Source: Candidatus Nitrosocosmicus sp. (GTDB lineage: Archaea > Thermoproteota > Nitrososphaeria > Nitrososphaerales > Nitrososphaeraceae). From it: a stretch of DNA of 64,000 nucleotides. Below are positions 1-64,000 of this stretch, one piece after another. The position numbers were made by a program, and so were the translations under genes. Below the pieces are notes generated by a model. That model did no database searches and had not been told where the DNA came from. It was given only the letters and a program-made list of their open reading frames with translations. Numbering within the stretch: position 1 is the first letter of the stretch; each line of letters starts with the position of its first letter. The stretch covers positions 17,802 through 81,801 of the forward strand of contig JAPSGR010000006.1 in assembly GCA_031177355.1 (NCBI GenBank). Reading direction: 5' to 3'.

Positions 1-77
1 GCAAACTGGGAATATGTTTCCTCGTTCTGAATTATGTGAGCATTTTCTAATATATTTCTAATATTATCTAGATTCAT
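1..77 (-). CDS. N-terminal fragment of a gene running off the left edge
   Basis: On the minus strand an ATG at 77 opens a frame that stays open to the window edge, giving about 25 residues beginning MNLDNIRNILENAHIIQ. The amphipathic, codon-regular start looks coding and the region is too short for the ORF track. It would be transcribed away from cutA, so 78-243 would be a shared divergent promoter region rich in A/T. I do not recognise the family from so few residues. Confidence 0.4.
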   Translation of the reverse strand, partial: MNLDNIRNILENAHIIQNEETYSQF

Positions 78-243
78 AGATTAGTAGTAAATTCATTTGA
101 TTCTCGTTACCTTATTTATATTTGCATTTTTTATTTTTGTGATACTTTTATAGAATCAACCGATTCGAATTGGATTAATTATTCTAAAGAACTTTTCTCA
201 AATACTTAATATATTAATAGTATATTGAGTTGTATGTATAAAA

Positions 244-597
244 ATGAAAGACTCTAAACTTAAGTCTTATGGAGTAATTGTATTATCAACATTTCCTGAT
301 GAAAAATCCTTAATTGACCTAAGTAAAACTCTAGTTGCAGAAAAAAGGTTATGTGCATGTGTAAATTATACTAAAATAAATTCGTTATATATGTGGGAGA
401 ATGAACTAAAACAAGAGAACGAGTTCTTGGCCCTTTTCAAGACAACTTCATCTCTACTAGATGATTTAAAAATTGAAATATCAAAAAATCATCCATATAA
501 AATACCTGAAATAGTAACACTATCTATGACTGATGTTTCTTCTGATTATATGTCATGGCTTCTTAATAATACCCTTACATGTGCAGATGATACTTGA
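244..597 (+). CDS. cutA: CutA1-like divalent-ion tolerance protein
   Basis: The 117-aa product has the CutA pattern: an N-terminal strand ending in LSTFPDE, the central CACVNYTKINSLYMWENE stretch typical of the family, and the C-terminal HPYKIPEIVTLSM signature. Family members form very stable trimers with a ferredoxin-like fold, and in bacteria have been linked to copper tolerance; the archaeal role is unclear. Length is usual for the family. It is a single gene with no obvious operon partner, followed by a 130-bp gap and the convergent pelota gene. Confidence 0.9.
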   Translation: MKDSKLKSYGVIVLSTFPDEKSLIDLSKTLVAEKRLCACVNYTKINSLYMWENELKQENEFLALFKTTSSLLDDLKIEISKNHPYKIPEIVTLSMTDVSSDYMSWLLNNTLTCADDT

Positions 598-725
598 CCA
601 TCTTGTGGGTGTTAATAATATCTATGACTTGATCATCTTTTATAGGCTACTAAATTCTTATAATTTTGGATCTATGATAATTTTTTTAGTTTTTTTATAA
701 ATTGATATTTAGACAAATTATTACT

Positions 726-1796
726 TTAGGTTATTGGATACCGCAATAATGCGATCACTCCACCCAAAGATGATACTCTTAATCCTAGATCTGTAGTTGA
801 ATCAGTGGCAAAAACCTTTGAGTTATTATACTCTATCTCATTCAAAAGTTTGATAAAATCCTCCTCCTTGATCTCCGCAAAAACCTTGTCTGAATAAACC
901 AATGCGTCAATAGCATTTAATGACTGTGCGTATGTTATCTCTTTAATTCCTATAGCATAACTTTTCTCTCCTTTGCTTATTTGTTGCATTATTTTATCAA
1001 GTATATTAGCAACCATAGCAATTTTGCTATTGGACATCAAATCCTTCATGGCTTGCGATCTCAAAAAGACAAAGATTCCGTCTTCACCGGAAGCTTCTAT
1101 TCCTTCAACTATACTAATATCCGCTCTCTGGTAAAATTCGTTTTTTTCTTTTAAATAGTTGTAAAGTCTCCTTTTTGTCTCTCCGGGACCAAAAAATATT
1201 ATCTTGATTCCTGGATCATCGAGATAGATGTCCATTCCAATCCTTATGCTTTCGAAATAGCTATTATTAGATTCATTTTTCCTATCTGCTGAATATCTTT
1301 TGCCGCTCTTCCCAGAATGTATGTTTGGTGTTGTTTTTAAATAAGTTCCAGTTAGACTTGCAATGGAAGCCTCTTGCGAATCTATGGACACTAGTAGATA
1401 CTTGAATTTCAGGGTAGATTTTGACAATATTTTCATATAGTTTTCGTTCCACCTTGATTTTTCTAAGATTATAGTATCACTAATTTTTACCATAACCGAA
1501 TGATGTAGTCCTCTAGGTATATTTTCATTATTTGATGTGACAATGATTCCTGAAATTTTCAGTCTGTCGATTGCATCATCAAAACTAATTTTCTCTGCTC
1601 TTAAAACTATCCTGATTTTAATTCGTTCTCCCTTATCTGGCCTCGAAAATTCATTATCTTGTTTAATTACTCTCGTTGTGTCAGCAGTAATGTTATCACC
1701 AACTTCAATTACTCTTCTCAAGCTAAATAGATCGTCTGGATCTTCTAAAGTTATGACTACTTTGTTTTCTGAATCTTTTGTTTTAGTTACTTTCAT
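726..1796 (-). CDS. pelA: mRNA surveillance protein pelota (Dom34)
   Basis: The 356-aa product matches archaeal pelota in length and domain order: an N-terminal Sm-like domain with the LEDPDDLFSLRRVIEVGD and ISGIIV stretches (about 1-130), a central eRF1-domain-2-like part (about 140-265, with IVEGIEASGEDGIFVFL), and an eRF1-domain-3-like C-terminus (ITYAQSLNAIDALVYSD). Pelota rescues ribosomes stalled on mRNA together with aEF1A and the ABCE1 ATPase. It lacks a GGQ motif, as expected for pelota rather than aRF1. Transcribed toward cutA. Confidence 0.93.
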   Translation of the reverse strand: MKVTKTKDSENKVVITLEDPDDLFSLRRVIEVGDNITADTTRVIKQDNEFSRPDKGERIKIRIVLRAEKISFDDAIDRLKISGIIVTSNNENIPRGLHHSVMVKISDTIILEKSRWNENYMKILSKSTLKFKYLLVSIDSQEASIASLTGTYLKTTPNIHSGKSGKRYSADRKNESNNSYFESIRIGMDIYLDDPGIKIIFFGPGETKRRLYNYLKEKNEFYQRADISIVEGIEASGEDGIFVFLRSQAMKDLMSNSKIAMVANILDKIMQQISKGEKSYAIGIKEITYAQSLNAIDALVYSDKVFAEIKEEDFIKLLNEIEYNNSKVFATDSTTDLGLRVSSLGGVIALLRYPIT

Positions 1797-1925
1797 TTTT
1801 ATATATTTCCCAACTTATTATATTTCGAAACAACATTTGAGATCTCTAGTATCGTTCAATCCATCTTCTTGTTAACACTTGTGATTCCACAAAATTAATC
1901 AATGCGTTATTGAATATCTTGTACG

Positions 1926-2213
1926 TCATTTTGCATTTCTTTCTTTATTTGTCTCCACTGAGAATTGTGCCTCGGGCCTTGGATGCGTAAATATTCCTGC
2001 TATTTTCTTTGCCTTAACAATTGTAATCTCTTTTAATTTTTTTTGCCATGAATTTTTCAACACCTTCAATATAAAGATCATCATATCCAGTTTGTCTTTC
2101 GGGTAAAAAATGTGGATCCTTATTATAGGTGATAGAGATAATAATTCGCAAGTGTCGAAAATAATAAATTTTCTGAAACTCTCTAGCAAGGATATAGTTT
2201 CTGAGTGTGCCAC
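1926..2213 (-). CDS. small orphan protein
   Basis: A 95-aa minus-strand ORF with an ATG start lies between pelota and the TrmB regulator. It is Ile/Leu/Lys-rich with a basic C-terminus and no signal peptide or metal motif. I do not recognise a family. It is credible mainly because it fills an otherwise empty 590-bp gap in a dense region and its composition matches its neighbours; it could also be a chance ORF. Confidence 0.4.
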   Translation of the reverse strand: MAHSETISLLESFRKFIIFDTCELLSLSPIIRIHIFYPKDKLDMMIFILKVLKNSWQKKLKEITIVKAKKIAGIFTHPRPEAQFSVETNKERNAK

Positions 2214-2390
2214 TACTTTTCTAGAATAACTATTAATACAATGGATATATGTATTTGAAAAAAATTATTTTTATAAATTACAATGGACAAACTCTTCACT
2301 CAAGATCTCCTTCATCTAATCAGTAGGGTTTTTCATGTCATTGTTTGTCCTCTTTACATTTGTATCATTCTGTTATAAAAATTTAGGTTA

Positions 2391-3164
2391 TCATTTTTTT
2401 GCATCTTGCCAGAGGTATTGGAAATAGTCTTTGGCGAAACTTGCTAATCCAGTATGCTCTGCCCAAATTGCTATAGTATCATAACTTGTACCATCTACTA
2501 CATCATTTTTTCCTTCCCCAAGTAGAATTAGTACATGTTTAGAGTCGCCAATCACTCCACCACCAAACATATCATTTTTTAGTCTTACTTCTGCTACCCT
2601 TGACATTGCTTTAACCGTGTCTCCATTAGTTTCATCCGAAGCTAAGATGATTATTTTTACTCCTTTATCTGATAATTCACGTAAAACTGGTTGAATAGAT
2701 CGCACTACATTTTCAGGAATTTTGGGAATTGCAATGAGTAGTTCTTCCTTCGTGGATTGAATTATTTCAGTCACTTTTATTGCAATATTATATAACCCAC
2801 TTACGACCCAAATATCTGGTTTTTCTTTCAAGCCTGTTTTCTCATATATCGGCATTAATTCATTAATTACAACATTCTTATTACTACGCAGATTGTTTTC
2901 CATCTCTATCATCATGGCTTCAACTGCATTCGATGGTGACTTTGGAAAAAAATTCTGTGGTCTTTGATTGTCTGAATAAATCCATCCTCTTACATACAAG
3001 CTGTTAAGAACATCATAAATTTTCGAGTAGGGAACACCAGATTTCTTACTGATCTCTGATGCGGTATTTGAGCCAGCAAATAATAACGAAGTATATACCC
3101 TGATTTCATAATTCGTTAACCCAAGGCTTTCCATAGATTTTTTGGCCTTGTCACTTATTTCCAT
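2391..3164 (-). CDS. TrmB-family transcriptional regulator
   Basis: The 257-aa product has a TrmB-type winged helix at about 10-75 (LGLTNYEIRVYTSLLFAG, then SGVPYSKIYDVLNSL as recognition helix), followed by a coiled linker and a C-terminal TrmB/PLD-like effector domain (about 110-255). TrmB proteins usually sense small ligands and repress or activate adjacent genes. It is divergently transcribed from the tetraether-synthase-like radical SAM gene with a 130-bp shared intergenic region, so control of that gene is a reasonable inference. Confidence 0.85.
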   Translation of the reverse strand: MEISDKAKKSMESLGLTNYEIRVYTSLLFAGSNTASEISKKSGVPYSKIYDVLNSLYVRGWIYSDNQRPQNFFPKSPSNAVEAMMIEMENNLRSNKNVVINELMPIYEKTGLKEKPDIWVVSGLYNIAIKVTEIIQSTKEELLIAIPKIPENVVRSIQPVLRELSDKGVKIIILASDETNGDTVKAMSRVAEVRLKNDMFGGGVIGDSKHVLILLGEGKNDVVDGTSYDTIAIWAEHTGLASFAKDYFQYLWQDAKK

Positions 3165-3254
3165 AACTTTAAGTGACTAGTCTAATCTTGGATATTAAAT
3201 CTTTCATCAAAAATTGATTTACTAACTAAACACCGTAGTATTTGTGAGATCATG

Positions 3255-3262
3255 TTTATAAA
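3255..3262 (+). promoter_or_regulatory. putative TATA box for the radical SAM gene
   Basis: The sequence TTTATAAA sits 33 bp before the ATG of the radical SAM gene, the distance expected for an archaeal TATA box driving a transcript with a short leader. It lies inside the divergent region shared with the TrmB regulator gene. Confidence 0.45.
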
Positions 3263-3294
3263 GTTAATTAAATTTAGTATTAGAGGTCAACATT

Positions 3295-5004
3295 ATGGAT
3301 TTAATACAAATTTCCAATTTAACTAGTAAAACTATTGGTTCAAAACGTACCATTAGATATACTCAAAGTATTTGCCCCGATTGCAATATGATTCTTGACG
3401 CTGAGGTATTTGAAAGAGAAGGAAAAGTTTTCATGACAAAAACTTGTCCGAGCCACGGTGAATGTGAGGAATTATACTTTGGTTCTTTTGAGATGTATCA
3501 GAAATTCAGTACGTATTGGATGGATGGAAAAGGTGCACAAGCACCAAATGTAATGGTAGATAAATGTGCTTGTCCTACAAATTGTGGTTTATGTACAAAC
3601 CATCTTTCACACTCTGGACTAGCCAACATGATAGTAACAAATAGATGCGATCTTACCTGTTGGTATTGTTTCTTCTATGTTAAGAAAGGATTAGAAGGAG
3701 CGTATTTGTATGAACCATCTCATGAACAAGTTCGTGCAATGATGAAAACCTTAAAGGCTGAGAGACCAATTGCAGGAAATTCGATTCAAATTACTGGTGG
3801 TGAACCAATGCTAAGAGATGATATTACAGAACTAATCAAAATTATGAAAGAAGAGGGAGTAGATCATGTGCAACTAAATACTAACGGTATAAAATTGGCA
3901 TTATCACCCGAAACAATGAGGCAAGTGAGGATGTCTGGTGTTAGTAATCTGTATCTATCTTTTGATGGTGTAACAGCCAGAACAAATCCCAAAAATCACT
4001 GGGAGGTCCCATATACATTGGAATCCGCCAGAAAATGTGGCATGACGGTTGTGTTTGTTCCAACAGTAATTAAATCGATAAATGATCACGAATTAGGTGG
4101 CATAATTAGATTTGCTCAAAAAAATATGGATGTAGTACATGCTGTAAATTTCCAGCCTGTTTCTCTGACGGGTAGAATGAGTAAAAAGGAGCGAGAAAAA
4201 TATAGGATTACTATACCGGACTGTATTGAAAGAATCGAGGAACAAACGAATGGCGAAATTTCCAAAGATGGTTGGTTTCCAGTTCCTTCATGTATGCCAC
4301 TAACTAATGTGATTGAAGCATTCAGTAAAAAGCCTAAATATGAACTATCAATTCATTTCGCTTGTGGTGCAGGAACCTATGTATTTGAAGATGTGCAAAC
4401 TAAAAAGCTAACTCCTCTGACATCTTTTGTGGATATAAAAGGACTATTAGAATACTTTGAGGAGAAAACTGAAGAGATCAAATCTGGATCAAATAGATAT
4501 TGGACGATGCTAGAAGTAATACGAAAACTGAATCAATTTGTTGATCGCAATAAACAGCCATACGGACTTGATCTAGGACGTATGTTTTCAAGTATTCTTC
4601 TTAAACAGAATTTCGATTCTGTTGGTTCATGGCATGTCAGATCCTTATTCTTGGGGATGATGCATTTTCAAGATAAGTATAATGAAGATTTAGAGCGATT
4701 ACAAAGATGTGATATTCACTATTTGACACCTGATTTGCGTATAGTACCTTTCTGTGCATTTAACGTGATACCCGAATGGTATCGTGATAGAATACAGAAG
4801 AAATACAGTATACCGGTTGAAGAATGGGAAAAGGAACACGGACAAACGTTAGAAGCCGGGTTATACCGTGGCATTATGAGAAAAGGCAAATCAGAAGCAC
4901 AGATGGGATGTGCCATGTCAGAGATGCATAAGGCAGCCGCAGAAGCACAAGCTGATGAGAATCATAAAGGTATTGAACTTAGAAACGGTATGGCAGGTGC
5001 CTAA
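3295..5004 (+). CDS. radical SAM protein, tetraether lipid synthase (Tes)-like
   Basis: The 569-aa product has a radical SAM core with the CX3CX2C motif CDLTCWYC (Cys118, 122, 125) followed by ITGGEPMLRDD and LNTNGI stretches. Before it lie extra cysteine groups (CPDC, CPSHGEC, CACPTNCGLCTNH) and there are further cysteines near the C-terminus (RCDIHYL, CAFNVIPEWYRD). This layout, with several auxiliary Fe-S sites and about 500-570 residues, is that of the archaeal Tes family, which joins two diether lipids head-to-head to make GDGT membranes. Thaumarchaea make GDGTs, so the role fits. Substrate assignment is by family resemblance only. The TrmB regulator is divergent and a second wHTH gene follows. 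Confidence 0.85.
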   Translation: MDLIQISNLTSKTIGSKRTIRYTQSICPDCNMILDAEVFEREGKVFMTKTCPSHGECEELYFGSFEMYQKFSTYWMDGKGAQAPNVMVDKCACPTNCGLCTNHLSHSGLANMIVTNRCDLTCWYCFFYVKKGLEGAYLYEPSHEQVRAMMKTLKAERPIAGNSIQITGGEPMLRDDITELIKIMKEEGVDHVQLNTNGIKLALSPETMRQVRMSGVSNLYLSFDGVTARTNPKNHWEVPYTLESARKCGMTVVFVPTVIKSINDHELGGIIRFAQKNMDVVHAVNFQPVSLTGRMSKKEREKYRITIPDCIERIEEQTNGEISKDGWFPVPSCMPLTNVIEAFSKKPKYELSIHFACGAGTYVFEDVQTKKLTPLTSFVDIKGLLEYFEEKTEEIKSGSNRYWTMLEVIRKLNQFVDRNKQPYGLDLGRMFSSILLKQNFDSVGSWHVRSLFLGMMHFQDKYNEDLERLQRCDIHYLTPDLRIVPFCAFNVIPEWYRDRIQKKYSIPVEEWEKEHGQTLEAGLYRGIMRKGKSEAQMGCAMSEMHKAAAEAQADENHKGIELRNGMAGA

Positions 5005-5141
5005 ATTTTATTTTCCTCTTTATGAATTCTGAATATTGTTGAAGGTCGATCTCTAAACTTTTAAGAAAACCTCCCACTTATTTTTACATATGTTTTTGTA
5101 GAAAATTTTAAATAGCTTGAAACTGTAGTATAGTATGTAAA

Positions 5142-5564
5142 ATGCCGTCATCATCAATAAATGCCATAACCCGTATGAGTGCAACACTAAAGGATCTGTT
5201 TATTTACATTTATGATTTATCACCATTGGATATGGATCTTTTGCTTACCCTGATCGCACATAATAATAAACAAATGACATTAGAGGATTTATCTAAAGCT
5301 GTGAATCGAGATAAAAGTACTGTTTTTCGATCCTTACAGAAATTAACAGGATTGGGAATATGTGTAAAAGAAAGTCGAACTCTGAAAGAGGGAGGACATT
5401 TTCATGTTTATTCTGCAATATCTAAAGAAATTTTTAAACTCGAAACAGAAAAACGTGTTAAAGAATTAGAACAGAGTTTGAGAAGAATACTAAAGAAATT
5501 TGAAGATGATCTTGAAATAATGCTGGATGATGTATTTGATACTAAAAAGAAAATAGTAAAGTAA
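5142..5564 (+). CDS. winged-helix transcriptional regulator (MarR/TrmB-like)
   Basis: The 140-aa product carries a winged helix (about 25-95): LSPLDMDLLLTLIAHNNKQM, then LSKAVNRDKSTVFRSLQKL as the recognition helix and a basic wing. A charged coiled coil follows (about 100-130), probably for dimerisation. There is no ligand-binding domain, so it may respond through the dimer interface or simply repress. It lies 18 bp before the histidine kinase gene and is probably co-transcribed with it. Confidence 0.8.
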   Translation: MPSSSINAITRMSATLKDLFIYIYDLSPLDMDLLLTLIAHNNKQMTLEDLSKAVNRDKSTVFRSLQKLTGLGICVKESRTLKEGGHFHVYSAISKEIFKLETEKRVKELEQSLRRILKKFEDDLEIMLDDVFDTKKKIVK

Positions 5565-5582
5565 ATAAAATAGCTACATTAC

Positions 5583-7109
5583 ATGGATTTCAATTTAGCT
5601 AACATATTTGAAAAGCTAAATGGAGAAAAATTTGATATAGTATTAAATTCTTATTACTCCTTTATCTTTCTTAAGAAAAACTCTTTTCATGATATTCTCA
5701 AATCTATGAATTCAGCCTCTATAAGAATATTAATTTCATGTAAGAACAATGATCAGTATGAATCAATAGTTGATTTTCTTAGACCATTTAAGTATATATC
5801 TGTCAAGAACAGTTTGACACCTCTTGCATTTAATGAACATATGATTACAATTATCGTTAACCCGTTTCGAGTCTATTTCTTTAAAATCCATTATGATTCA
5901 GATGAACGCGTATTTAGTTGCAGACTATCAGAATCACTAAAAGGAGATATTGTTAATTTTTTTTATTCTCTCTTTGAGAATACCTGGACTGCACTGGAGA
6001 AGAATAATATCCTAGAAAAAAGGAATATATTTCAACAAGATTTTGTAGATATAGCTTCACATCAGCTTAGAAATCCTATACTACCAATAATAGGCTTTTC
6101 TAAAACACTTAAATCAAAAATTAAAGATCCGGATATGTTGGATTATCTTAATATTATAATTAAGAATGCTGAAAAATTAAAAAATATTGCAAATGAAATC
6201 CTAGACATATCTAAAATTGAAGCAAACCCGTTAAAATTGGATTATGAAATTTTTGATCTATGTGAACTTTTAGAAACTATTGCGGGAGAGTATAATCAAT
6301 TTTCCAAGAGGGACTCTGCAGGAATTAATTTTATTTTTCATGGCGCATCTAATCTTCTAATAGAAGCAGACAAGGAATATGTTAAGCAAGCTTTTGAAAA
6401 TATACTAAACAATTCCTATTTTTTTACCAAAAAAAATGAGGGAAATCGGATTATGATTAGTGTTTATGATGGTGATGAAGGTAATTATGCATCAGTTTTG
6501 ATCGAAGACGAAGGACCAGGTATAACAGACGATGACCCTGAGAGAGTTTTTACGAAATTCTATCCAAATTCAGGTGGTGCAGGACTGGGATTGTTCATTT
6601 CAAAAAAAATTATTGAAATACATGGTGGTAACATTACGGTAGGCAATCGAATAGATGATATCGGTGCGAAATTTTTAATTCAAATTCCATTAAAGGGGGT
6701 GAATATACCTTTTCATGCCCTTAGGAGCAAATCCTCTAATGAAAATCTCAAATTGTTGATCATCGATGAGTTTTCAGAAAACTTGAAGGCGGTAAAAGAA
6801 TCAATTGTTAATTTAGGGTATGAAATTGATTATTTTGAAGATCCTTACACAGCTATTGAGAACTTTACTCCCGGAAAATATTCCTTAGTTTTTTTGGGAA
6901 TCAATATCAAGGGTTTGGATGGGTTTGATCTTTATGATGATTTGAAGAAAAGGGATAAGAAAATAAAAGGATATTTCATGTCCTCAAGCAAAATAAATAA
7001 AGAGGCAATGGAATTACTCAACAAGAATATGATGTACGACCATTTCATTTTCAAACCACTTTCCATTAATTCATTTGTAAGAATTCTTCAAAATGAGCAA
7101 ATGAGTTAA
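5583..7109 (+). CDS. soluble hybrid histidine kinase with degenerate receiver domain
   Basis: No membrane segment is visible in the 508 residues. Order: an N-terminal sensor-like domain (about 1-135, unassigned); HisKA with phosphoacceptor His160 in ASHQLRNPILP; HATPase_c with an N box (FENILNNS), G1 (EDEGPGI) and G2 (GGAGLGLFISKKI); then a receiver-like domain from about 390. That receiver is defective: the acidic pair is reduced to IDE, and the phosphoacceptor position reads VFLGINIKGLDG, a Gly where Asp is expected; the distal FKPL lysine is kept. It is therefore likely a pseudo-receiver used for binding or regulation. The next gene encodes an intact receiver. Confidence 0.88.
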   Translation: MDFNLANIFEKLNGEKFDIVLNSYYSFIFLKKNSFHDILKSMNSASIRILISCKNNDQYESIVDFLRPFKYISVKNSLTPLAFNEHMITIIVNPFRVYFFKIHYDSDERVFSCRLSESLKGDIVNFFYSLFENTWTALEKNNILEKRNIFQQDFVDIASHQLRNPILPIIGFSKTLKSKIKDPDMLDYLNIIIKNAEKLKNIANEILDISKIEANPLKLDYEIFDLCELLETIAGEYNQFSKRDSAGINFIFHGASNLLIEADKEYVKQAFENILNNSYFFTKKNEGNRIMISVYDGDEGNYASVLIEDEGPGITDDDPERVFTKFYPNSGGAGLGLFISKKIIEIHGGNITVGNRIDDIGAKFLIQIPLKGVNIPFHALRSKSSNENLKLLIIDEFSENLKAVKESIVNLGYEIDYFEDPYTAIENFTPGKYSLVFLGINIKGLDGFDLYDDLKKRDKKIKGYFMSSSKINKEAMELLNKNMMYDHFIFKPLSINSFVRILQNEQMS

Positions 7110-7166
7110 ATTTTTTGTTTATACAATAGCAAAATTTTATTATTTGTTTGGACTAACTGGGTCAAT

Positions 7167-7748
7167 ATGAATATTCTAATCATTGAAGATGATGATGATA
7201 TATGTCAATTATATTCTATATGGTTAGAGGAAAATAAACATGATTATATAATTGCAAAAAACTATGAAGATGGAATATTGGAGTATGAGAAATCAATTCT
7301 TAAAGATGATGAAGATTACATACCTCATAATAACTCATTTGACTTGGTAGTATTAGATTATGATCTGCCTTCAAAGAACATTGCCACAAATCAAAATGGT
7401 CTACATATAGCTAAAGAGATTTTAGAATTGAGGAATGACCAAAGAATAATGTTTGCATCGGCATGGCCGAAAAAGGCATTTATTGAATACGTTTCCACAC
7501 TAAAAAGTGTACCTGAGGTCCTTCCAAAACCATTCGAAAAAGAAGAATTCATTAATCTAGCAGAAAAAATTAATTTGTATGATATTGCAAAAAAATTTAC
7601 TAAACAACTTAGAGAAATGAAAAATCCTAATAGTCCAACTGTGGATATCAAATCTTTAGAATCGTTATTTAAACTTATGAATAATGCTAGACGAGAATTT
7701 TTACATAAGGATGAAAAAAATGATGATGAATCTGATATAATTGAATAA
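7167..7748 (+). CDS. single-domain response regulator
   Basis: The 193-aa product has a complete receiver: acidic cluster EDDDD at 7-11, phosphoacceptor in LVVLDYDLP, the Ala/Ser switch region in MFASAWP, and the lysine in LPKPF. It has no DNA-binding domain; the C-terminal 60 residues are charged and probably helical. An insertion between the third strand and the following helix makes the receiver longer than usual. It follows the hybrid kinase by 57 bp, so it is its likely phosphorylation partner. Confidence 0.87.
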   Translation: MNILIIEDDDDICQLYSIWLEENKHDYIIAKNYEDGILEYEKSILKDDEDYIPHNNSFDLVVLDYDLPSKNIATNQNGLHIAKEILELRNDQRIMFASAWPKKAFIEYVSTLKSVPEVLPKPFEKEEFINLAEKINLYDIAKKFTKQLREMKNPNSPTVDIKSLESLFKLMNNARREFLHKDEKNDDESDIIE

Positions 7749-7790
7749 AATTTAATAAAGTTTAATTTAAAGAACTATAAAACTCCTTTT

Positions 7791-8651
7791 GTGTCTTCGA
7801 TGAAATATGTTCAAATAGACTTATCTAATGATATTGCAATCGTGAAAATAAATAGACCTGAAGCCTTGAATGCAATGAATTTGGATGTTATAGCCGAGTT
7901 GAATAGGGCGATTGATATAATTTCTGCAGATGACGGAATCAAAGTACTTATTATCACTGGAGCAGGCGAACGCTCATTCTGTGCAGGTGCTGATATTTCG
8001 TATATGGTAAACATTGATGCAGTAACTGCTGAAAAGTATGCATCATCAGCCCAGAGCATGCTAAATAAACTTGAAAAAATGGAGAAACCTGTAATAGCTG
8101 CAATAAATGGGTTTGCTCTAGGCGGTGGATGCGAACTTTCACTTGTGTGTGACATTAGATTCGCCTCTGAAAATGCAAAAATTGGGCAACCCGAGGTAAC
8201 AATTGGTATACCTCCCGGCTGGGGTGGAACTCAACGGCTTTTAAGAATAATTGGACCTGCTAAGGCCAAGGAAATGATCTTTACTGGGAAAATGCTGTCT
8301 TCTCAAGAAGCACAAGACATTGGATTAGTAAATCAAGTAATTTCTCTCTCGGATAGTGAAAAATCTAATTTAGATCAATCTGTCGATCAAACTAACGAGA
8401 AGGAGAAAAACATTGCTCTTTCAAAAATGCTTAATAAGAAACTTTTAGAACACTCGATATCATTTGCTAAGGAGATTACCAAAAATAGCTTTAATGCTGT
8501 TAAGATAAGTAAAATGTTGATCAATAAAGGAATGGATGCTGATATCGATACTGGATTGCGGTTAGAAATCTATGGCTGGGCATTATGTTTTGCTCACGAG
8601 GATAGGCATAAAATGATGTCTTCATTTCTAAATAAAAGTACTAAAAAGTAA
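7791..8651 (+). CDS. crotonase-family enoyl-CoA hydratase, probable 3-hydroxypropionyl/crotonyl-CoA hydratase
   Basis: This 286-aa crotonase-fold protein has the oxyanion-hole stretch CAGADI, the GFALGGGCELSLVCDIRFA block containing the first catalytic Glu, and GQPEVTIGIPPGWGGTQRL containing the second. Both Glu needed for hydration are kept, so a hydratase rather than an isomerase is favoured. In thaumarchaea a related protein serves both 3-hydroxypropionyl-CoA dehydration and crotonyl-CoA hydration in the 3HP/4HB carbon-fixation cycle; I infer that role. A charged 25-30-residue insert (SDSEKSNLDQS region) after the core lengthens it relative to typical family members. Start is GTG at 7791 or, equally likely, ATG at 7800. 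Confidence 0.85.
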   Translation: MSSMKYVQIDLSNDIAIVKINRPEALNAMNLDVIAELNRAIDIISADDGIKVLIITGAGERSFCAGADISYMVNIDAVTAEKYASSAQSMLNKLEKMEKPVIAAINGFALGGGCELSLVCDIRFASENAKIGQPEVTIGIPPGWGGTQRLLRIIGPAKAKEMIFTGKMLSSQEAQDIGLVNQVISLSDSEKSNLDQSVDQTNEKEKNIALSKMLNKKLLEHSISFAKEITKNSFNAVKISKMLINKGMDADIDTGLRLEIYGWALCFAHEDRHKMMSSFLNKSTKK

Positions 8652-8675
8652 CTCATATTTTGTTACTTGCTTTTT

Positions 8676-9659
8676 TTATTTTGTCGAAATTATTTTTGAT
8701 CCATTACTCGGTTTAGTTAGGTATGTTTCGCAGTCAATGTCTAATTTCTTATACTCTTCTCTCATAACCTCTGCTAAATGCAATCCCTTTTTTGTTGAAT
8801 TCAAGAAGGCAATACTCGAAGGCCCAGCTCCGCTGATTGTGAAAGCCATTGCTCCCTCCTCCATTGATCTATTTTTTATTTTATCATAACCTGGAATCAT
8901 TTTTTTCCTGGCGGGTTCTATTATACAATCATTAATTCCGTTACAAATCATCTGTATATCACGGCTGTAAAATCCTGCAACTATTGAACACGCATTCGCA
9001 ATATTGTGAACAGCTTTTTCTAGAGGTACATTCTTTGGAATAACCCCTCTGGAAACTTCTGTCTTCATCTTTGGAACGTTAATTAGAGGTACACAGACAA
9101 CGGCAATTAGGTTATTCGGTGATTTTATTTTGATGAATTCTAGTCTTGGATATGTCTTTACTATTACGAAATTTCCAAACAGTGAACCAGCTATGTTATC
9201 ATAATGCTTTACTCCTGCACTAGCTAACTCGCCTTCTGCAGAATAATCTAATAATCTCGTTTCGTCCATCTCTAATCCAAACAAACAATTAAAAGAAATT
9301 GCAGTAGCCACTGCTGATGCAGCACTGCTTCCCATTCCATAACCGACTGGTATATTTTTTTCTATTTCTAACAAAAAATTATAACTGTAGAGATCATAAT
9401 CAGAAATGATTTTTCTTGCTACTATGCCTGCTGTATTATGATCAGGGTTTTTTGGAATATTCTCGTTCCTATTGCCTTTTATATTTATCTCTAAATTTTT
9501 CTTACTTGGCTTTGGCCTTTTATCTACCTTTACAGTAACGATATCCTCCAGGGCATCCAAACCTAATCCAAATACATCATATCCTGGACCCAAATTTGCA
9601 GTAGAAGCTGATGCACTAGCAGTACATTCGATAAATTCTGGATTTATATTAGTTTTCAT
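8676..9659 (-). CDS. thrB: homoserine kinase
   Basis: The 327-aa GHMP kinase shows the N-terminal ASTANLGPGYDVFGLGLD signature of homoserine kinases, the ATP-binding PVGYGMGSSAASAVA loop, and the C-terminal ISGAGPSSIAF motif. It phosphorylates homoserine in threonine synthesis. It directly follows the GPN-loop GTPase gene on the same strand with a gap of only a few bases, suggesting a shared transcript, and converges with the crotonase gene. Confidence 0.92.
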   Translation of the reverse strand: MKTNINPEFIECTASASASTANLGPGYDVFGLGLDALEDIVTVKVDKRPKPSKKNLEINIKGNRNENIPKNPDHNTAGIVARKIISDYDLYSYNFLLEIEKNIPVGYGMGSSAASAVATAISFNCLFGLEMDETRLLDYSAEGELASAGVKHYDNIAGSLFGNFVIVKTYPRLEFIKIKSPNNLIAVVCVPLINVPKMKTEVSRGVIPKNVPLEKAVHNIANACSIVAGFYSRDIQMICNGINDCIIEPARKKMIPGYDKIKNRSMEEGAMAFTISGAGPSSIAFLNSTKKGLHLAEVMREEYKKLDIDCETYLTKPSNGSKIISTK

Positions 9660-9661
9660 TA

Positions 9662-10420
9662 TTACTTTTGTTCCTCTTCTCCAAGAGTCAATATTCTTGA
9701 TAATGCTGCCGATAAATTTACCATTCCATTCATAGTAATATTTGACATTGCAATAGGACTGACCATGTTTCCACTCTTATAAAGTGTTTTTATAATGTCT
9801 TTACTGAGCAAAGATTGTTCAGTATCTTTTTCAAGACTTAAAGAATTTTGAAGTGTGGTTATCGAACTAGACCAATTTAAAATCTCTGGTAATTTATCTA
9901 TTATTTTATCTCTTTTTGTAAGCACATTAATTTGTGGAATGTTTAAACGTAATTTGATTGATTGGGACAAAAACATTAATGAAACGAAACTAATAGGGGA
10001 TGTTGCTAAGGTTCCATCCATGGTAAATAACGCTACTTTAGTATCTGAATAAAAATTTGAAACGAAATAAGGGCCACTAGATCTGAAGGCAAATAGTTCT
10101 ATTTGTCCAGGTGTATCAATTATTACATAATCGGGATTAAATTCTTGAACTTCTTTTTGAATTTCATCTACTTTTGTTGAAATCAAGTCGTTGGCCAGTA
10201 TCAGGGAGCCATTTGGTCCCAAATTGTAATCTTCCATTATTGAATAAAAATCAATAAATTCTCTCACATCGATATCTGGGTCATAATGTAATTTGGATAC
10301 CCCAGGATCCAAGTTAATCGAAATAGGTACAACGTCATTACTATGATACCATTCCAATAATCTTGCTGTTAGTAATGATTTTCCTGAGCCTGCTGTACCA
10401 GTGATGAAAATAGTATGCAT
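9662..10420 (-). CDS. GPN-loop GTPase
   Basis: The 252-aa P-loop GTPase has G1 GTAGSGKS at 7-14, the diagnostic Gly-Pro-Asn insertion in LGPNGSL (about 69-73), the DTPGQIE G3 region and a TKRD G4. Archaeal members are homodimers related to eukaryotic GPN1-3, which help assemble RNA polymerase; the archaeal role is not settled. Length is normal. It is probably co-transcribed with thrB and divergent from the flippase-like membrane protein. Confidence 0.9.
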   Translation of the reverse strand: MHTIFITGTAGSGKSLLTARLLEWYHSNDVVPISINLDPGVSKLHYDPDIDVREFIDFYSIMEDYNLGPNGSLILANDLISTKVDEIQKEVQEFNPDYVIIDTPGQIELFAFRSSGPYFVSNFYSDTKVALFTMDGTLATSPISFVSLMFLSQSIKLRLNIPQINVLTKRDKIIDKLPEILNWSSSITTLQNSLSLEKDTEQSLLSKDIIKTLYKSGNMVSPIAMSNITMNGMVNLSAALSRILTLGEEEQK

Positions 10421-10505
10421 TTAAATAATCTTCAAACGTTATTCTAATTTTATTGTTATACTTGATTGATTATTATATTCCTTCCTTTGATTTAGTTAAC
10501 ATACA

Positions 10506-11549
10506 TTGAATTGGCGGATAATTTTCATAGTCGTAAGTATTGTGCCTATGATGCTTATTTTTCTCTTTACACCTGTTTCCTTGAATGATGTACTATCCGT
10601 GGGTGTAATCCCTTTCGTACTTTCTTTTATAGCAACTATGGTAAGAATATTTCTTCAAGCAATTAGGTTTTATTATTTCGTTAGAAAGTTCATAGGGAAA
10701 AACGTCAGTTCGTTTTGGAAGATTATTTACGCCCGATTAGCAGGAGAATTTGTTACCCAAACTACTCCATCATATATAGGAGGTGAACTTGTAAGAATTG
10801 CTTTCTTAACCAAAAGTGGCGTTCCAGCAGGACGGGCAGCATGGGTCACTACGATGGAAATTATTGCTGATGTATTTGTGGGTACGATTTTAGCTTTCAT
10901 CGCTGGATTCATTGCTATATTCAATGGATCATTCCTGATCGGTTTAATTGTTATATTAATAGCTGCTCCTACATTTGGATTTTGGTTTTTTATTTTGATC
11001 TATTCAGCAAAAAAAAATATTCGATTGCCTGCTTTCTCTTTAAAATTGGCTAGAAAGTTTGTTTCAGATCAAAAAGCACAACGTGGTATTAACTCTGTTA
11101 ATAAAGCCCTAGATGATTTATGTATAATGAGTAGAGAAAATTTTGGCTCCTTTAAATCTGTAAAAATATTTTCAGTAGGAATTGCAATTACTTTAGTGGC
11201 ATTTGTTTTCCATGGGATTTCATTTTTAGTCCTGACTCATTCGGTTGACACTTACATAGGCTTATTTATATCATTTATGGCCACATCCTCTTCCACAATT
11301 TTAGGAACTTTGCCTATTACGATAGGGGGTTCTGGATTAGCGGAATGGGGATTATGGGGATATATAAACCATTTAAATGATTTTTCTCAAATTGGAAACA
11401 TAATACATGATAATGATCAGTTAAACGTCATAATAGCTTGGAGAATCGCTTCTTACTATATTCCTCTAGTAATAATGTGGACAGCATTAATGAGGTTGAC
11501 TCTTCGAACAAATTATTCGACTTCTACTTCTTCTCCGCCCTTGAGTTGA
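10506..11549 (+). CDS. UPF0104/LPG-synthase-TM-like polytopic membrane protein
   Basis: The 347-aa protein starts at TTG and shows about eight hydrophobic segments. Motifs of the UPF0104 (AglD C-terminal/lysylphosphatidylglycerol synthase membrane region) family are present: PSYIGGELVRIAFL, the VTTMEIIADV stretch, and TLPITIGGSGLAEWG. Family members act as lipid flippases or as membrane parts of glycosyl-lipid enzymes. No soluble catalytic domain is attached, so a flippase-like or glycolipid-handling role is inferred. Upstream of an SDR gene on the same strand. Confidence 0.8.
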   Translation: MNWRIIFIVVSIVPMMLIFLFTPVSLNDVLSVGVIPFVLSFIATMVRIFLQAIRFYYFVRKFIGKNVSSFWKIIYARLAGEFVTQTTPSYIGGELVRIAFLTKSGVPAGRAAWVTTMEIIADVFVGTILAFIAGFIAIFNGSFLIGLIVILIAAPTFGFWFFILIYSAKKNIRLPAFSLKLARKFVSDQKAQRGINSVNKALDDLCIMSRENFGSFKSVKIFSVGIAITLVAFVFHGISFLVLTHSVDTYIGLFISFMATSSSTILGTLPITIGGSGLAEWGLWGYINHLNDFSQIGNIIHDNDQLNVIIAWRIASYYIPLVIMWTALMRLTLRTNYSTSTSSPPLS

Positions 11550-11609
11550 TTCAGATGAGATGATATATAAAATCATATATTTTAAATCATTTGCATACAT
11601 TTTCAATAC

Positions 11610-12401
11610 GTGAAAGTATTGCAGAATCTATTAGAAAATAAGATTGTTTTAATCACAGGCGCATCAAGTGGGATTGGTAGATGCATTGTAAATGATTTTT
11701 CACGATTCCAACTAAAATCCTTGATTTTAGTTGCAAGAAATCAATCCAAATTAGATGAGACTGCTTCCAGCATTAAACAGGACATTGAAGTACTTCCTGT
11801 CTCTTGCGATGTATCAAACAAAGAAGAGGTTAAACGTCTCGGGAAAGAGATTCACGATCGATATGGATACATTGATATATTGATAAACAATGCAGGAGTT
11901 GGTACATTTGGCCGAGTCGAAACTATATCTATTGAAGAAATAGAACGTGTAAGTTTCACTAACTACTTTGGCATGATCTATTTTACAAAAATTTTCCTAA
12001 ATTCTATGATTGAAAGAAATACTGGTCATATTATTAATATTGCATCTCTAGCAGCTAGTTTTGGAATTCCTGGGATGGCTGCTTATTGCGGTTCCAAATT
12101 TGCAATGTTAGGCTTCTCGGAATCGCTAAGCCATGAGTTGAAAAGAACAGGTATAAAAGTTTCTGTAATTAGTCCAATAGGTGTAAAGACAAATTTTTTT
12201 AATAACGAATATTTTGATCATAAATATCCCATGAAATATATGTTAGATCCTGAGAAGGTTTCTAAAGCTGTTTTAAGATCAATTATATCCGGTTCCTTTC
12301 ATACTCATGTGCCTGCTATAGCTGGATTATCTATCCCTTTTAAATATTGTTTTCCTGCAATAACAGATCTAATAATCGATCGTCAATTTCGTAAAATTTA
12401 A
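11610..12401 (+). CDS. short-chain dehydrogenase/reductase
   Basis: The 263-aa classical SDR has the cofactor motif TGASSGIG near the N-terminus, the NNAG motif, a catalytic Ser in NIASLAAS and the YCGSK active-site tetrad residues. Basic residues after the second strand (ARNQSK) favour NADPH. Substrate cannot be told from sequence; the C-terminal SYNTHETIC-like region resembles membrane-associated DltE/YqjQ-type SDRs. GTG start. It lies 60 bp after the membrane protein gene. Confidence 0.85.
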   Translation: MKVLQNLLENKIVLITGASSGIGRCIVNDFSRFQLKSLILVARNQSKLDETASSIKQDIEVLPVSCDVSNKEEVKRLGKEIHDRYGYIDILINNAGVGTFGRVETISIEEIERVSFTNYFGMIYFTKIFLNSMIERNTGHIINIASLAASFGIPGMAAYCGSKFAMLGFSESLSHELKRTGIKVSVISPIGVKTNFFNNEYFDHKYPMKYMLDPEKVSKAVLRSIISGSFHTHVPAIAGLSIPFKYCFPAITDLIIDRQFRKI

Positions 12402-12416
12402 TCTTGAATTTTTTTC

Positions 12417-12851
12417 CTAAACATCTTCTTCTTCGTCATCTTTGTTAGTTGGACTATAATCTGATTCTACGTCCATCATCTGTGCACTTTCTAAATCAAA
12501 TTTAAATATTTCTTCCATATCTATTTGATACCGTGTTTTCAATAATTCTGACAATTGATTGCTTAGTTTAGCGTTGGATATCTTTATTTTGTACTCATAT
12601 ACAAATCCCTTCATCAGATCTGAAGCTTTTATCTTATCTGTTATTTCTATTTCCTCTATTATTGTTCTGCCGTCTGGCAAAGATTCGTACAATTGTATAT
12701 CTGCTTTTTTGTTTTGTTCATTAATGTCTAGAAAATAACCTGTTCTGTTAATTGTTTCTAGCGGTTTAAAAATTGCATTCTTTAGTTCGTTTTCTGCCCA
12801 TTCGGGAAGCCCATTTTCATCTGATTTTGCCTTTGCCACTTTTTTTGTCAT
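12417..12851 (-). CDS. conserved hypothetical acidic protein
   Basis: The 144-aa soluble protein has a mixed alpha/beta pattern, no cysteine, and a very acidic C-terminal tail (NKDDEEEDV). I do not recognise a named domain. It is convergent with the SDR gene and divergent from the rhodanese gene. The intact length and normal codon use make it a real gene, probably a thaumarchaeal family. Confidence 0.7.
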   Translation of the reverse strand: MTKKVAKAKSDENGLPEWAENELKNAIFKPLETINRTGYFLDINEQNKKADIQLYESLPDGRTIIEEIEITDKIKASDLMKGFVYEYKIKISNAKLSNQLSELLKTRYQIDMEEIFKFDLESAQMMDVESDYSPTNKDDEEEDV

Positions 12852-12906
12852 TTCTTGCCTTTATGTACTCTAGTACTTTTTATTAAAAACTTTTTCAATT
12901 TTTATT

Positions 12907-13764
12907 TTGTTTCAGAAAATATTATTTAATGGATCTTATTTATTTACAGTCTTGAACACCATTGTTTATAGTGATTCTTTACTTGATATGATCAATAATT
13001 TGTCAGCTCGTTTGATACTTGTTGACACTCGACCTTTTGATGAATATGCTCAAGGTCATTTACCTGGTGCTGTAAATATCGATTTGATGCAATTTCATTG
13101 GTTAGATACTTCTAAAGATGGGATTTTCCAATTTAACAAACAGATGAAACTATTGCTAAATTATCTGGGTATCGATTCATCAAACGTAGTGGTCTTTTAT
13201 GACAATATTTCAGGACCAACCGCATCTAGAGGGGTCTGGCTTTTAAATTATTTTTCGCTTCAGAATGTGTTTATATTAGATGGGGGGTTCAAAGATTGGA
13301 TAAGATGTAAATATCCTGTTGAAACAGCTACACATCCATTTAAACACAATAAATGCAATTTCAGGATAAATAGAAGTGTTTTGGCTGACATTCAATATGT
13401 AAAAAATAGCATAAACAGTGACAAAGATGTGGTGATTATAGACTGTAGGTCAGAAGGTGAATATAACGGGACTATTGCTCGCGCATTTCACAGAGGACAC
13501 ATACCGAATTCCAAAAATATAGATTGGATTCACAATCTAGGAAATGAAAAATTTTTAGATTTAGACAAACTGAACGACTTTTACTCTTTCATGCCCAAGA
13601 AAACCGAGATAATAACGTACTGTCAGGGAGGTTATCGAGCTTCAAATACTTATTTGGTTCTAAAACAACTCGGTTATGAAAATGTGAAAATGTATTTGGG
13701 TTCTTGGGGAGAGTGGGGTAATGACCCCAACTTACCTGTGGAAAATAACGGATGTGGAAGTTAA
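12907..13764 (+). CDS. two-domain rhodanese sulfurtransferase
   Basis: The 285-aa protein has tandem rhodanese domains. The N-terminal domain (about 35-130) keeps the fold (VDTRPFDEYAQGHLPGA) but has Asp in FYDNISG where the active-site Cys would be, so it is structural. The C-terminal domain (about 165-280) has the active Cys in ITYCQGGYRAS and the EYNGT and RGHIPNS landmarks. It is a thiosulfate or 3-mercaptopyruvate sulfurtransferase type enzyme; donor and acceptor are unknown. The listed TTG start is uncertain: a later TTG near 12952 is also possible, as the first 20 residues are not conserved-looking. Confidence 0.88.
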   Translation: MFQKILFNGSYLFTVLNTIVYSDSLLDMINNLSARLILVDTRPFDEYAQGHLPGAVNIDLMQFHWLDTSKDGIFQFNKQMKLLLNYLGIDSSNVVVFYDNISGPTASRGVWLLNYFSLQNVFILDGGFKDWIRCKYPVETATHPFKHNKCNFRINRSVLADIQYVKNSINSDKDVVIIDCRSEGEYNGTIARAFHRGHIPNSKNIDWIHNLGNEKFLDLDKLNDFYSFMPKKTEIITYCQGGYRASNTYLVLKQLGYENVKMYLGSWGEWGNDPNLPVENNGCGS

Positions 13765-13797
13765 GAGATATAGCAAAATATGGTTTACGAATGCATA

Positions 13798-14430
13798 TTA
13801 TCTCTTGTTTATCGGAAGGTTATTCAGCTTTTGAAATTCTCTGTCAAGTTCAGTCGAATTTTGATTACCGTATGTTATTAATATTCTATCATCATCATTT
13901 AATACATAGTTCATGATATCATTGGTCTCATTACCATTAACATATGATCTTAACTTGTATTCGTCATTATCGCAATATCGCTGATTATTATCTGTAACAA
14001 AACACCCATTCGATACATCCATTCTAATGCTCTTTAAAAATTCTCCTATTGGTACATTAGAAGAGTGCTTATGAAGAGTTGTTCCATCTAATGTACCATT
14101 ATAACTCTCAACGTGAATATAATTGGACCTGACCATATATTTCTGCTGTGCTAAATCAACATCTGTACCATTTAAACTAATTAATAGTGCAGCATGTTCA
14201 TGGGCTGATCCTAAGTCACCATATCTTGCGGCCACATTGTCGCCTGGAAATAATATTGCCAATACAATGGCAAGACCAATTATTCCTGCAATAGCTGGAA
14301 CTATTATTTTCAAGTACTGTTTTCTTTTCTTTCTGCCTCTCGCAAAATAACTTCCGTTATTATTGAAATCTTTGTTAGTTGTACTGTTTTTATCAGCATC
14401 AGAATCAATATTTTTTTTCTTCTTGCTCAT
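13798..14430 (-). CDS. membrane-anchored extracytoplasmic protein with His motifs
   Basis: The 210-aa protein has a lysine-rich cytoplasmic N-terminus (about 1-40), one membrane anchor (about 41-63, IVPAIAGIIGLAIVLAIL), and an exterior domain containing HEHAALLISLNG, NYIHVES and LHKHSS, plus two cysteines (NGCFVTD, RYCDN) that may form a disulfide. The clustered His residues suggest metal binding. I have seen this domain as a recurrent thaumarchaeal extracellular module, sometimes with thioredoxin-like partners, but its function is not established. Confidence 0.7.
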   Translation of the reverse strand: MSKKKKNIDSDADKNSTTNKDFNNNGSYFARGRKKRKQYLKIIVPAIAGIIGLAIVLAILFPGDNVAARYGDLGSAHEHAALLISLNGTDVDLAQQKYMVRSNYIHVESYNGTLDGTTLHKHSSNVPIGEFLKSIRMDVSNGCFVTDNNQRYCDNDEYKLRSYVNGNETNDIMNYVLNDDDRILITYGNQNSTELDREFQKLNNLPINKR

Positions 14431-14483
14431 TCTAATGTATATTCAGATAATATGTTCTCTAATTTAAAATTAATATTGCAATA

Positions 14484-15323
14484 TCAAGTCTTATTTGTCA
14501 TTTCATTGATAATATTTTTTAGTTTTAGAGAGAAGGGATGATTTGGATTATTTATAACAGTTAAAAACTCCCTGGGACTAAATTGTATATCACAGTAGCA
14601 AGGTAGAGGAGAAAGTGAATTTGCTCCCGTAGCCACATGCAATTCTTCCAAAACTTTTTTATGATCCTGATTTTCCTCGATATTTGAATCAATTGCGATA
14701 CTTGGGATGCAGTATCCCGATACCCTGTTAAGCAAAATATACGAGATTGCACCAAATTTAACAAATGTAGTGTAAATCTCAAACAATAATTTTTTGGTAC
14801 CTTCTATATCTAGGTCATCCATTTTCATGGTCAGAATTAACTTATCGGCTATTGATAATGCATTAATAGACCAATGTCTTATTCCAGGGCTGGTATCTAT
14901 AATAATGTAATCCGCGTCAAGCTTGGTGATTATCTGTTCTCGGAGGAAAACTAATTTTCTGAACTGCTTTTTCCAATAATCTGTTCCGTTACCCATTTCG
15001 AATTTAAATATAGCATCTCTGCTGGGATTTGAAAATCCGATATAAAGTCTTCCTTTGGTATTGATTTGTTCCTGTTCTATTGGAAAAAGCAATCTAGTCA
15101 TGTCAATTATGGATTCATATATATCAGCATTATTCTCTAAAAAGTCGTTTATCCATTTTTTTGGGTTTATTTTAAAATAATTATGCAAACTAGGTGCATA
15201 TACATCTAGGTCAAGTATAGCGACCTTTTTACCCATTTGAACAAGTAATGCGGCCGCATTAGCAGCGATTGTTGTCTTGCCAGTACCTCCCTTATAGGAG
15301 TGTATTGCTATACAGTGAGTCAT
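14484..15323 (-). CDS. ParA/MinD-like ATPase
   Basis: The 279-aa protein has the deviant Walker A motif KGGTGKTT near the N-terminus, the LDLDVYAPSL switch and IIDTSPGIRH Walker B-like motif, as in ParA/MinD/Mrp ATPases. Such proteins position DNA or protein complexes or load Fe-S clusters. There is no ParB-like or Fe-S partner gene adjacent, and no CxxC pair as in Mrp/Nbp35, so a positioning role is more likely than Fe-S loading. Divergent from the DUF504 gene with about 300 bp between. Confidence 0.85.
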   Translation of the reverse strand: MTHCIAIHSYKGGTGKTTIAANAAALLVQMGKKVAILDLDVYAPSLHNYFKINPKKWINDFLENNADIYESIIDMTRLLFPIEQEQINTKGRLYIGFSNPSRDAIFKFEMGNGTDYWKKQFRKLVFLREQIITKLDADYIIIDTSPGIRHWSINALSIADKLILTMKMDDLDIEGTKKLLFEIYTTFVKFGAISYILLNRVSGYCIPSIAIDSNIEENQDHKKVLEELHVATGANSLSPLPCYCDIQFSPREFLTVINNPNHPFSLKLKNIINEMTNKT

Positions 15324-15641
15324 ACTTAGTTTGCCTATTATTCTACTTCAAAGTTTAATATTAAATCTTTTGAATTTTTATTGCTAGGAATCCAGTTATC
15401 AACAGGTAGAATACTAAAATTCTATGTACATTTATTATCATTTCTTATGTACAGAGCACAATTTTTTGATTGCCATTCTTAATGGTTAGTTGATCAAATA
15501 GAAATAATGAGCTCTTTTTCTCATGAAATATAAAGATAAGTACTACCATCATTAGATCATTAGTTAACAAATTAATCATAAATTTTAATAGTCAAATATT
15601 TATTTTATAAAGTCTTACCTCTCTTAACTGGATTGATATTG
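15324..15641. other. intergenic region without detected gene
   Basis: This 318-bp divergent gap between the ParA-like gene and the DUF504 gene is very A/T-rich. I see no ORF, tRNA or strong hairpin. It should hold two promoters; candidate TATA-like stretches such as TTTATAAA near 15602 precede the DUF504 gene. Confidence 0.5.
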
Positions 15642-15854
15642 ATGGTTAGAAAGGGTATATTACAAGAGATTTTTAGTAAAGCACTATATGCAGATAATCC
15701 ATCGGCTTATATTGTGACATATAGGGATCATGAAAATTATAAGCGGATTGCCTTGGATGAATTTATCCTCCTTTCTGAAAATTTTCAACTTATTCCTGCA
15801 TCACGAATAATTAGCGTTGAATTACACGGACAAATCCTTTATGAAAAAAATTAA
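15642..15854 (+). CDS. DUF504 / MJ1316-type RNA end-recognition domain protein
   Basis: A 70-aa product starting MVRKGILQEIFSKALY. The conserved DUF504 landmarks are the RKG start, the YRDHEN(Y)KRIALDEFI middle and the IPASRIISVELHG end. MJ1316-like domains are predicted to recognise cyclic-phosphate RNA ends; here it is a stand-alone protein, which is usual for archaea. I prefer the ATG at 15642 over the TTG at 15633 in the ORF track because homologues begin M-[VP]-R-K-G. Next gene begins 36 bp on. Confidence 0.8.
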   Translation: MVRKGILQEIFSKALYADNPSAYIVTYRDHENYKRIALDEFILLSENFQLIPASRIISVELHGQILYEKN

Positions 15855-15889
15855 AATAATGCTGCGCTGAAACACCAATAATAATAATC

Positions 15890-16309
15890 ATGGAAAAAAA
15901 TGTTACTGAATTTAGTAGCCTCTGTAATAAATTAGTTGGGTTAGATCGTAGAATACGATTTGTAGGAGTTGCTGATAAACACGGTTTAATACTTACCACA
16001 GCGCAGCGAGCAGATATAATCCCGCTTTTAAATGATGAAGAGACTGAGCAATATGCTATTACTGCTTCTACTAGACAATATACCAGATTAAGGTGGCAAG
16101 ACATTCTTGGAAAACTAAATTATACTTGTTCTTTATATGAAAAAATACTAAGGATTACGATCCCAATAACAAATCAAAAAAATAGATTAGAATACTTATT
16201 GATCTTCACCTTAGATCCAGACACCGGTGATTTTGATTATCTAATTATGGAGAAGGTCATCCCTTTGATTACAAACTTTTTTTCAGGCACCTCCGACAAT
16301 TCTCCATAA
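15890..16309 (+). CDS. DUF6659-like thaumarchaeal protein
   Basis: The 139-aa protein has the roadblock-like pattern of a thaumarchaeal family that I associate with DUF6659: LDRRIRFVGVADKHGLIL near the start and an IPITNQKNRLEYLLIFTL strand pair toward the end. Members are abundant in ammonia-oxidising archaea and their function is unknown; the fold suggests a small regulatory or GTPase-partner module. No signal peptide or membrane segment. Confidence 0.7.
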   Translation: MEKNVTEFSSLCNKLVGLDRRIRFVGVADKHGLILTTAQRADIIPLLNDEETEQYAITASTRQYTRLRWQDILGKLNYTCSLYEKILRITIPITNQKNRLEYLLIFTLDPDTGDFDYLIMEKVIPLITNFFSGTSDNSP

Positions 16310-16414
16310 ATTTTAATTTTCAGGCACGATCAACAAAATCGGTACTTATAATTAATATAAATTTAGTATCGTATATTTGGATATAATTATATATCTTAAT
16401 CAACTAATGACTGG

Positions 16415-16440
16415 CATGTTAATTTAAACCAATTAACATG
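16415..16440. repeat. perfect 10-bp inverted repeat (operator or hairpin)
   Basis: CATGTTAATT, a six-base spacer, then AATTAACATG form a perfect 10-bp inverted repeat in the 214-bp gap before the DHPS-like gene. Short outer arms (TGAC / GTCA) extend the symmetry imperfectly. There is no T-run after it, so a terminator is less likely than a dimeric-regulator operator or an RNA hairpin. It is 84 bp before the DHPS start. Confidence 0.6.
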
Positions 16441-16523
16441 TCAAAAGTCAAATCTCCAAAAATTGTTGACATTCATTTGCACTTTGTGCATGAACGTTTT
16501 TAAAATAAATCATATAAATCTGA

Positions 16524-17390
16524 TTGTTGACGATTATAGGTAATACTTCAATCGGTTATGAAGGAGATGTAAAGGTCATGGGGATTATTAACCTCAGTCC
16601 TGAATCTTTTTATAAAAATTCGATAAAACAAAGTGAAAATGAAATTCAAGATACGTTAGCCGAAATGGAAGATTGTGGAGTTGATATAATAGATATAGGT
16701 GGCATGTCTACTGCTCCATACCTTAGAACACTGATCCCAGTTGATCTGGAGGTGGATCGGTTGTATAAAGCTGTGTCTGCAATTAGACAGATTAGCCATA
16801 TCCCAATTTCAATAGATACAACTCGATCCGACGTAGTCAAGTCTCTATTGAAATTGGATATAAATGCTATTAATGATGTTACTGGATTGAAATACGACAA
16901 GAAAATGTCACATCTCGCCTATGAAAATGATCTACCTATTATTATAGGAGCTTACGTATCTAATAATGAAAAATTATCTCACAGTGGTGATATATATGAT
17001 ACTCTATCTCTATTACAAGATAGCGTTAGTATTGCACATGATTCTAAGATTGATATTGATAAATTAATTATTGATCCTTCTATTGGTTTTTTTAGACAAT
17101 CGGGAAATAATCCCTTTTATTCAACAATTGAAGGTATGGATTGGTATATCCGTGACTTGGAAGTTCTTACGAATATAGGTGTATTCAAATCCCTGCAGAT
17201 CCCAATTTGTGTTTCAATTTCACGAAAATCATTTATTCAACCTTTGTTTGGACTCAACGTTGAAGATAGATTGATTCCATCAATAGTAGCCGAGATATAT
17301 TGTGCAATTCATGGAGCTTCACTGATAAGAACTCATAATGTCAAAGAAACCAAACAAGCACTGGATATGATTGAATTATTGAATAAATAA
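16524..17390 (+). CDS. folP: dihydropteroate synthase-like pterin-binding protein
   Basis: The 288-aa TIM-barrel protein starts at TTG and has the DHPS landmarks MGIINLSPESFY, IIDIGGMSTAPYL and SIDTTRSDV, then a NDVTG strand. It would join a pterin with an aryl-amine precursor in folate/methanopterin-type cofactor synthesis. The usual N-terminal MGVLNVTPDSFSDGG is altered to NLSPESFYKNS, a form common in archaeal homologues, so the exact aryl substrate may differ. First of a three-gene run with csl4 and pheA. Confidence 0.82.
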   Translation: MLTIIGNTSIGYEGDVKVMGIINLSPESFYKNSIKQSENEIQDTLAEMEDCGVDIIDIGGMSTAPYLRTLIPVDLEVDRLYKAVSAIRQISHIPISIDTTRSDVVKSLLKLDINAINDVTGLKYDKKMSHLAYENDLPIIIGAYVSNNEKLSHSGDIYDTLSLLQDSVSIAHDSKIDIDKLIIDPSIGFFRQSGNNPFYSTIEGMDWYIRDLEVLTNIGVFKSLQIPICVSISRKSFIQPLFGLNVEDRLIPSIVAEIYCAIHGASLIRTHNVKETKQALDMIELLNK

Positions 17391-17446
17391 AATGAATTAA
17401 TTGTAACAATTATAACTATAAAGTTACGAAGGATTATAGATTTGAT

Positions 17447-18073
17447 TTGAGAAAATCTTATGAAAATAGTCATATTACTCCAGGAATGATGCTATCTGTA
17501 ATTGAGGAATTTGATGCAGGCAAAAATACCTATGTTGATGAAGGTGATGTTCGGTCTTCAGTCATTGGAGGTTCTACTATTGACTTTTCTGATCGTACAC
17601 TAAATGTCAAACAGAAAAATCCTCCAATGATACCTAAAATTGGTGATATTGTCGTTGGATATATTGACATGCTATTTGGAAATATGATATCCGTAAGGAT
17701 CCTTTATATTAATGAGAAGTTTTCAAAATCTGGATTTTCAGCAATAGCATCAACGCGTATGTTTTACTCTGGGGGGAATTATAATTCAAATTGGCGTGAG
17801 AGAAGCTTTAAGGGCAAATATATTTTCAAAGTAGGCGATATAATTAGAGGAAAAGTATATAGCTTATTGAATTCTTCTATACATCTGACTTTAGATGACA
17901 AGGACTTAGGGATAGTATATACAATCTGCTTTTCGTGTGGAAATGAGTTTACTAAAGTTCCTGGAGGCTTAAAATGCAATTCATGTGGTAACTTTGAGGA
18001 TAGAAAAGTTTCGATTGATTATGGTAAAGAATCCTTTACATCATTATACGATAAGCAATTTCTCAACCTATGA
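17447..18073 (+). CDS. csl4: exosome RNA-binding subunit Csl4
   Basis: The 208-aa protein has an N-terminal beta domain starting TPGMMLSVIEEF, a central S1-type domain (about 65-145, PKIGDIVVGYIDMLFG and GDIIRGKVYSLLNSS), and a C-terminal zinc ribbon with CFSCGNEF and CNSCGN. Csl4 caps the archaeal RNA exosome and helps select substrates. TTG start. Its stop overlaps the prephenate dehydratase start by 4 bases (ATGA), indicating translational coupling. Confidence 0.92.
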   Translation: MRKSYENSHITPGMMLSVIEEFDAGKNTYVDEGDVRSSVIGGSTIDFSDRTLNVKQKNPPMIPKIGDIVVGYIDMLFGNMISVRILYINEKFSKSGFSAIASTRMFYSGGNYNSNWRERSFKGKYIFKVGDIIRGKVYSLLNSSIHLTLDDKDLGIVYTICFSCGNEFTKVPGGLKCNSCGNFEDRKVSIDYGKESFTSLYDKQFLNL

Positions 18074-18900
18074 GTTCTTTCAGAGTAGGTTTTCAAGGGG
18101 AATCTGGGTCATACAGTGAAACCTCTGCTAGTACTAAATTTCCTGATCCAAATTGTTCATTTGTTCCTTTTAAATCATTTCGTGAATTATTTGATGCTGT
18201 TGAAAATTCTACAGTCGATTTAGCTGTTGTACCGGTTGAAAATTCTACGGAAGGTAGTGTAAATGAAACTTATGACCTATTAGTAGAAAAACCTCTGTTC
18301 GTTATTGGAGAAATTTATCAAAAAATACACCATTGTTTAATTATTAATAAGAATTCAAGTCCTGAGAATATATCAGTTGTTTATTCTCATCCACAAGCTC
18401 TGGCTCAATGTAGAAGATATATTCAGTCAAGATCCTTAGAATCTATTCCTATGTATGATACTGCAGGTTCAGTTAAATTTATTAAAGAAACTATGAAGGT
18501 TAACGCGGCTGCAATAGCTAGTAAACGTGCAGCCCTAATATATGATATGAGTATTATGGAAGAGAATATAGAGGACAATTGTAATAATTTTACTAGATTT
18601 TTCATCGTCTCTAAAAGGTATGAAAATGGACCTAATCATGACAAGATATCTATTATATTTTCCATATCTCATACTCCTGGGTCATTGTATTCAATACTCA
18701 AAGAATTTGCCCTGAGAAAAATAAATCTAACTAAAATTGAATCTAGACCCACTAAAAATATCCCTTGGGAATATTACTTTTTTGTGGATCTAGAGGGCAA
18801 TACTAATGAAAAAAGGATTTCTGATTCACTATCTTCTATAGGGAACATTGTCAAATCCTTCAAGTTACTAGGATCGTACAAAAAGGCAGAAATAAATTAG
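18070..18900 (+). CDS. pheA: prephenate dehydratase
   Basis: The 276-aa protein has the dehydratase domain (VGFQGESGSYSETSA at the start, VPVENSTEGSVNETYDLL, then NFTRFFIV containing the Thr-Arg-Phe catalytic block) and a C-terminal ACT domain with the ESRPTKNIPWEYYFFVD phenylalanine-binding signature. It makes phenylpyruvate for Phe synthesis with Phe feedback. Monofunctional, without chorismate mutase. Coupled to csl4 by a 4-base overlap. Confidence 0.93.
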   Translation: MSSFRVGFQGESGSYSETSASTKFPDPNCSFVPFKSFRELFDAVENSTVDLAVVPVENSTEGSVNETYDLLVEKPLFVIGEIYQKIHHCLIINKNSSPENISVVYSHPQALAQCRRYIQSRSLESIPMYDTAGSVKFIKETMKVNAAAIASKRAALIYDMSIMEENIEDNCNNFTRFFIVSKRYENGPNHDKISIIFSISHTPGSLYSILKEFALRKINLTKIESRPTKNIPWEYYFFVDLEGNTNEKRISDSLSSIGNIVKSFKLLGSYKKAEIN

Positions 18901-19368
18901 TCATGATTGCATTCTGGTTCTAATTCCTAGACCTAGAACTACAATTCCCGTTATAATTAGCATCATTTGACCGCTGAAAGCGATCGGACTCGCCTTTGAA
19001 AAGGCTCCTAAGTCCAACTCCGCTATTTCATTTCCATTGTTGACAACTTGAATCTTGTATTTGCCATTGACCTCTGATGTAATAGTTTCGTTAAAAAATC
19101 CCTCCACATTGGTCTTGTTTAGTATCAAATTATTATTCGGATCTTCTACCAAGATAGTTGATCTAGATCCATTCATATAGATATTTGCAATGTTGCCCGT
19201 ATTCATATCGGGTGTAAAAATTTCTGACTGGTTTGGATTAATCTTTTGAGTTATCTCAACGAATCTCGGAATGTTGGAATCAATAATAGAAGCAACTCCA
19301 ATTCCAATGAAAGCAAAACCTGCAATAAAGAATATTAAAAGAGATAGCCTTCTTGAGATAGTAACCAT
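18901..19368 (-). CDS. membrane protein with extracytoplasmic domain
   Basis: The 155-aa protein has an N-terminal membrane segment (about 7-29), a 90-residue exterior domain with beta-strand pattern, and a second membrane segment (about 127-147) followed by a short basic tail. I know this two-helix layout from thaumarchaeal hypothetical proteins but no function is assigned. Its stop codon abuts the pheA stop, so the two genes are convergent with no spacer. Confidence 0.7.
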   Translation of the reverse strand: MVTISRRLSLLIFFIAGFAFIGIGVASIIDSNIPRFVEITQKINPNQSEIFTPDMNTGNIANIYMNGSRSTILVEDPNNNLILNKTNVEGFFNETITSEVNGKYKIQVVNNGNEIAELDLGAFSKASPIAFSGQMMLIITGIVVLGLGIRTRMQS

Positions 19369-19446
19369 AAATTGGCTTATCTATTCAATTGATTTAATAT
19401 AATCTTTACAATAATATTAAATAATTTATTGAATATAAGGGTTAAA

Positions 19447-20448
19447 TTATAACCAGTGTTGAATTTTAAAGAATTCCTCAACAGGCTCTTTCTTCAATAA
19501 CTTAATTAATGCTATTGCTTGTGGTACAGAAAGTACTGGTTTGGAAAAAAAATTGTCAGTCCCCAGTCTCGGGCATGCTACCTGCACGAATGCATCAATT
19601 CCTCTAAAATTTTCTAATTTCTCATTAGAAATCTCGGACAAGGCAAGTAATTGAATATTCATCCCCAATTTATTTAATTCTTTCTTAAATTCTAAAGCTT
19701 TGATTTTTGCAAATTGTCCTTCTTTTAGACCAATTATTATTCCAATGGTTCTTGCATCAAGTGCTTTGTATATAGCCAAGATTGCTCTTTTTTTAATAAC
19801 TTCTGCTTCTTCATTTATCTGTGTAAATTCTTCAAAATAAGGATCAAGCATAAATGTAGGTTTTTCAGTAGAAAGAGCGATACCTATTGAATGAAATCTA
19901 CTTTGACCAAGAAATATAAATGCCTCAATGTTATCTTTGATTTTATGCACAGGATGAAACTCACAACCAAATACCTGTGCATCATTTAATTGTCCTCTAC
20001 CCTTTCCTAATTCTACTTTATATCCGTTCTCCTCAAAAATTCTCTTTACGACGTTAATTTGATGTAGGTGTTGACTATCTGTAACCAAAGATATCGTCTT
20101 GTATCGTCCTTTTAATTCACTGGCGCATTTTGTTGCAATGGTGTCAAAGCATATTGTGTCAAAAGCATTTATCATGAACACCTTCTCACCAAAATTTTCT
20201 AAACTTATTGTATGTCCTATATTGAATAGTATATCAGCTCCCAACAAATCTGCGGCCTGAGTATTTAAATCACAAGATCCCCAACTCCTTTCCCCTATGA
20301 TATAGGACGTTATATTAAATTCCCTTTCAATATTCTCGGAAACTTTTTGAATTTTTGGTAACAATGGTTCCGGACCATTTAGAGCTACCGAAAGAGGTCG
20401 TTTTGATCTAATAATATCAAAAATACTATTTTCATCTATCTGAATCAT
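19447..20448 (-). CDS. dph2: diphthamide synthase Dph2
   Basis: The 333-aa protein has the three cysteines of archaeal Dph2 in order: SWGSCDLN (domain 1), QVFGCEFHP (domain 2) and QVACPRLGTDN (domain 3). These bind the [4Fe-4S] cluster that makes a non-canonical radical from SAM, moving the 3-amino-3-carboxypropyl group to a His of elongation factor 2. Archaeal enzymes work as homodimers. Its start region is tandemly duplicated (see the repeat at 20434). Confidence 0.93.
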   Translation of the reverse strand: MIQIDENSIFDIIRSKRPLSVALNGPEPLLPKIQKVSENIEREFNITSYIIGERSWGSCDLNTQAADLLGADILFNIGHTISLENFGEKVFMINAFDTICFDTIATKCASELKGRYKTISLVTDSQHLHQINVVKRIFEENGYKVELGKGRGQLNDAQVFGCEFHPVHKIKDNIEAFIFLGQSRFHSIGIALSTEKPTFMLDPYFEEFTQINEEAEVIKKRAILAIYKALDARTIGIIIGLKEGQFAKIKALEFKKELNKLGMNIQLLALSEISNEKLENFRGIDAFVQVACPRLGTDNFFSKPVLSVPQAIALIKLLKKEPVEEFFKIQHWL

Positions 20449-20475
20449 ATTAAGTATCTATCTGAATCATATTAA
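20434..20475. repeat. 20-bp tandem duplication across the dph2 start
   Basis: A 20-bp block (ATCTATCTGAATCATATTAA) occurs twice with a 22-bp period, covering the dph2 start codon. On the minus strand the upstream copy gives a decoy ATG that opens a six-codon frame ending in TAA three bases before the real ATG. It could simply be a recent slippage product, or it may affect translation initiation. Confidence 0.75.
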
Positions 20476-21072
20476 TTTTATTTCATTAATATTTTTATGT
20501 ATCGTCATAAGAAACAAATGTGTATCTTTTGTCCCTATTTATTAGAGTTAACCATTCCCATTTGAACATTCTATAATCACAATTACTTATTTCTCTATTA
20601 TTATATGATAATATTTTGAATTATTACATGATGGATGATCATATCCTTATCCTTATCCATTGAAACTCAATCCGTTTTTAGATTTCTATTGCAATCCTTT
20701 GTATTTGGAGTGACCATGATTACTATAACAATTGAAAACATGTTACTATGTTTAAGTATTACATAGTTATTGGCACTTGAGAGTCTATTCTTTAATCGGT
20801 TGATAAATTAGACAAGGATTGAAGATGAATATCGATAGAAATGATCTGACCCGTATAAATTATTATATTTAAAAGCAATTTAAATTATAATATTCTCTTT
20901 TGACAATCTGTAGAGCCAAAATATAGTCATACTATTACCTCGGAATATGAATATAATCAATAGTAAGATTATAGTTGTTATATTATTGATTAATTAATTT
21001 AGCCAAACTTCAAAGCACCACAACTTTTTTAAGAAATTTATTGGAGGGGAATTGTAAATCCGCGGAATTTAT
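20476..21072. other. 597-bp intergenic region without detected gene
   Basis: Very A/T-rich sequence between dph2 and the next minus-strand regulator. No ORF of credible composition, no tRNA and no strong hairpin stood out on either strand. It is larger than any other gap in the first 20 kb, so an unrecognised small RNA or lost gene is possible. Confidence 0.4.
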
Positions 21073-21450
21073 TTATTGACTTTCTAATAGCTTGTTATTT
21101 AGCAATACAGTACCCTCATTGCCCTTTTCTATAGCTTCATCAACAAATATGTTGACAGTTTCTATCGAATACAGACTTAAAATCTCTACTAATTTAAAGT
21201 TCTTGTTTAATTCATAATTCTTAATTCTTCCTTTAAATTTATTTTCCTTTACGATCTTGTTCTTAACCAACTGAGGCATAATTCTTTGCACAGATCTTAG
21301 TGGTGTATCACTCAAATTACTTAATTCCTTGGAAGTGAATTTAAATTGTTGGTTAATTATTAGAAAGTCAATAATTCTGGCAATATTGTTTCTAAAAATT
21401 CTTTCAAGTGGTCTATTTTTTAGGAAATCTGCATTAATATCCTCTTCCAT
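21073..21450 (-). CDS. winged-helix transcriptional regulator
   Basis: The 125-aa protein is mostly a wHTH domain: FRNNIARIIDFLIINQQFKF, then ELSNLSDTPLRSVQRIMPQL as recognition helix and a basic wing (KFKGRIKNYEL). The helical tail may dimerise. ArsR/MarR-like architecture without metal-binding cysteines. The acetyltransferase gene is immediately upstream on the same strand (48 bp), so they may form an operon. Confidence 0.75.
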   Translation of the reverse strand: MEEDINADFLKNRPLERIFRNNIARIIDFLIINQQFKFTSKELSNLSDTPLRSVQRIMPQLVKNKIVKENKFKGRIKNYELNKNFKLVEILSLYSIETVNIFVDEAIEKGNEGTVLLNNKLLESQ

Positions 21451-21498
21451 ATTTCTATATAATTATTATTCTATAAATATATTGCGCCAAATTTGGCG

Positions 21499-21942
21499 TT
21501 ATAAATCTAATCTCATCATTACTGCTTTTTTCGAGAAGCCTATTTTTTCATAAAATTTAACTACTTTCTCATCACAATCAAGGATGATTTTGTAACATCC
21601 ATATTCATTTGAGATTTCTATCAACTTATGAATTAGTTCTTTTCCTACTCCTATTCCTTCAAATCCTTTCCTCGTTGCTACATCTTCAATATGTCCGACT
21701 CTACCTCCGTTATGAATAAATTTTTGTTCAATTAATAAGGTAGCTGTACCTATTATTTTATGACTCTTTAAATCCTCTGCAACAACTATTATATAATTTT
21801 CATTACCCATTATTTTGTTTATTACCTCTCTCTTTGACTCATCATTTGTATAAATATCACCTACTACAGTTAAATTAGAAAGAGTTTCAAAGAACCCATT
21901 TTCAAAATCACTTTCGTTTATTTTTCTTATTATAACTGCCAT
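21499..21942 (-). CDS. GNAT acetyltransferase resembling eukaryotic GNA1
   Basis: The 147-aa GNAT protein has an unusually clear match to glucosamine-6-phosphate N-acetyltransferase (GNA1): VGHIEDVATRKGFEGIGVGK as the acetyl-CoA motif, then GCYKIILDCDEKVVKFYEKIGF. GNA1 acetylates GlcN-6-P on the way to UDP-GlcNAc. Archaea usually use other enzymes for this step, and glmM is 10 kb away in this window, so a place in amino-sugar synthesis is plausible. Substrate is inferred from motif similarity. Confidence 0.82.
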   Translation of the reverse strand: MAVIIRKINESDFENGFFETLSNLTVVGDIYTNDESKREVINKIMGNENYIIVVAEDLKSHKIIGTATLLIEQKFIHNGGRVGHIEDVATRKGFEGIGVGKELIHKLIEISNEYGCYKIILDCDEKVVKFYEKIGFSKKAVMMRLDL

Positions 21943-22346
21943 TGATATAGATTAATTCTGTATTATACAAATTATTCTTTATCTTTATCCATTTATCTAC
22001 AAATATTGGATATTTGACTTGCCTCTAATCTAAACAAACAAGCCGTGCAAAAAGATAAATCCTGATGAAAAAACACTAAAACGTCGAATCATTAGAAGAT
22101 ACTCTGCTAATTAATAATTATTTAAATCTTATGAAGTATGTTCTCTGATGTTTATTTACATCTCTGTCGAATTTTGTTTTCAATTTATCATATCGGTAAC
22201 TGTTTTGCAAACACAATTTATTTACTATTAGAATTAGACTGTAGAATGTCTTTACCTCATTCACTCGTATAAAGAAATTACATATTCTTTAGAAATGCTA
22301 ATTAATATATTTCCTTTACTTAATTATTAGTGTAAAAATAGTATCC
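21943..22346. other. 404-bp intergenic region without detected gene
   Basis: A/T-rich divergent gap between the acetyltransferase and the response regulator. I found no ORF or RNA gene. It should contain the promoters of both. Confidence 0.45.
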
Positions 22347-22766
22347 ATGACATCCGAAGTTGAAATTAACAATCCATACAAGAATAAGATGGCTAGAATA
22401 ATGGTAGTAGATGACGAAAAAGATATTCTTAGGATTATTAAGAGGGACCTAGAAATTACAAATGAATTTCAAGTTGAAGTGTTTTCGAGTGGACATGATG
22501 CGTTGAATTCTTTCAAGAATCATGAATTAGGATATTATGATGTTATTATTACTGATATTCGCATGCCTCGAATGAATGGTTTCGAACTTTATAGACATAT
22601 TAAAGAAATGCGTCCTGACACCAAAATTGCATTTATAACTGCATTTGAAATAAATAGAGATGAATTTACAAAAGTACTTCCTTCTATTGATGTTAAAGAT
22701 TTTATAATTAAGCCAATTGATATGAATGATTTAATCTTCAAAATCAAATCTATGTTGGCAACTTAA
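22347..22766 (+). CDS. response regulator (receiver only)
   Basis: The 139-aa protein is a complete CheY-like receiver: VVDDEKD acidic pair, phosphoacceptor in VIITDIRMPRMNG, Thr in FITAFE and Lys in IIKPID. A 15-residue N-terminal extension precedes the domain. With no output domain it must act by protein contact. It lies 38 bp before the membrane sensor kinase, its probable partner. Confidence 0.9.
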   Translation: MTSEVEINNPYKNKMARIMVVDDEKDILRIIKRDLEITNEFQVEVFSSGHDALNSFKNHELGYYDVIITDIRMPRMNGFELYRHIKEMRPDTKIAFITAFEINRDEFTKVLPSIDVKDFIIKPIDMNDLIFKIKSMLAT

Positions 22767-22804
22767 GAGAAGATTTTGTATCAATTGTATAAATTAAATT
22801 GTAA

Positions 22805-24619
22805 ATGCTAAGCATAGTACTATCTAGAAATAATATCTTCTTATTGATTCTTGTAATCAGTGTAGGTATTTCATTATCTATCCTCTCTTATCATTATTCT
22901 GGTCTAACAGCTGACCAAATTGGTGAAATTGCTTCTAATGATATTAGGTCAAATGCCATAATCGAAACTGATGGACTTTCTAAGACTTTGTTACATATCA
23001 TTGATCCTGTTTCTACCAATCTGGAAATCTTATCTAAAATCGTCAATTATAGTAATATAGGAGGAACTAAGATAATTATGGATGCAGTTCAGAATTCAAC
23101 AAGATCATTGACTGAAGGATACTATTGGATAAATGAAAACGGCCGCATCGTTTCCATAAGTAATGTTAACTCTAGTATTATTGATTCATACAGTGGTATT
23201 GATTTAAGTAACAGGGAGTATTTTGTCATTCCTAAAGAAACTCATGCTAGTTACTATAGTAGTGCTATAGAATCAATAGATAAGATCCCTCGACTCTATA
23301 TATCATTTCCAGTGTTGGAAAGATCAAATGGAGATGTATTTAAGGGTGTAATTGTGGCCTCTATAAAAATACATGAACTAGGACGGTTCCTACAAAGTGA
23401 ATTGGCTCCACAAGTTGCTGGGAATGTCGGATTGATGGATAAAAATGGTATTATAATTTATGGAAGTAATCCTTCTCTAATAGGTAAATATTACTTGGGG
23501 GAAGAATTTCAGTCTCTTGTACCAGAAGAAATTAGAGGACCTTATAATTCTCTCTTAGCAAGATCGCTTCAAGGTTCTGCCGGAGCTGAAGATTTAATAC
23601 TGTTTGGAGGAAATAAAACTACTCTTACATATCAACCTGTTTTTATAGGTGGAAAGTATTTGTGGACTCTATTTGTTAGTTCTCCTCACCAATTGGCAGC
23701 CGAGGTTGGCATATTAATCAATAACCAAAAAAACTTTAGTACATTAATGATATTGATAATTGGAGCTGTAGCCCTTGGTATCGCATTTTTGATTCTTTCT
23801 TGGAATAAAAGATTAGAATCAGCCGTAAGCGCTAGAACTATCGAACTAAAGGATGCAAATAATTCCTTAGTTAAATATAACAAGTTGCTGGAATCAGCCA
23901 ATGAAAAATTAAGTATTCACGATAAGATGCAAAAAGAATTTATCAATATTGCCGCTCATGAGTTGCGAACTCCCATAATGCCAATTCTTGGAGACGCTAT
24001 ATATCTTGAAAAACAATTTGAGGAAGGTAAGAAAGAAGTTAAAGTTGATAGAGAACAAGTCAGCTCCATAATACGGAATGCTAAACGTCTAAGAAGACTA
24101 GCATCCGATATCTTAGATATTACTAAAATTGAAAGCCAGTCACTAAAGCTTAACAAAGAGCGATTTAATCTTAATGACATAATATTGTCAACAATAAGTG
24201 ATATAAAGGCCCAGTTATTGAGTAGTAATCCTGAACAGCTTGAAAATCTAATCATTGGTTACGAACCTAAAGATGTTTTCGTCTTTGCTGATAAGAATAG
24301 AATTACCCAGGTTATTTTTAACCTCCTTAGTAACTCTATTAAATTCACTGAAAAAGGCTCTATTGATATCATGGTAAAAATTGAGAATGACTCTACTGGC
24401 ACTAACTATGTGGTCGTGAGCATCAGCGATACTGGCCAGGGTATAGATAAGGATATTCTTCCTAGACTTTTTACGAAATTTGCTTCTAAGTCATTTGAGG
24501 GGACAGGATTGGGGTTGTTTATATCCAAAAGCATTATTCACTCTCATGGGGGAAAAATTTGGGCAGTTAATAACCTTGATTTGGGTGCTACCTTTTACTT
24601 TAAAATACCGCAACAATAA
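22805..24619 (+). CDS. membrane sensor histidine kinase with Cache-type exterior domain
   Basis: The 604-aa protein has membrane segment 1 (about 9-28), a roughly 270-residue exterior double-Cache-like sensor, membrane segment 2 (about 313-333), a short coiled coil, HisKA with His385 in AAHELRTPIMP, and HATPase_c with NLLSNSIKF, DTGQGI and GTGLGLFISKSI. Cache domains bind small extracellular ligands such as amino or carboxylic acids; the ligand here is unknown. No receiver is fused; the preceding gene supplies one. Confidence 0.9.
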   Translation: MLSIVLSRNNIFLLILVISVGISLSILSYHYSGLTADQIGEIASNDIRSNAIIETDGLSKTLLHIIDPVSTNLEILSKIVNYSNIGGTKIIMDAVQNSTRSLTEGYYWINENGRIVSISNVNSSIIDSYSGIDLSNREYFVIPKETHASYYSSAIESIDKIPRLYISFPVLERSNGDVFKGVIVASIKIHELGRFLQSELAPQVAGNVGLMDKNGIIIYGSNPSLIGKYYLGEEFQSLVPEEIRGPYNSLLARSLQGSAGAEDLILFGGNKTTLTYQPVFIGGKYLWTLFVSSPHQLAAEVGILINNQKNFSTLMILIIGAVALGIAFLILSWNKRLESAVSARTIELKDANNSLVKYNKLLESANEKLSIHDKMQKEFINIAAHELRTPIMPILGDAIYLEKQFEEGKKEVKVDREQVSSIIRNAKRLRRLASDILDITKIESQSLKLNKERFNLNDIILSTISDIKAQLLSSNPEQLENLIIGYEPKDVFVFADKNRITQVIFNLLSNSIKFTEKGSIDIMVKIENDSTGTNYVVVSISDTGQGIDKDILPRLFTKFASKSFEGTGLGLFISKSIIHSHGGKIWAVNNLDLGATFYFKIPQQ

Positions 24620-24746
24620 CCAATTTATCTAATTTTAAACAATAACCTGCTTTAGATCTTTATTTAAATTATAATCAAATAACCGAAGCGATAAACAAAC
24701 TATTGATTTATGTACATTTTCGTTATTTAATTTTGTTAGTGTTTAC

Positions 24747-24965
24747 TTACTGGTTGTTCTCTTTTTCATGCCTTGCTTTTTCCAATCGTCTATTCCACGC
24801 CTTACTTGCGATAAATAACAAAACAATTGTTATCAAAAGTGAAATCTCAAGGATTATGATACTAGTAACTGTGAGTGTGTCAAATATTTGAATTATTACA
24901 ATACCCATTATGTTGCCAGTAATCAAAGCAATAAAAAAAATTTTCACTACCTCTTTCTTTGTCAT
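24747..24965 (-). CDS. small two-helix membrane protein
   Basis: A 72-aa product with a short basic N-terminus (MTKKEVVK), two hydrophobic segments (about 8-27 and 33-53) and a strongly charged C-terminus (KAWNRRLEKARHEKENNQ). This layout is characteristic of a real small membrane protein, in contrast to the overlapping plus-strand ORFs which lack it. No family recognised. Confidence 0.55.
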   Translation of the reverse strand: MTKKEVVKIFFIALITGNIMGIVIIQIFDTLTVTSIIILEISLLITIVLLFIASKAWNRRLEKARHEKENNQ

Positions 24966-25105
24966 TATGTGATAACCTTTTCGTATGATAAAATTAAATA
25001 TATCTTTATTGAATTGATATATTATATTCCAAAACAGGCTTTACTATTTATGCAAATAGAGCATTGCATTATATATTGCAGAATAACATCTAGATTAAAG
25101 TCATC

Positions 25106-25290
25106 TTAGGGATGATTGTTAAAAACTATCAAATCTGATATTATCAAGTCAAATCCTCCTGTACCAATGTCTCCACCCTGCATATGTAAATTCTTAGTTG
25201 TTCATGTATCTGAATTGGCCTCGGCATCTAATTCTGAACCGTAGCAGTTGATTCCGCTGTCATTGAGTCTACAGAAAGCTTCAATAAAAC
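25106..25290 (-). pseudogene. possible remnant of a small secreted protein gene
   Basis: On the minus strand one frame reads EAFCRLNDSGINCYGSELD, meets TGA, and then continues in the same frame into MQGGDIGTGGFDLIIS before a TAA. The composition on both sides of the TGA is protein-like, as if a single gene had acquired a nonsense mutation and lost its start. It lies in an otherwise gene-free gap of about 400 bp (24966-25374). Weak evidence. Confidence 0.25.
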
Positions 25291-25374
25291 TATGTTGATT
25301 TTATATTTATTGTTAATCCAATAACAACTTCCAAACTGCATACTATTTATCTAATTAGTACCTAGTCATCGTTA

Positions 25375-25917
25375 ATGGTATCTGATAAAACTATAGCCTT
25401 AGATCTTGATTCAGTTTTAGCCGACGTAATGCAAATTTGGTTGGAAGAATATAATACCATTTTCCACACTACTTTTAAAAAAGAGGATATATCTGATTGG
25501 CATATTTATAATATATTACCTATAAGTAAGGAAGAAATTTCCAATTTATTTATAACGGTTTGGAAAAACCGATGGCAAGATATTCCTCCTACTAGTAATG
25601 ATATTGCTGATGTGACAGACCAATTATTAGATCGAGGATTTAGAATTTCCATTATCACAAAAAGGGAACGGGTTACCATGCCATTTGTATCCTATTGGCT
25701 TGATCTTTACGAAATATCCTTCAGTGATATCGTCTTTATATTCGATGATGCATCAAAAAATCATTATCCGTTCTTTCTTTTAGTGGATGATTCTCCAATC
25801 AATGTGAAGGAGATTCTATCTCCTAAAAAAATAGTCGTTTTTGATCAACCCTGGAATAGATTGTTAACATCCTATACGAGGATCAAGAAATTGAATCAGT
25901 TAATTAATTTATTGTAA
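25375..25917 (+). CDS. HAD-superfamily 5'(3')-nucleotidase (NT5C-like)
   Basis: The 180-aa protein has HAD motif I in IALDLDSVLAD (second Asp present), motif II in IITKRE and motif III/IV in LLVDDSPIN. It matches the NT5C-like deoxynucleotidase group in length and cap arrangement, which removes phosphate from nucleotides. The substrate cannot be fixed from sequence. Convergent with the next minus-strand gene, one base apart. Confidence 0.75.
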   Translation: MVSDKTIALDLDSVLADVMQIWLEEYNTIFHTTFKKEDISDWHIYNILPISKEEISNLFITVWKNRWQDIPPTSNDIADVTDQLLDRGFRISIITKRERVTMPFVSYWLDLYEISFSDIVFIFDDASKNHYPFFLLVDDSPINVKEILSPKKIVVFDQPWNRLLTSYTRIKKLNQLINLL

Positions 25918-25918
25918 T

Positions 25919-26239
25919 TCATATGATTGTCTCTTTATCTGTCTTTCTATCTAACTCAATAAACATTCTATTTATTGTTGAAGTTAGCCCATTATAATTA
26001 CTCAGAAAATCACAAATTTCATCAAAAACATCCTTATTGGATGTTGGTTTCTCTAAATAATCTAACTCTATTTCCTCTTTTTCTGTTTTCATATATATTG
26101 TTAATAGATACTCTTTTGGTCTAGTTTTTTCCTCCTTTTTGTACTGCCTAATTTCGATTTTCCTTACCATTCTTCCTTCAATAATATATTTATGATCTAA
26201 AATTACCTTAGTTTTAATTAAGTTTGACGATGATTTCAT
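25919..26239 (-). CDS. conserved hypothetical small protein
   Basis: The 106-aa protein is strongly charged with alternating strand-like segments (KTKVILDHKYIIEGRMVRKI, then YLLTIYMKTEKEEIELDYL) and a helical tail. No cysteine, signal peptide or known motif. It follows the PurF-like gene on the same strand by 50 bp and may be co-transcribed with it. Confidence 0.6.
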   Translation of the reverse strand: MKSSSNLIKTKVILDHKYIIEGRMVRKIEIRQYKKEEKTRPKEYLLTIYMKTEKEEIELDYLEKPTSNKDVFDEICDFLSNYNGLTSTINRMFIELDRKTDKETII

Positions 26240-26288
26240 ATTCTGTATATAAGTAAAAGTTCTCTAAGAGAACTATATATCGTTTTTA

Positions 26289-27668
26289 CTATTTATACTC
26301 CAAGAATCGTATCCACTCAGGGAACCACAACTGACTTTCCTTTATTTCAATTCCCTTGGCTAAAATTTCAGGAGAATTGTATAATACCGAATCAACTCCT
26401 AAATCTAAAGCTATTTCCTTGTTTAAATCATCAATATATGATATTTTGCCGATATATTTTCTACCTAGTAGATCTTTTTGCTGAGTGTATAGTCCAACTT
26501 GTCTACCATCGACTGTGGGAACATAACTTACCAATACATGTATTTCATTTACATTGGATTTCCTTAAATAATAAACAGTTTCTATAATTGTTCCTCCAGT
26601 CTGTATTGTACCTTGAATTGAAAGAATATTTTTTTTATTGGTAACTGGTTCTATGATAAATTTGAGGGTTTTACCATTGGATAATAATTTGTTCTTACTT
26701 ACTTGTTCTGAATAATCTATCATGGGGTCTGAATCGTCATACCTGTCCTTTATGATGCCTTCTACCATCTCTATTTTCTTTTTACTATTTCTAAAACCTA
26801 AGTTTAATCCCAGAGCCATGGGTCGTGTATAATCCGGCTCAGCGAGAATTAAGTCTGCATCAGCAATTTTGCTCGATAAGAATTGTGCCTGAACCTTTCC
26901 AATGTTTTTTCTTATGGAGTAAATGCTCTTACCATTAAAGATACTCGACACGTGTGATTCTCGAATAAACTCAAATGGATCCATTAAAATTCTGTTTTTG
27001 TCCAATTGTGTAAGGATTTCCATTCCAGAATTGGAATTAATGCGGATTAACTGCCCGGGATTAATTTCTCTTAACTTTAATGAGGGAAAAAAACTTTCAA
27101 TGTAATTTTCAGAAGTAACAAGAAAATTCGCTTCACTCTCTTCTTTTCCTAAAAAAAGTGGCTTAAATCCTGTACTATTTCTAAAAACATAAATTTCATT
27201 TTCTATATTTATGACATAGTTTCCTCTCAAATGTCTATCCAGAAATTCAGCTGCCTTGGATGGATCTTTTCTTATCATAAGTAATTCTCTAAAAATATGG
27301 TGGATTTGATCAAAAGGTTCAAAATTCTTCCTTTTCATTAAAGGGTGGGTTAACAATTTATCTAGATCAATGAAAAATCCATCTAAAGCGAAATTCGTTT
27401 TCTCTATTCTTCTTGCCTTTGGTTTCTTTTTTGACAAATGGCCCACTATAGCGTACATGGGATTATTCAGCTGCCTTGTAACTTTTTCATGAATTACATC
27501 AAATGCTGGTAATGATCCATATCCATTTACCTCAAATTTTCCTGCACTTATTTTCCAATAAGCCTTACCACGATGCTGGAGTAATTGCATCCCTCGAAAG
27601 ACTTGGTAAACTGATTTCTCATTGTTCGCTTTATCCATCATCCTGCATGATGCAATAATACCCCCCAT
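26289..27668 (-). CDS. degenerate PurF (amidophosphoribosyltransferase) paralogue
   Basis: The 459-aa protein aligns with PurF along its length: a glutaminase-like Ntn domain (RGMQLLQHRGKAYW, RGNYVINIENEIYVFRNS GF) and a phosphoribosyltransferase domain (the FEFIRESHVSSIFNGKSIYS block). But it starts MGGIIAS, so there is no Cys next to the initiator Met to act as nucleophile. The PRPP loop, normally with two Asp before S-I-V-R-G-T, reads LSIQGTIQTGGTI, and the loop expected near VPVPDSG reads LAEPDYTRP. Neither glutamine hydrolysis nor PRPP transfer looks possible in the normal way. It is complete and open, so it is under selection for some other role, perhaps regulatory or as a scaffold. Confidence 0.8.
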   Translation of the reverse strand: MGGIIASCRMMDKANNEKSVYQVFRGMQLLQHRGKAYWKISAGKFEVNGYGSLPAFDVIHEKVTRQLNNPMYAIVGHLSKKKPKARRIEKTNFALDGFFIDLDKLLTHPLMKRKNFEPFDQIHHIFRELLMIRKDPSKAAEFLDRHLRGNYVINIENEIYVFRNSTGFKPLFLGKEESEANFLVTSENYIESFFPSLKLREINPGQLIRINSNSGMEILTQLDKNRILMDPFEFIRESHVSSIFNGKSIYSIRKNIGKVQAQFLSSKIADADLILAEPDYTRPMALGLNLGFRNSKKKIEMVEGIIKDRYDDSDPMIDYSEQVSKNKLLSNGKTLKFIIEPVTNKKNILSIQGTIQTGGTIIETVYYLRKSNVNEIHVLVSYVPTVDGRQVGLYTQQKDLLGRKYIGKISYIDDLNKEIALDLGVDSVLYNSPEILAKGIEIKESQLWFPEWIRFLEYK

Positions 27669-27791
27669 TAAATTCCAGAGTTGATTTATCCATTGAATGA
27701 TAAATGTTTTGATGTTTCAAATTGTTGTGTAATTATTAATTTACATCTTATAAAGTAAATATATATTCTAATTCTTGCAATCTTTCTTCTA

Positions 27792-28991
27792 TTGATAATT
27801 GGCTTGTTGGGTAAGGCAAACGTAGGTAAATCGACATTCTTCAATGCCGCCACTGATTCATCCGTACAAGTAGCTAATTTCCCATTTACTACGATTAATC
27901 CTAATATTGGAGTAGCATATGTAAGGGTTCACTGTGTTTGTAATGAATTAGGTATTTCAGATAACCCTGTTAATTCCAGATGTATTAGTGGAGTTAGGTA
28001 TATCCCAGTAAAGTTGATCGATGTAGCTGGATTAGTACGCGGAGCGCACCTTGGTCGTGGATTAGGAAACAAATTCTTAGATGATGCACGTCAGGCTGAT
28101 GTTCTAATTCATGTAATTGATATATCTGGTTCGACAGATGAGGAAGGCAAACCCGTTAATCCCGGTGAGGGTAATCCTTTTATCGATATCCAATTTGTAG
28201 AAGAAGAATTTGATCTTTGGATACGTTCAATTATTTTAAGAGATTGGGATAAGATAATTAGAGAAAGTGAAAATTTAAAACAGAGAGTTGAAACTGTAAT
28301 ATCTAATAGACTTTCCGGTCTATCAATTAATGAACAATTAATCAGGAATTCTGTGGATCAAATTGATTTGACTAAAAAACCAGCAGAATGGACTGATGAC
28401 GACTTGCTCTTGTTGAGTAAACAGATTCGCGTCAAATCTAAGCCCATTATTATAGCAGCCAACAAAGCTGATCTCCAATCCTCTGATCTCAACCTTGAAA
28501 AACTTAAGGGATTCGGAAGACCTTTCATTCCCACAGTATGCGAAGCTGAGTTGGTCTTGAAAAAGGCTTCAAGTAAGAATTTCATTTATTACTTACCCGG
28601 GGATTCAAATTTTGAAATTAAACGAGGTGATAAACTCTCGTCGGAACAAATAAGCGCTTTAAATAAGGTATCCCAAGTATTGAAAAAGTTTGGTTCAACG
28701 GGAATTCAGCAGATTCTAAATCATGCTTGTTTTCAGATGCTAAAGAAAATAGTGGTTTATCCTGTAGAAGATGAATATAAATTTACAGACAAAAATGGAA
28801 ATGTTTTGCCAGATGCAAGAATTATTTCTGCTAATTCAACTGCCAAAGATTTAGCATTTCTAATCCATAATGACTTGGGAAAAGGGTTTCTTTATGCTAT
28901 TGATGTAAGAACAAAACAGCGAATAGGTGCCGAACATATGCTAAAAAATAATGATATAATTAAAATAGTATCCACTACTGGTAGAAAATGA
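27792..28991 (+). CDS. YchF/Obg-related GTP-binding protein
   Basis: The 399-aa P-loop protein has G1 GLLGKANVGKST, a switch-II DVAGLVRGAHLGRGLGNKFL block and NKAD as G4, then a C-terminal TGS domain. This arrangement is the archaeal YchF-like branch of the Obg family, related to OLA1. The G4 motif NKAD suggests GTP use, in contrast to ATP-preferring YchF. TTG start. It overlaps kae1 by 4 bases (ATGA) and is translationally coupled to it. Confidence 0.88.
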   Translation: MIIGLLGKANVGKSTFFNAATDSSVQVANFPFTTINPNIGVAYVRVHCVCNELGISDNPVNSRCISGVRYIPVKLIDVAGLVRGAHLGRGLGNKFLDDARQADVLIHVIDISGSTDEEGKPVNPGEGNPFIDIQFVEEEFDLWIRSIILRDWDKIIRESENLKQRVETVISNRLSGLSINEQLIRNSVDQIDLTKKPAEWTDDDLLLLSKQIRVKSKPIIIAANKADLQSSDLNLEKLKGFGRPFIPTVCEAELVLKKASSKNFIYYLPGDSNFEIKRGDKLSSEQISALNKVSQVLKKFGSTGIQQILNHACFQMLKKIVVYPVEDEYKFTDKNGNVLPDARIISANSTAKDLAFLIHNDLGKGFLYAIDVRTKQRIGAEHMLKNNDIIKIVSTTGRK

Positions 28992-30022
28992 GTATGTTAT
29001 GTCTGGGTATTGAAAGTACTGCTCACACATTTGGATGTTCTGTGGTGAATTATGACAGGGGTAATTATTCTAATGTTTCTAAAGACGAATTTATACTATC
29101 AGAAACTAGAGACGTCTATAAAGCATCAGCAGGTTGGGGCATTCATCCTCGGGACGCATCAAAACATCATGCTCAAGTAGCTACTACCATATTGAGGAAG
29201 TGTCTCAAAGATGCTAATATCGATATCAAAAATATTGATCTCATTTCATACTCTGCTGGTCCCGGATTGGGCCCATGTTTACGGGTTGGTGCCGTCGTTT
29301 CTCGATCGTTAGCATCATTTTATGGTATTCCTTTAATTCCTGTAAATCATGCAGTTGGTCATATCGAATTGGGAATTAAACTTACCAATTTGAATAGTCC
29401 ACTCACACTTTTAGTTTCTGGTGGACATACTATGTTACTCGTTTACTATAGAAATAAATGGAGGATCTTCGGTGAAACTCTTGATATTACATTAGGTCAA
29501 CTTTTTGATCAAGTGGGAAGAAAAATGGGTTTTGCATCTCCATGCGGTAGTAAAATTGAAGAACTGTCTGGTCTCTCAGATGGTAATTCCTTACATTCTC
29601 TACCTTATATTATTAAGGGAAATGACGTATCTTTTTCAGGATTACTTAGTTCGGTCAAATCTTTACTTAATGATAGATCAAATCACATTTATGATATCTG
29701 CTTCTCGTTACAAGAAACTGCTTTTGCAATCATTGTCGAAGCTGTGGAACGTGCCTTAGCTTTTACTGGAAACAAAGAGTTTCTGATAGTTGGAGGCGTT
29801 TCTGCTAACAAAAGATTATCCGAAATGCTTAATTTGGCATGTACAGCCCACGGAGCTGTTTTTAATTCTTGTCCTCTAAGATATTGCGGGGATAATGGTG
29901 CACAAATAGCTTGGACTGGGTCACAGATCTATTCAAGTGAGCAACCACATATTGTAGAACCGGAAAATGCTTCTGTAAATCAATCTTGGAGACTAGATAG
30001 TGTGTATATTCCATGGAGGTAA
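28988..30022 (+). CDS. kae1: KEOPS complex tRNA threonylcarbamoyltransferase Kae1
   Basis: The 344-aa ASKHA-fold protein has LGIESTAHTFG, the metal-binding HAVGHIELG histidines, and VSGGHTML and GGVSANKRL motifs. It transfers the threonylcarbamoyl group to A37 of ANN-decoding tRNAs. Bud32 follows 390 bp downstream instead of being fused, with a minus-strand gene between them. Overlaps the GTPase gene by 4 bases. Confidence 0.95.
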   Translation: MSMLCLGIESTAHTFGCSVVNYDRGNYSNVSKDEFILSETRDVYKASAGWGIHPRDASKHHAQVATTILRKCLKDANIDIKNIDLISYSAGPGLGPCLRVGAVVSRSLASFYGIPLIPVNHAVGHIELGIKLTNLNSPLTLLVSGGHTMLLVYYRNKWRIFGETLDITLGQLFDQVGRKMGFASPCGSKIEELSGLSDGNSLHSLPYIIKGNDVSFSGLLSSVKSLLNDRSNHIYDICFSLQETAFAIIVEAVERALAFTGNKEFLIVGGVSANKRLSEMLNLACTAHGAVFNSCPLRYCGDNGAQIAWTGSQIYSSEQPHIVEPENASVNQSWRLDSVYIPWR

Positions 30023-30029
30023 TTTATGA

Positions 30030-30374
30030 TTATTGATTATTTTTTGTCTGTTGATTTATTTGTAATGTGATTTCTTTAACCCAATGTCTTGGGTTTAGAA
30101 CTCCAAACTTGTATATCTGATTACTTTTGCCTAACTCTATAACCAGTTTCTTAATAATTTTTCCTTCAGATCTTGCTTGGAAAATATCTTTAAATTCTAT
30201 TTCTATTTTTTCATCTAGCAATTCTTTTGATAATGTAGCTATTCGACCTTTGGTTTTCTCAAAAATCAGTTTTTTATTTGTCAAAGTAAGAATTCCACTC
30301 TTTAACGTATCTTCAGAACAGTCTTCGAATAAGATTCCTTTTTCTTTATTTGGAGGTTGTGGAGTATTGTCCAT
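30030..30374 (-). CDS. PH/GRAM-like small protein
   Basis: The 114-aa protein has the pattern of a short PH-like (GRAM/bPH) fold: KSGILTLTNKKLIFEKTKG, then EIEFKDIFQARSEG and YKFGVLNPRHWVKEITLQI. Such domains bind lipids or proteins. It is embedded in reverse orientation between kae1 and bud32, so it does not belong to that transcript. Confidence 0.65.
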   Translation of the reverse strand: MDNTPQPPNKEKGILFEDCSEDTLKSGILTLTNKKLIFEKTKGRIATLSKELLDEKIEIEFKDIFQARSEGKIIKKLVIELGKSNQIYKFGVLNPRHWVKEITLQINQQTKNNQ

Positions 30375-30411
30375 AATTTTTAAAGTAATGACACATTACT
30401 AAAATTATCTA

Positions 30412-31038
30412 TTGATTAGAGAAGGGACTTTATTAAAGAAAGGTGCAGAATCAGAATTATATTTAATTAATTGGTATGGAGGACATGCTGTTTCAAAAGT
30501 CAGAATTCGTAAGGATTACCGCCATCCATCTATTGATGTTCCATTAAGGAAACAACGAACTATACATGAAGCTAATATTCTATCCCAAGTAAAATTGCTT
30601 GGAATAAAAGCTCCTTTCGTTTACTTCCTTGACATATCAAACTTCGAAATTATCATGGAATACATTCAAGGAAAAACCATTAAAGATGTTTTTTCTCCTA
30701 AACTTTGTACTAATGTTGGTAAAATAATAGGAACTCTACATTCAAATAATATAATTCATGGGGACATTACAACTTCAAATTTTATAGTATCACATGATGG
30801 CGTAATCAGTTTAATAGATTTTGGATTATCTTTCATTTCTGAACGGTACGAAGATAAAGCGGCAGATATTAGATTATTTAAGGAAGTATTGAATAGTATA
30901 AACATTGAGGACTTTGTGGAATCTTTTGAGAATTTTTGTAACGGATATAACCAAACCTATACTACAGTATCATCAATAATATTTAAAACAGTGAACGATA
31001 TTGAAAAAAGGGGCCGATATTCGAGGTCTGCACTATAA
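30412..31038 (+). CDS. bud32: KEOPS kinase/ATPase Bud32
   Basis: The 208-aa small kinase has the Bud32 signatures: KKGAESELYL at the start, the IHGDITTSN catalytic loop and IDFGLSF. It is the ATPase partner of Kae1 in tRNA t6A synthesis. TTG start at 30412. Length is normal. The usual archaeal Kae1-Bud32 adjacency is broken by the inverted 114-aa gene. Confidence 0.93.
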   Translation: MIREGTLLKKGAESELYLINWYGGHAVSKVRIRKDYRHPSIDVPLRKQRTIHEANILSQVKLLGIKAPFVYFLDISNFEIIMEYIQGKTIKDVFSPKLCTNVGKIIGTLHSNNIIHGDITTSNFIVSHDGVISLIDFGLSFISERYEDKAADIRLFKEVLNSINIEDFVESFENFCNGYNQTYTTVSSIIFKTVNDIEKRGRYSRSAL

Positions 31039-31058
31039 ACTAAATAATTTTATTTGCT

Positions 31059-31298
31059 TTACCTTTTTATTGTATGACTTTTTTTACACAATCCTTTTTC
31101 CTTGTGTTGAACAAAATGGTCTTGACAAAAATCAGTTTCACATTCATAGCAGTGCCATCCGCACAATATATAACAAACATTACACTTGGAAATAGGTTTG
31201 TTATAGTCAAATTCTTTAGTTTGCTTATCTGTTCTTGCTTTTTGCAGTCTTTTTTGTTGCTGTCTCATAAATTTATCCTCTGTAATAGCGTAAAACAT
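31059..31298 (-). CDS. small B-box-like zinc-finger protein
   Basis: The 79-aa protein has a basic N-terminal helix (QQQKRLQKARTDKQTK) followed by a cysteine/histidine-rich half: SKCNVCYILCGWHCYECETD, then FCQDHFVQHK. The spacing fits a B-box or cross-brace zinc finger. Convergent with bud32; the overlapping plus-strand ORFs are its shadows. Function unknown; nucleic acid or protein binding is likely. Confidence 0.65.
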   Translation of the reverse strand: MFYAITEDKFMRQQQKRLQKARTDKQTKEFDYNKPISKCNVCYILCGWHCYECETDFCQDHFVQHKEKGLCKKSHTIKR

Positions 31299-31447
31299 CT
31301 GAATGATGTTTGAAATGCGTTCTCCAACTAAATGGATCTTTCAACCTATTTCATAAAATCAGAATATTATTTAAGCTTTTCAAACAATATTTACTTGTAA
31401 TTCACTTAAACGATTTTTTTGAAGTTGAGCATGATTCATTCGAATAA

Positions 31448-31569
31448 TGCGGGAGGTGGGATTCGAACCCACGAATCCCTAAGGAACAGGGTTATAGGAA
31501 ACCTCCAAGCTCTTTCTAAGCCTCGCACTTTTATGACCTGCGCCGTTGACCGGGCTTGGCAACCCCCGC
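31448..31569 (-). tRNA. intron-containing tRNA-Leu (anticodon uncertain)
   Basis: Read on the minus strand: acceptor 5' half GCGGGGG pairs with CTCCCGC, followed by discriminator A. The D arm is GCC..GGC with an AGCCCGGTCAAC loop. There is a short class-II variable arm (TCCTTAGGGA) and a standard T arm GTGGG-TTCGAAT-CCCAC. Class II with A73 indicates Leu. The 122-nt span is about 37 nt longer than a mature tRNA, so an intron lies in the anticodon arm. The anticodon is unclear: TAA in CATAAAA would lack U33, while CTTAGAA inside the insert is a perfect Leu UAG loop, which would need two introns. No CCA is encoded. Confidence 0.85.
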
Positions 31570-31742
31570 ATACTTAATGTATGTCTAAAGCCAAATTTAT
31601 CTATTGTCACTGCAACTTACAAAATGAAACCTTTCTTATATGGGAGGATTATGACGTAAACCTTCTAGGAAATGTATGGTTGGATTAACCTTATCAAATA
31701 ATAATAAGATATAATTAAATAATTATCCACGTAGGAAGATAA

Positions 31743-33182
31743 TTGTTGTCTAAAAAAAAGCTATTTGGAACAAATGGCATAAGGGGAGTCTTTGGTCAAG
31801 ACTTGTCAATTGAGTTTCTGATCGATATAGCATTTTCAATCGGATATTATTTCAAAAAAGGACCAATAGTTTTAGGTTATGATGGTCGTTCTTCTAGTTT
31901 ATCTATTTCAAAAGTTGTATCCGCAGTATTAACGTCCATGGGTATAGATGTTTACCAAATGGGCTTAACACCAACACCTTGCCTTCAGTATACGGTAAAG
32001 AATTTAGAAATGTCTGGTGGAATTATGATTACGGCCTCACACAATCCTAAAGAGTATAATGGATTGAAACCAGTTTCTAATATCGGGTTTGAATTATCGA
32101 GGGAAGAGGAGATCAAAATAGAGTCAATCTATCATGAAAAGCCATTTTTAGAGAAAAAATACGATAATATTGGCAATATATATGATTTGAATGTTTTGGA
32201 CCAATATATTGATAAAGTGTTAACCTTTATTAATATACCAATCGTTGAAAAATCCAAAATAAGGATTGTTATGGATTGTGGTAACGGTGTACAATCAATT
32301 GTTGCGCCTTTATTAGCACGAAAGTTGGGTTGCGAAGTCCTCGTCATGAATGGTCAAATAGATCCCAATTTTTCAGCGAGGGGATCTGAGCCTAAAATGG
32401 ATAATTTGTATAGTCTTTCGAGAATGGTCAGTGAGAATGGATATGACCTAGGCGTAGCCTATGATGGCGATGGTGATAGAAGTATCTTCTGTGACGAAAG
32501 AGGTACAATCCATTGGGGAGATAAAACCGGATCGCTTTTATCATACCATTTAATAAAGAATAAAAATCTAAATACAGAAATTGTATGTCCTATTAATTCT
32601 TCATTAGTGATTTCAAGGATTGGAGATCTGGTTAATAGAAAAGTACATTTTACAAAAGTCGGAAGTGTTGAAGTCACTTATGGTATGAAAGATACTAACT
32701 CTCTAATTGGTTTTGAGGAGAATGGAGGTTTCTTTTATGGTCCTCTTAATTTAGTTCGTGATGGGGCAATAACCACTGCCTTAATCCTAGAGATGCTAAG
32801 CTATTACAAACAAGAGAATTTAATTAATTCAAGTCATAACCCTAACAGTAGGCCTCTAAATGAAACACCCGCACTTTCTAACATTTACTCTTTATTAGGG
32901 GAAACCTTTCAATACAAATCTAGCATAAACCTATCTAGCAAGGACGATATTAAACGAGTGTTAGAGGTTTGTTCCGAACACGGGTCAGTATTTAGGGTTG
33001 AGAAAGTCGATGGTGTAAAAATATGGTTCGATTCTGAGTCTTGGATAATGTTCAGACCCAGTGGTACAGAGCCCCTAGTTCGAATCTATTCTGAATCAAA
33101 TGACAAAAGTTTACTGGATTCAAAAGTAAAGGAGTATCTGAGCTTAATAAAAAAACTTTTGAATACTGAAATTAATATATAA
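31743..33182 (+). CDS. glmM: phosphoglucosamine/phosphomannomutase family protein
   Basis: The 479-aa alpha-D-phosphohexomutase starts GTNGIRGVFG and has the active-site Ser in TASHNPKEYNG, the metal loop DGDGDR, the sugar-binding FEENGGFF and the C-terminal phosphate loop RPSGTEP. The GEENGG-type sugar loop reads FEENGGFF, as in archaeal GlmM-like enzymes. Glucosamine versus mannose or glucose substrate cannot be fully separated by motifs. TTG start. It could supply GlcN-1-P for UDP-GlcNAc together with the GNA1-like gene. Confidence 0.82.
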   Translation: MLSKKKLFGTNGIRGVFGQDLSIEFLIDIAFSIGYYFKKGPIVLGYDGRSSSLSISKVVSAVLTSMGIDVYQMGLTPTPCLQYTVKNLEMSGGIMITASHNPKEYNGLKPVSNIGFELSREEEIKIESIYHEKPFLEKKYDNIGNIYDLNVLDQYIDKVLTFINIPIVEKSKIRIVMDCGNGVQSIVAPLLARKLGCEVLVMNGQIDPNFSARGSEPKMDNLYSLSRMVSENGYDLGVAYDGDGDRSIFCDERGTIHWGDKTGSLLSYHLIKNKNLNTEIVCPINSSLVISRIGDLVNRKVHFTKVGSVEVTYGMKDTNSLIGFEENGGFFYGPLNLVRDGAITTALILEMLSYYKQENLINSSHNPNSRPLNETPALSNIYSLLGETFQYKSSINLSSKDDIKRVLEVCSEHGSVFRVEKVDGVKIWFDSESWIMFRPSGTEPLVRIYSESNDKSLLDSKVKEYLSLIKKLLNTEINI

Positions 33183-33250
33183 TAACATTTTTAATACTCT
33201 TTTTTATCATAAATCAGAGTGGAAATGATCCCAATGGGTGATTATGAATT

Positions 33251-33628
33251 ATGAGTAAACCATATTATGTAAAGTTCGAAATACCAAAAGATCTCGTCAA
33301 TGCTATATATGAGGCAGTAAGGCTAGCAAAACAAAGTGGAAAAGTCAGAAAAGGGACAAACGAAACGACAAAAGCAATAGAAAGAGGAATCAGCAGACTC
33401 GTTGTCATTGCAGAGGATGTTGAACCTCCAGAAGTAGTAGCACATTTACCGATTTTATGTGACGAACGTTCTTCAAAATATGTTTTTGTACCTAGTAAAA
33501 AAGAGTTGGGTAGTGCATTAGGAATAGATGTGGGGTCTGCAGCTGCAACAATAATAGACGCCGGCGAATCTCAACAAATTCTCGATCAAATTACAAATAC
33601 AATTGACAATTTAAAAAGCAAGTCTTAG
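33251..33628 (+). CDS. rpl7ae: 50S ribosomal protein L7Ae
   Basis: The 125-aa protein matches archaeal L7Ae, with the RKGTNETTKAIERG RNA-binding block and the IAEDVEPPEVVAHLP loop. It binds kink-turns in rRNA, box C/D and H/ACA guide RNAs and RNase P RNA. It opens the typical archaeal L7Ae-S28e-L24e-ndk-IF2 operon. Confidence 0.97.
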   Translation: MSKPYYVKFEIPKDLVNAIYEAVRLAKQSGKVRKGTNETTKAIERGISRLVVIAEDVEPPEVVAHLPILCDERSSKYVFVPSKKELGSALGIDVGSAAATIIDAGESQQILDQITNTIDNLKSKS

Positions 33629-33650
33629 TAATGCAGGTGTATTCAATTAA

Positions 33651-33863
33651 ATGAGTAAGACTGAAGAGAAAGTTATTCCCGCTGAGGTCATACAAATTGT
33701 AGGTAGGACAGGAATAGCTGGAGAAGTAATACAAGTACGTGTAAGAATATCTGAAGGAAAAGACAAAGGAAGAATTTTGACTCGAAACGTTAAAGGTCCA
33801 GTTAGAATGAATGATATTTTAATGCTGAGAGAGACCGAGCGAGAAGCAAGAAAGATAAAGTAA
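33651..33863 (+). CDS. rps28e: 30S ribosomal protein S28e
   Basis: A 70-aa OB-fold protein with the [20 protein letters not shown] start and RNVKGPVR and LRETEREAR motifs of S28e. Spacing of 22 bp after L7Ae. Confidence 0.97.
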
Positions 33864-33898
33864 TACTTAAAATAGGGTTAATTGTAGGTGGTTAAAGA

Positions 33899-34111
33899 AT
33901 GAGTAAGAATATTGCTTCTTTGAGAAATTGTTTTTTTTGCGGTAAACGTGTCGATACTGGAAAAGGAATTATGCTCGTAAAAAATGATGGATCAATCCAG
34001 TGGACGTGTTCTTCAAAGTGTAAAAAAAATCTACGCGGTTTAAAACGTGATCCACGATTATTTAAATGGACTGATAAGTATATCAAAGGTGGAATTAGGA
34101 AGCAAAAGTAA
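33899..34111 (+). CDS. rpl24e: 50S ribosomal protein L24e
   Basis: A 70-aa zinc-ribbon protein with CFFCGK and CSSKCKKN providing four cysteines, and the RDPRLFKWT motif. Archaeal L24e is close in size to this. It lies one base before ndk, and the minus-strand ORF over it is a shadow. Confidence 0.96.
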   Translation: MSKNIASLRNCFFCGKRVDTGKGIMLVKNDGSIQWTCSSKCKKNLRGLKRDPRLFKWTDKYIKGGIRKQK

Positions 34112-34112
34112 A

Positions 34113-34517
34113 ATGGGTGTAGAACAAACACTGATACTTGTTAAACCTGATGCATTTAAGCGAAAATTAACTGGAAAAATACTCCAAAGATTTGAGGAAA
34201 AAGGCTTTAACATAGTGCAATTAAAAACATACGATTTTACCTCTGAAAAAGCACAGGACTTTTATTCTATTCATAAAAGCAAGCCATTTTTTAATGAACT
34301 TGTATCGTTTATATGTTCAGGTACAGTTGTCGCTTGTATATTGGAGGGAAACAATGCCATTAGTACCGTTAGAATAATGATTGGTTTGACTAAATCCTTT
34401 GATGCATCTCCAGGAACGATTAGGGGGGATTATGGTCTTGGAATTACTGATAATATAATTCATGCATCCGATTCGCATGAAAGCTTCATAAAAGAGTCAA
34501 CAGTAGTATTTTCTTAA
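34113..34517 (+). CDS. ndk: nucleoside diphosphate kinase
   Basis: From ATG 34113 the product is 134 aa beginning MGVEQTLILVKPDAFKR, the normal start of NDK; the longer 156-aa frame in the ORF track overlaps L24e and is not needed. The phospho-His is in NIIHASDS. It transfers phosphate between nucleoside di- and triphosphates. The stop codon directly abuts the GTG of infB. Confidence 0.95.
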   Translation: MGVEQTLILVKPDAFKRKLTGKILQRFEEKGFNIVQLKTYDFTSEKAQDFYSIHKSKPFFNELVSFICSGTVVACILEGNNAISTVRIMIGLTKSFDASPGTIRGDYGLGITDNIIHASDSHESFIKESTVVFS

Positions 34518-36302
34518 GTGCATCTACGTCAGCCTGTAGTGGTAGTATTAGGTCATGTAGACTCGGGCAAAACATCATTACTAGATAAAATACGCGGCAC
34601 ATTTGTTCAATCTCGAGAAGCTGGCGGTATCACTCAGCATATAGGAGCAAGTTTTTTTCCGATAGAAATAATCCAAAAGTTAACTGGACCATTGTTTAAG
34701 AAACTGAACTCGCATGATAATCTGATTCCTGGATTATTAGTGATTGATACCCCAGGACATGAGGTATTTGCAAACCTGCGAATGCGTGGAGGATCTGCTG
34801 CAGATATTGCAGTTGTCGTTGTAGATGTAAATAAGGGGTTCGAGCCCCAAACGATAGAAAGTATAAACATTCTTAAAAATAGAAAAGTTCCTTTTGTAGT
34901 GGCAATAAACAAGGTAGATCGCATTACCGGATGGAAAAAAGGAACCACAAATTTTATCACTGAAGAAATCAAAGTTCAACCAAAAGAAGTTCAATTAGAT
35001 CTTGATAATAAAATGTATAGTGTGTTAGGCTCTCTATCTCAGTTAGGCTTTAGTTCTGAAGCCTTTTGGCGAGTTAAGGACTTCACTAAGGAGGTTGCCT
35101 TGGTACCTGTTAGTGCATCAAGCGGGGTTGGCATACCCGAGTTATTGACAGTATTGGTAGGTTTGAGTCAACAATTTATGGTAAAAAAATTGGAAAGACA
35201 TGAGGGATCCGCTAAGGGAATAATTCTGGAAGTAAATGAAGAAGTGGGACTAGGACCTTCTGCTAATGTGATATTGTTAGACGGTATTCTAAAACAAGGT
35301 GATTCGATAGTAGTTGCAAAACGTGATTCAGTAGTTGTAACAAGGGTAAAATCATTACTTTTGCCAAAACCGCTTGATGAGATGCGAGATCCACGTGATA
35401 AATTCCGTCATGTGAAAATCGTGATTTCAGCGGCAGGGTTAAAAATTACATCACCTGAACTAGAGGGTGTAATAGCTGGGAGTCCTTTATATGGACTTTC
35501 TGCTCACGACGATGAGACTAGAATAAAAAGTTTGGTTGAGTCAGAAGTCAAATCTGCGATTATAAATACAGATTCAAATGGTATCATTCTTAGATGCGAT
35601 ACTATTGGTTCAATTGAAGCCATTTCAGAAATGTTAAGAAAAGAAAATATTCCTATAAGGTCTGCAGACATAGGCCAAATTAGTAGAAAAGATATAATGA
35701 CTGCGTCAGCAGTTAAGGAAAAAGATAGGTACTTGGGAGTAATTTTGGGTTTTAACGTGAAGGTGTTAGAAGACGCAGAGAGAGAAGCAAATGAAAGAGA
35801 AGTCAAAATTTTTAATGAGAAAGTTATTTACAATCTGGTACGAAGCTATACAGATTGGGTATCATACCAGAAAAATCATGAGGATTCGATTTTATTTAAT
35901 GAACTATCACCGATCTGTAAATTTGAGTTTATGAAAGGATATGTCTTTAGAAGAAGCGATCCTGCTGTGTTTGGAGCAGAAATTAGTATTGGTAGAATGA
36001 AGCAAAAAATGTCTATTATGAATCCAGAAGGTAAAAAAGTGGGAGTAATTCATCAAATTCAGGATAAAGGTAAATCCATCGAAGATGCAACTCGCGGAAT
36101 GCAGGTCGCTGTCTCAGTAAATGGTCCTCAGATCGGACGACAAATCAACGAAGGAGATGTATTTTATACATATCTGGATAGTCGGCAAGCTAAACTACTA
36201 CTCAATCGATTCAATCACAGACTAGACGAAGAAGAAAAAAAGATCTTGGATTTGATCGTTAATATACGTAGAAGAACGGATCCTGCATTTGGATACTTGT
36301 AA
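34518..36302 (+). CDS. infB: translation initiation factor IF-2 (aIF5B)
   Basis: The 594-aa GTPase has G1 GHVDSGKTS, G3 DTPGHE, G4 NKVD and the domain II-IV layout of aIF5B, ending with the RRTDPAFGYL-type C-terminus. No intein interrupts it, unlike some archaeal orthologues. GTG start immediately after the ndk stop. It promotes initiator tRNA binding and subunit joining. Confidence 0.96.
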   Translation: MHLRQPVVVVLGHVDSGKTSLLDKIRGTFVQSREAGGITQHIGASFFPIEIIQKLTGPLFKKLNSHDNLIPGLLVIDTPGHEVFANLRMRGGSAADIAVVVVDVNKGFEPQTIESINILKNRKVPFVVAINKVDRITGWKKGTTNFITEEIKVQPKEVQLDLDNKMYSVLGSLSQLGFSSEAFWRVKDFTKEVALVPVSASSGVGIPELLTVLVGLSQQFMVKKLERHEGSAKGIILEVNEEVGLGPSANVILLDGILKQGDSIVVAKRDSVVVTRVKSLLLPKPLDEMRDPRDKFRHVKIVISAAGLKITSPELEGVIAGSPLYGLSAHDDETRIKSLVESEVKSAIINTDSNGIILRCDTIGSIEAISEMLRKENIPIRSADIGQISRKDIMTASAVKEKDRYLGVILGFNVKVLEDAEREANEREVKIFNEKVIYNLVRSYTDWVSYQKNHEDSILFNELSPICKFEFMKGYVFRRSDPAVFGAEISIGRMKQKMSIMNPEGKKVGVIHQIQDKGKSIEDATRGMQVAVSVNGPQIGRQINEGDVFYTYLDSRQAKLLLNRFNHRLDEEEKKILDLIVNIRRRTDPAFGYL

Positions 36303-36365
36303 AATTCCATTTTAGATCTGCTCTGGTATTTATATAGTGTCAATCTTGTAATTAATGTAAAATAA

Positions 36366-36626
36366 ATGAATGACTTCAATATCATTGGAAAAATCTATTT
36401 TGCTCCTAATACCTCTGATACTGAATTAATTGAAAGGGCCAAATTAAAATTGAAGGACAATGGAATTCCTGAAGAAGCTATTGAAATTAATTATAATGTT
36501 CAAGAACTAAATGAAGGGGACTTATACATAAGTTATGATCCACCCGATTTGGTATTGAGAAGAGTCTATGCTAAGACTCCAAGCGGTTTCATTAAAATGA
36601 AAAGTTTAAAATCTATCAAACTTTAG
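36366..36626 (+). CDS. conserved small hypothetical protein
   Basis: An 86-aa protein with a ferredoxin-like strand/helix rhythm: IIGKIYFAPNTSDTELIERA at the start and GDLYISYDPPDLVLRRVYA in the second half. No recognised motif. It follows infB by 63 bp and may be the last gene of that transcript. Confidence 0.65.
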   Translation: MNDFNIIGKIYFAPNTSDTELIERAKLKLKDNGIPEEAIEINYNVQELNEGDLYISYDPPDLVLRRVYAKTPSGFIKMKSLKSIKL

Positions 36627-36654
36627 ATATTATTAATTCGATATATCTTTACTT

Positions 36655-37950
36655 TTAACCTAGTGCTTTGACCAATTCCTCAAAGTCTTTGTCAACTTTG
36701 ATTCTTGTGTTTGTATTTCGCGATAAATTTCTTAATGTGATCTCACCATCGTTTTCTATGTCTTCTTTTTTAAGGATAATGATATTTTTACTCCTTTTGT
36801 TTTCAGCTTCACTGATTTGTTTTGAAAATGATCTCTTTAGTAAGTCATATTCTATAGGTATATTTTTTCTTCTTAAGACTGATGCCAAATGCTCTGCATA
36901 CCCAAATATTTCATAGGAGTTGTAAACTAAAAAATTAATACCTTCGTCCTCATCTATCATGTGCTCTCTTATCAAATTTTGGTGTTTCATAGCCATGATG
37001 ATACGTTCAACTCCTCCGGCCGCCCCTGTGGCACCCACATCTCTTCTTCCAAAAATTTCTGTGAGATTATTGTACCTTCCTCCACCAACTAGGGCGCCAA
37101 TATTGTTACTTGTATCAATAGCTTCAAAAACTATTCCGGAGTAATAGTCCAATCCTCTTACAATTCCAAGATTGATTCTTATGTTAATTATTCCTTTATT
37201 ATATAACGAATTAGTAATTCTTTCTATTTCATCCCATGATTGTAAGCCAAGAGGTCTTATGATCTTGTCAATTTGATCAAAAGAACCTATGTTGTCTGCA
37301 AATTCCATTATCTTTACCAAGATGTCATTACCAATCTTGTCTTCATACTCCTTCAAAACTTTTGTTTTTCCTTTCTTTGGTATCTTGTCTATCGCTCTAA
37401 AGATGTCAATAAGTCTATCATTATTTGTAACCTTGAGAATATTCTTTATATACTCTTCCATAAGGGATCTGCTGTTGATTTCTATCACAATATTTCTTAA
37501 ACCTAATTTATTGAGGAAAACAGATGTGAATTCTATTATTTCAGCATCTGCTTCTGTGGAGGATGGTCCATATATTTCGATATCCCACTGGTGAAAAAAT
37601 CTGTACCTTCCTGCCTGTGGTTCATCGTATCTCCAAACGCCTCCAAACGAAGCTATTTTTGCAGGAATTTTTAAATCTCTTCTTGACACAAAATATCTGG
37701 TTAGACCAATTGTTATATCAAACCTTAGGGCAACTTCGCGGTTACCTTTATCTATAAAGTTATAAATTTCCTTAGTTATTGCGGGACCAGACTTGGACTC
37801 GAGTGTAGATAATAGTTCCAATGGAGAAGGTTCCATTATTATGAAATTAAAAATACTTGCAGATTCGATGAAAGTATTTCTTACTAAGTTAATATTTTTA
37901 AACTCCTCAGGCTCTAGGTCTCTCATACCTCTTGGCAATAAAAATCTCAT
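36655..37950 (-). CDS. hisS: histidyl-tRNA synthetase
   Basis: The 431-aa class II synthetase begins FLLPRGMRDLEPEE and has motif 2 in RYDEPQAGRYRFFHQWDIEI, the His-specific LGIVRGLDYYSGIVFE (HisA) and motif 3 with GGGRYNNL, followed by a C-terminal anticodon-binding domain. Length is usual for archaeal HisRS. Convergent with the preceding gene and divergent from archease. Confidence 0.95.
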   Translation of the reverse strand: MRFLLPRGMRDLEPEEFKNINLVRNTFIESASIFNFIIMEPSPLELLSTLESKSGPAITKEIYNFIDKGNREVALRFDITIGLTRYFVSRRDLKIPAKIASFGGVWRYDEPQAGRYRFFHQWDIEIYGPSSTEADAEIIEFTSVFLNKLGLRNIVIEINSRSLMEEYIKNILKVTNNDRLIDIFRAIDKIPKKGKTKVLKEYEDKIGNDILVKIMEFADNIGSFDQIDKIIRPLGLQSWDEIERITNSLYNKGIINIRINLGIVRGLDYYSGIVFEAIDTSNNIGALVGGGRYNNLTEIFGRRDVGATGAAGGVERIIMAMKHQNLIREHMIDEDEGINFLVYNSYEIFGYAEHLASVLRRKNIPIEYDLLKRSFSKQISEAENKRSKNIIILKKEDIENDGEITLRNLSRNTNTRIKVDKDFEELVKALG

Positions 37951-38027
37951 TCTAGACTAGAATGCTATTGTTGTTTTAATTTAGATTTTCCGGTTCATTA
38001 TAATATATAACAGTAATATACTTATCC

Positions 38028-38471
38028 ATGTCTCATGGAAACGTTGAGTATCTAGACCACATGACAGATGCATACCTTCGCATACGTGGACGTAATCTGG
38101 AGGAGGTATTTGAGCATGCTGGAAGGGGATTAGTTGGTATTATGTATGATATTAAAGAAGTTAAAACTAATAAACAAGTCCTTATAACGGCTGAAGGAAT
38201 AGAATTAGAAAATCTTTTGTTTGATTGGCTTGACAAAATCATGTTAATAATGTTAATTGACAGGATAATTATGTCAGATTTCAAAGTTAAGATCATTCGT
38301 GATGACAAATCCGGACAGTATAAGATTCATGGTTACGGAGAAGGGGAGCAAATAAATCCGCAGAGACATGAACTAAAAGTAGAAATTAAAGGTATTACAT
38401 ATCATGAAATGAAAATTCTTAAAAACGAAGAGAAAGATGAGATAATAGCTGAATATATTGTGGATTTATGA
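38028..38471 (+). CDS. archease
   Basis: The 147-aa protein has the archease motifs YLDHMTDAYLRIRG (metal-binding His/Asp), LENLLFDWLDK and a C-terminal IKGITYHEM...VDL. Archease speeds guanylylation and turnover of the RtcB RNA ligase, which joins tRNA exons. That fits a genome with intron-bearing tRNAs, two of which lie in this window. Confidence 0.93.
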   Translation: MSHGNVEYLDHMTDAYLRIRGRNLEEVFEHAGRGLVGIMYDIKEVKTNKQVLITAEGIELENLLFDWLDKIMLIMLIDRIIMSDFKVKIIRDDKSGQYKIHGYGEGEQINPQRHELKVEIKGITYHEMKILKNEEKDEIIAEYIVDL

Positions 38472-38628
38472 ATCGGACTAGTTTTTGTTAACAATGCTAT
38501 CATATTGATTTCAAATTTTGCAATCAACTTATTATAATCACCAGTGATTTTGTATTTTGAATTCCGGATGAAATCTAAATAGTGGTAAAGTCTTATATAT
38601 CAATTATAGATATAAATTATCCGTAAAA
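38472..38628. promoter_or_regulatory. upstream region of thioredoxin with TATA-like box
   Basis: The stretch TCTTATATAT near 38591 lies about 35 bp before the thioredoxin ATG, at the right distance for an archaeal TATA box. Nothing else is visible in this gap. Confidence 0.35.
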
Positions 38629-38982
38629 ATGACACGCGAATCAGGATCTACCACCCCTAGCACTATTATGGAATTGTCTGAAATTAATTTTGAATCATTT
38701 ATTTCCGAAAACAAAATAGTCGTAGTTGATTTCTGGGCAACATGGTGCGGTCCTTGCCAATTTATGTTGCCGATATTTGACAAACTATCCAAAAAATACT
38801 CAGATAAAGTTAGGTTTGGTAGGTTGAATGTAGATGATAATCAGTCTATTGCAATGAGATTGGAAGTATATGCTATTCCTACCTTTATAATATTTGTTAA
38901 TAGTAATGCGGTAGATAGAGCAGTTGGGGCTGTAGGTGAAAAGGGATTGGAAGCTCTTTTACAAAAAAACCAAGTGCAGTAG
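38629..38982 (+). CDS. trxA: thioredoxin
   Basis: The 117-aa protein has the canonical VVDFWATWCGPCQFMLP active site (WCGPC) and the cis-Pro AIPTFIIF. A 17-residue N-terminal extension precedes the fold without a signal peptide, so it is cytosolic. It reduces protein disulfides. Confidence 0.93.
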   Translation: MTRESGSTTPSTIMELSEINFESFISENKIVVVDFWATWCGPCQFMLPIFDKLSKKYSDKVRFGRLNVDDNQSIAMRLEVYAIPTFIIFVNSNAVDRAVGAVGEKGLEALLQKNQVQ

Positions 38983-39182
38983 AACTGAACACACTTATAA
39001 GATATGTATTCATGAATTTGGCTGTAACGCTATGCTAATTTTAGTAGGTTATTGTGTGTTTGTATTTATACACTAGTATTAGATATTAATTATAAGTAGC
39101 ATTTGAGTTGAAAACTCGTATTCAATTATTAGAAAGAATTTATTATTGAGTTATTTTAGTTATTTTAAGTGAGACAAAATAC

Positions 39183-40904
39183 TTGACGGAGACTCTTTCT
39201 TATGATATAATTATAGTAGGTTCCGGTTTGGCTGGACTCAGAGCTGCGATAACTGCAGCATCTAAATATAAAATGCTAAAGATTGCTGTCTTGTCAAAAG
39301 TACAGGTAATGCGTTCTCATTCTGTATCTGCTGAGGGTGGAACAGCTGCCGTACTTTATGATAATGAGGGAGATAATATCGAGTCTCATATATATGATAC
39401 CATAAAAGGGAGTGATTTTTTGGCGGATCAAGATGTAGCTGAAAGACTTGTTAATTGGATCCCTAGGGAGATTATTCAACTTGATAGATGGGGTATGCCT
39501 TGGTCTAGGCGTGAGAATGGGCGAATTGATCAGAGGAAATTTGGTGGATATTCTTTCCCTAGGGCTACCTATGCTCAAGATAAAGTTGGGTTTTATGAGA
39601 TGCAGACACTCTATGATACATGTCTTAAATTTGACAATATTTCTTTCTTCAATGAGTGGTTTTGTACTTCTATTCTCCATGATGGAAATGATTTTCAAGG
39701 ATTTACTTGTATAGAAATGAAAAGTGGGAATTTTGTCAAGGTCATTGCTCCGGCAGGGATAATTTGTACTGGTGGTGCTGGCAGAATTTATAGCTTCTCT
39801 ACCTATGCTTATTCCTCTACTCCCGATGGTCTGGATATGGCCTATAGAGCTGGAATGGCCTTAAAAGATATGGAATTTGTTCAATTCCATCCTACAGGAA
39901 TTTTGCCTTCTGGAATATTAATTACCGAAGGTGCTCGTGGAGAGGGTGGATATTTGATCAATTCTGAAGGTGAGCGATTTATGAAAAACTATGCTAGAGA
40001 AAAGTTGGAATTAGCACCAAGAGATGTTGTATCTCGCTCAATGATTACCGAAATCCAGGCCGGTAGAGGATTTAAACACATAACAGGAGTTGATTGTCTG
40101 AAATTGGATCTTACCCATCTGGGTGAAGAAAGAATCAAGGAAAAACTTGCTGGAATTAGAGAAATCGGAATTAAGTTTTCTGGAATCGATGTGATAAACG
40201 AACCTATTGAAGTAAGGCCCGTATGTCATTATATGATGGGTGGAATTCACTCCAACTTGGATGGCGCGACCGAGTTTAATGGATTGTGGGTAGCAGGCGA
40301 GGCATCTTGCAACAGTACTCACGGAGCCAATAGACTAGGTGCGAATTCTACTTCTGAATGTCTTGTTTGGGGCGCTATAACCGGAGATTTGGCTGCTAAT
40401 TATGCGGTTAAAAAGAAGAATGTATCAAAACATATCGATGAGATGCAGTTTTTGCGAGAAGAAAAAAGGATCTATGATGGAATATTTCGAGGAAGTGGTG
40501 ATGTTAATCCTTATGAAATAAGAAAGACTCTAACTGACACTATGGATGAAAAGGCATATGTTTATCGAAATGAAAGCGATTTGATAGATGGGTTAAAGAA
40601 AATTCGCAGTCTTAAATTATTATCATGGAAACATATTGACGATCAAGCAAAGGAATACAATACTAATTTTATTAATGTAATGGAGATAGATTCGATGTTG
40701 CGGGTAGCGGAAGTAGTTTTATTGGGTGCGATAAACAGACGCGAATCTAGGGGAGCCCATTCCAGAATTGATTATCCTAATCGTGATGATAATAACTTTT
40801 TAAAACATACTCTTGCATACTATAATAGTGGTGATAAGGAGCCGAGAATGGAGTGGCACCCTGTTATATTTACAAGATATGCTCCAGTGGAGAGGAAATA
40901 CTAA
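39183..40904 (+). CDS. sdhA: succinate dehydrogenase flavoprotein subunit
   Basis: The 573-aa protein has an N-terminal FAD motif (IIVGSGLAGLRAA), the covalent-FAD histidine in RSHSVSAEGGTAA, the active-site FHPTGILPSG and ITEGARGEGG blocks, and HGANRLGANSTSECLVWG. It oxidises succinate to fumarate. TTG start. Its stop shares a base with the sdhC start (TAATG). First gene of sdhACDB. Confidence 0.96.
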   Translation: MTETLSYDIIIVGSGLAGLRAAITAASKYKMLKIAVLSKVQVMRSHSVSAEGGTAAVLYDNEGDNIESHIYDTIKGSDFLADQDVAERLVNWIPREIIQLDRWGMPWSRRENGRIDQRKFGGYSFPRATYAQDKVGFYEMQTLYDTCLKFDNISFFNEWFCTSILHDGNDFQGFTCIEMKSGNFVKVIAPAGIICTGGAGRIYSFSTYAYSSTPDGLDMAYRAGMALKDMEFVQFHPTGILPSGILITEGARGEGGYLINSEGERFMKNYAREKLELAPRDVVSRSMITEIQAGRGFKHITGVDCLKLDLTHLGEERIKEKLAGIREIGIKFSGIDVINEPIEVRPVCHYMMGGIHSNLDGATEFNGLWVAGEASCNSTHGANRLGANSTSECLVWGAITGDLAANYAVKKKNVSKHIDEMQFLREEKRIYDGIFRGSGDVNPYEIRKTLTDTMDEKAYVYRNESDLIDGLKKIRSLKLLSWKHIDDQAKEYNTNFINVMEIDSMLRVAEVVLLGAINRRESRGAHSRIDYPNRDDNNFLKHTLAYYNSGDKEPRMEWHPVIFTRYAPVERKY

Positions 40905-41395
40905 TGGATCTAAAGTCTGGCGACAATGATAATTCTGAGATTAATCCTAGTGGTAAAGTCAGGATAGATGACGGGCGTGAAGGCCTAAAGGGATGGCTTA
41001 ATCCTACCCGATATGGTTGGGAGCGAGTATCCTACTGGTTACAGCGTTTGACTGGAGTTGGCTTGTTGATATATTTTATAGGACATGTATATGAAACCAG
41101 TTCTCTAGTCAATGGAATAGATGCTTGGAATAGCATGTTGGAATTAACTCAAACGACTGGAGGACATATTTTTCTAATGCTTGTTATTGGAGCAAGTACT
41201 TTTCATACGGTTAATGGTATAAGACTCATTTTTACAGAGTCTGGAATAGGACTAGGTAAACCGGGGCGCCCAGATTACCCTTATGATGCTACTTCTCTTA
41301 ATTATAAGCAAAAGTCTGGAATCTGGGTTGCCATAATATTAGCAATAATTGCCATGCTGTACGGTGGAATGGTTATGTTTGGAGATGCAAGCTAA
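40904..41395 (+). CDS. sdhC: succinate dehydrogenase cytochrome b subunit
   Basis: From ATG 40904 the product is 163 aa; the ORF-track start at 40853 lies inside sdhA. It has three membrane helices, the quinone-site RVSYWLQRLTG stretch and a heme-ligand candidate His in FHTVNGIRL. It is a classical SdhC-like anchor rather than the cysteine-rich type found in some archaea. Confidence 0.9.
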   Translation: MDLKSGDNDNSEINPSGKVRIDDGREGLKGWLNPTRYGWERVSYWLQRLTGVGLLIYFIGHVYETSSLVNGIDAWNSMLELTQTTGGHIFLMLVIGASTFHTVNGIRLIFTESGIGLGKPGRPDYPYDATSLNYKQKSGIWVAIILAIIAMLYGGMVMFGDAS

Positions 41396-41456
41396 AAAAT
41401 GTTGGTGTACGGTAAAGGTATGACAATCAGGTATTCTTGGGAGTATACTATTTAAA

Positions 41457-41810
41457 ATGCCATTGTTAACACTACGGGAGAGTCAAATAATGAAGATCCA
41501 TTATTTGACTGGGATAGGCGCCCTATTCTTTGTAGCTATTCACATACTATTTAGACTTATTATGCCATTTGGACAGAGTTTAGAATATGAAAATGTGGTA
41601 GCCAATTATAACAACGTATATTATGTTATATTATTAGAATTGATGTTGATTTTTATTTCAATTCATGGATTTAACGGCTTACGTGTTATATTGTTAGAGC
41701 TTAAACAGACCCCTTGGTGGGAATCCATAATAACTATATTGGTGTTGGCTGCAATGATTGGTGTCATAGCCTATGGTACAAGAACCATTATCATTGGAAG
41801 CGGTTTGTAA
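41457..41810 (+). CDS. sdhD: succinate dehydrogenase membrane anchor subunit
   Basis: A 117-aa protein with three membrane helices, HYLTGIGALFFVAIHILFRL near the start and HGFNGLRVILLE in the middle; the latter parallels the SdhC helix carrying a heme ligand. Between sdhC and sdhB, 61 bp after sdhC. Confidence 0.87.
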   Translation: MPLLTLRESQIMKIHYLTGIGALFFVAIHILFRLIMPFGQSLEYENVVANYNNVYYVILLELMLIFISIHGFNGLRVILLELKQTPWWESIITILVLAAMIGVIAYGTRTIIIGSGL

Positions 41811-41899
41811 AATGGATAAGGTGTCCTATAAGCAAAACTTGATCAACAAATCTATCCAAATAAAGATTGAAGGTAATATTAAAGAAATATGTGAGTAAA

Positions 41900-42676
41900 A
41901 TGAGTGAAGAAACGAGCAGAATAAAATTAAGAGTATTTAGAACAAATTACAACAAATCCGATTCTCCATATTTTGATGAATTTGATGTCTCTGTTAAAAG
42001 ATGGACTACCGTTTTGGATGCATTGTTGGATGCAAAATGCTATTCTGACAGTAGTTTAGGAATACGTTATTCCTGCAGAATGGCTTCTTGTGGTTCATGT
42101 GGAATGAAAATAAACGGTAAACCTCGACTAGCATGTTATACTAAGATATCAGAACTAAACGATCAAACGATAGTTTGCGAGCCTCTGCCTAATTTCCCAC
42201 GTATAAGGGATTTGGTAACTGATTTTACACAATTCTTTGCTCATCATAAAAAAATTGAACCATATATCCAAAATAAGGATGTGTCCACAGAGGTCACAGA
42301 AAAAGACGAATTGACCGAATATAAACAAACCCCTGAAGAAGTAGATAATTATTTGCAATTCTCTTATTGCATTAAATGCGGCTTATGCTATTCGGCTTGC
42401 CCTACAGTGGCAACTGACTCAAAATTTCCTGGACCTCAAGCATTGTCTCAGGCTTATAGATACTTGGCCGATAATAGAGATGATGGCGGATCAACGCGAT
42501 TCAAGATAATTGATGAGCGACATGGAATTTGGAGATGTCATTTTGCAGGATCTTGTAGCAACGTATGTCCGAAAGGGGTTGATCCTGCATTAGGAATCCA
42601 GCTTCTAAAAGGACATTTAATGGGAGTTTCAAAACACGATAAAAAAGTTGCTTCTATGCGTACAAAGGATGAATAA
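41900..42676 (+). CDS. sdhB: succinate dehydrogenase iron-sulfur subunit
   Basis: Likely start is the ATG at 41900 (MSEETSRIKLRVFR); the ORF track begins 11 codons earlier. It has the [2Fe-2S] motif SCRMASCGSCGMKINGKPRLAC and two cluster motifs CIKCGLCYSACP and CHFAGSCSNVCPKG. The polar DVSTEVTEKDELTEY stretch between domains is an insertion. It passes electrons from SdhA to the quinone site. Confidence 0.94.
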   Translation: MSEETSRIKLRVFRTNYNKSDSPYFDEFDVSVKRWTTVLDALLDAKCYSDSSLGIRYSCRMASCGSCGMKINGKPRLACYTKISELNDQTIVCEPLPNFPRIRDLVTDFTQFFAHHKKIEPYIQNKDVSTEVTEKDELTEYKQTPEEVDNYLQFSYCIKCGLCYSACPTVATDSKFPGPQALSQAYRYLADNRDDGGSTRFKIIDERHGIWRCHFAGSCSNVCPKGVDPALGIQLLKGHLMGVSKHDKKVASMRTKDE

Positions 42677-42727
42677 TAATAACTGAACGCGCATTCACTA
42701 TATTGTTAGAAACTTACCTTTTCTATT

Positions 42728-43066
42728 TTATTTGTTATTGTCTTCTTTATTTTCTGTAGGTCTTTTACTTTCATTAACCTGTTTATTTATTGCCTCTGCC
42801 ATGAAATGATTGCTTACGTTTACTTTTACATCTTTAATACCTTCAACTTTGAAAATATTGTCTCTCACATCTTGTGCTATCTTAAATCCAAATACTGCTG
42901 GACAAAATGGACTAGTAAGATGTAAATCAATGTTAACTTTCCCCTTGTCTATATCTACCTTATCTATTAATTCTAGTTCCATTATGGATACTCCTATTTC
43001 TGGATCAACTATTTTTGTAAGTTCATCGAATATTTGTCGCCTAGTTAATTGCAAATCTTGAGACAT
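42728..43066 (-). CDS. MIP18/DUF59 iron-sulfur assembly protein
   Basis: A 112-aa protein with the DUF59 pattern: LTKIVDPEIGVSIMELELI and LTSPFCPAVF containing the conserved Cys. Such proteins (SufT/PaaD/MIP18-like) help mature Fe-S proteins. It sits next to the Fe-S-rich sdh operon in convergent orientation, a suggestive but not decisive link. The charged C-terminal tail is not conserved in the family. Confidence 0.85.
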   Translation of the reverse strand: MSQDLQLTRRQIFDELTKIVDPEIGVSIMELELIDKVDIDKGKVNIDLHLTSPFCPAVFGFKIAQDVRDNIFKVEGIKDVKVNVSNHFMAEAINKQVNESKRPTENKEDNNK

Positions 43067-43169
43067 GTATATAATATAGCAGGCTTTCCTATTTATTAAT
43101 TATTTAATAGACCTAGTTCAGCGTTAATAATTTATTATATTAAAATAACAGCACAAGTAAAATTTTTAG

Positions 43170-44672
43170 ATGTATAGATCTCGGCCCAGCGGAAATTTGG
43201 ATAATAGAGCTTTATCCTTTTTATCGTCTATTACTGAAGATGCTGACTTGTTTTATTATGACCTTTTGGGAAGTCAAGCTCATGTACTAATGCTATATGA
43301 ATCCGATATATTGTCTAAAAAAGATACAATAGAAATTCTTAAAGGAATTGATCAGTTATTGAATCATTCTGATACTTTAAAAGAGTATGCGGACCCCGCC
43401 TCTGAGGATATCCATGAAATGAACGAATCTGCTATAATTAAGATAACAGGGATTAATGTCGGAGGCAAGATGCATACTGCAAGGTCCCGAAATGATCAAG
43501 TTGTGTTAGATATTAGGATGAAACTTCGTGATGAATTAAATAGAATATCTTCACAATTACTAAACCTAATAAAATCTCTTTTAGTGAGGGCAAGAAAGAA
43601 TACTGATACAATTATGCCAATGTACACTCATTTACAACAAGCTCAGTTGGGGGTGTTATCTCATTATTTCCTATCGTATTGTTTTTCACTAACAAGAAAC
43701 TTTGAAAGATTTTCTGAATTATATAGACGAACTAATATTTCACCACTGGGTGCCTGCGCGATAGGTGGTAGCAGTATGCCGATAGACCGTGAAAAAGTGG
43801 CATCATTACTAGGGTTTTCAGATATTGTTTACAATAGTGTTGACGCAACAACCTCACGTGATATCATGATCGAATTTTCTTCTATTTCTCTTATTACAAT
43901 ACTCGATCTTTGTAGGATATCTGAAGATTTTATCATTTGGTCTACATCAGAATTTGGATTTATCAGTCTAGATGATCGATTTAGTTCTTCCTCCTCTGCA
44001 ATGCCGCAAAAAAAGAATCCTGATCCTCTAGAATTAATCCGAGGAAAAACTGCCGTGATTGAGGGTAATCTGGTTGCAGCATCTTCAATAATGAAAGGCC
44101 TCACATCAGGCTATAGCCGAGATTTACAAGAGATAAAGCCTCTGTTATGGAAGACTTCGACAACACTAGAAGGTTCTATTGAAATAATGGATAGTATCGT
44201 GTCTACAATATCTATAGACCAAAATAATATGTATAGTGCTTCTGCTACTAGTTATGCTATATCTCTTGATATAGCTGAACAATTAATTAAAGATGGAAAT
44301 ATTTCTTTTAGACTATCTCATAAAGTAATGGGTGCCATTGTAGATTATGCTTCAAGAAATGGAAATATTTCTTTAAGTTCACTGACAATACCTGACATTA
44401 CTGTTGCTCTAAAAAAAATTAACTTTACACATCCGATCCTTACGGTAGAGAAGATTTTGAGTATAATTAAGCTAATTACTCCCGAAAATTCAATAAAATT
44501 TCGCAAAACAAAAGGTTCACCAAATAAAGATGAACAAATAGCAATGATTGATTATATAGATAAAATGATTAATGACTATGAAAAGGATCTTGAACTTCGT
44601 TTAAATAAATTGTATTTAGCAAGAGATCATTTGGATAAAAAAATTAAACAACTGATCTATAAACCTTCATAA
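43170..44672 (+). CDS. argH: argininosuccinate lyase
   Basis: The 500-aa protein has HEMNESAIIK and GKMHTARSRNDQV near the start, the THLQQAQ block, and the superfamily signature SSSAMPQKKNPDPLE. It splits argininosuccinate to arginine and fumarate. Length is slightly over the family norm. Confidence 0.95.
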   Translation: MYRSRPSGNLDNRALSFLSSITEDADLFYYDLLGSQAHVLMLYESDILSKKDTIEILKGIDQLLNHSDTLKEYADPASEDIHEMNESAIIKITGINVGGKMHTARSRNDQVVLDIRMKLRDELNRISSQLLNLIKSLLVRARKNTDTIMPMYTHLQQAQLGVLSHYFLSYCFSLTRNFERFSELYRRTNISPLGACAIGGSSMPIDREKVASLLGFSDIVYNSVDATTSRDIMIEFSSISLITILDLCRISEDFIIWSTSEFGFISLDDRFSSSSSAMPQKKNPDPLELIRGKTAVIEGNLVAASSIMKGLTSGYSRDLQEIKPLLWKTSTTLEGSIEIMDSIVSTISIDQNNMYSASATSYAISLDIAEQLIKDGNISFRLSHKVMGAIVDYASRNGNISLSSLTIPDITVALKKINFTHPILTVEKILSIIKLITPENSIKFRKTKGSPNKDEQIAMIDYIDKMINDYEKDLELRLNKLYLARDHLDKKIKQLIYKPS

Positions 44673-44746
44673 CACTTAATAAGAGATTCTATGATAATTA
44701 GAAAAAAATCTTAGATTTAAATTATCCCATGAGATTACTTTTATTG

Positions 44747-45070
44747 ATGTCAGAAGTACAATCACAACCCGACCAACAAAATAAAGAAAATACGCCCACA
44801 AGAGATGCAATTTATATTGGAAAAAAACCATTGATGGCATACGTAACTTCAACACTTATTCAGCTTGCAAATCAACCTTCTGTAACCATTAAAGCACGTG
44901 GTTTAAGCATTGGCAGAGCTGTAGATGTATCTCAAATAATTCTAAAGCGGATGGAGAATGCTGGTTATGCTGTTGGGGATATTAGAATTGGATCTGAAAC
45001 AGTTCAAGCAGAAGATGGTAGAACAAGAAATGTTTCAACGATAGAAATTGAGATAAAAAGAAATTCTTAA
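44747..45070 (+). CDS. albA: Alba-family DNA/RNA-binding protein
   Basis: From ATG 44747 the product is 107 aa; the earlier ATG (44729) adds a hydrophobic LLLL stretch not seen in Alba. It has IYIGKKPLMAYV with the lysine that is acetylated in other archaea, and IKARGLSIGRAVDVSQI. A polar N-terminal tail precedes the fold. It coats DNA or binds RNA. Confidence 0.93.
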   Translation: MSEVQSQPDQQNKENTPTRDAIYIGKKPLMAYVTSTLIQLANQPSVTIKARGLSIGRAVDVSQIILKRMENAGYAVGDIRIGSETVQAEDGRTRNVSTIEIEIKRNS

Positions 45071-45102
45071 ATATCTTTGTAATAATTTTTGTCCCTTGTG
45101 CT

Positions 45103-45756
45103 ATGGAAAAAAAAGTTGCTGCAATATTTTTAGCACATATTAATCCATTAACAATATCGCATGAGGCAATAATTCAAAAACTTTTGAAAGATTACAGTGT
45201 TCATATATTTCCGGTCAGGTTTCTAAAAGACAATCTCGAAGTTAATACTCGAAGTTTTCCTTTTTCCTATGAAATACGAAAACAAATGATCCTAGAATCC
45301 TTTGACTTTAACGAGAATATCCATGTCCATGGAGACTATGCATTTCATTCTCCATACATTCAATATTTTCCTCCATTTGTTTCACCTGCTTTTAAAAGAT
45401 TAAAAAACAAAATAATGATTAACATACATGAAAATTCCTTTATCACTTATACTGGAGACAGAGCTGAGAGAGTTTTGTTATCTATGTTTGGTTTTAACCC
45501 TATCAAAGCCAATAGACAGATTATTTCCTCTACAAATGTAAAAAATTTACTATATGATTCTGTTATACGTCAAAAAAATAACTTGTCAGGAAATATCGAG
45601 CCCAATCAAGATGGTATGAAATGGAATGATTTTGTATCTCCTAAAGTAGTGGAGGTAATAAAAAAAAATTGGGAAACCATAAGAACTTTTTCGATCTCAA
45701 AGGATGAAACCGTCCGCGTTATGGGAATGAAGTTTCCAAAGAATGGATTCATATGA
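45103..45756 (+). CDS. HIGH-type nucleotidyltransferase family protein
   Basis: The 217-aa protein begins AAIFLAHINPLTISHEAII, an altered HxGH-type nucleotide-binding motif, and has ISSTNVKNLL at the place of the ISxTxxR motif. The fold is that of NMN/pantetheine-phosphate adenylyltransferases. It is longer than archaeal NMN adenylyltransferase and the TISH/ISSTNV variants are divergent, so the substrate is open. Confidence 0.65.
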   Translation: MEKKVAAIFLAHINPLTISHEAIIQKLLKDYSVHIFPVRFLKDNLEVNTRSFPFSYEIRKQMILESFDFNENIHVHGDYAFHSPYIQYFPPFVSPAFKRLKNKIMINIHENSFITYTGDRAERVLLSMFGFNPIKANRQIISSTNVKNLLYDSVIRQKNNLSGNIEPNQDGMKWNDFVSPKVVEVIKKNWETIRTFSISKDETVRVMGMKFPKNGFI

Positions 45757-45807
45757 GCCGTCCTTCACAAATTAACACTTTTATAGAAGTAAAAAACTTG
45801 CAAAACT

Positions 45808-46725
45808 ATGAATAGTAAGTATGCCAATTTTATTTGGTTTGACGGTGAATTTAAACCGTGGGATTCAGTGACCGTGCCCATAACTACTCATGCAATACAC
45901 TATGGAACATCAGTTTTTGAGGGCATACGAGGATACTCGAATGATGAAAATCTTTTTATTTTTAAACTTAGGGAGCATATGAAAAGGTTGATTCAATCAG
46001 CAGAAGTTTACTCTATTAATTCCCGCTTTACTTTATCCGAAATATGTACTTCTACTATTGAGCTACTCAAAAAGAATAATATTCGAAGATCTTGTTATAT
46101 CCGACCATTATTATTTGTTGGATTGCATGGAATCGACCTTAATGTCACTAAGGATTCTCCTTCACACTTGGCAATTATTGCGTTTCCATTCAACAGATAT
46201 TTCCCCGAAACAGGCATAAGGACATGTATTTCATCATGGAGACGAATAAATGAGAACTCCACTCCACCAATGGCCAAAGCAGGTGGCAATTATATGAATT
46301 CAGTACTTGCTACTCAAGAATGTAAAAGAAATGGCTACGATGAATCAATTCTGTTGGATTATCAAGGCAACGTAAGTGAAGCACCCGGAGAAAATATTTT
46401 TTTGGTTAGGGAAAATAAAATTTATACACCTCCACTCTCTGATTCTGTTTTAGAAGGAATTACTAGAGATACTGCAATAACAATAGCCCGACATTTGGGT
46501 TATGAAGTACAAGAACGGTCCATTAGCCGTACAGAATTATATATCGCAGACGAATTATTTGTAACTGGTACCGCTGCAGAAATTACACCAATAATAAGCG
46601 TTGATAATCATAACGTAAGTAATGGTGAGGTGGGTGAAGTCACAAAGAAAATTTCAGACTATTACCAAAAAATTGTGATATCCCAAATTCCTGATTATAG
46701 AGATTGGCTTACTCCTGTATGGTAA
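45808..46725 (+). CDS. ilvE: branched-chain amino acid aminotransferase
   Basis: The 305-aa class IV PLP enzyme has the family-typical YGTSVFEGIRGY, the pyridoxal Lys in MAKAGGNYMNSVLA, and GNVSEAPGENIFLV. It interconverts Leu, Ile and Val with their keto acids. Length normal. It precedes the sugar-nucleotide group but is not part of it by function. Confidence 0.94.
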   Translation: MNSKYANFIWFDGEFKPWDSVTVPITTHAIHYGTSVFEGIRGYSNDENLFIFKLREHMKRLIQSAEVYSINSRFTLSEICTSTIELLKKNNIRRSCYIRPLLFVGLHGIDLNVTKDSPSHLAIIAFPFNRYFPETGIRTCISSWRRINENSTPPMAKAGGNYMNSVLATQECKRNGYDESILLDYQGNVSEAPGENIFLVRENKIYTPPLSDSVLEGITRDTAITIARHLGYEVQERSISRTELYIADELFVTGTAAEITPIISVDNHNVSNGEVGEVTKKISDYYQKIVISQIPDYRDWLTPVW

Positions 46726-46785
46726 AATATGTATTGCGATTTTTTGAAATGAATTTAAGAACTAAAAAGAGGCGAATTTAAGTAT

Positions 46786-47739
46786 TTGAATGAGAAGTCA
46801 ACTAAAATAGCCGTGATCGGTACCGGTGGGTGGGGTAAAAATCATGTTAGAGTTTTAAACGATCTAGGTGTATTAGCTGCTATTTGTGATTCGGATGAAA
46901 ATAGGTCTAGAATGCTTTCAAAAAAATACAAGGTCAATTCTTATTCATCCTTAGATCAGCTACTTGAAAAGGAAACAGGACTGAATGCCTGTTTGGTTTG
47001 TACCCCTACCAAAACACATTTTCAGGTCGCCCAAGAGATAATGAAAAAGAAAATAAACGTATTTGTCGAAAAGCCATTATCTTTTTCCTCAGTAGAATGT
47101 GAAAAACTAACTAACTTGTCTAAATCAAATCATGTAATTTTGACCTCTGGTTATATCGAGCGTTTTAATCCTGCTGTACAAGATCTCAAACAGATCATTG
47201 ACGAAAACACTTATGGTGAACTATTAATGATGGAATTTCATCGCGAGAACCGCATGCCTCTACATATAAAAGACGTAGGTATAATCTATGATACTTCTGT
47301 ACATGATATTGATACTGCAATGTTTATTTTTAATAGTAAACCAAATGTTGTCTTTGCGCGCGCAGGTAAACGATTTCATAACTCTGAAGATTTCGCTACT
47401 ATAATGTTAGGCTTTCCCGATCAAAAAGTTGCAATCATTGCCTCAAATTGGATCACTCCAAAAAAAGTTAGGCGATTTTCAGCTGTCTGCTCTGAAGGAA
47501 CCATCACGGGTGATTTTCTGACTCAAGAAATACGAATAGATGACGAAAACAAAACCCTGATTCCCAGAAGAAATTTTAAGGAGCCTTTGACTCTAGAATT
47601 AGAAAACTTTATCAAAGCGATTTCTGGAGATATTACAAAGTTCTTGGTAACACCAGAGGATGCAACAGCAGTAACAAGAATTGCAGAAGCGGCATTAATT
47701 TCTAGTAATACCGGTAATCCAGTTTATTTATCTTTTTGA
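46786..47739 (+). CDS. Gfo/Idh/MocA oxidoreductase, WlbA-like
   Basis: The 317-aa protein has a Rossmann motif IGTGGWGKNHVRVL, the VEKPLS motif with the catalytic Lys of the family and a C-terminal alpha/beta domain (YIERFNPAVQDL, HDIDTAMFIF). The closest known group is UDP-GlcNAc(A) 3-dehydrogenase. The downstream WlbB-like acetyltransferase and NDP-sugar dehydrogenase homologue support a sugar-nucleotide role. TTG start. Confidence 0.83.
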   Translation: MNEKSTKIAVIGTGGWGKNHVRVLNDLGVLAAICDSDENRSRMLSKKYKVNSYSSLDQLLEKETGLNACLVCTPTKTHFQVAQEIMKKKINVFVEKPLSFSSVECEKLTNLSKSNHVILTSGYIERFNPAVQDLKQIIDENTYGELLMMEFHRENRMPLHIKDVGIIYDTSVHDIDTAMFIFNSKPNVVFARAGKRFHNSEDFATIMLGFPDQKVAIIASNWITPKKVRRFSAVCSEGTITGDFLTQEIRIDDENKTLIPRRNFKEPLTLELENFIKAISGDITKFLVTPEDATAVTRIAEAALISSNTGNPVYLSF

Positions 47740-47943
47740 TGGAGACATAAGGAGTATAAGTCACTTGTAATTATCAATATCAATAGTTTTTTATGAATAT
47801 TGTGAGCCGATACTAGAATATTTTTCATTGTGATTTGTTTGTTAAATTATATCTTTTCTAGCACATATGTCGCAGGGATAATAAACCTGTGTTCTTTTAC
47901 GTAAATTATAAAAGGACAAGGATAGAAGTGTATGTGACTAAGA

Positions 47944-48447
47944 ATGTCTAAAAAAAATCATGAAATACCTCCAATTAACTTTGTATCTCCTAATGCTTCA
48001 ATAGGTAATAATGTTAAAATCTGGCACTTTGCATATATAGGTAATGATACCGTTATTGGAAATAATGTTATGATCGGGTCTCTTACTCATGTAGATTATG
48101 GAGTCAAGATTGGGAACAACTGTAGAATCGAGGGATCTGTATACATTCCTCCACTTACAGTTATTGGAAATAACGTTTTCATTGGTCCCGGCACCACATT
48201 CACCAATGATCCATATCCAATGAGTAAAAAAATGGTTGGGGTAATTGTTGAAGATGGAGCTATAATTGGGGGACGTTCTGTTATTAAGGCTGGTATAACC
48301 ATAGGTAGGAATAGTGTAATTGCTATGGCTTCTGTTTTAACCAAAGATGTTCCTCCAAATGTGGTAGTGATGGGACATCCTGCTCAAATAAAATACGACC
48401 GATCTCACTATGACCAGAAAAAAAACAACTGGGAAAGTATGAATTAG
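47944..48447 (+). CDS. left-handed beta-helix acetyltransferase, WlbB/WbpD-like
   Basis: The 167-aa protein is made of hexapeptide repeats (NASIGNNVKIWHFAYIGNDT and following, about 12-140), with HFAYI and FTNDPYP landmarks of the WbpD/WlbB group that acetylates the 3-amino group of UDP-sugar uronates. In such pathways the order is dehydrogenase, 3-oxidation (WlbA), transamination (WlbC) and acetylation (WlbB). No WlbC-type aminotransferase is seen here. A TATA-like AATTATAAAAGG lies about 40 bp upstream. Confidence 0.85.
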   Translation: MSKKNHEIPPINFVSPNASIGNNVKIWHFAYIGNDTVIGNNVMIGSLTHVDYGVKIGNNCRIEGSVYIPPLTVIGNNVFIGPGTTFTNDPYPMSKKMVGVIVEDGAIIGGRSVIKAGITIGRNSVIAMASVLTKDVPPNVVVMGHPAQIKYDRSHYDQKKNNWESMN

Positions 48448-48566
48448 TATATTAAACTAATCATCTTTCCTAGCTATTAATGGATAGCAAAACAAAGCCG
48501 TTTGATAACACAACGAACTATGTGTAGATAAAGGTAAATGTATATGTTGATCTACTAACTTTATAG

Positions 48567-48618
48567 ACTTGGCCCGATAAATCGCGGTCAGTTGGAGAAA
48601 CTGTTAGACTGGCCAAGT
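48567..48618 (+). ncRNA. candidate structured RNA with three-way junction
   Basis: A perfect 8-bp outer helix (ACTTGGCC at 48567-48574 with GGCCAAGT at 48611-48618) encloses CAGTT-GGAGA-AACTG, a perfect 5-bp hairpin (48589-48603), and a small CGAT-AA-ATCG palindrome. The G/C content of the outer helix stands out from the surroundings. It lies between two convergent genes and has no T-run after it, so it is not a typical terminator. It is not a tRNA (no TTCRANY loop). Confidence 0.4.
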
Positions 48619-48643
48619 TGTTATCATTGGAAATATTAGATAA

Positions 48644-49912
48644 TCAAATTTCTATCGTATCAAACGTAGAATTCGCCGATATTACAATTATTTTATAGTT
48701 TGTATGATGTTGATTAATGTTCTTATTCATTCTATCAATTATTTTAGTATGATCAAACTTTGAACATGCAATTATTATATTATTCAATGAATTAGGGATA
48801 TAATTTTCTGAATCTTGTATTTCAACCTCTGCAATGTAATCTCTAAGTTTTGATTCTAACAATTCCCGAATAATTGTTTTATCTCCTCTAATTTCGTGGT
48901 TATCAATTGTCCAAAGGATCGTTACTTTAGTTCTACTTGCTTTAATTTCTCTGCTTTTTAACTGGATTCTTGTCTCGTCAACTAAACTTTTAATAAATCC
49001 TTCGATGGACTTTATTGTACCATTAACTAAATAACTTAATGCGATTGAACTCGAAAGTGAATGACTGATGATTCTAAGATCAAAAAGACCATTTGCTATT
49101 TCATCAAAGTAAATTTGTTCATGAATTTTATCGAAAATTTCTTTTTTATCTTCTCTTAGTTTTGCTAGTTTCGAGATTTCATTAATGCATATTAAGTTTG
49201 AATATCTGTTTACGATACTGATTGAATGATGCAATTCGGCCGAAACTATACTGCTTATTTTCGTATCATTGTCGACGAAATTACTTCTACTGATCAAACT
49301 TAATATTCTATTCGTAAATATATTTGTGTCATTTTGTTGGTAAGATCCTATTATCGTTGCGCTAGAGTTTTTGTAAAGCGCTACTGGATTATAGTAATAC
49401 AAAACATCGGTTCCAATAATCAGACCCGACTGATGTTCAATGAGATTAATTATCTCGTTATTTCCACCTATTCCAAGAGGAACATTCACAACTATTGCTG
49501 TATTTTTACTCAAATACATAATCAATTCTTTGAATTTTTGAATTATCTCATTCTTTACGTCTTGATTAATTTTCCTTATTCTGGGTGCGAAGAATATTAC
49601 AGGTGCGTTGATTATGGCTTTATCAAAAGGCTCCAAATTCAAGAGGGGTTCCTCCTCTGTAAGGAAGTTAATGTTGGGGTATTCTTTTACTATTTCTTGA
49701 GTAAGAACTATTCCAAGCCTGGAATTCTCATCGATGATTATTACTTTGGACTGTTGTTGTATTATTTTTTTTGCAATTTCATAGCCTTCGGTACTTAATC
49801 CATAGATTACGATGTAACCATCCTTAGGTGCTCCTCCATGCATTATAATTTTCTCTTTATTGTCTAGGAAATTACTGCCATTATTGATTGGTATTCTTTC
49901 GGCATACCCCAA
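48644..49912 (-). CDS. degenerate NDP-sugar dehydrogenase (WbpO/UDPGDH-like)
   Basis: The 422-aa protein has an N-terminal nucleotide-binding strand-loop YIVIYGLSTEGYEIAKKI (GxSxxG rather than GxGxxG), a VNVPLGIG segment at the place of the dehydrogenase T/S-V-P-x-G motif, and a central helix AELHHSISIVNRYSNLICINE matching the UDPGDH/ManNAcDH core helix AE..K...N. The catalytic Cys of the GGSCFPKD motif is absent. It probably binds a sugar nucleotide but cannot do the normal two-step oxidation. Alternatively it is a TrkA-N-like sensor. Divergent from the DUF354 gene. Confidence 0.65.
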   Translation of the reverse strand: MGYAERIPINNGSNFLDNKEKIIMHGGAPKDGYIVIYGLSTEGYEIAKKIIQQQSKVIIIDENSRLGIVLTQEIVKEYPNINFLTEEEPLLNLEPFDKAIINAPVIFFAPRIRKINQDVKNEIIQKFKELIMYLSKNTAIVVNVPLGIGGNNEIINLIEHQSGLIIGTDVLYYYNPVALYKNSSATIIGSYQQNDTNIFTNRILSLISRSNFVDNDTKISSIVSAELHHSISIVNRYSNLICINEISKLAKLREDKKEIFDKIHEQIYFDEIANGLFDLRIISHSLSSSIALSYLVNGTIKSIEGFIKSLVDETRIQLKSREIKASRTKVTILWTIDNHEIRGDKTIIRELLESKLRDYIAEVEIQDSENYIPNSLNNIIIACSKFDHTKIIDRMNKNINQHHTNYKIIVISANSTFDTIEI

Positions 49913-50092
49913 TTTTTCACCATCACCTTCTTCAGAAGGTATCTTTCGTGAAATCCTTTACTCCCCCAATAACTTACTTTTTCCTTTATTTATTTAGTTT
50001 TGGATTTATTGATTTTAACTGCAATTTCGATTGATTGATTAAGAGGATAGATAAACGAAAGAATTTTTTAATATCTTGGAACTATATTAAAT

Positions 50093-51214
50093 GTGAAGAT
50101 TTGGTTTGATATTCTGACGCCTAAACAAATAATGTTTTTCAATCCTGCCATTATCATTTTGCAAGATGAGGGTCATGATATTCTGGGTACATCTAGAGAC
50201 TATAGGGAGGCGAATGAATTGTCGAGACTAAAGGAGTTAAATCTCTTAAAGGTGGGCAGTCATGGAGGATCGAATCTTTATGATAAACTTTTTCAAAGCT
50301 CAAAGCGCATTGTTGAATTAACAAAGATCGTATCTAAATTTTCGCCTGATTTGGTAGTTAGTTTTTCATCTCCTGAGGCATCTCGTGTTGCTTTTGGTTT
50401 GGGGCTTAAACATATTGGTTTCAATGATTCACCGCATGCTGAAGCTGTTGCGAGATTAACAATTCCATTATTAACAAAGTTGTTTTCACCATCTTCAATT
50501 CCGTTAGCGGCTTGGAAAAAATATGGGATATCTCCAAAGGATATAGTACGCTATAATGGATTGGATCCGATTGCATGGCTCGGCCAAAAAATTGGTGTTA
50601 AAACGGCTAAATTACATAATACCAAAACACATTCTATATGTCAAGATCGAGATCACTGCTTCTTGGCAAGTTTAGGAATTGATAAATCAAGAAAGTCTAT
50701 ACTAATAAGATTGGAAGAATCAAAGGCTGCTTATATTTCGGATAAGAATTTGAGATTTCAACCTCTGTCATTTGTTGATCATGTGGTTAATTCCTTTGGT
50801 TCCAAAAATAATGTTATTGTTCTTTGCAGATATCCTGACCAAATCAGAGAAATGTCTAAAAGATTTGCAAATAAAGCTATAGTACTAAAACAGGTAATTG
50901 ATGGAGTGAAGTTGTTAAGTGAAGTAGATGTATTTATCGGGGCAGGTGGAACTATGACTGCAGAATCTGCACTACTAGGCAAACCAACAATTTCCATAGC
51001 ACCTATTCAATTCTATATCGATGATTATTTAAAGAAAATTGGACTAGTCCAACAAGTTTTTGCTCCCAAACAGCTAGATAAATTGATAAATTCATTTCTT
51101 ATTGATCAAAAGAGATGTAATGACGTTAGGAAAAATGCAAATATAATAATTAGTAAAATGGAAAATCCAATCGAAAAGTTAATTGACTTTATTTCTGCTT
51201 TGAAAAAGAAATAG
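50093..51214 (+). CDS. DUF354 glycosyltransferase-like protein
   Basis: The 373-aa protein matches archaeal DUF354: it begins MKIWFDILTPKQIMFFNPAI, has FNDSPHAEAVARLTIPL and KKYGISPKDIVRYNGLDPIAWL, and ends with a GT-B-like IGAGGTMTAESALLGKPTIS donor-site block. The fold is that of UDP-GlcNAc 2-epimerases and GT-B transferases. Its position beside sugar-nucleotide enzymes suggests a part in surface glycan synthesis. GTG start. Confidence 0.83.
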   Translation: MKIWFDILTPKQIMFFNPAIIILQDEGHDILGTSRDYREANELSRLKELNLLKVGSHGGSNLYDKLFQSSKRIVELTKIVSKFSPDLVVSFSSPEASRVAFGLGLKHIGFNDSPHAEAVARLTIPLLTKLFSPSSIPLAAWKKYGISPKDIVRYNGLDPIAWLGQKIGVKTAKLHNTKTHSICQDRDHCFLASLGIDKSRKSILIRLEESKAAYISDKNLRFQPLSFVDHVVNSFGSKNNVIVLCRYPDQIREMSKRFANKAIVLKQVIDGVKLLSEVDVFIGAGGTMTAESALLGKPTISIAPIQFYIDDYLKKIGLVQQVFAPKQLDKLINSFLIDQKRCNDVRKNANIIISKMENPIEKLIDFISALKKK

Positions 51215-51262
51215 ATTCGTAAAATTAATAACATCCGTACCTACAATATAAAAATGCCCGGG

Positions 51263-51351
51263 AGCCCGGTAGTATTTTAAATGCCGAGTGTAGTGGCCAA
51301 GCATAGAGGCCTTTGGAGCCTTTGACCCCAGTTCGAATCTGGGCCGGGCTA
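51263..51351 (+). tRNA. tRNA-Gln(UUG) with 16-nt insertion after the acceptor stem
   Basis: Acceptor AGCCCGG (51263-51269) pairs with CCGGGCT (51344-51350), discriminator A51351. The anticodon arm is GAGGC-CTTTGGA-GCCTT with anticodon TTG, and the T arm CCCAG-TTCGAAT-CTGGG. The D arm GTGT..GCAT begins 16 nt later than it should, because ATTTTAAATGCCGAGT (or a shifted register, since AGT repeats at both ends) is inserted. Removing it gives a normal 73-nt tRNA. A non-canonical archaeal intron is the simplest explanation. Confidence 0.88.
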
Positions 51352-51720
51352 TAAAAAAATTGAGATTTTGTTTAGGCTTTTCATTAATATTATCAATTTT
51401 AGACTGATTTGATGTAATAATTTTATGATTGTTAGTCTTGGATGTATGGTCATTGGTTTTTCGGTCTAAATTATAATGAATGCCACAGTCATTACAGTAT
51501 AACCCTATTTTCTTAAGCGAACCACTCGAACCAGTCTTATATAGATAGAATTAAGCCCTTGATGACAAATTTGGCACTTGGTCAATTGATACAGTAAGTT
51601 ATCTACTTAGAATAAAAGTTTTAATTTACCTATTCATATGATAGATGATATTTGTTAACAGACTAGCATTTTAGTCCTAGGAACTCATTCACATATTCTG
51701 AATCAAATTAAATGTGCTTG
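51352..51720. other. non-coding region after tRNA-Gln
   Basis: 369 bp with no gene that I can support. It marks the switch from the dense core to the sparse accessory region. A fragment near 51490 (minus strand AGACCGAAAAACC) weakly resembles the dispersed repeat but is not counted. Confidence 0.5.
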
Positions 51721-51742
51721 TTCATTGTTTCGGCCGCTACAA
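51721..51742 (-). repeat. dispersed repeat copy 1
   Basis: Minus strand reads TTGTAGCGGCCGAAACAATG, a near-perfect match to the consensus GTAGCGGCCGAATCAAATAA derived from eight copies in this region. It lies left of the tRNA fragment and the sialidase-like gene. Confidence 0.75.
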
Positions 51743-51852
51743 GAGCATTACACTTGACGCGGAAATTAATTTAACAATGAAAAGCATATTTTCGTTTATA
51801 TGGTATCTATTCGCAACAAGATTATTAGAAAAGTATCGCTTTTCCTCACGAA

Positions 51853-51880
51853 GATGAGGGAGTGCGGGATTCGAACCCGA
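51853..51880 (-). other. tRNA 3'-end fragment, possible att site
   Basis: Minus strand reads CGGGTTCGAATCCCGCACTC: a T-arm (CGGG-TTCGAAT-CCCG) and the start of an acceptor 3' strand. The sequence 5' to it bears no anticodon or D arm; it is instead the end of the sialidase-like gene. Such 3' tRNA fragments are the usual trace of integration by tyrosine recombinases. The parent tRNA is not in this window. Confidence 0.65.
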
Positions 51881-51898
51881 TTATCTAACTAAATGTAA

Positions 51899-52387
51899 TT
51901 ATCCTTGTTCTTCTTCAGAGCTAGTATTTAGAGTCCCATTCTGAGCTAGTTGAAGCAATGGCCCAAAGGTCTGTCCGGCATCATTGCTGATTCTCATGAC
52001 AGGTTCATTAGCTGTCTGGTTGCGTTCCCACCATGTAACTATTACTGTATCACCATCTGCATCGACCATTGCATCTACAGATTCTAAGTCTGTTGTGTTG
52101 CTAAGGTTAATCTTATCACCAAATGTTACACCGCCATCTGTAGAAGATCTGAACAACACCTCATCATTTCCCGTTTTATTAGACCACCACGATACGTAAA
52201 CATTATCACCTGATACAGCGGTAGGCGCCTTTCTCTCATCAGCGGTAGGATCAATAAATGAGGCTGCGAATGCATGCTGTAGTTTTTGTTGTGTATCAAA
52301 TCCCTGTTGTATTGGTAAGGTTGCCATACTAACTGACAGCAAAAGGAAAATGAGTGTAATGCCACCAAATAGTTCGACTGATTTCAT
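51899..52387 (-). CDS. secreted sialidase/BNR-repeat-like protein, probably truncated
   Basis: I place the start at ATG 52387, giving 162 aa beginning with a signal peptide (LFGGITLIFLLLSVSMATL); the ORF-track start 59 codons earlier is not protein-like. Two BNR/Asp-box-like repeats follow: VYVSWWSNKTGNDEVLFRSS with TDGGVTFG, and TVIVTWWERNQ with SNDAGQTFG. Full family members carry more repeats, so the C-terminus is likely cut; the stop lies only 18 bp from the tRNA fragment. Flanked by repeat copies 1 and 2. Confidence 0.65.
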   Translation of the reverse strand: MKSVELFGGITLIFLLLSVSMATLPIQQGFDTQQKLQHAFAASFIDPTADERKAPTAVSGDNVYVSWWSNKTGNDEVLFRSSTDGGVTFGDKINLSNTTDLESVDAMVDADGDTVIVTWWERNQTANEPVMRISNDAGQTFGPLLQLAQNGTLNTSSEEEQG

Positions 52388-52609
52388 GACTGCTCTATTT
52401 TCTTTGCTATATAAAATACCTTTTGATTCAATACCGGTCCCTATTCCAATATGGGTATAACACATGATTTGTAATAGAATGGATATAGTAGTTACAGCAG
52501 CAGACGACTGGAAAGATATTAAATGATGGCCTAGTAAGGGCCTGTCAAAGATACAGAATATCAATTAAAAGTGTCATAGCTCAGATGTATTATTATTTAC
52601 GTCTACTTT

Positions 52610-52630
52610 CTTTGATCCGGCCGCTACAAA
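52610..52630 (-). repeat. dispersed repeat copy 2
   Basis: Minus strand TTTGTAGCGGCCGGATCAAA. It faces the sialidase-like gene and is in inverted orientation to copy 3, 60 bp away. Confidence 0.75.
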
Positions 52631-52689
52631 CGTATAAAATTCCTCTATAATTACTCACATCAGCAGTGCTAATAGTTCAAATCGAGTGT

Positions 52690-52716
52690 GTAACTACGGC
52701 GAATCAAATGAATGAT
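52690..52716 (+). repeat. dispersed repeat copy 3 (variant)
   Basis: Plus strand GTAACTACGGCGAATCAAAT followed by GAATGAT. The core is altered (TACGGCG for AGCGGCCG) but the AATCAAAT tail is kept. Confidence 0.6.
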
Positions 52717-52779
52717 ACATTGTATTTTTAATCTTCTCTTGATAGTCAAGGTTAACTTTAGCTCCCAATGAAGTTGAAG

Positions 52780-52825
52780 TCGGGCCTTGAACTAATTCCA
52801 CAGTCGCCTCCTAAGTAAGGCCCGA
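52780..52825. repeat. 9-bp perfect inverted repeat with 28-nt loop
   Basis: TCGGGCCTT at 52780-52788 and AAGGCCCGA at 52817-52825 are perfect complements. It lies just past the stop of the PKD-protein fragment, so it could be the terminator hairpin of that gene or the end of a small mobile element. Confidence 0.55.
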
Positions 52826-52843
52826 TATTCTTACAATTCGTCT

Positions 52844-53165
52844 TTAACAATTCAGTATTTCTCGAAGACTATCCGAATATTGATCGCCTGGTTCCAATAG
52901 TTCACAAGCTAACTTGTCGTTATCACGGTCATCATCTGTTAGAATGTCTCTTATGTCATTTGCAGATTCTATGGAGTTAGTTACGTCTAATGGATTCTGA
53001 ATTATGCCTTTTATAAGGTCACCAATTGTTTTGGGCTCTTCAGTTGGTGGTGGTGGAGTAATGACCGGCTTTACAGTTATAACCACTTCATCAGGTTCAC
53101 TTGATATCCCTTCTTCATTAGTGACAGTTAGTTGAAATACGAGATCTGTTTGTTCATTTGTTTTC
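52844..53165 (-). pseudogene. 3' fragment of a PKD-type surface protein gene, cut at a repeat
   Basis: The annotated 80-aa ORF is only part: the same frame extends upstream through TDLVFQLTVTNEEGISSEPD and VVITVKP, the end of a PKD/cadherin-like extracellular repeat, and then enters repeat copy 4, where it meets a stop. There is no start codon for a proper exported protein. After the repeat end come a Pro-rich linker (PPPPTEEP) and a C-terminal acidic domain. The rest of the gene has been removed exactly at the repeat. Confidence 0.7.
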
Positions 53166-53181
53166 GGCCGCTATAACCAAA
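53150..53181 (-). repeat. dispersed repeat copy 4
   Basis: Minus strand GGTTATAGCGGCCGAAAACA followed by AATGAAC. It forms the break point of the PKD-protein fragment and is inverted relative to copy 5. Confidence 0.75.
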
Positions 53182-53257
53182 TTAGTATTTTGGGATGATT
53201 ATCCTTCCTTGATGACTTGATGATTAAAGGTAATAAGTCATGTGGTTCAATACATCC

Positions 53258-53284
53258 TTTGTAGCGACCGAATCATATCCTGAA
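53258..53284 (+). repeat. dispersed repeat copy 5
   Basis: Plus strand TTTGTAGCGACCGAATCATA, one mismatch in the core. It lies 77 bp upstream of the DUF4145 gene. Confidence 0.7.
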
Positions 53285-53334
53285 CTGAACGATTTATAAC
53301 AATAGTCACGGGTAATCAGCAAATAATAACAAAG

Positions 53335-53344
53335 TCTATAAATA
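53335..53344 (+). promoter_or_regulatory. putative TATA box of the DUF4145 gene
   Basis: TCTATAAATA is centred about 22 bp before the ATG at 53361, which suits a leaderless archaeal transcript. Confidence 0.5.
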
Positions 53345-53360
53345 CGCATGATTAACGGTC

Positions 53361-54074
53361 ATGAGCAATTTGACAAATGAAGTAGAATCGAATTTACCAG
53401 GATATAAAAAGACTGCTTTTGTATGTCCTTTCTGCGGAGTATATGCTCACCAAAGCTGGGATATACACCTTCAAAACTCTAATCGAGGTAGTAGCTCCAA
53501 TTATTCAAAATATGAACTCTTAACATCTCGATGTCATAAATGTCATGAAGATTGTGTTTGGTATAACAAAAAGATGATTTATCCAGTGAATACCGGTTTA
53601 CCGCGGGCTCACTCAGATATGCCTGCCGAAGTGAGGACTCTTTATGAGGAATCAGCCCAAATCTATAATATATCCCGTAGAGCTTCGCTGGCTTTGTTAA
53701 GAATAGCAATCGAAATGTTAGTAAACGAATTATCTGGAAATTCCGGTGGACGATTATTCGACAAAATTGGAACCCTAAAGTCAAAGAATATAATAAATGA
53801 TATGATCCAAGAAGCATTTGATTCATTTCGTGTAATCGGAAATCAGGTAGTCCATCCTGGGCAGATAGAACTAGATGATAACATAGACCATGCGATATTA
53901 TTCAGTATCTTGAATTTTATGGTTGATATCGGGATCGCTAAACCACTACAAATAAGAAAACTATTTGAAGATAGTGTTCCAGATCCTCAAAAAGAGGCAA
54001 TTAATAAGAGGGATCTAAAGAATTCGACTAGCATGAAAGTAAACCCTCCTGAAGACGATTTACCGCAAAAATAA
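53361..54074 (+). CDS. DUF4145 (HEPN-superfamily) protein with zinc ribbon
   Basis: The 237-aa protein has an N-terminal zinc ribbon (CPFCGVYAH and SRCHKCHEDC, about 20-75) and a DUF4145 helical domain (about 95-205) with SRRASLALLRIAIEMLVNEL and FRVIGNQVVHPGQ. DUF4145 is part of the HEPN superfamily, and the RxIGNxxxH motif is its likely catalytic or RNA-binding site. Such proteins often occur beside restriction and toxin systems. Here it stands alone between repeat copies 5 and 6, with no clear antitoxin. Confidence 0.83.
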   Translation: MSNLTNEVESNLPGYKKTAFVCPFCGVYAHQSWDIHLQNSNRGSSSNYSKYELLTSRCHKCHEDCVWYNKKMIYPVNTGLPRAHSDMPAEVRTLYEESAQIYNISRRASLALLRIAIEMLVNELSGNSGGRLFDKIGTLKSKNIINDMIQEAFDSFRVIGNQVVHPGQIELDDNIDHAILFSILNFMVDIGIAKPLQIRKLFEDSVPDPQKEAINKRDLKNSTSMKVNPPEDDLPQK

Positions 54075-54431
54075 TTCTTATAGTTGACGAATATGTCCTT
54101 GCGATAAATAAATCATTTCAAATTGTTATAATCAGATGTGTTAGGAATACAGATTCTATAGAAAAGCAAGACAGAAATCATAGGTATTTAGAAATTGTGT
54201 CATTTGTGTCACCGTCAGGTAACAGTAATGACTCAGTTATTTTCTCATTAATAATGAAAAATGTCAGGTATTGGTTTGCAAATATTGATGAATTATGGAA
54301 CAAGTATTCTACAGTAATATAATTCAATAAAATTCTATTTGATCCAATATTCTCTTCAGTAAAATTCCTTTATAATTATATCGTTACCGGATTACTCACT
54401 CAATCACTATAAGAAATTATAACTTATGATA
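54075..54431. other. non-coding region
   Basis: About 360 bp downstream of the DUF4145 gene, with no ORF I can support; short frames such as that reading NTDSIEKQDRNHRYLEIVSF near 54140-54210 may be remains of a lost gene. Confidence 0.35.
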
Positions 54432-54467
54432 TTTAGAGTGGCCGAATCAAATAATAGATCGTAAAAC
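54432..54467 (+). repeat. dispersed repeat copy 6
   Basis: Plus strand TTAGAGTGGCCGAATCAAAT, followed by AATAGATCGTAAAAC. One of the three copies with the fullest tail match. Confidence 0.75.
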
Positions 54468-54765
54468 AAAAAAGCCATCTTTTCAACGTAACGACAGTAA
54501 CTGAATATAGAAGTATCTACTTTGCGAAGGTCTTTAATAGAGTGTAACGATGGTGGATATAGAATAGGTTTAGGTTACAGTCGATACAAAAAGATAATGG
54601 CAGAGAATTATACACCGGCTATTATATTATAAGTAAAAATTCTACAGAATGACGTAGAAATTTACAATAACGGATCCACTCGGGAAGAGGAAAATTTTGA
54701 GAAACTATTTCGTCGTATTCAGTTATTGTAATTAGTAAAGATGTTTTATGTAGATTATCTAACTG
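54468..54765. other. non-coding region
   Basis: 298 bp between repeat copy 6 and the end of the HEPN-like gene. No credible ORF or RNA seen. Confidence 0.4.
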
Positions 54766-55509
54766 TTAATCTTCTCTCGCAAATGGGTCTAGAATGACTC
54801 TTTCAACCAACAAGCGATAGATTATCCTATCCAAAATCTCTATAACTTCAGGTAATATTGTCAATATCAACAGGTCTAAAAAATCACCATAATTTGGCGG
54901 ATTTCCTTTCTCAAATTTGTATGACTTTCCGTTGCAATCAACGACTTCATCGCTTTGAGTATAAACCCCGTTATTGTGTATAGCATTTCTGACATTATGG
55001 AACAATTGAATACAACCACACTTTGAGTTTAAATCCAAGAAACCTAAAATTTCCTTAACTAGTGTGCCAAAATTACCCTCCTTAATTTCACCTTTTGCTG
55101 GTGGATTTAGTAAATAATTATAGAAAACTCTAACTCTACTTTCCAAAATTGAGAAACATGATGTATATAATCCTACGATCATAGACTTGATGAATTCATC
55201 GGAAATTGTTTGACGTCGAACCATCCTCATGATTTCTTTATCACCGAGATAATTGTCAACATACTGATCCAAATATGAAAAGTAAATCTCGTAATTGGAA
55301 TTCCACCAATCGTCTTTACCTAAACATTGATCTCTAAAGATGAACGATAGCTTTGCAAAACGAATAATAGAAGAAAGCGTATTATATGTAGTATATCTAA
55401 TATCTACTTTCCAATCAGAATTTTTATTCGGAATATTCATTGCCGTTTCAGCGGCCTTATTAAATAGCTTAACCTCTAGCGTATGTAAATTATATATCGC
55501 ATCATCCAT
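54766..55509 (-). CDS. HEPN-like helical protein
   Basis: The 247-aa protein is almost all helical and soluble. Near residue 170 it has FHNVRNAIHNNGVY, the R-N-x-x-H-N motif of HEPN/RiboL-PSP-type domains that are often RNases in toxin and defence systems. Other helices (SFIFRDQCLG, RRQTISDEFIKSM, SCFSILESRVRVFYNYL) fit a HEPN bundle. No nucleotidyltransferase partner is adjacent. Opposite in strand to its neighbours and enclosed by repeat copies 6 and 7. Confidence 0.6.
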   Translation of the reverse strand: MDDAIYNLHTLEVKLFNKAAETAMNIPNKNSDWKVDIRYTTYNTLSSIIRFAKLSFIFRDQCLGKDDWWNSNYEIYFSYLDQYVDNYLGDKEIMRMVRRQTISDEFIKSMIVGLYTSCFSILESRVRVFYNYLLNPPAKGEIKEGNFGTLVKEILGFLDLNSKCGCIQLFHNVRNAIHNNGVYTQSDEVVDCNGKSYKFEKGNPPNYGDFLDLLILTILPEVIEILDRIIYRLLVERVILDPFARED

Positions 55510-55810
55510 TTTTAAATATTAATAGATCATGTGTAATTAACAGTAGCCTGTATCATCAACAACGGATTATTGATTTAGATACAGAATCAACTTTATCGTT
55601 TTTGCTATTTGAGTCATTTGTTGCATATCTAAAAATAATTCTGATCAATTGCTATCTGACTAATCTAAGATTTGTCATTCTAGGCTTTTAGATTAGATCT
55701 TATTAAAGCTGATAAAAACAGCTTCGGTTCAAAGATCATATAACATCACAATATATTCCCTCTGATCGTTACGTTAATCCGGCAAGCGTTTTAGATAAAG
55801 TCTTGTATTC
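55510..55810. other. non-coding region
   Basis: 301 bp upstream of the HEPN-like gene, reaching repeat copy 7; only promoter sequence expected. Confidence 0.4.
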
Positions 55811-55849
55811 TTTTGAGCGGCCGAAACAAAGAATCAATCATAAAATCTA
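55811..55849 (+). repeat. dispersed repeat copy 7
   Basis: Plus strand TTTTGAGCGGCCGAAACAAA followed by GAATCAATCATAAAATCTAA. It ends 31 bp before the 87-aa orphan gene. Confidence 0.75.
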
Positions 55850-55880
55850 ATATAATTCAGATTCCAGTTCATAGATACTA

Positions 55881-56144
55881 ATGGTAGATATAGAGGAGGC
55901 TTATGTTCGCGATCTATATAAAAAGCATAACGGAAAGGAGATTTTCAAGGGTTTTTACTCTATAGGAAAAAAGATCTATCAAGACGATGGTGAAATCGTT
56001 AATGAGGGCTTTGGTCTGGATAGAGAAGAATTAGAAATCCTCAGAGCTAGAATTATGGCAGTATTAATCGATGAATTGCCAATAAATAAGAAATCTAGTT
56101 CTAGTTCACATATCAATGAACCAAAACAGACAAAACTATTCTAA
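55881..56144 (+). CDS. 87-aa orphan protein, member of a local multicopy family
   Basis: The product is soluble with FKGFYSIGKKIYQDDGEIVN in the middle, a charged helix (DREELEILRARIMAVLIDEL), a Ser-rich linker and a C-terminal QTKLF. The last residues resemble a minimal PCNA-binding (PIP-like) tail, but the aromatic part is missing, so this is weak. Two decayed copies lie at 61281 and 61838. No known family. Between repeat copies 7 and 8. Confidence 0.7.
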   Translation: MVDIEEAYVRDLYKKHNGKEIFKGFYSIGKKIYQDDGEIVNEGFGLDREELEILRARIMAVLIDELPINKKSSSSSHINEPKQTKLF

Positions 56145-56248
56145 AGTGGACTTGCTTTAAAAGTCATAATTAACTATTGTATTAGAGACAAACCAATCGT
56201 TAGCATGATATGGAATATTACTGATTAGCTTTAAATTGAATTCATTGG
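56145..56248. other. short non-coding gap after the orphan gene
   Basis: No feature seen before repeat copy 8. Confidence 0.4.
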
Positions 56249-56283
56249 CTTTGCAGCGGCCTAATCAAATAACAAATCTATAA
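56249..56283 (+). repeat. dispersed repeat copy 8
   Basis: Plus strand TTTGCAGCGGCCTAATCAAA followed by TAACAAATCTATAATA. Last clear copy at the right end of the array. Confidence 0.75.
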
Positions 56284-56544
56284 TAACATAGTTAAATATA
56301 TAGTCAAGCCTACCTGCCATCTATCTTCCGAACATAGAGATATCTTGACATAGCATATATTGATAGTATGAGATTTCTTTCTTTACCTTTAGTTACAACG
56401 GCATAAAACTATTATTGATATTTAATAAATAGGAAATTCTTAGCAGTTTTTAATAGTATATAGTTATCAGTAATTTGCTACGCTAATTAAATCATAAGAA
56501 TATCATCCTTATCTCTTTTATTTAATAATTAATACTCTCCCATA

Positions 56545-57033
56545 TTGAATAATAAATCTAATATTAATACCTCAAAAGGCAAAGTGTACTTAACAGTAGT
56601 AGCAATGGCATCACTGTTAGTGATGGCGTTTAACGTAAACACAAACTCTATGAATGTAAATGCAGTTGACTTTGGTTTAATATCAAAGGATTTCAATGTG
56701 GGAAGCATTGATACTAATAGTCTTTTCAACTGTGTAGGAGCAGCAATAACTTGCGACAATGACAACACTGTTAACAATAATATCGCTATAAATAACGGAA
56801 CTAGTGGAAATAACCCACCCCCACCAGTACCACTAACCTGTGAAGAATGCTTTGAAGAACATCTAACAACTGCACAATTGGCTTTACTTTCTCCACCCTC
56901 AGAGATATGTTCAGTTATAATGGGAGATTCTAGCTATTTGGGTGTGCTCGAAGAAACCCTGAATGATATCGGAGTTGATGCAGAAGTAGTTGCTGATCTG
57001 ATAGCCTGTATAGAAGCAGCCTTAAATTTATGA
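56545..57033 (+). CDS. small secreted protein with Pro linker
   Basis: The 162-aa protein starts at TTG and has a signal peptide (VYLTVVAMASLLVMAFNV), an Asn-rich stretch, a PPPPVP linker and a C-terminal cysteine-bearing domain (LTCEECFEEHLTTAQLALL, then CSVIMGD and LIACIEAAL), probably with disulfides. I know similar C-terminal modules from thaumarchaeal secreted proteins, with no assigned function. The 260 bp before it (from repeat copy 8) is non-coding. Confidence 0.7.
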   Translation: MNNKSNINTSKGKVYLTVVAMASLLVMAFNVNTNSMNVNAVDFGLISKDFNVGSIDTNSLFNCVGAAITCDNDNTVNNNIAINNGTSGNNPPPPVPLTCEECFEEHLTTAQLALLSPPSEICSVIMGDSSYLGVLEETLNDIGVDAEVVADLIACIEAALNL

Positions 57034-57131
57034 GTTAAAGTCTCAACTTTTTATTCCAATACATTCGCTGTCATATCAAAGACTTGAAGTGAATGTGTAA
57101 TTTCCAATAATAACTTTTATTGTTATTTGAA

Positions 57132-57458
57132 TTAAATAATCAACTCCTTTTTTAATCCATCCAATACAGGCTTTATCCTCTTTGTTATTATTTCGTTTAT
57201 GTCCGGTCGATAATAATGATTTACAAAAACAGAACTTGAAATTCTCCCCTACAACAAATCAATAATCTCAGGTTCTATTCCTTTGTTTCGCAAGGAAGTA
57301 GCTAAGACATGGCGAGGGTAGACAGATGCAATGAAATATTCGACCTTTAATCTTCTTCCAACTGAACTGTTTACTGTTTGACGGAGTAGCGTAACTATTT
57401 CAAGAATATTTGTATTTATTATACTTGTAAATGCCTTACTTGTTACTTTCATAAACAA
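57132..57458 (-). pseudogene. C-terminal remnant of an archaeal tyrosine recombinase
   Basis: The frame reads RRLKVEYFIASVYPRHVLAT, then LRNKGIEPEIIDLL, a TAG stop, and continues in frame as GRISSSVFVNHYYRPDINEI before the true end at TAA 57132. This is the catalytic end of an integrase: the Arg of the (H)xxRH box and the nucleophile Tyr in NHYYRPD are visible. The TAG replaces the Gln of the usual IDLLQGR. The N-terminal core-binding part and the first catalytic Arg are missing. It is therefore dead in cis. Confidence 0.85.
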
Positions 57459-57586
57459 GGTAAGGGATTTATAGTTAAGTGACTAATGTATTATTCTATT
57501 TTCAATAAAGTAAAAGACTATTTTCTTCTTAACTATGAAAGACATTTAGCATACAAAAAGAGGATATTAGATTGTAAAGTAAGCAT

Positions 57587-59995
57587 TTGACAAATCGCGA
57601 TAATCCTATGACTTCGGATAGTGACTCTTTTGATAAAAACAGTAGTTCATCAATTTCCAATATTAACAGATCTCGCTCTGACATAAACTATGTTAAACCT
57701 GTAAAAGACGAATCTGAAAATACTGAGGTATGGCATGGCCAAGATATGGCTATGGGTGGATTGTTACGCACAATGTCTAGAGTAAAGTCCGCAGCAGATA
57801 TTGTAGGTGATTCTTTGTCTCCCTCTTTTTCAATGGGTGTTGAACAGATAAGAAGTGGTTACGATGATTTTAAAAGAAGAAACGTAAAGATAAGGTTTAT
57901 TACTGAAATTACTAAGGATAACCTCTCTTATTGCAAAGAATTGATGCATTATGTTGAGCTTCGCCATATGGAAGCTGTAAGAGGCAATATGGCCGTTAGT
58001 GAAACAGAATATGTTGCAACCGCGAATCTAGATGGCGAAGCAAAACCCATTATCCAAACTATATACAGCAACGTAAAAGCCATAGTTGAGCAACACAAGT
58101 ATTTTTTTGATAATTTGTGGAAGAAGGCAACACCTGCAGAACAAAGGATTATGGAAATTGAACAAGGCTTACTACCTGTTGAGACTAAGGTCTTTGATAG
58201 CCCTGAAGAAATATACAAACTCATAGAAGATATTATTGATAATAGCACTAATGGATTGTCAAATTGCTCTACAATAGGCGGTTTTCAAATGATATATGAG
58301 GATAAGAAACTTTTTCACTCTTACTCAAAGCTTTTGTCTAAATACAAAGAAGGAAAGGTGAAAGGAGGTGTACGATGGATAACGTATATTGAAGATAAAA
58401 ATGAGCACGTCGACATCATAAATAAATTCCTCAACATAGGCATAGAAATCAAACATACAAGTAGTCTACCCCCAATGAATTTTGCATTATCTGATAAACA
58501 GTTCCATGGGACTATTGAAAAAATGGATAATGGAAAGATGTCTAAGAATATTTTATATAGCACAGAGCCTTTATACATTAAACACTTTAAAACCATTTTT
58601 GAAGAATTATGGAAAGAAGGAATAAGTGCACAACAACGAATAAGACATATAAAAACAGGTATTGCCGCTGTAACAACTAAAGTAATAGAAAATCCAATTC
58701 AATCAAAGAATATCTTTCTACAGATAATTGAAGAAGCACAAGAGGAAATAATGGTCATATTTCCATCACTAAATAGCATAAAAAGGCAAAGTAAAATTGG
58801 TTTGTTTAACTTACTTAAACTTAAGAATCAACAGAATTTTCGAATTAGAATTCTGTCACCAATGATAGATATTGTAAAGGAAATACTATTATTAGAATAT
58901 TCCAAAGAAAGCAATAATAGGATAGATAACATCGTCGTTAGAGAGATTCCAAGACAACAAACAATTAGATCCACTATTCTAATGGTAGACAAAAAACAGA
59001 TGTTATCCATTGAGGTTAAAGATGATAATAAAGAAACATTTGAGGAGGCTATAGGACTAGTCACATATTCCACAAGCCACCCTACCTTGGTATCATATGT
59101 ATCAATTTTTGAGACTCTCTGGATTCAAACAGAAATGTTTGAGAATATAAGAATAGCGAATGAAAAATTAATAGAAAGTGAAGAACTAGAACGTGAATTT
59201 ATTAATACTGCTGCACATGAACTGAGGACTCCAACCCAAGCAATAATGGGCTATACAGAGTTAGATAAAGAAATTTTTGATGATCTTTTAAAAAATCCAA
59301 AAATAATGTCCGATGAAGAGTCAAGAAGAATTATTCAGCATCTTCTCAAACACTTTGATGCCATTTCTAGAAATGCTTCTAGGTTAGATGATTTGATAAG
59401 TAATTTACTTGATGTTGCAAGAATTGAATCAAACAGAAACAATAGTTTGATGCTACACAAAGAAAAATTGGATTTGGTTAATGAAATTGATGAATCGATC
59501 AAAACACAATTAGATCAAAAGATAAAAAATAAGAAAATTAAAGTAAATATTATCAATCAAACATTAAAAGGACAATGTTGGGTTTTTGCTGATAGAACCC
59601 GATTGAATCAGATTATAAATAATCTAATTAATAACGCAATTAAATTCTCTCCTGTGAATGGTATTATCGATATTGTTATTAGGAACAATGATCATCATTA
59701 TTACAAAGAAGACTCAAAAGAAATTGATAGAGAAATAAGAGGATCAAATAAATCTGAAATTTTAGTAGGCATCTCTGATGTTGGTAAAGGAATATCTCCT
59801 CAAATAATACCTAGGCTATTTCATAAATTTATCACAGACTCAGATGCCGGAACTGGTCTTGGATTATATATAACTAGAAAGTTGGTAGAGGCACATGGTG
59901 GAAATATATGGGCATTTAACAATAAGGATAGAGTAGGATCTACTTTTGTATTTAGTTTACCAAAAGTCGATAATGACATTCTAGATAAAAAGTAG
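57587..59995 (+). CDS. large soluble histidine kinase with duplicated sensor module
   Basis: The 802-aa protein has a Ser/Asn-rich N-terminus, then two related sensor modules: the first ends HKYFFDNLWKKATPAEQRI and the second HFKTIFEELWKEGISAQQRI, each followed by a TKVFDSP/TKVIENP segment. After a third PLD/TrmB-C-like domain come HisKA (His544 in AAHELRTPTQA) and HATPase_c with NLINNAIKF, DVGKGI and GTGLGLYITRKL. No membrane segment. No response regulator is adjacent. TTG start at 57587. This architecture recurs in Nitrososphaeria. Confidence 0.88.
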   Translation: MTNRDNPMTSDSDSFDKNSSSSISNINRSRSDINYVKPVKDESENTEVWHGQDMAMGGLLRTMSRVKSAADIVGDSLSPSFSMGVEQIRSGYDDFKRRNVKIRFITEITKDNLSYCKELMHYVELRHMEAVRGNMAVSETEYVATANLDGEAKPIIQTIYSNVKAIVEQHKYFFDNLWKKATPAEQRIMEIEQGLLPVETKVFDSPEEIYKLIEDIIDNSTNGLSNCSTIGGFQMIYEDKKLFHSYSKLLSKYKEGKVKGGVRWITYIEDKNEHVDIINKFLNIGIEIKHTSSLPPMNFALSDKQFHGTIEKMDNGKMSKNILYSTEPLYIKHFKTIFEELWKEGISAQQRIRHIKTGIAAVTTKVIENPIQSKNIFLQIIEEAQEEIMVIFPSLNSIKRQSKIGLFNLLKLKNQQNFRIRILSPMIDIVKEILLLEYSKESNNRIDNIVVREIPRQQTIRSTILMVDKKQMLSIEVKDDNKETFEEAIGLVTYSTSHPTLVSYVSIFETLWIQTEMFENIRIANEKLIESEELEREFINTAAHELRTPTQAIMGYTELDKEIFDDLLKNPKIMSDEESRRIIQHLLKHFDAISRNASRLDDLISNLLDVARIESNRNNSLMLHKEKLDLVNEIDESIKTQLDQKIKNKKIKVNIINQTLKGQCWVFADRTRLNQIINNLINNAIKFSPVNGIIDIVIRNNDHHYYKEDSKEIDREIRGSNKSEILVGISDVGKGISPQIIPRLFHKFITDSDAGTGLGLYITRKLVEAHGGNIWAFNNKDRVGSTFVFSLPKVDNDILDKK

Positions 59996-60681
59996 ATATT
60001 TAAAATATTGACTTGCTCTTAATTAATTTTGCCAATCTAAACCCTCAATATTCAAAATGTCGCCAACTCTAGAAATTATAACTTGTACTTATAAATTTTG
60101 CCAAGATATTTCCCTCTTTTGAGAATTGTTAAATGTTTCTGCCCGTCTTTCTACTGCTTAAGTTTTCAGCAGATGACATTATTAAGATAAGTTAAACTAT
60201 TTTTATATGGTTTCCCGCTCTATAATAATAATTCAAATTAATTTGTAGTAGACATTCAAAGGGGACATAACATCCACCACTCAAAGGTAGTGGATTAGTG
60301 TCGTATATGTGATTTAATTAGCCAAATATCTTATTAGGACTATTTCTTATAACAAGATGTTTATTCTATATAGTAAACCTTAATTATCTGGTTGCAACAT
60401 TTGATTCTAAGATACCCTTCATTCGTAACATAAATTATTCATAAAAAGAGGAAAAATTTAGGGAATGAAATTCAAATTATTCTAATTTTAAATAAATCCA
60501 ATTATATCTAGAATTCACGAACACTCCACAATATATCATACTAATTACCCTAACCATTCACCTGTTTTCGTAAAACTTCTTTAAATGCGATAAGCGAATT
60601 TCAAATATTCTAATTACACAGGTATCTTAACTTATTTAGAGAACAGCAACTTTTATTATCAAGTTGGTTTGAGAAGAAAGC
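59996..60681. other. 686-bp non-coding region
   Basis: No protein gene is supported. It contains the hairpin at 60272 and A/T-rich sequence, including the promoter of the small secreted protein. Confidence 0.45.
60272..60295 (+). repeat. hairpin: ATCCACCACT-CAAA-GGTAGTGGAT
   Basis: A 10-bp stem with one mismatch and a CAAA loop, more G/C-rich than its surroundings. It is preceded by AAAGGGGACATAA. It may be a mobile-element end or a small RNA. Confidence 0.5.
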
Positions 60682-60969
60682 ATGATAATGAACAACAAAT
60701 TAATCATGATTGTTGTTATGATAACTCTAACGTTAGCAATGCTAACCAGCCCATCTATTGTGTCAGCAATTTCTAAGGATTCAATACCGATTAAAGACAT
60801 AGAACAAAATTCAGCAGAGGTAGTAGAATCAAACAATTCTGCGACATCTAATTCTGGGTCGACTACGAGTTTTGCAAAGAAGGGCAACAGTCAGAACTCT
60901 CCTGTCCCACCTGAATGTCCAAAACAAGGACCAATTCCACCAAACTGCACTTTGAAACCAAAGTTTTAA
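60682..60969 (+). CDS. small secreted Pro/Cys protein
   Basis: The 95-aa product has a strong signal peptide (KLIMIVVMITLTLAMLTSPS), a Ser/Asn-rich middle and a C-terminal PPECPKQGPIPPNC tail with two cysteines. I have seen tails of this type in Nitrosocosmicus-like secreted peptides; function unknown. The minus-strand ORF over it is a shadow. Confidence 0.65.
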   Translation: MIMNNKLIMIVVMITLTLAMLTSPSIVSAISKDSIPIKDIEQNSAEVVESNNSATSNSGSTTSFAKKGNSQNSPVPPECPKQGPIPPNCTLKPKF

Positions 60970-61039
60970 GCAAAAATAGGATTATATGTATAACACTAGT
61001 CAGCAATAACCACATCCAATGGCTTGGTAGCGGGAAGAT

Positions 61040-61162
61040 CTACTCGTCATGCGTCAGTGCATCCGTATTACAATGTAACGTATTTGGAAGTATTGCACTA
61101 GGACCTTTAAAATCCGCTTCTCCCGGTTCATCCAAAAAATCAATAAAACGATAGCATTTCAT
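61040..61162 (-). CDS. possible 40-aa small protein
   Basis: Too short for the ORF track. ATG at 61162 opens MKCYRFIDFLDEPGEADFKG, an acidic, protein-like sequence ending at TAG 61040. It may be real or a remnant; the plus-strand ORF at 60915-61154 crossing it looks less protein-like. Confidence 0.3.
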   Translation of the reverse strand: MKCYRFIDFLDEPGEADFKGPSAILPNTLHCNTDALTHDE

Positions 61163-61280
61163 ACACATAGTAAAAGCAATAAGATATCTTTATTGACCTC
61201 TTTAGCTAATTTCATTGTGTTCGAATTTTTTTCTATCCTTTCTTCCAATATATCTATATTCACTTGCGAATTCGAGAGAT

Positions 61281-61420
61281 ATGTACGAAATACACAAGGT
61301 TGAAGAACTATAAGGATTAATTCATGATAGGTAAGAAGATCTATCAGAATGATGGAAGAGTTATTATGAGTATCGCTTTAGATGTTGACTTTGACAGTTT
61401 ACTTTTGAAATTTGTCATGT
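61281..61420 (+). pseudogene. decayed copy of the 87-aa orphan family
   Basis: DNA from about 61281 aligns with the 55881 gene: ATATGTACGAAATACA resembles its TATGTTCGCGATCTATA, and AAGATCTATCA is identical. A frame reads IGKKIYQNDGRVIM, matching SIGKKIYQDDGEIVN, but stops and frame changes surround it. Confidence 0.65.
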
Positions 61421-61495
61421 AAAAAGTAATATATACTAAATTCTAGTAATATCATACAAACTCTATATCAACAAATCCGTTGAAATATTGACCAA

Positions 61496-61699
61496 ATGTC
61501 TCTTGAATATGATTTATCTTCAATATTCTGTCCAAAATGTCAAAAGAACAAAGACAATCTAGAAGTGGAGAGATTACATATCTTTACTGGTTATAAGAGT
61601 AATAGGTCTCCTTACTATGATATCAAGTGCCATAATTGTGATGAGGTTTTTCCCATAGACACGGCCTTCTGTCTTAGAAAGGTGTCGCAGTTGTCATAG
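61496..61699 (+). CDS. small zinc-ribbon protein
   Basis: The 67-aa protein has CPKCQKN and, 33 residues on, CHNCDEVF, a classical four-cysteine ribbon, with an additional Cys near the end. Likely nucleic acid or protein binding. No partner gene is adjacent. Confidence 0.55.
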   Translation: MSLEYDLSSIFCPKCQKNKDNLEVERLHIFTGYKSNRSPYYDIKCHNCDEVFPIDTAFCLRKVSQLS

Positions 61700-61837
61700 A
61701 TGCATAGTAGTTAAATTCGATTACTATGCATTGAGTATTGTCATATTTAAAGGAGTATTTTATATAAAATTCAAGTCTACGTTTTATGGCCTATCTACAC
61801 CCTTGACATTTATGGACATTGATTGAATCATTCACTT

Positions 61838-61925
61838 AAAAAGGTCCATCTATGTGGTGGTGAAGTTATTAATGGATTATCGCTTTAGATGAAAGACTTA
61901 AGAATTTTAACCGCAAATGCGAAAA
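61838..61925 (+). pseudogene. second decayed copy of the 87-aa orphan family
   Basis: AAAAAGGTCCATCTATGTGG to TTATCGCTTTAGATG aligns with the same part of the 55881 gene. The frame reads GGEVINGLSL, then a TAG, then MKDLRILTANAKIKK, which matches LDREELEILRARIM. The ORF at 61889-62134 is the read-through of this remnant. Confidence 0.55.
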
Positions 61926-62159
61926 TTAAAAAGTACAGTTATTTCGTGATAAGAATGGTTGTTGCTAGGGCTATCTTAACAACTCTAACTATCGCAATCG
62001 CCAACGCCACCTTAACTAATCTATCTTTTATCTTCTATTTTGCCCACCTTGAATCTGCTTTTTTTTATTATTATGGAATAACATTACTTTTGTTGAAATG
62101 TTACTCTTTAGTCCTTACAAGTGTAAGCTCCTGACTCATGAATCCATTCAAAAATATGG

Positions 62160-62828
62160 CTATACTTTATGAGGATCTGTTGAAGTGTGCTTATTTTTTA
62201 CTATTATCACTGGTGTTGTCAATAATGATGAACTGGGTGCTCTCAGGATATCTCCATTGGACATCATTAGTTCACAGTTTAACAGCCCAATGTCTCTCAC
62301 TGTCCCACTATTTCCAAAGACGGTGATTATGTCGCCTATCTTAAATGGTCTGATTAATGCCAAATACATTCCTGCTATCATGTTCCCTAGCAGATTCTGC
62401 GAAGCAAAACCGATCACAAGGGCTGTTAGGGTGCCAATTGACGCTCCCACAACTGCGTTCTGACTGAGATATGATAATACGAACGTTGCAATTACAATTG
62501 CTCCTAGAATCCTTGTGAGGCTCCTCAATGAATTAGCTGTATGACCAGATGGCTGGACAGCAATCGCCAACCGGAATGCGGCACTGGCTACTATTTCGAT
62601 AACAAGATATCCTACGATACTGAATTGTACGGTTTGAAAATAAATCAAGTATTCAGCTGGAACTAACCATGAGCTTAGGCTCAAAGTTGCCGTTAGTGTC
62701 GCCCCCAGAATAATCAGTCTCTTTACAACCGATCGTTTGGCCTTTTTAACAATTTGGCTGGAACCGCTTTTGTTAATTTTAGACATGCTTATATCTACAT
62801 TCATGGGTTTATACATCAATTGCTCCAA
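62160..62828 (-). CDS. small MscS-type mechanosensitive channel
   Basis: The 222-aa protein has four or so membrane segments and the MscS pore/beta-domain signature GFASQNLLGNMIAGMYLALI followed by RPFKIGDIITVFGNSGTVRDI. It ends soon after the beta domain, so the cytoplasmic cage domain is absent, as in some minimal archaeal members. The annotated ATG may be preceded by a non-conserved tail; an internal Met (MSKINKSGSS) is an alternative start. Confidence 0.85.
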   Translation of the reverse strand: MEQLMYKPMNVDISMSKINKSGSSQIVKKAKRSVVKRLIILGATLTATLSLSSWLVPAEYLIYFQTVQFSIVGYLVIEIVASAAFRLAIAVQPSGHTANSLRSLTRILGAIVIATFVLSYLSQNAVVGASIGTLTALVIGFASQNLLGNMIAGMYLALIRPFKIGDIITVFGNSGTVRDIGLLNCELMMSNGDILRAPSSSLLTTPVIIVKNKHTSTDPHKV

Positions 62829-63012
62829 TCGCGTCTAATACTGATAATCTATATGTAAGAATTCTTCTTGCCGTTGTTTTTGGAGGTAATTACATAAACA
62901 CATAAAAAGTAATAGAATAACAGTAGGAAATGTTCTGACAACCCTTATACTCCTTACAGTAGACTAACTTCAAATTATTATATCGTTCACAGTTAGATGG
63001 TATTAGTGAAAT

Positions 63013-63462
63013 TTGACAACTATAAAGGAAGAAATTAACGAAATAGTAAACAGGGAAACTGAAGCATGGAATCAAAAGGATGTAGAAAAACTGTTAAGTA
63101 TTTTCCATCAAGACATGGTATGGCCTTGGCCAGAAACTTCAAAAGATCATGATCCGGCAAGTTGGGTAATGGGAATGGGTCGATTTGAGCGTCAAAGATG
63201 GAAGAATACTTACGAGGAATTGTTTGGTTCTCATATGTTAATCCATAATATTCGCAATATTCAAAAAATTGTTGTTTCTGAAGAGGGTGATGGAGCGTTC
63301 GCGGTCGTGGATGTTGATACACTATGGAGAAACATAAATACAAATATGAACTATCATTGGAAAGGTAGGGCCTGCAAGATATATACAAAGGTAAAAGAAG
63401 AAAGAGGTTATGTTTGGAAGTTAATATCTCATACGGGTCTGTTGGATTATCCTTCACCTTGA
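63013..63462 (+). CDS. SnoaL/NTF2-like protein
   Basis: The 149-aa protein has the NTF2-like cone-fold pattern: EIVNRETEAWNQKDVEKLLS as first helices, IFHQDMVWPWPE with a pocket tryptophan, and DVDTLWRNI and KLISHTGLLDY strands. SnoaL-like proteins are small enzymes or binding proteins; no substrate can be assigned. TTG start. Confidence 0.75.
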   Translation: MTTIKEEINEIVNRETEAWNQKDVEKLLSIFHQDMVWPWPETSKDHDPASWVMGMGRFERQRWKNTYEELFGSHMLIHNIRNIQKIVVSEEGDGAFAVVDVDTLWRNINTNMNYHWKGRACKIYTKVKEERGYVWKLISHTGLLDYPSP

Positions 63463-64000
63463 ATATATATCTTGAAAATGCCTACTAAAATTTAAATTTG
63501 TTATTGCGTTTCTGCATTTGCGGGCCAGTTACAAATAAGATACGAGCTATCCGTTATCCGGTGTGCTACTTCGCAGATAGAAATATGATAAGATTGGAGA
63601 AAAATATCAGTTCTTTATGACTCAGTCCTACTAATTTTTCAAAAATTGCAAAGTATAATTAAATATTTACTCGATATATTGGCTATGCCAAGCCAAGTCC
63701 GTTGTCTGTCCTTACCATGGATTATGTAGAAGAACTAGCCACTCTTTTTAAACATCTTATTACAACAATAGGTCTGTATGCAATATCTTTTGCTGATCCA
63801 TTTCCGGGCTCGAACATTTTAAGGATAATAGGAACAAACCATCACTCATAATTATAAATTCAATGATGCAGCGATAGGTGAATTGTATTTAGCTTTCAAA
63901 TCAATAGATTGTTAAAAACTATTAGGTGTATTATTATTAATAGAGTCGTTTGGATACAGTATTAAAAACAACACTAAAGCGTCAAATGCCTTATCTCATT
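63463..64000. other. 538-bp region to the window edge without detected gene
   Basis: No ORF of credible composition. At 63517-63538 TTGCGGGCCAGTTACAAATA weakly resembles the dispersed repeat and may be a ninth, degenerate copy. Confidence 0.4.

Follow-up and report, generated by a model that had tools for sequence, protein, structure and literature searches.

A PurF-fold paralogue with substituted active sites, conserved across Nitrososphaeraceae

A PurF-like gene and its neighbours

The window, that is, the whole 64,000-nucleotide stretch of DNA analysed here, carries on its minus strand an uninterrupted open reading frame (26289..27668) for a 459-aa protein starting with MGGIIAS, in which a glutaminase-like half (residues 1-229) is followed by a PRT-like half (residues 230-459). 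We call this PurF-fold paralogue PX and use PurF1 for the canonical PurF of Nitrososphaeria. PurF, the glutamine PRPP amidotransferase (GPATase), opens the purine pathway by converting PRPP to phosphoribosylamine. The sole strong NCBIfam match of PX is purF, which all 27 relatives tested match too; at 66 bits PX misses the equivalog cut-off of TIGR01134 (350 bits), and annotations may well label the gene as a regular amidophosphoribosyltransferase. Beyond the closest kin of the window's PX, most relatives start with GTG or TTG, so that automatic annotation may mis-set the PX start.

A profile of the 27 relatives aligns with Nitrososphaeria PurF at E 2.5e-45 over 430 columns (profile-profile alignment, hhalign). 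The AlphaFold2 model of PX on a deeper alignment reaches pLDDT 87.6 and pTM 0.88 and is weak solely at residues 310-331, the flexible loop; its 17 top matches in the PDB (Foldseek) are all PurF, with TM 0.69-0.75. This run supersedes an earlier one on PX sequences alone (pLDDT 76.5, TM 0.37, poor domain placement). The overall PurF fold is thus present in the predicted structure, and the PurF scaffold announced in the original prediction is borne out by alignment and model alike.

The next gene downstream of PX, in the same orientation, encodes a small protein of 106 aa (25919..26239, minus strand). A gene for this ~105-aa protein follows PX on the same strand in 25/29 loci, with short or overlapping spacing, and in some loci it overlaps the PX stop. 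Members of the family measure ~105-120 aa, and searches of Pfam and the PDB found no relatives. On the opposite strand, an NT5C-like HAD nucleotidase gene (25375..25917, plus strand) is convergent to the pair, an arrangement also seen in several genera, and a YchF GTPase gene (27792..28991, plus strand), followed by Kae1, is divergent upstream of PX. YchF, Kae1 and a Bud32-like gene occupy this divergent position in most genera; in two Nitrososphaera-like genera (g3 and g12) the YchF arrangement is disrupted and its place upstream of PX is taken by leuC/leuD-like genes. No purine genes were found near PX in the loci examined.

The small protein is encoded in 26/27 Nitrososphaeraceae genomes listed in a class search and also in most of family f9 (taken as Nitrosopumilaceae), there without PX, and no match occurs outside these two families among the class genomes listed; by these matches it appears specific to ammonia-oxidizing archaea. 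Its neighbours in several f9 genomes, as read from sequence, are deoxyhypusine synthase-like and threonyl-tRNA synthetase-like genes, and this neighbourhood offers no link to purines. The small partner gene has diverged in one PX locus (L065), and degenerate-looking, frame-disrupted remnants of it stand beside an intact PX in others (L072, L089/L090), so PX may not strictly need the small protein.

Replaced and retained sites in PX

Sites were counted over 27 aligned PX and 26 aligned Nitrososphaeria PurF1 sequences, and all codon coordinates in this section are on the minus strand. At codon 2 (27663..27665) Gly replaces the catalytic Cys, which is present in 26/26 PurF1; the position is Gly in 7 PX and Ala in 20, and a C-G-[IVL] N-terminus was found in frame in 0/41 distinct PX ORFs. 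Two further replacements in the glutaminase-like half are common to 27/27 PX: Ser79-Lys80 (27429..27434) stands for the Arg-Tyr of GHVRY, with Ser79 aligned to the glutamine-binding Arg of PurF, and Asp96-Gly97 (27378..27383) stands for the oxyanion Asn-Gly, Asn having become Asp.

The PRT-like half is altered to the same extent. The PRPP loop DDSIVRGTS is replaced by QGTIQTGGT (26589..26615), and Q352-G353 take the place of its Asp pair (26/26 PurF1) in 27/27 PX. Four Fe-S-type Cys, also present in 26/26 PurF1 and equivalent to the residues that act as Fe-S ligands in B. subtilis PurF, are exchanged in 27/27 PX for Asp230 (26979..26981), Gly388 (26505..26507) and, within the C-terminal QLWFPEWIRFLEY (26295..26333), W448 and E451.

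What PX shares with PurF (TIGR01134; B. subtilis 1GPH/1AO0, E. coli 1ECF), besides the two homologous domains, is QHRG, the P-D and R of the pyrophosphate (PP) loop (P-D-Y-T-R-P, 26820..26837), KDRY (Lys in 24/27) and the phosphate-binding G and T of the PRPP loop; what sets it apart is the absence of the Cys nucleophile, the glutamine-binding Arg and the Fe-S-type Cys, together with the exchanged oxyanion Asn and PRPP Asp pair. The flexible loop, KDRYDDSDPMIDYSEQVSK (26694..26750), retains KDRY and then reverses its charge: over the 15 residues past KDRY the net charge is -3 to -6 in PX vs mostly +1 to +3 in PurF1. The 303-328 segment that holds this loop is invariant at 16/26 positions, and both GTIQTGxT and DRYDDxDxMID are found in 41/41 distinct PX ORFs.

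Type I phosphoribosyltransferase chemistry makes PRPP transfer very unlikely once both PRPP-loop Asp are lost, and because PX has lost both, we consider it very unlikely to carry out this transfer. The Cys replacement taken by itself would be less telling, since a PurF that loses its Cys alone can still use ammonia, as E. coli PurF does (cited in PMC3261824). The alignment strongly supports the view that PX is without GPATase activity, with both half-reactions lost, as the original prediction had argued from a start without Cys2 and a PRPP loop without its two Asp; Gly2 does align on Cys2, and the catalytic residues did not surface under correct alignment. The loss of the four Fe-S-type Cys, the family-wide occurrence and the conserved small partner go beyond what had been predicted.

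Distribution, selection and origin

One canonical purF (MVHENCGVV...DDSIVRGTS) is found elsewhere in the source genome, adjoining a purL-like gene, which rules out that PX is the sole PurF of its host, a possibility that the original prediction had raised against itself. A Cys-bearing canonical PurF is likewise encoded in 24/24 Nitrososphaeraceae genomes checked. A 400-genome class search placed PX in at least 59/62 Nitrososphaeraceae genomes listed, near-complete PX scoring at least 690 bits vs at most 165 bits for canonical PurF. One further genome (G015) has an N-terminal PX piece at a contig end, and the remaining two listed without PX are 69% and 83% complete. No PX was found outside Nitrososphaeraceae in a 398-genome sample of the phylum Thermoproteota. 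A viral origin was rejected, relatives of PX being absent from the viral contigs searched. A literature search did not find a paper on this paralogue.

PX is under strong purifying selection in Nitrososphaeraceae, with a median dN/dS of 0.07 (11 pairs with usable dS) vs 0.04 for PurF1 (4 pairs), and the gene is intact, as predicted. In the 24 genomes that encode both proteins, PX sequences share a mean pairwise identity of 0.57 and PurF1 sequences one of 0.68, and the divergence of PX is only 1.35 times that of PurF1. Conservation in PX reaches its maximum in the rebuilt PRT-pocket loops, where it averages 0.90-0.95 vs 0.67 across the remaining PRT domain. Decayed sites would not fix at new residues at ~50% family identity, which argues that the pocket has a use; these fixed new residues are our main argument for a pocket that is probably still at work.

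Crenarchaeota possess a Cys-less second PurF, named PurF' and proposed to be an ammonia-dependent PRPP aminotransferase (Brown et al. 2011, PMC3261824). Basal Nitrososphaeria, like other Thermoproteota, encode second PurF proteins without the Cys that match PurF' (PMC3261824), and these frequently lie in tandem with purF. Those of four basal Nitrososphaeria families (f6, f7, f12 and f14) have an intact PRPP loop, are mostly in tandem with purF and form one clade. No PurF' turned up among the purF-profile matches in the source genome; the others there are ~570-620 aa frames aligned only to the first 200-220 positions, which we read as other class-II amidotransferases.

In a whole-protein tree PX and PurF' each form one fully supported group, PX on the side of Nitrososphaeria PurF1, and separate trees of the glutaminase and PRT halves agree in placing PX with Nitrososphaeria PurF1. 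A single clade of PX and PurF' is rejected (p 0.026). By these trees PX descends from the Nitrososphaeria PurF1 lineage, and, as it stands apart from PurF', the N-terminal Cys was probably lost twice among PurF paralogues. Grouping PX with the PurF1 of Nitrososphaeraceae itself is not rejected (AU p 0.39), which is compatible with a late duplication inside this family; the stem of PX is long (2.7 units) and long-branch effects are possible.

Possible roles of PX

The original prediction suggested sensing of purine intermediates, binding to the real PurF or a new activity as possible roles, and the data allow these to be ranked. We tentatively favour the reading that PX is a dead GPATase serving as a non-catalytic, ligand-binding regulator or partner, most likely of PurF. 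An ancient duplicate of Nitrososphaeria PurF, of uncertain age given the AU result, would have lost both half-reactions and the Fe-S-type Cys and retained the two-domain fold. Its rebuilt PRT pocket may still bind a phosphorylated ligand, as the retained PP loop, KDRY and TGxT suggest, and this ligand would not be PRPP, given that neither of the Asp that bind ribose remains and that the flexible loop has turned acidic. Via that pocket, we infer, PX could act in the manner of a prozyme, most likely on canonical PurF, with the small protein encoded beside it possibly joining in this role.

We rank this reading first because an active paralogue is present in every family genome read and the fold is whole, and because other thermoproteotes, too, have a Cys-less paralogue in addition to their PurF. 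Regulatory pseudoenzymes pair with an active paralogue, as in the case of the trypanosomatid AdoMetDC prozyme. PX is similar in being a paralogue, dead as judged by its residues, conserved beside an active enzyme; it differs in that its partnership with PurF is putative. Pairwise distances of PX and PurF1 covary after removal of YchF and Kae1 (partial r 0.57, Mantel p 0.0005), a weak and non-specific hint of such a partnership because control pairs also score (YchF-Kae1 0.61, PurF1-YchF 0.42; p 0.0005 or 0.001). Against a regulator stand the position of PX away from purine genes, the occurrence of the small partner without PX in f9, and the very high conservation of the pocket loops, which fits catalysis equally well.

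Catalysis is accordingly the core of the main rival, in which a PRT-like pocket has been rebuilt to carry out another reaction, with a phosphorylated compound as its substrate, an explanation we regard as somewhat unlikely. The rebuilt motifs would be the acidic DRYDDxDxMIDxSE loop, the QGTIQTG loop, DGRQ and LWFPEW, with the D311/D312/D314 cluster perhaps binding a metal. The pocket loops are indeed the most conserved segments of PX, with invariant charged residues, and the charge shift past KDRY points the same way; however, database searches did not find the PX motifs in any known family or enzyme, ligand-sensing pseudoenzymes have conserved pockets as well, and no pathway gene stands beside PX. 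In its full form, with the PurF active site completely rebuilt, the Fe-S-type Cys dispensed with and the new enzyme a core function of Nitrososphaeraceae, we judge this account unlikely. An inactivated PurF kept across an abundant family of soil ammonia oxidizers would point either to an undescribed layer of control over purine synthesis, as under the regulator reading, or to a new reaction on the PurF scaffold.

PX might instead be a stand-alone sensor or scaffold that works with the ~105-aa protein and is unrelated to PurF regulation, which we find distinctly improbable. The conserved, closely spaced gene pair would fit such a role, as would translation-related neighbourhoods (YchF/Kae1 by PX, deoxyhypusine synthase- and threonyl-tRNA synthetase-like genes by the small protein in f9), but adjacency is not function, and with leuC/leuD-like genes in place of the YchF side in Nitrososphaera-like genomes the link to translation is weak.

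It seems highly improbable that PX belongs to PurF' (Brown et al. 2011, PMC3261824) or derives from it. Both are second, Cys-less PurF proteins alongside a normal PurF in the same genome, and Asp replaces the oxyanion Asn in 10/14 PurF' as it does in PX. However, the four Cys and the Asp pair of the PRPP loop are kept in 14/14 PurF' and 0/27 PX, PurF' is encoded beside purF and close to further purine genes whereas PX lies in an unrelated neighbourhood, and the trees leave PX outside the PurF' clade. Finally, there is hardly any chance that PX is a decaying pseudogene, ruled out by a dN/dS of ~0.07 in a gene intact across the family with its replacements fixed, or an active PurF whose Cys or Asp is hidden by a wrong start or misalignment, ruled out by the profile alignment and by the 41-ORF survey, in which PX has no alternative Cys start.
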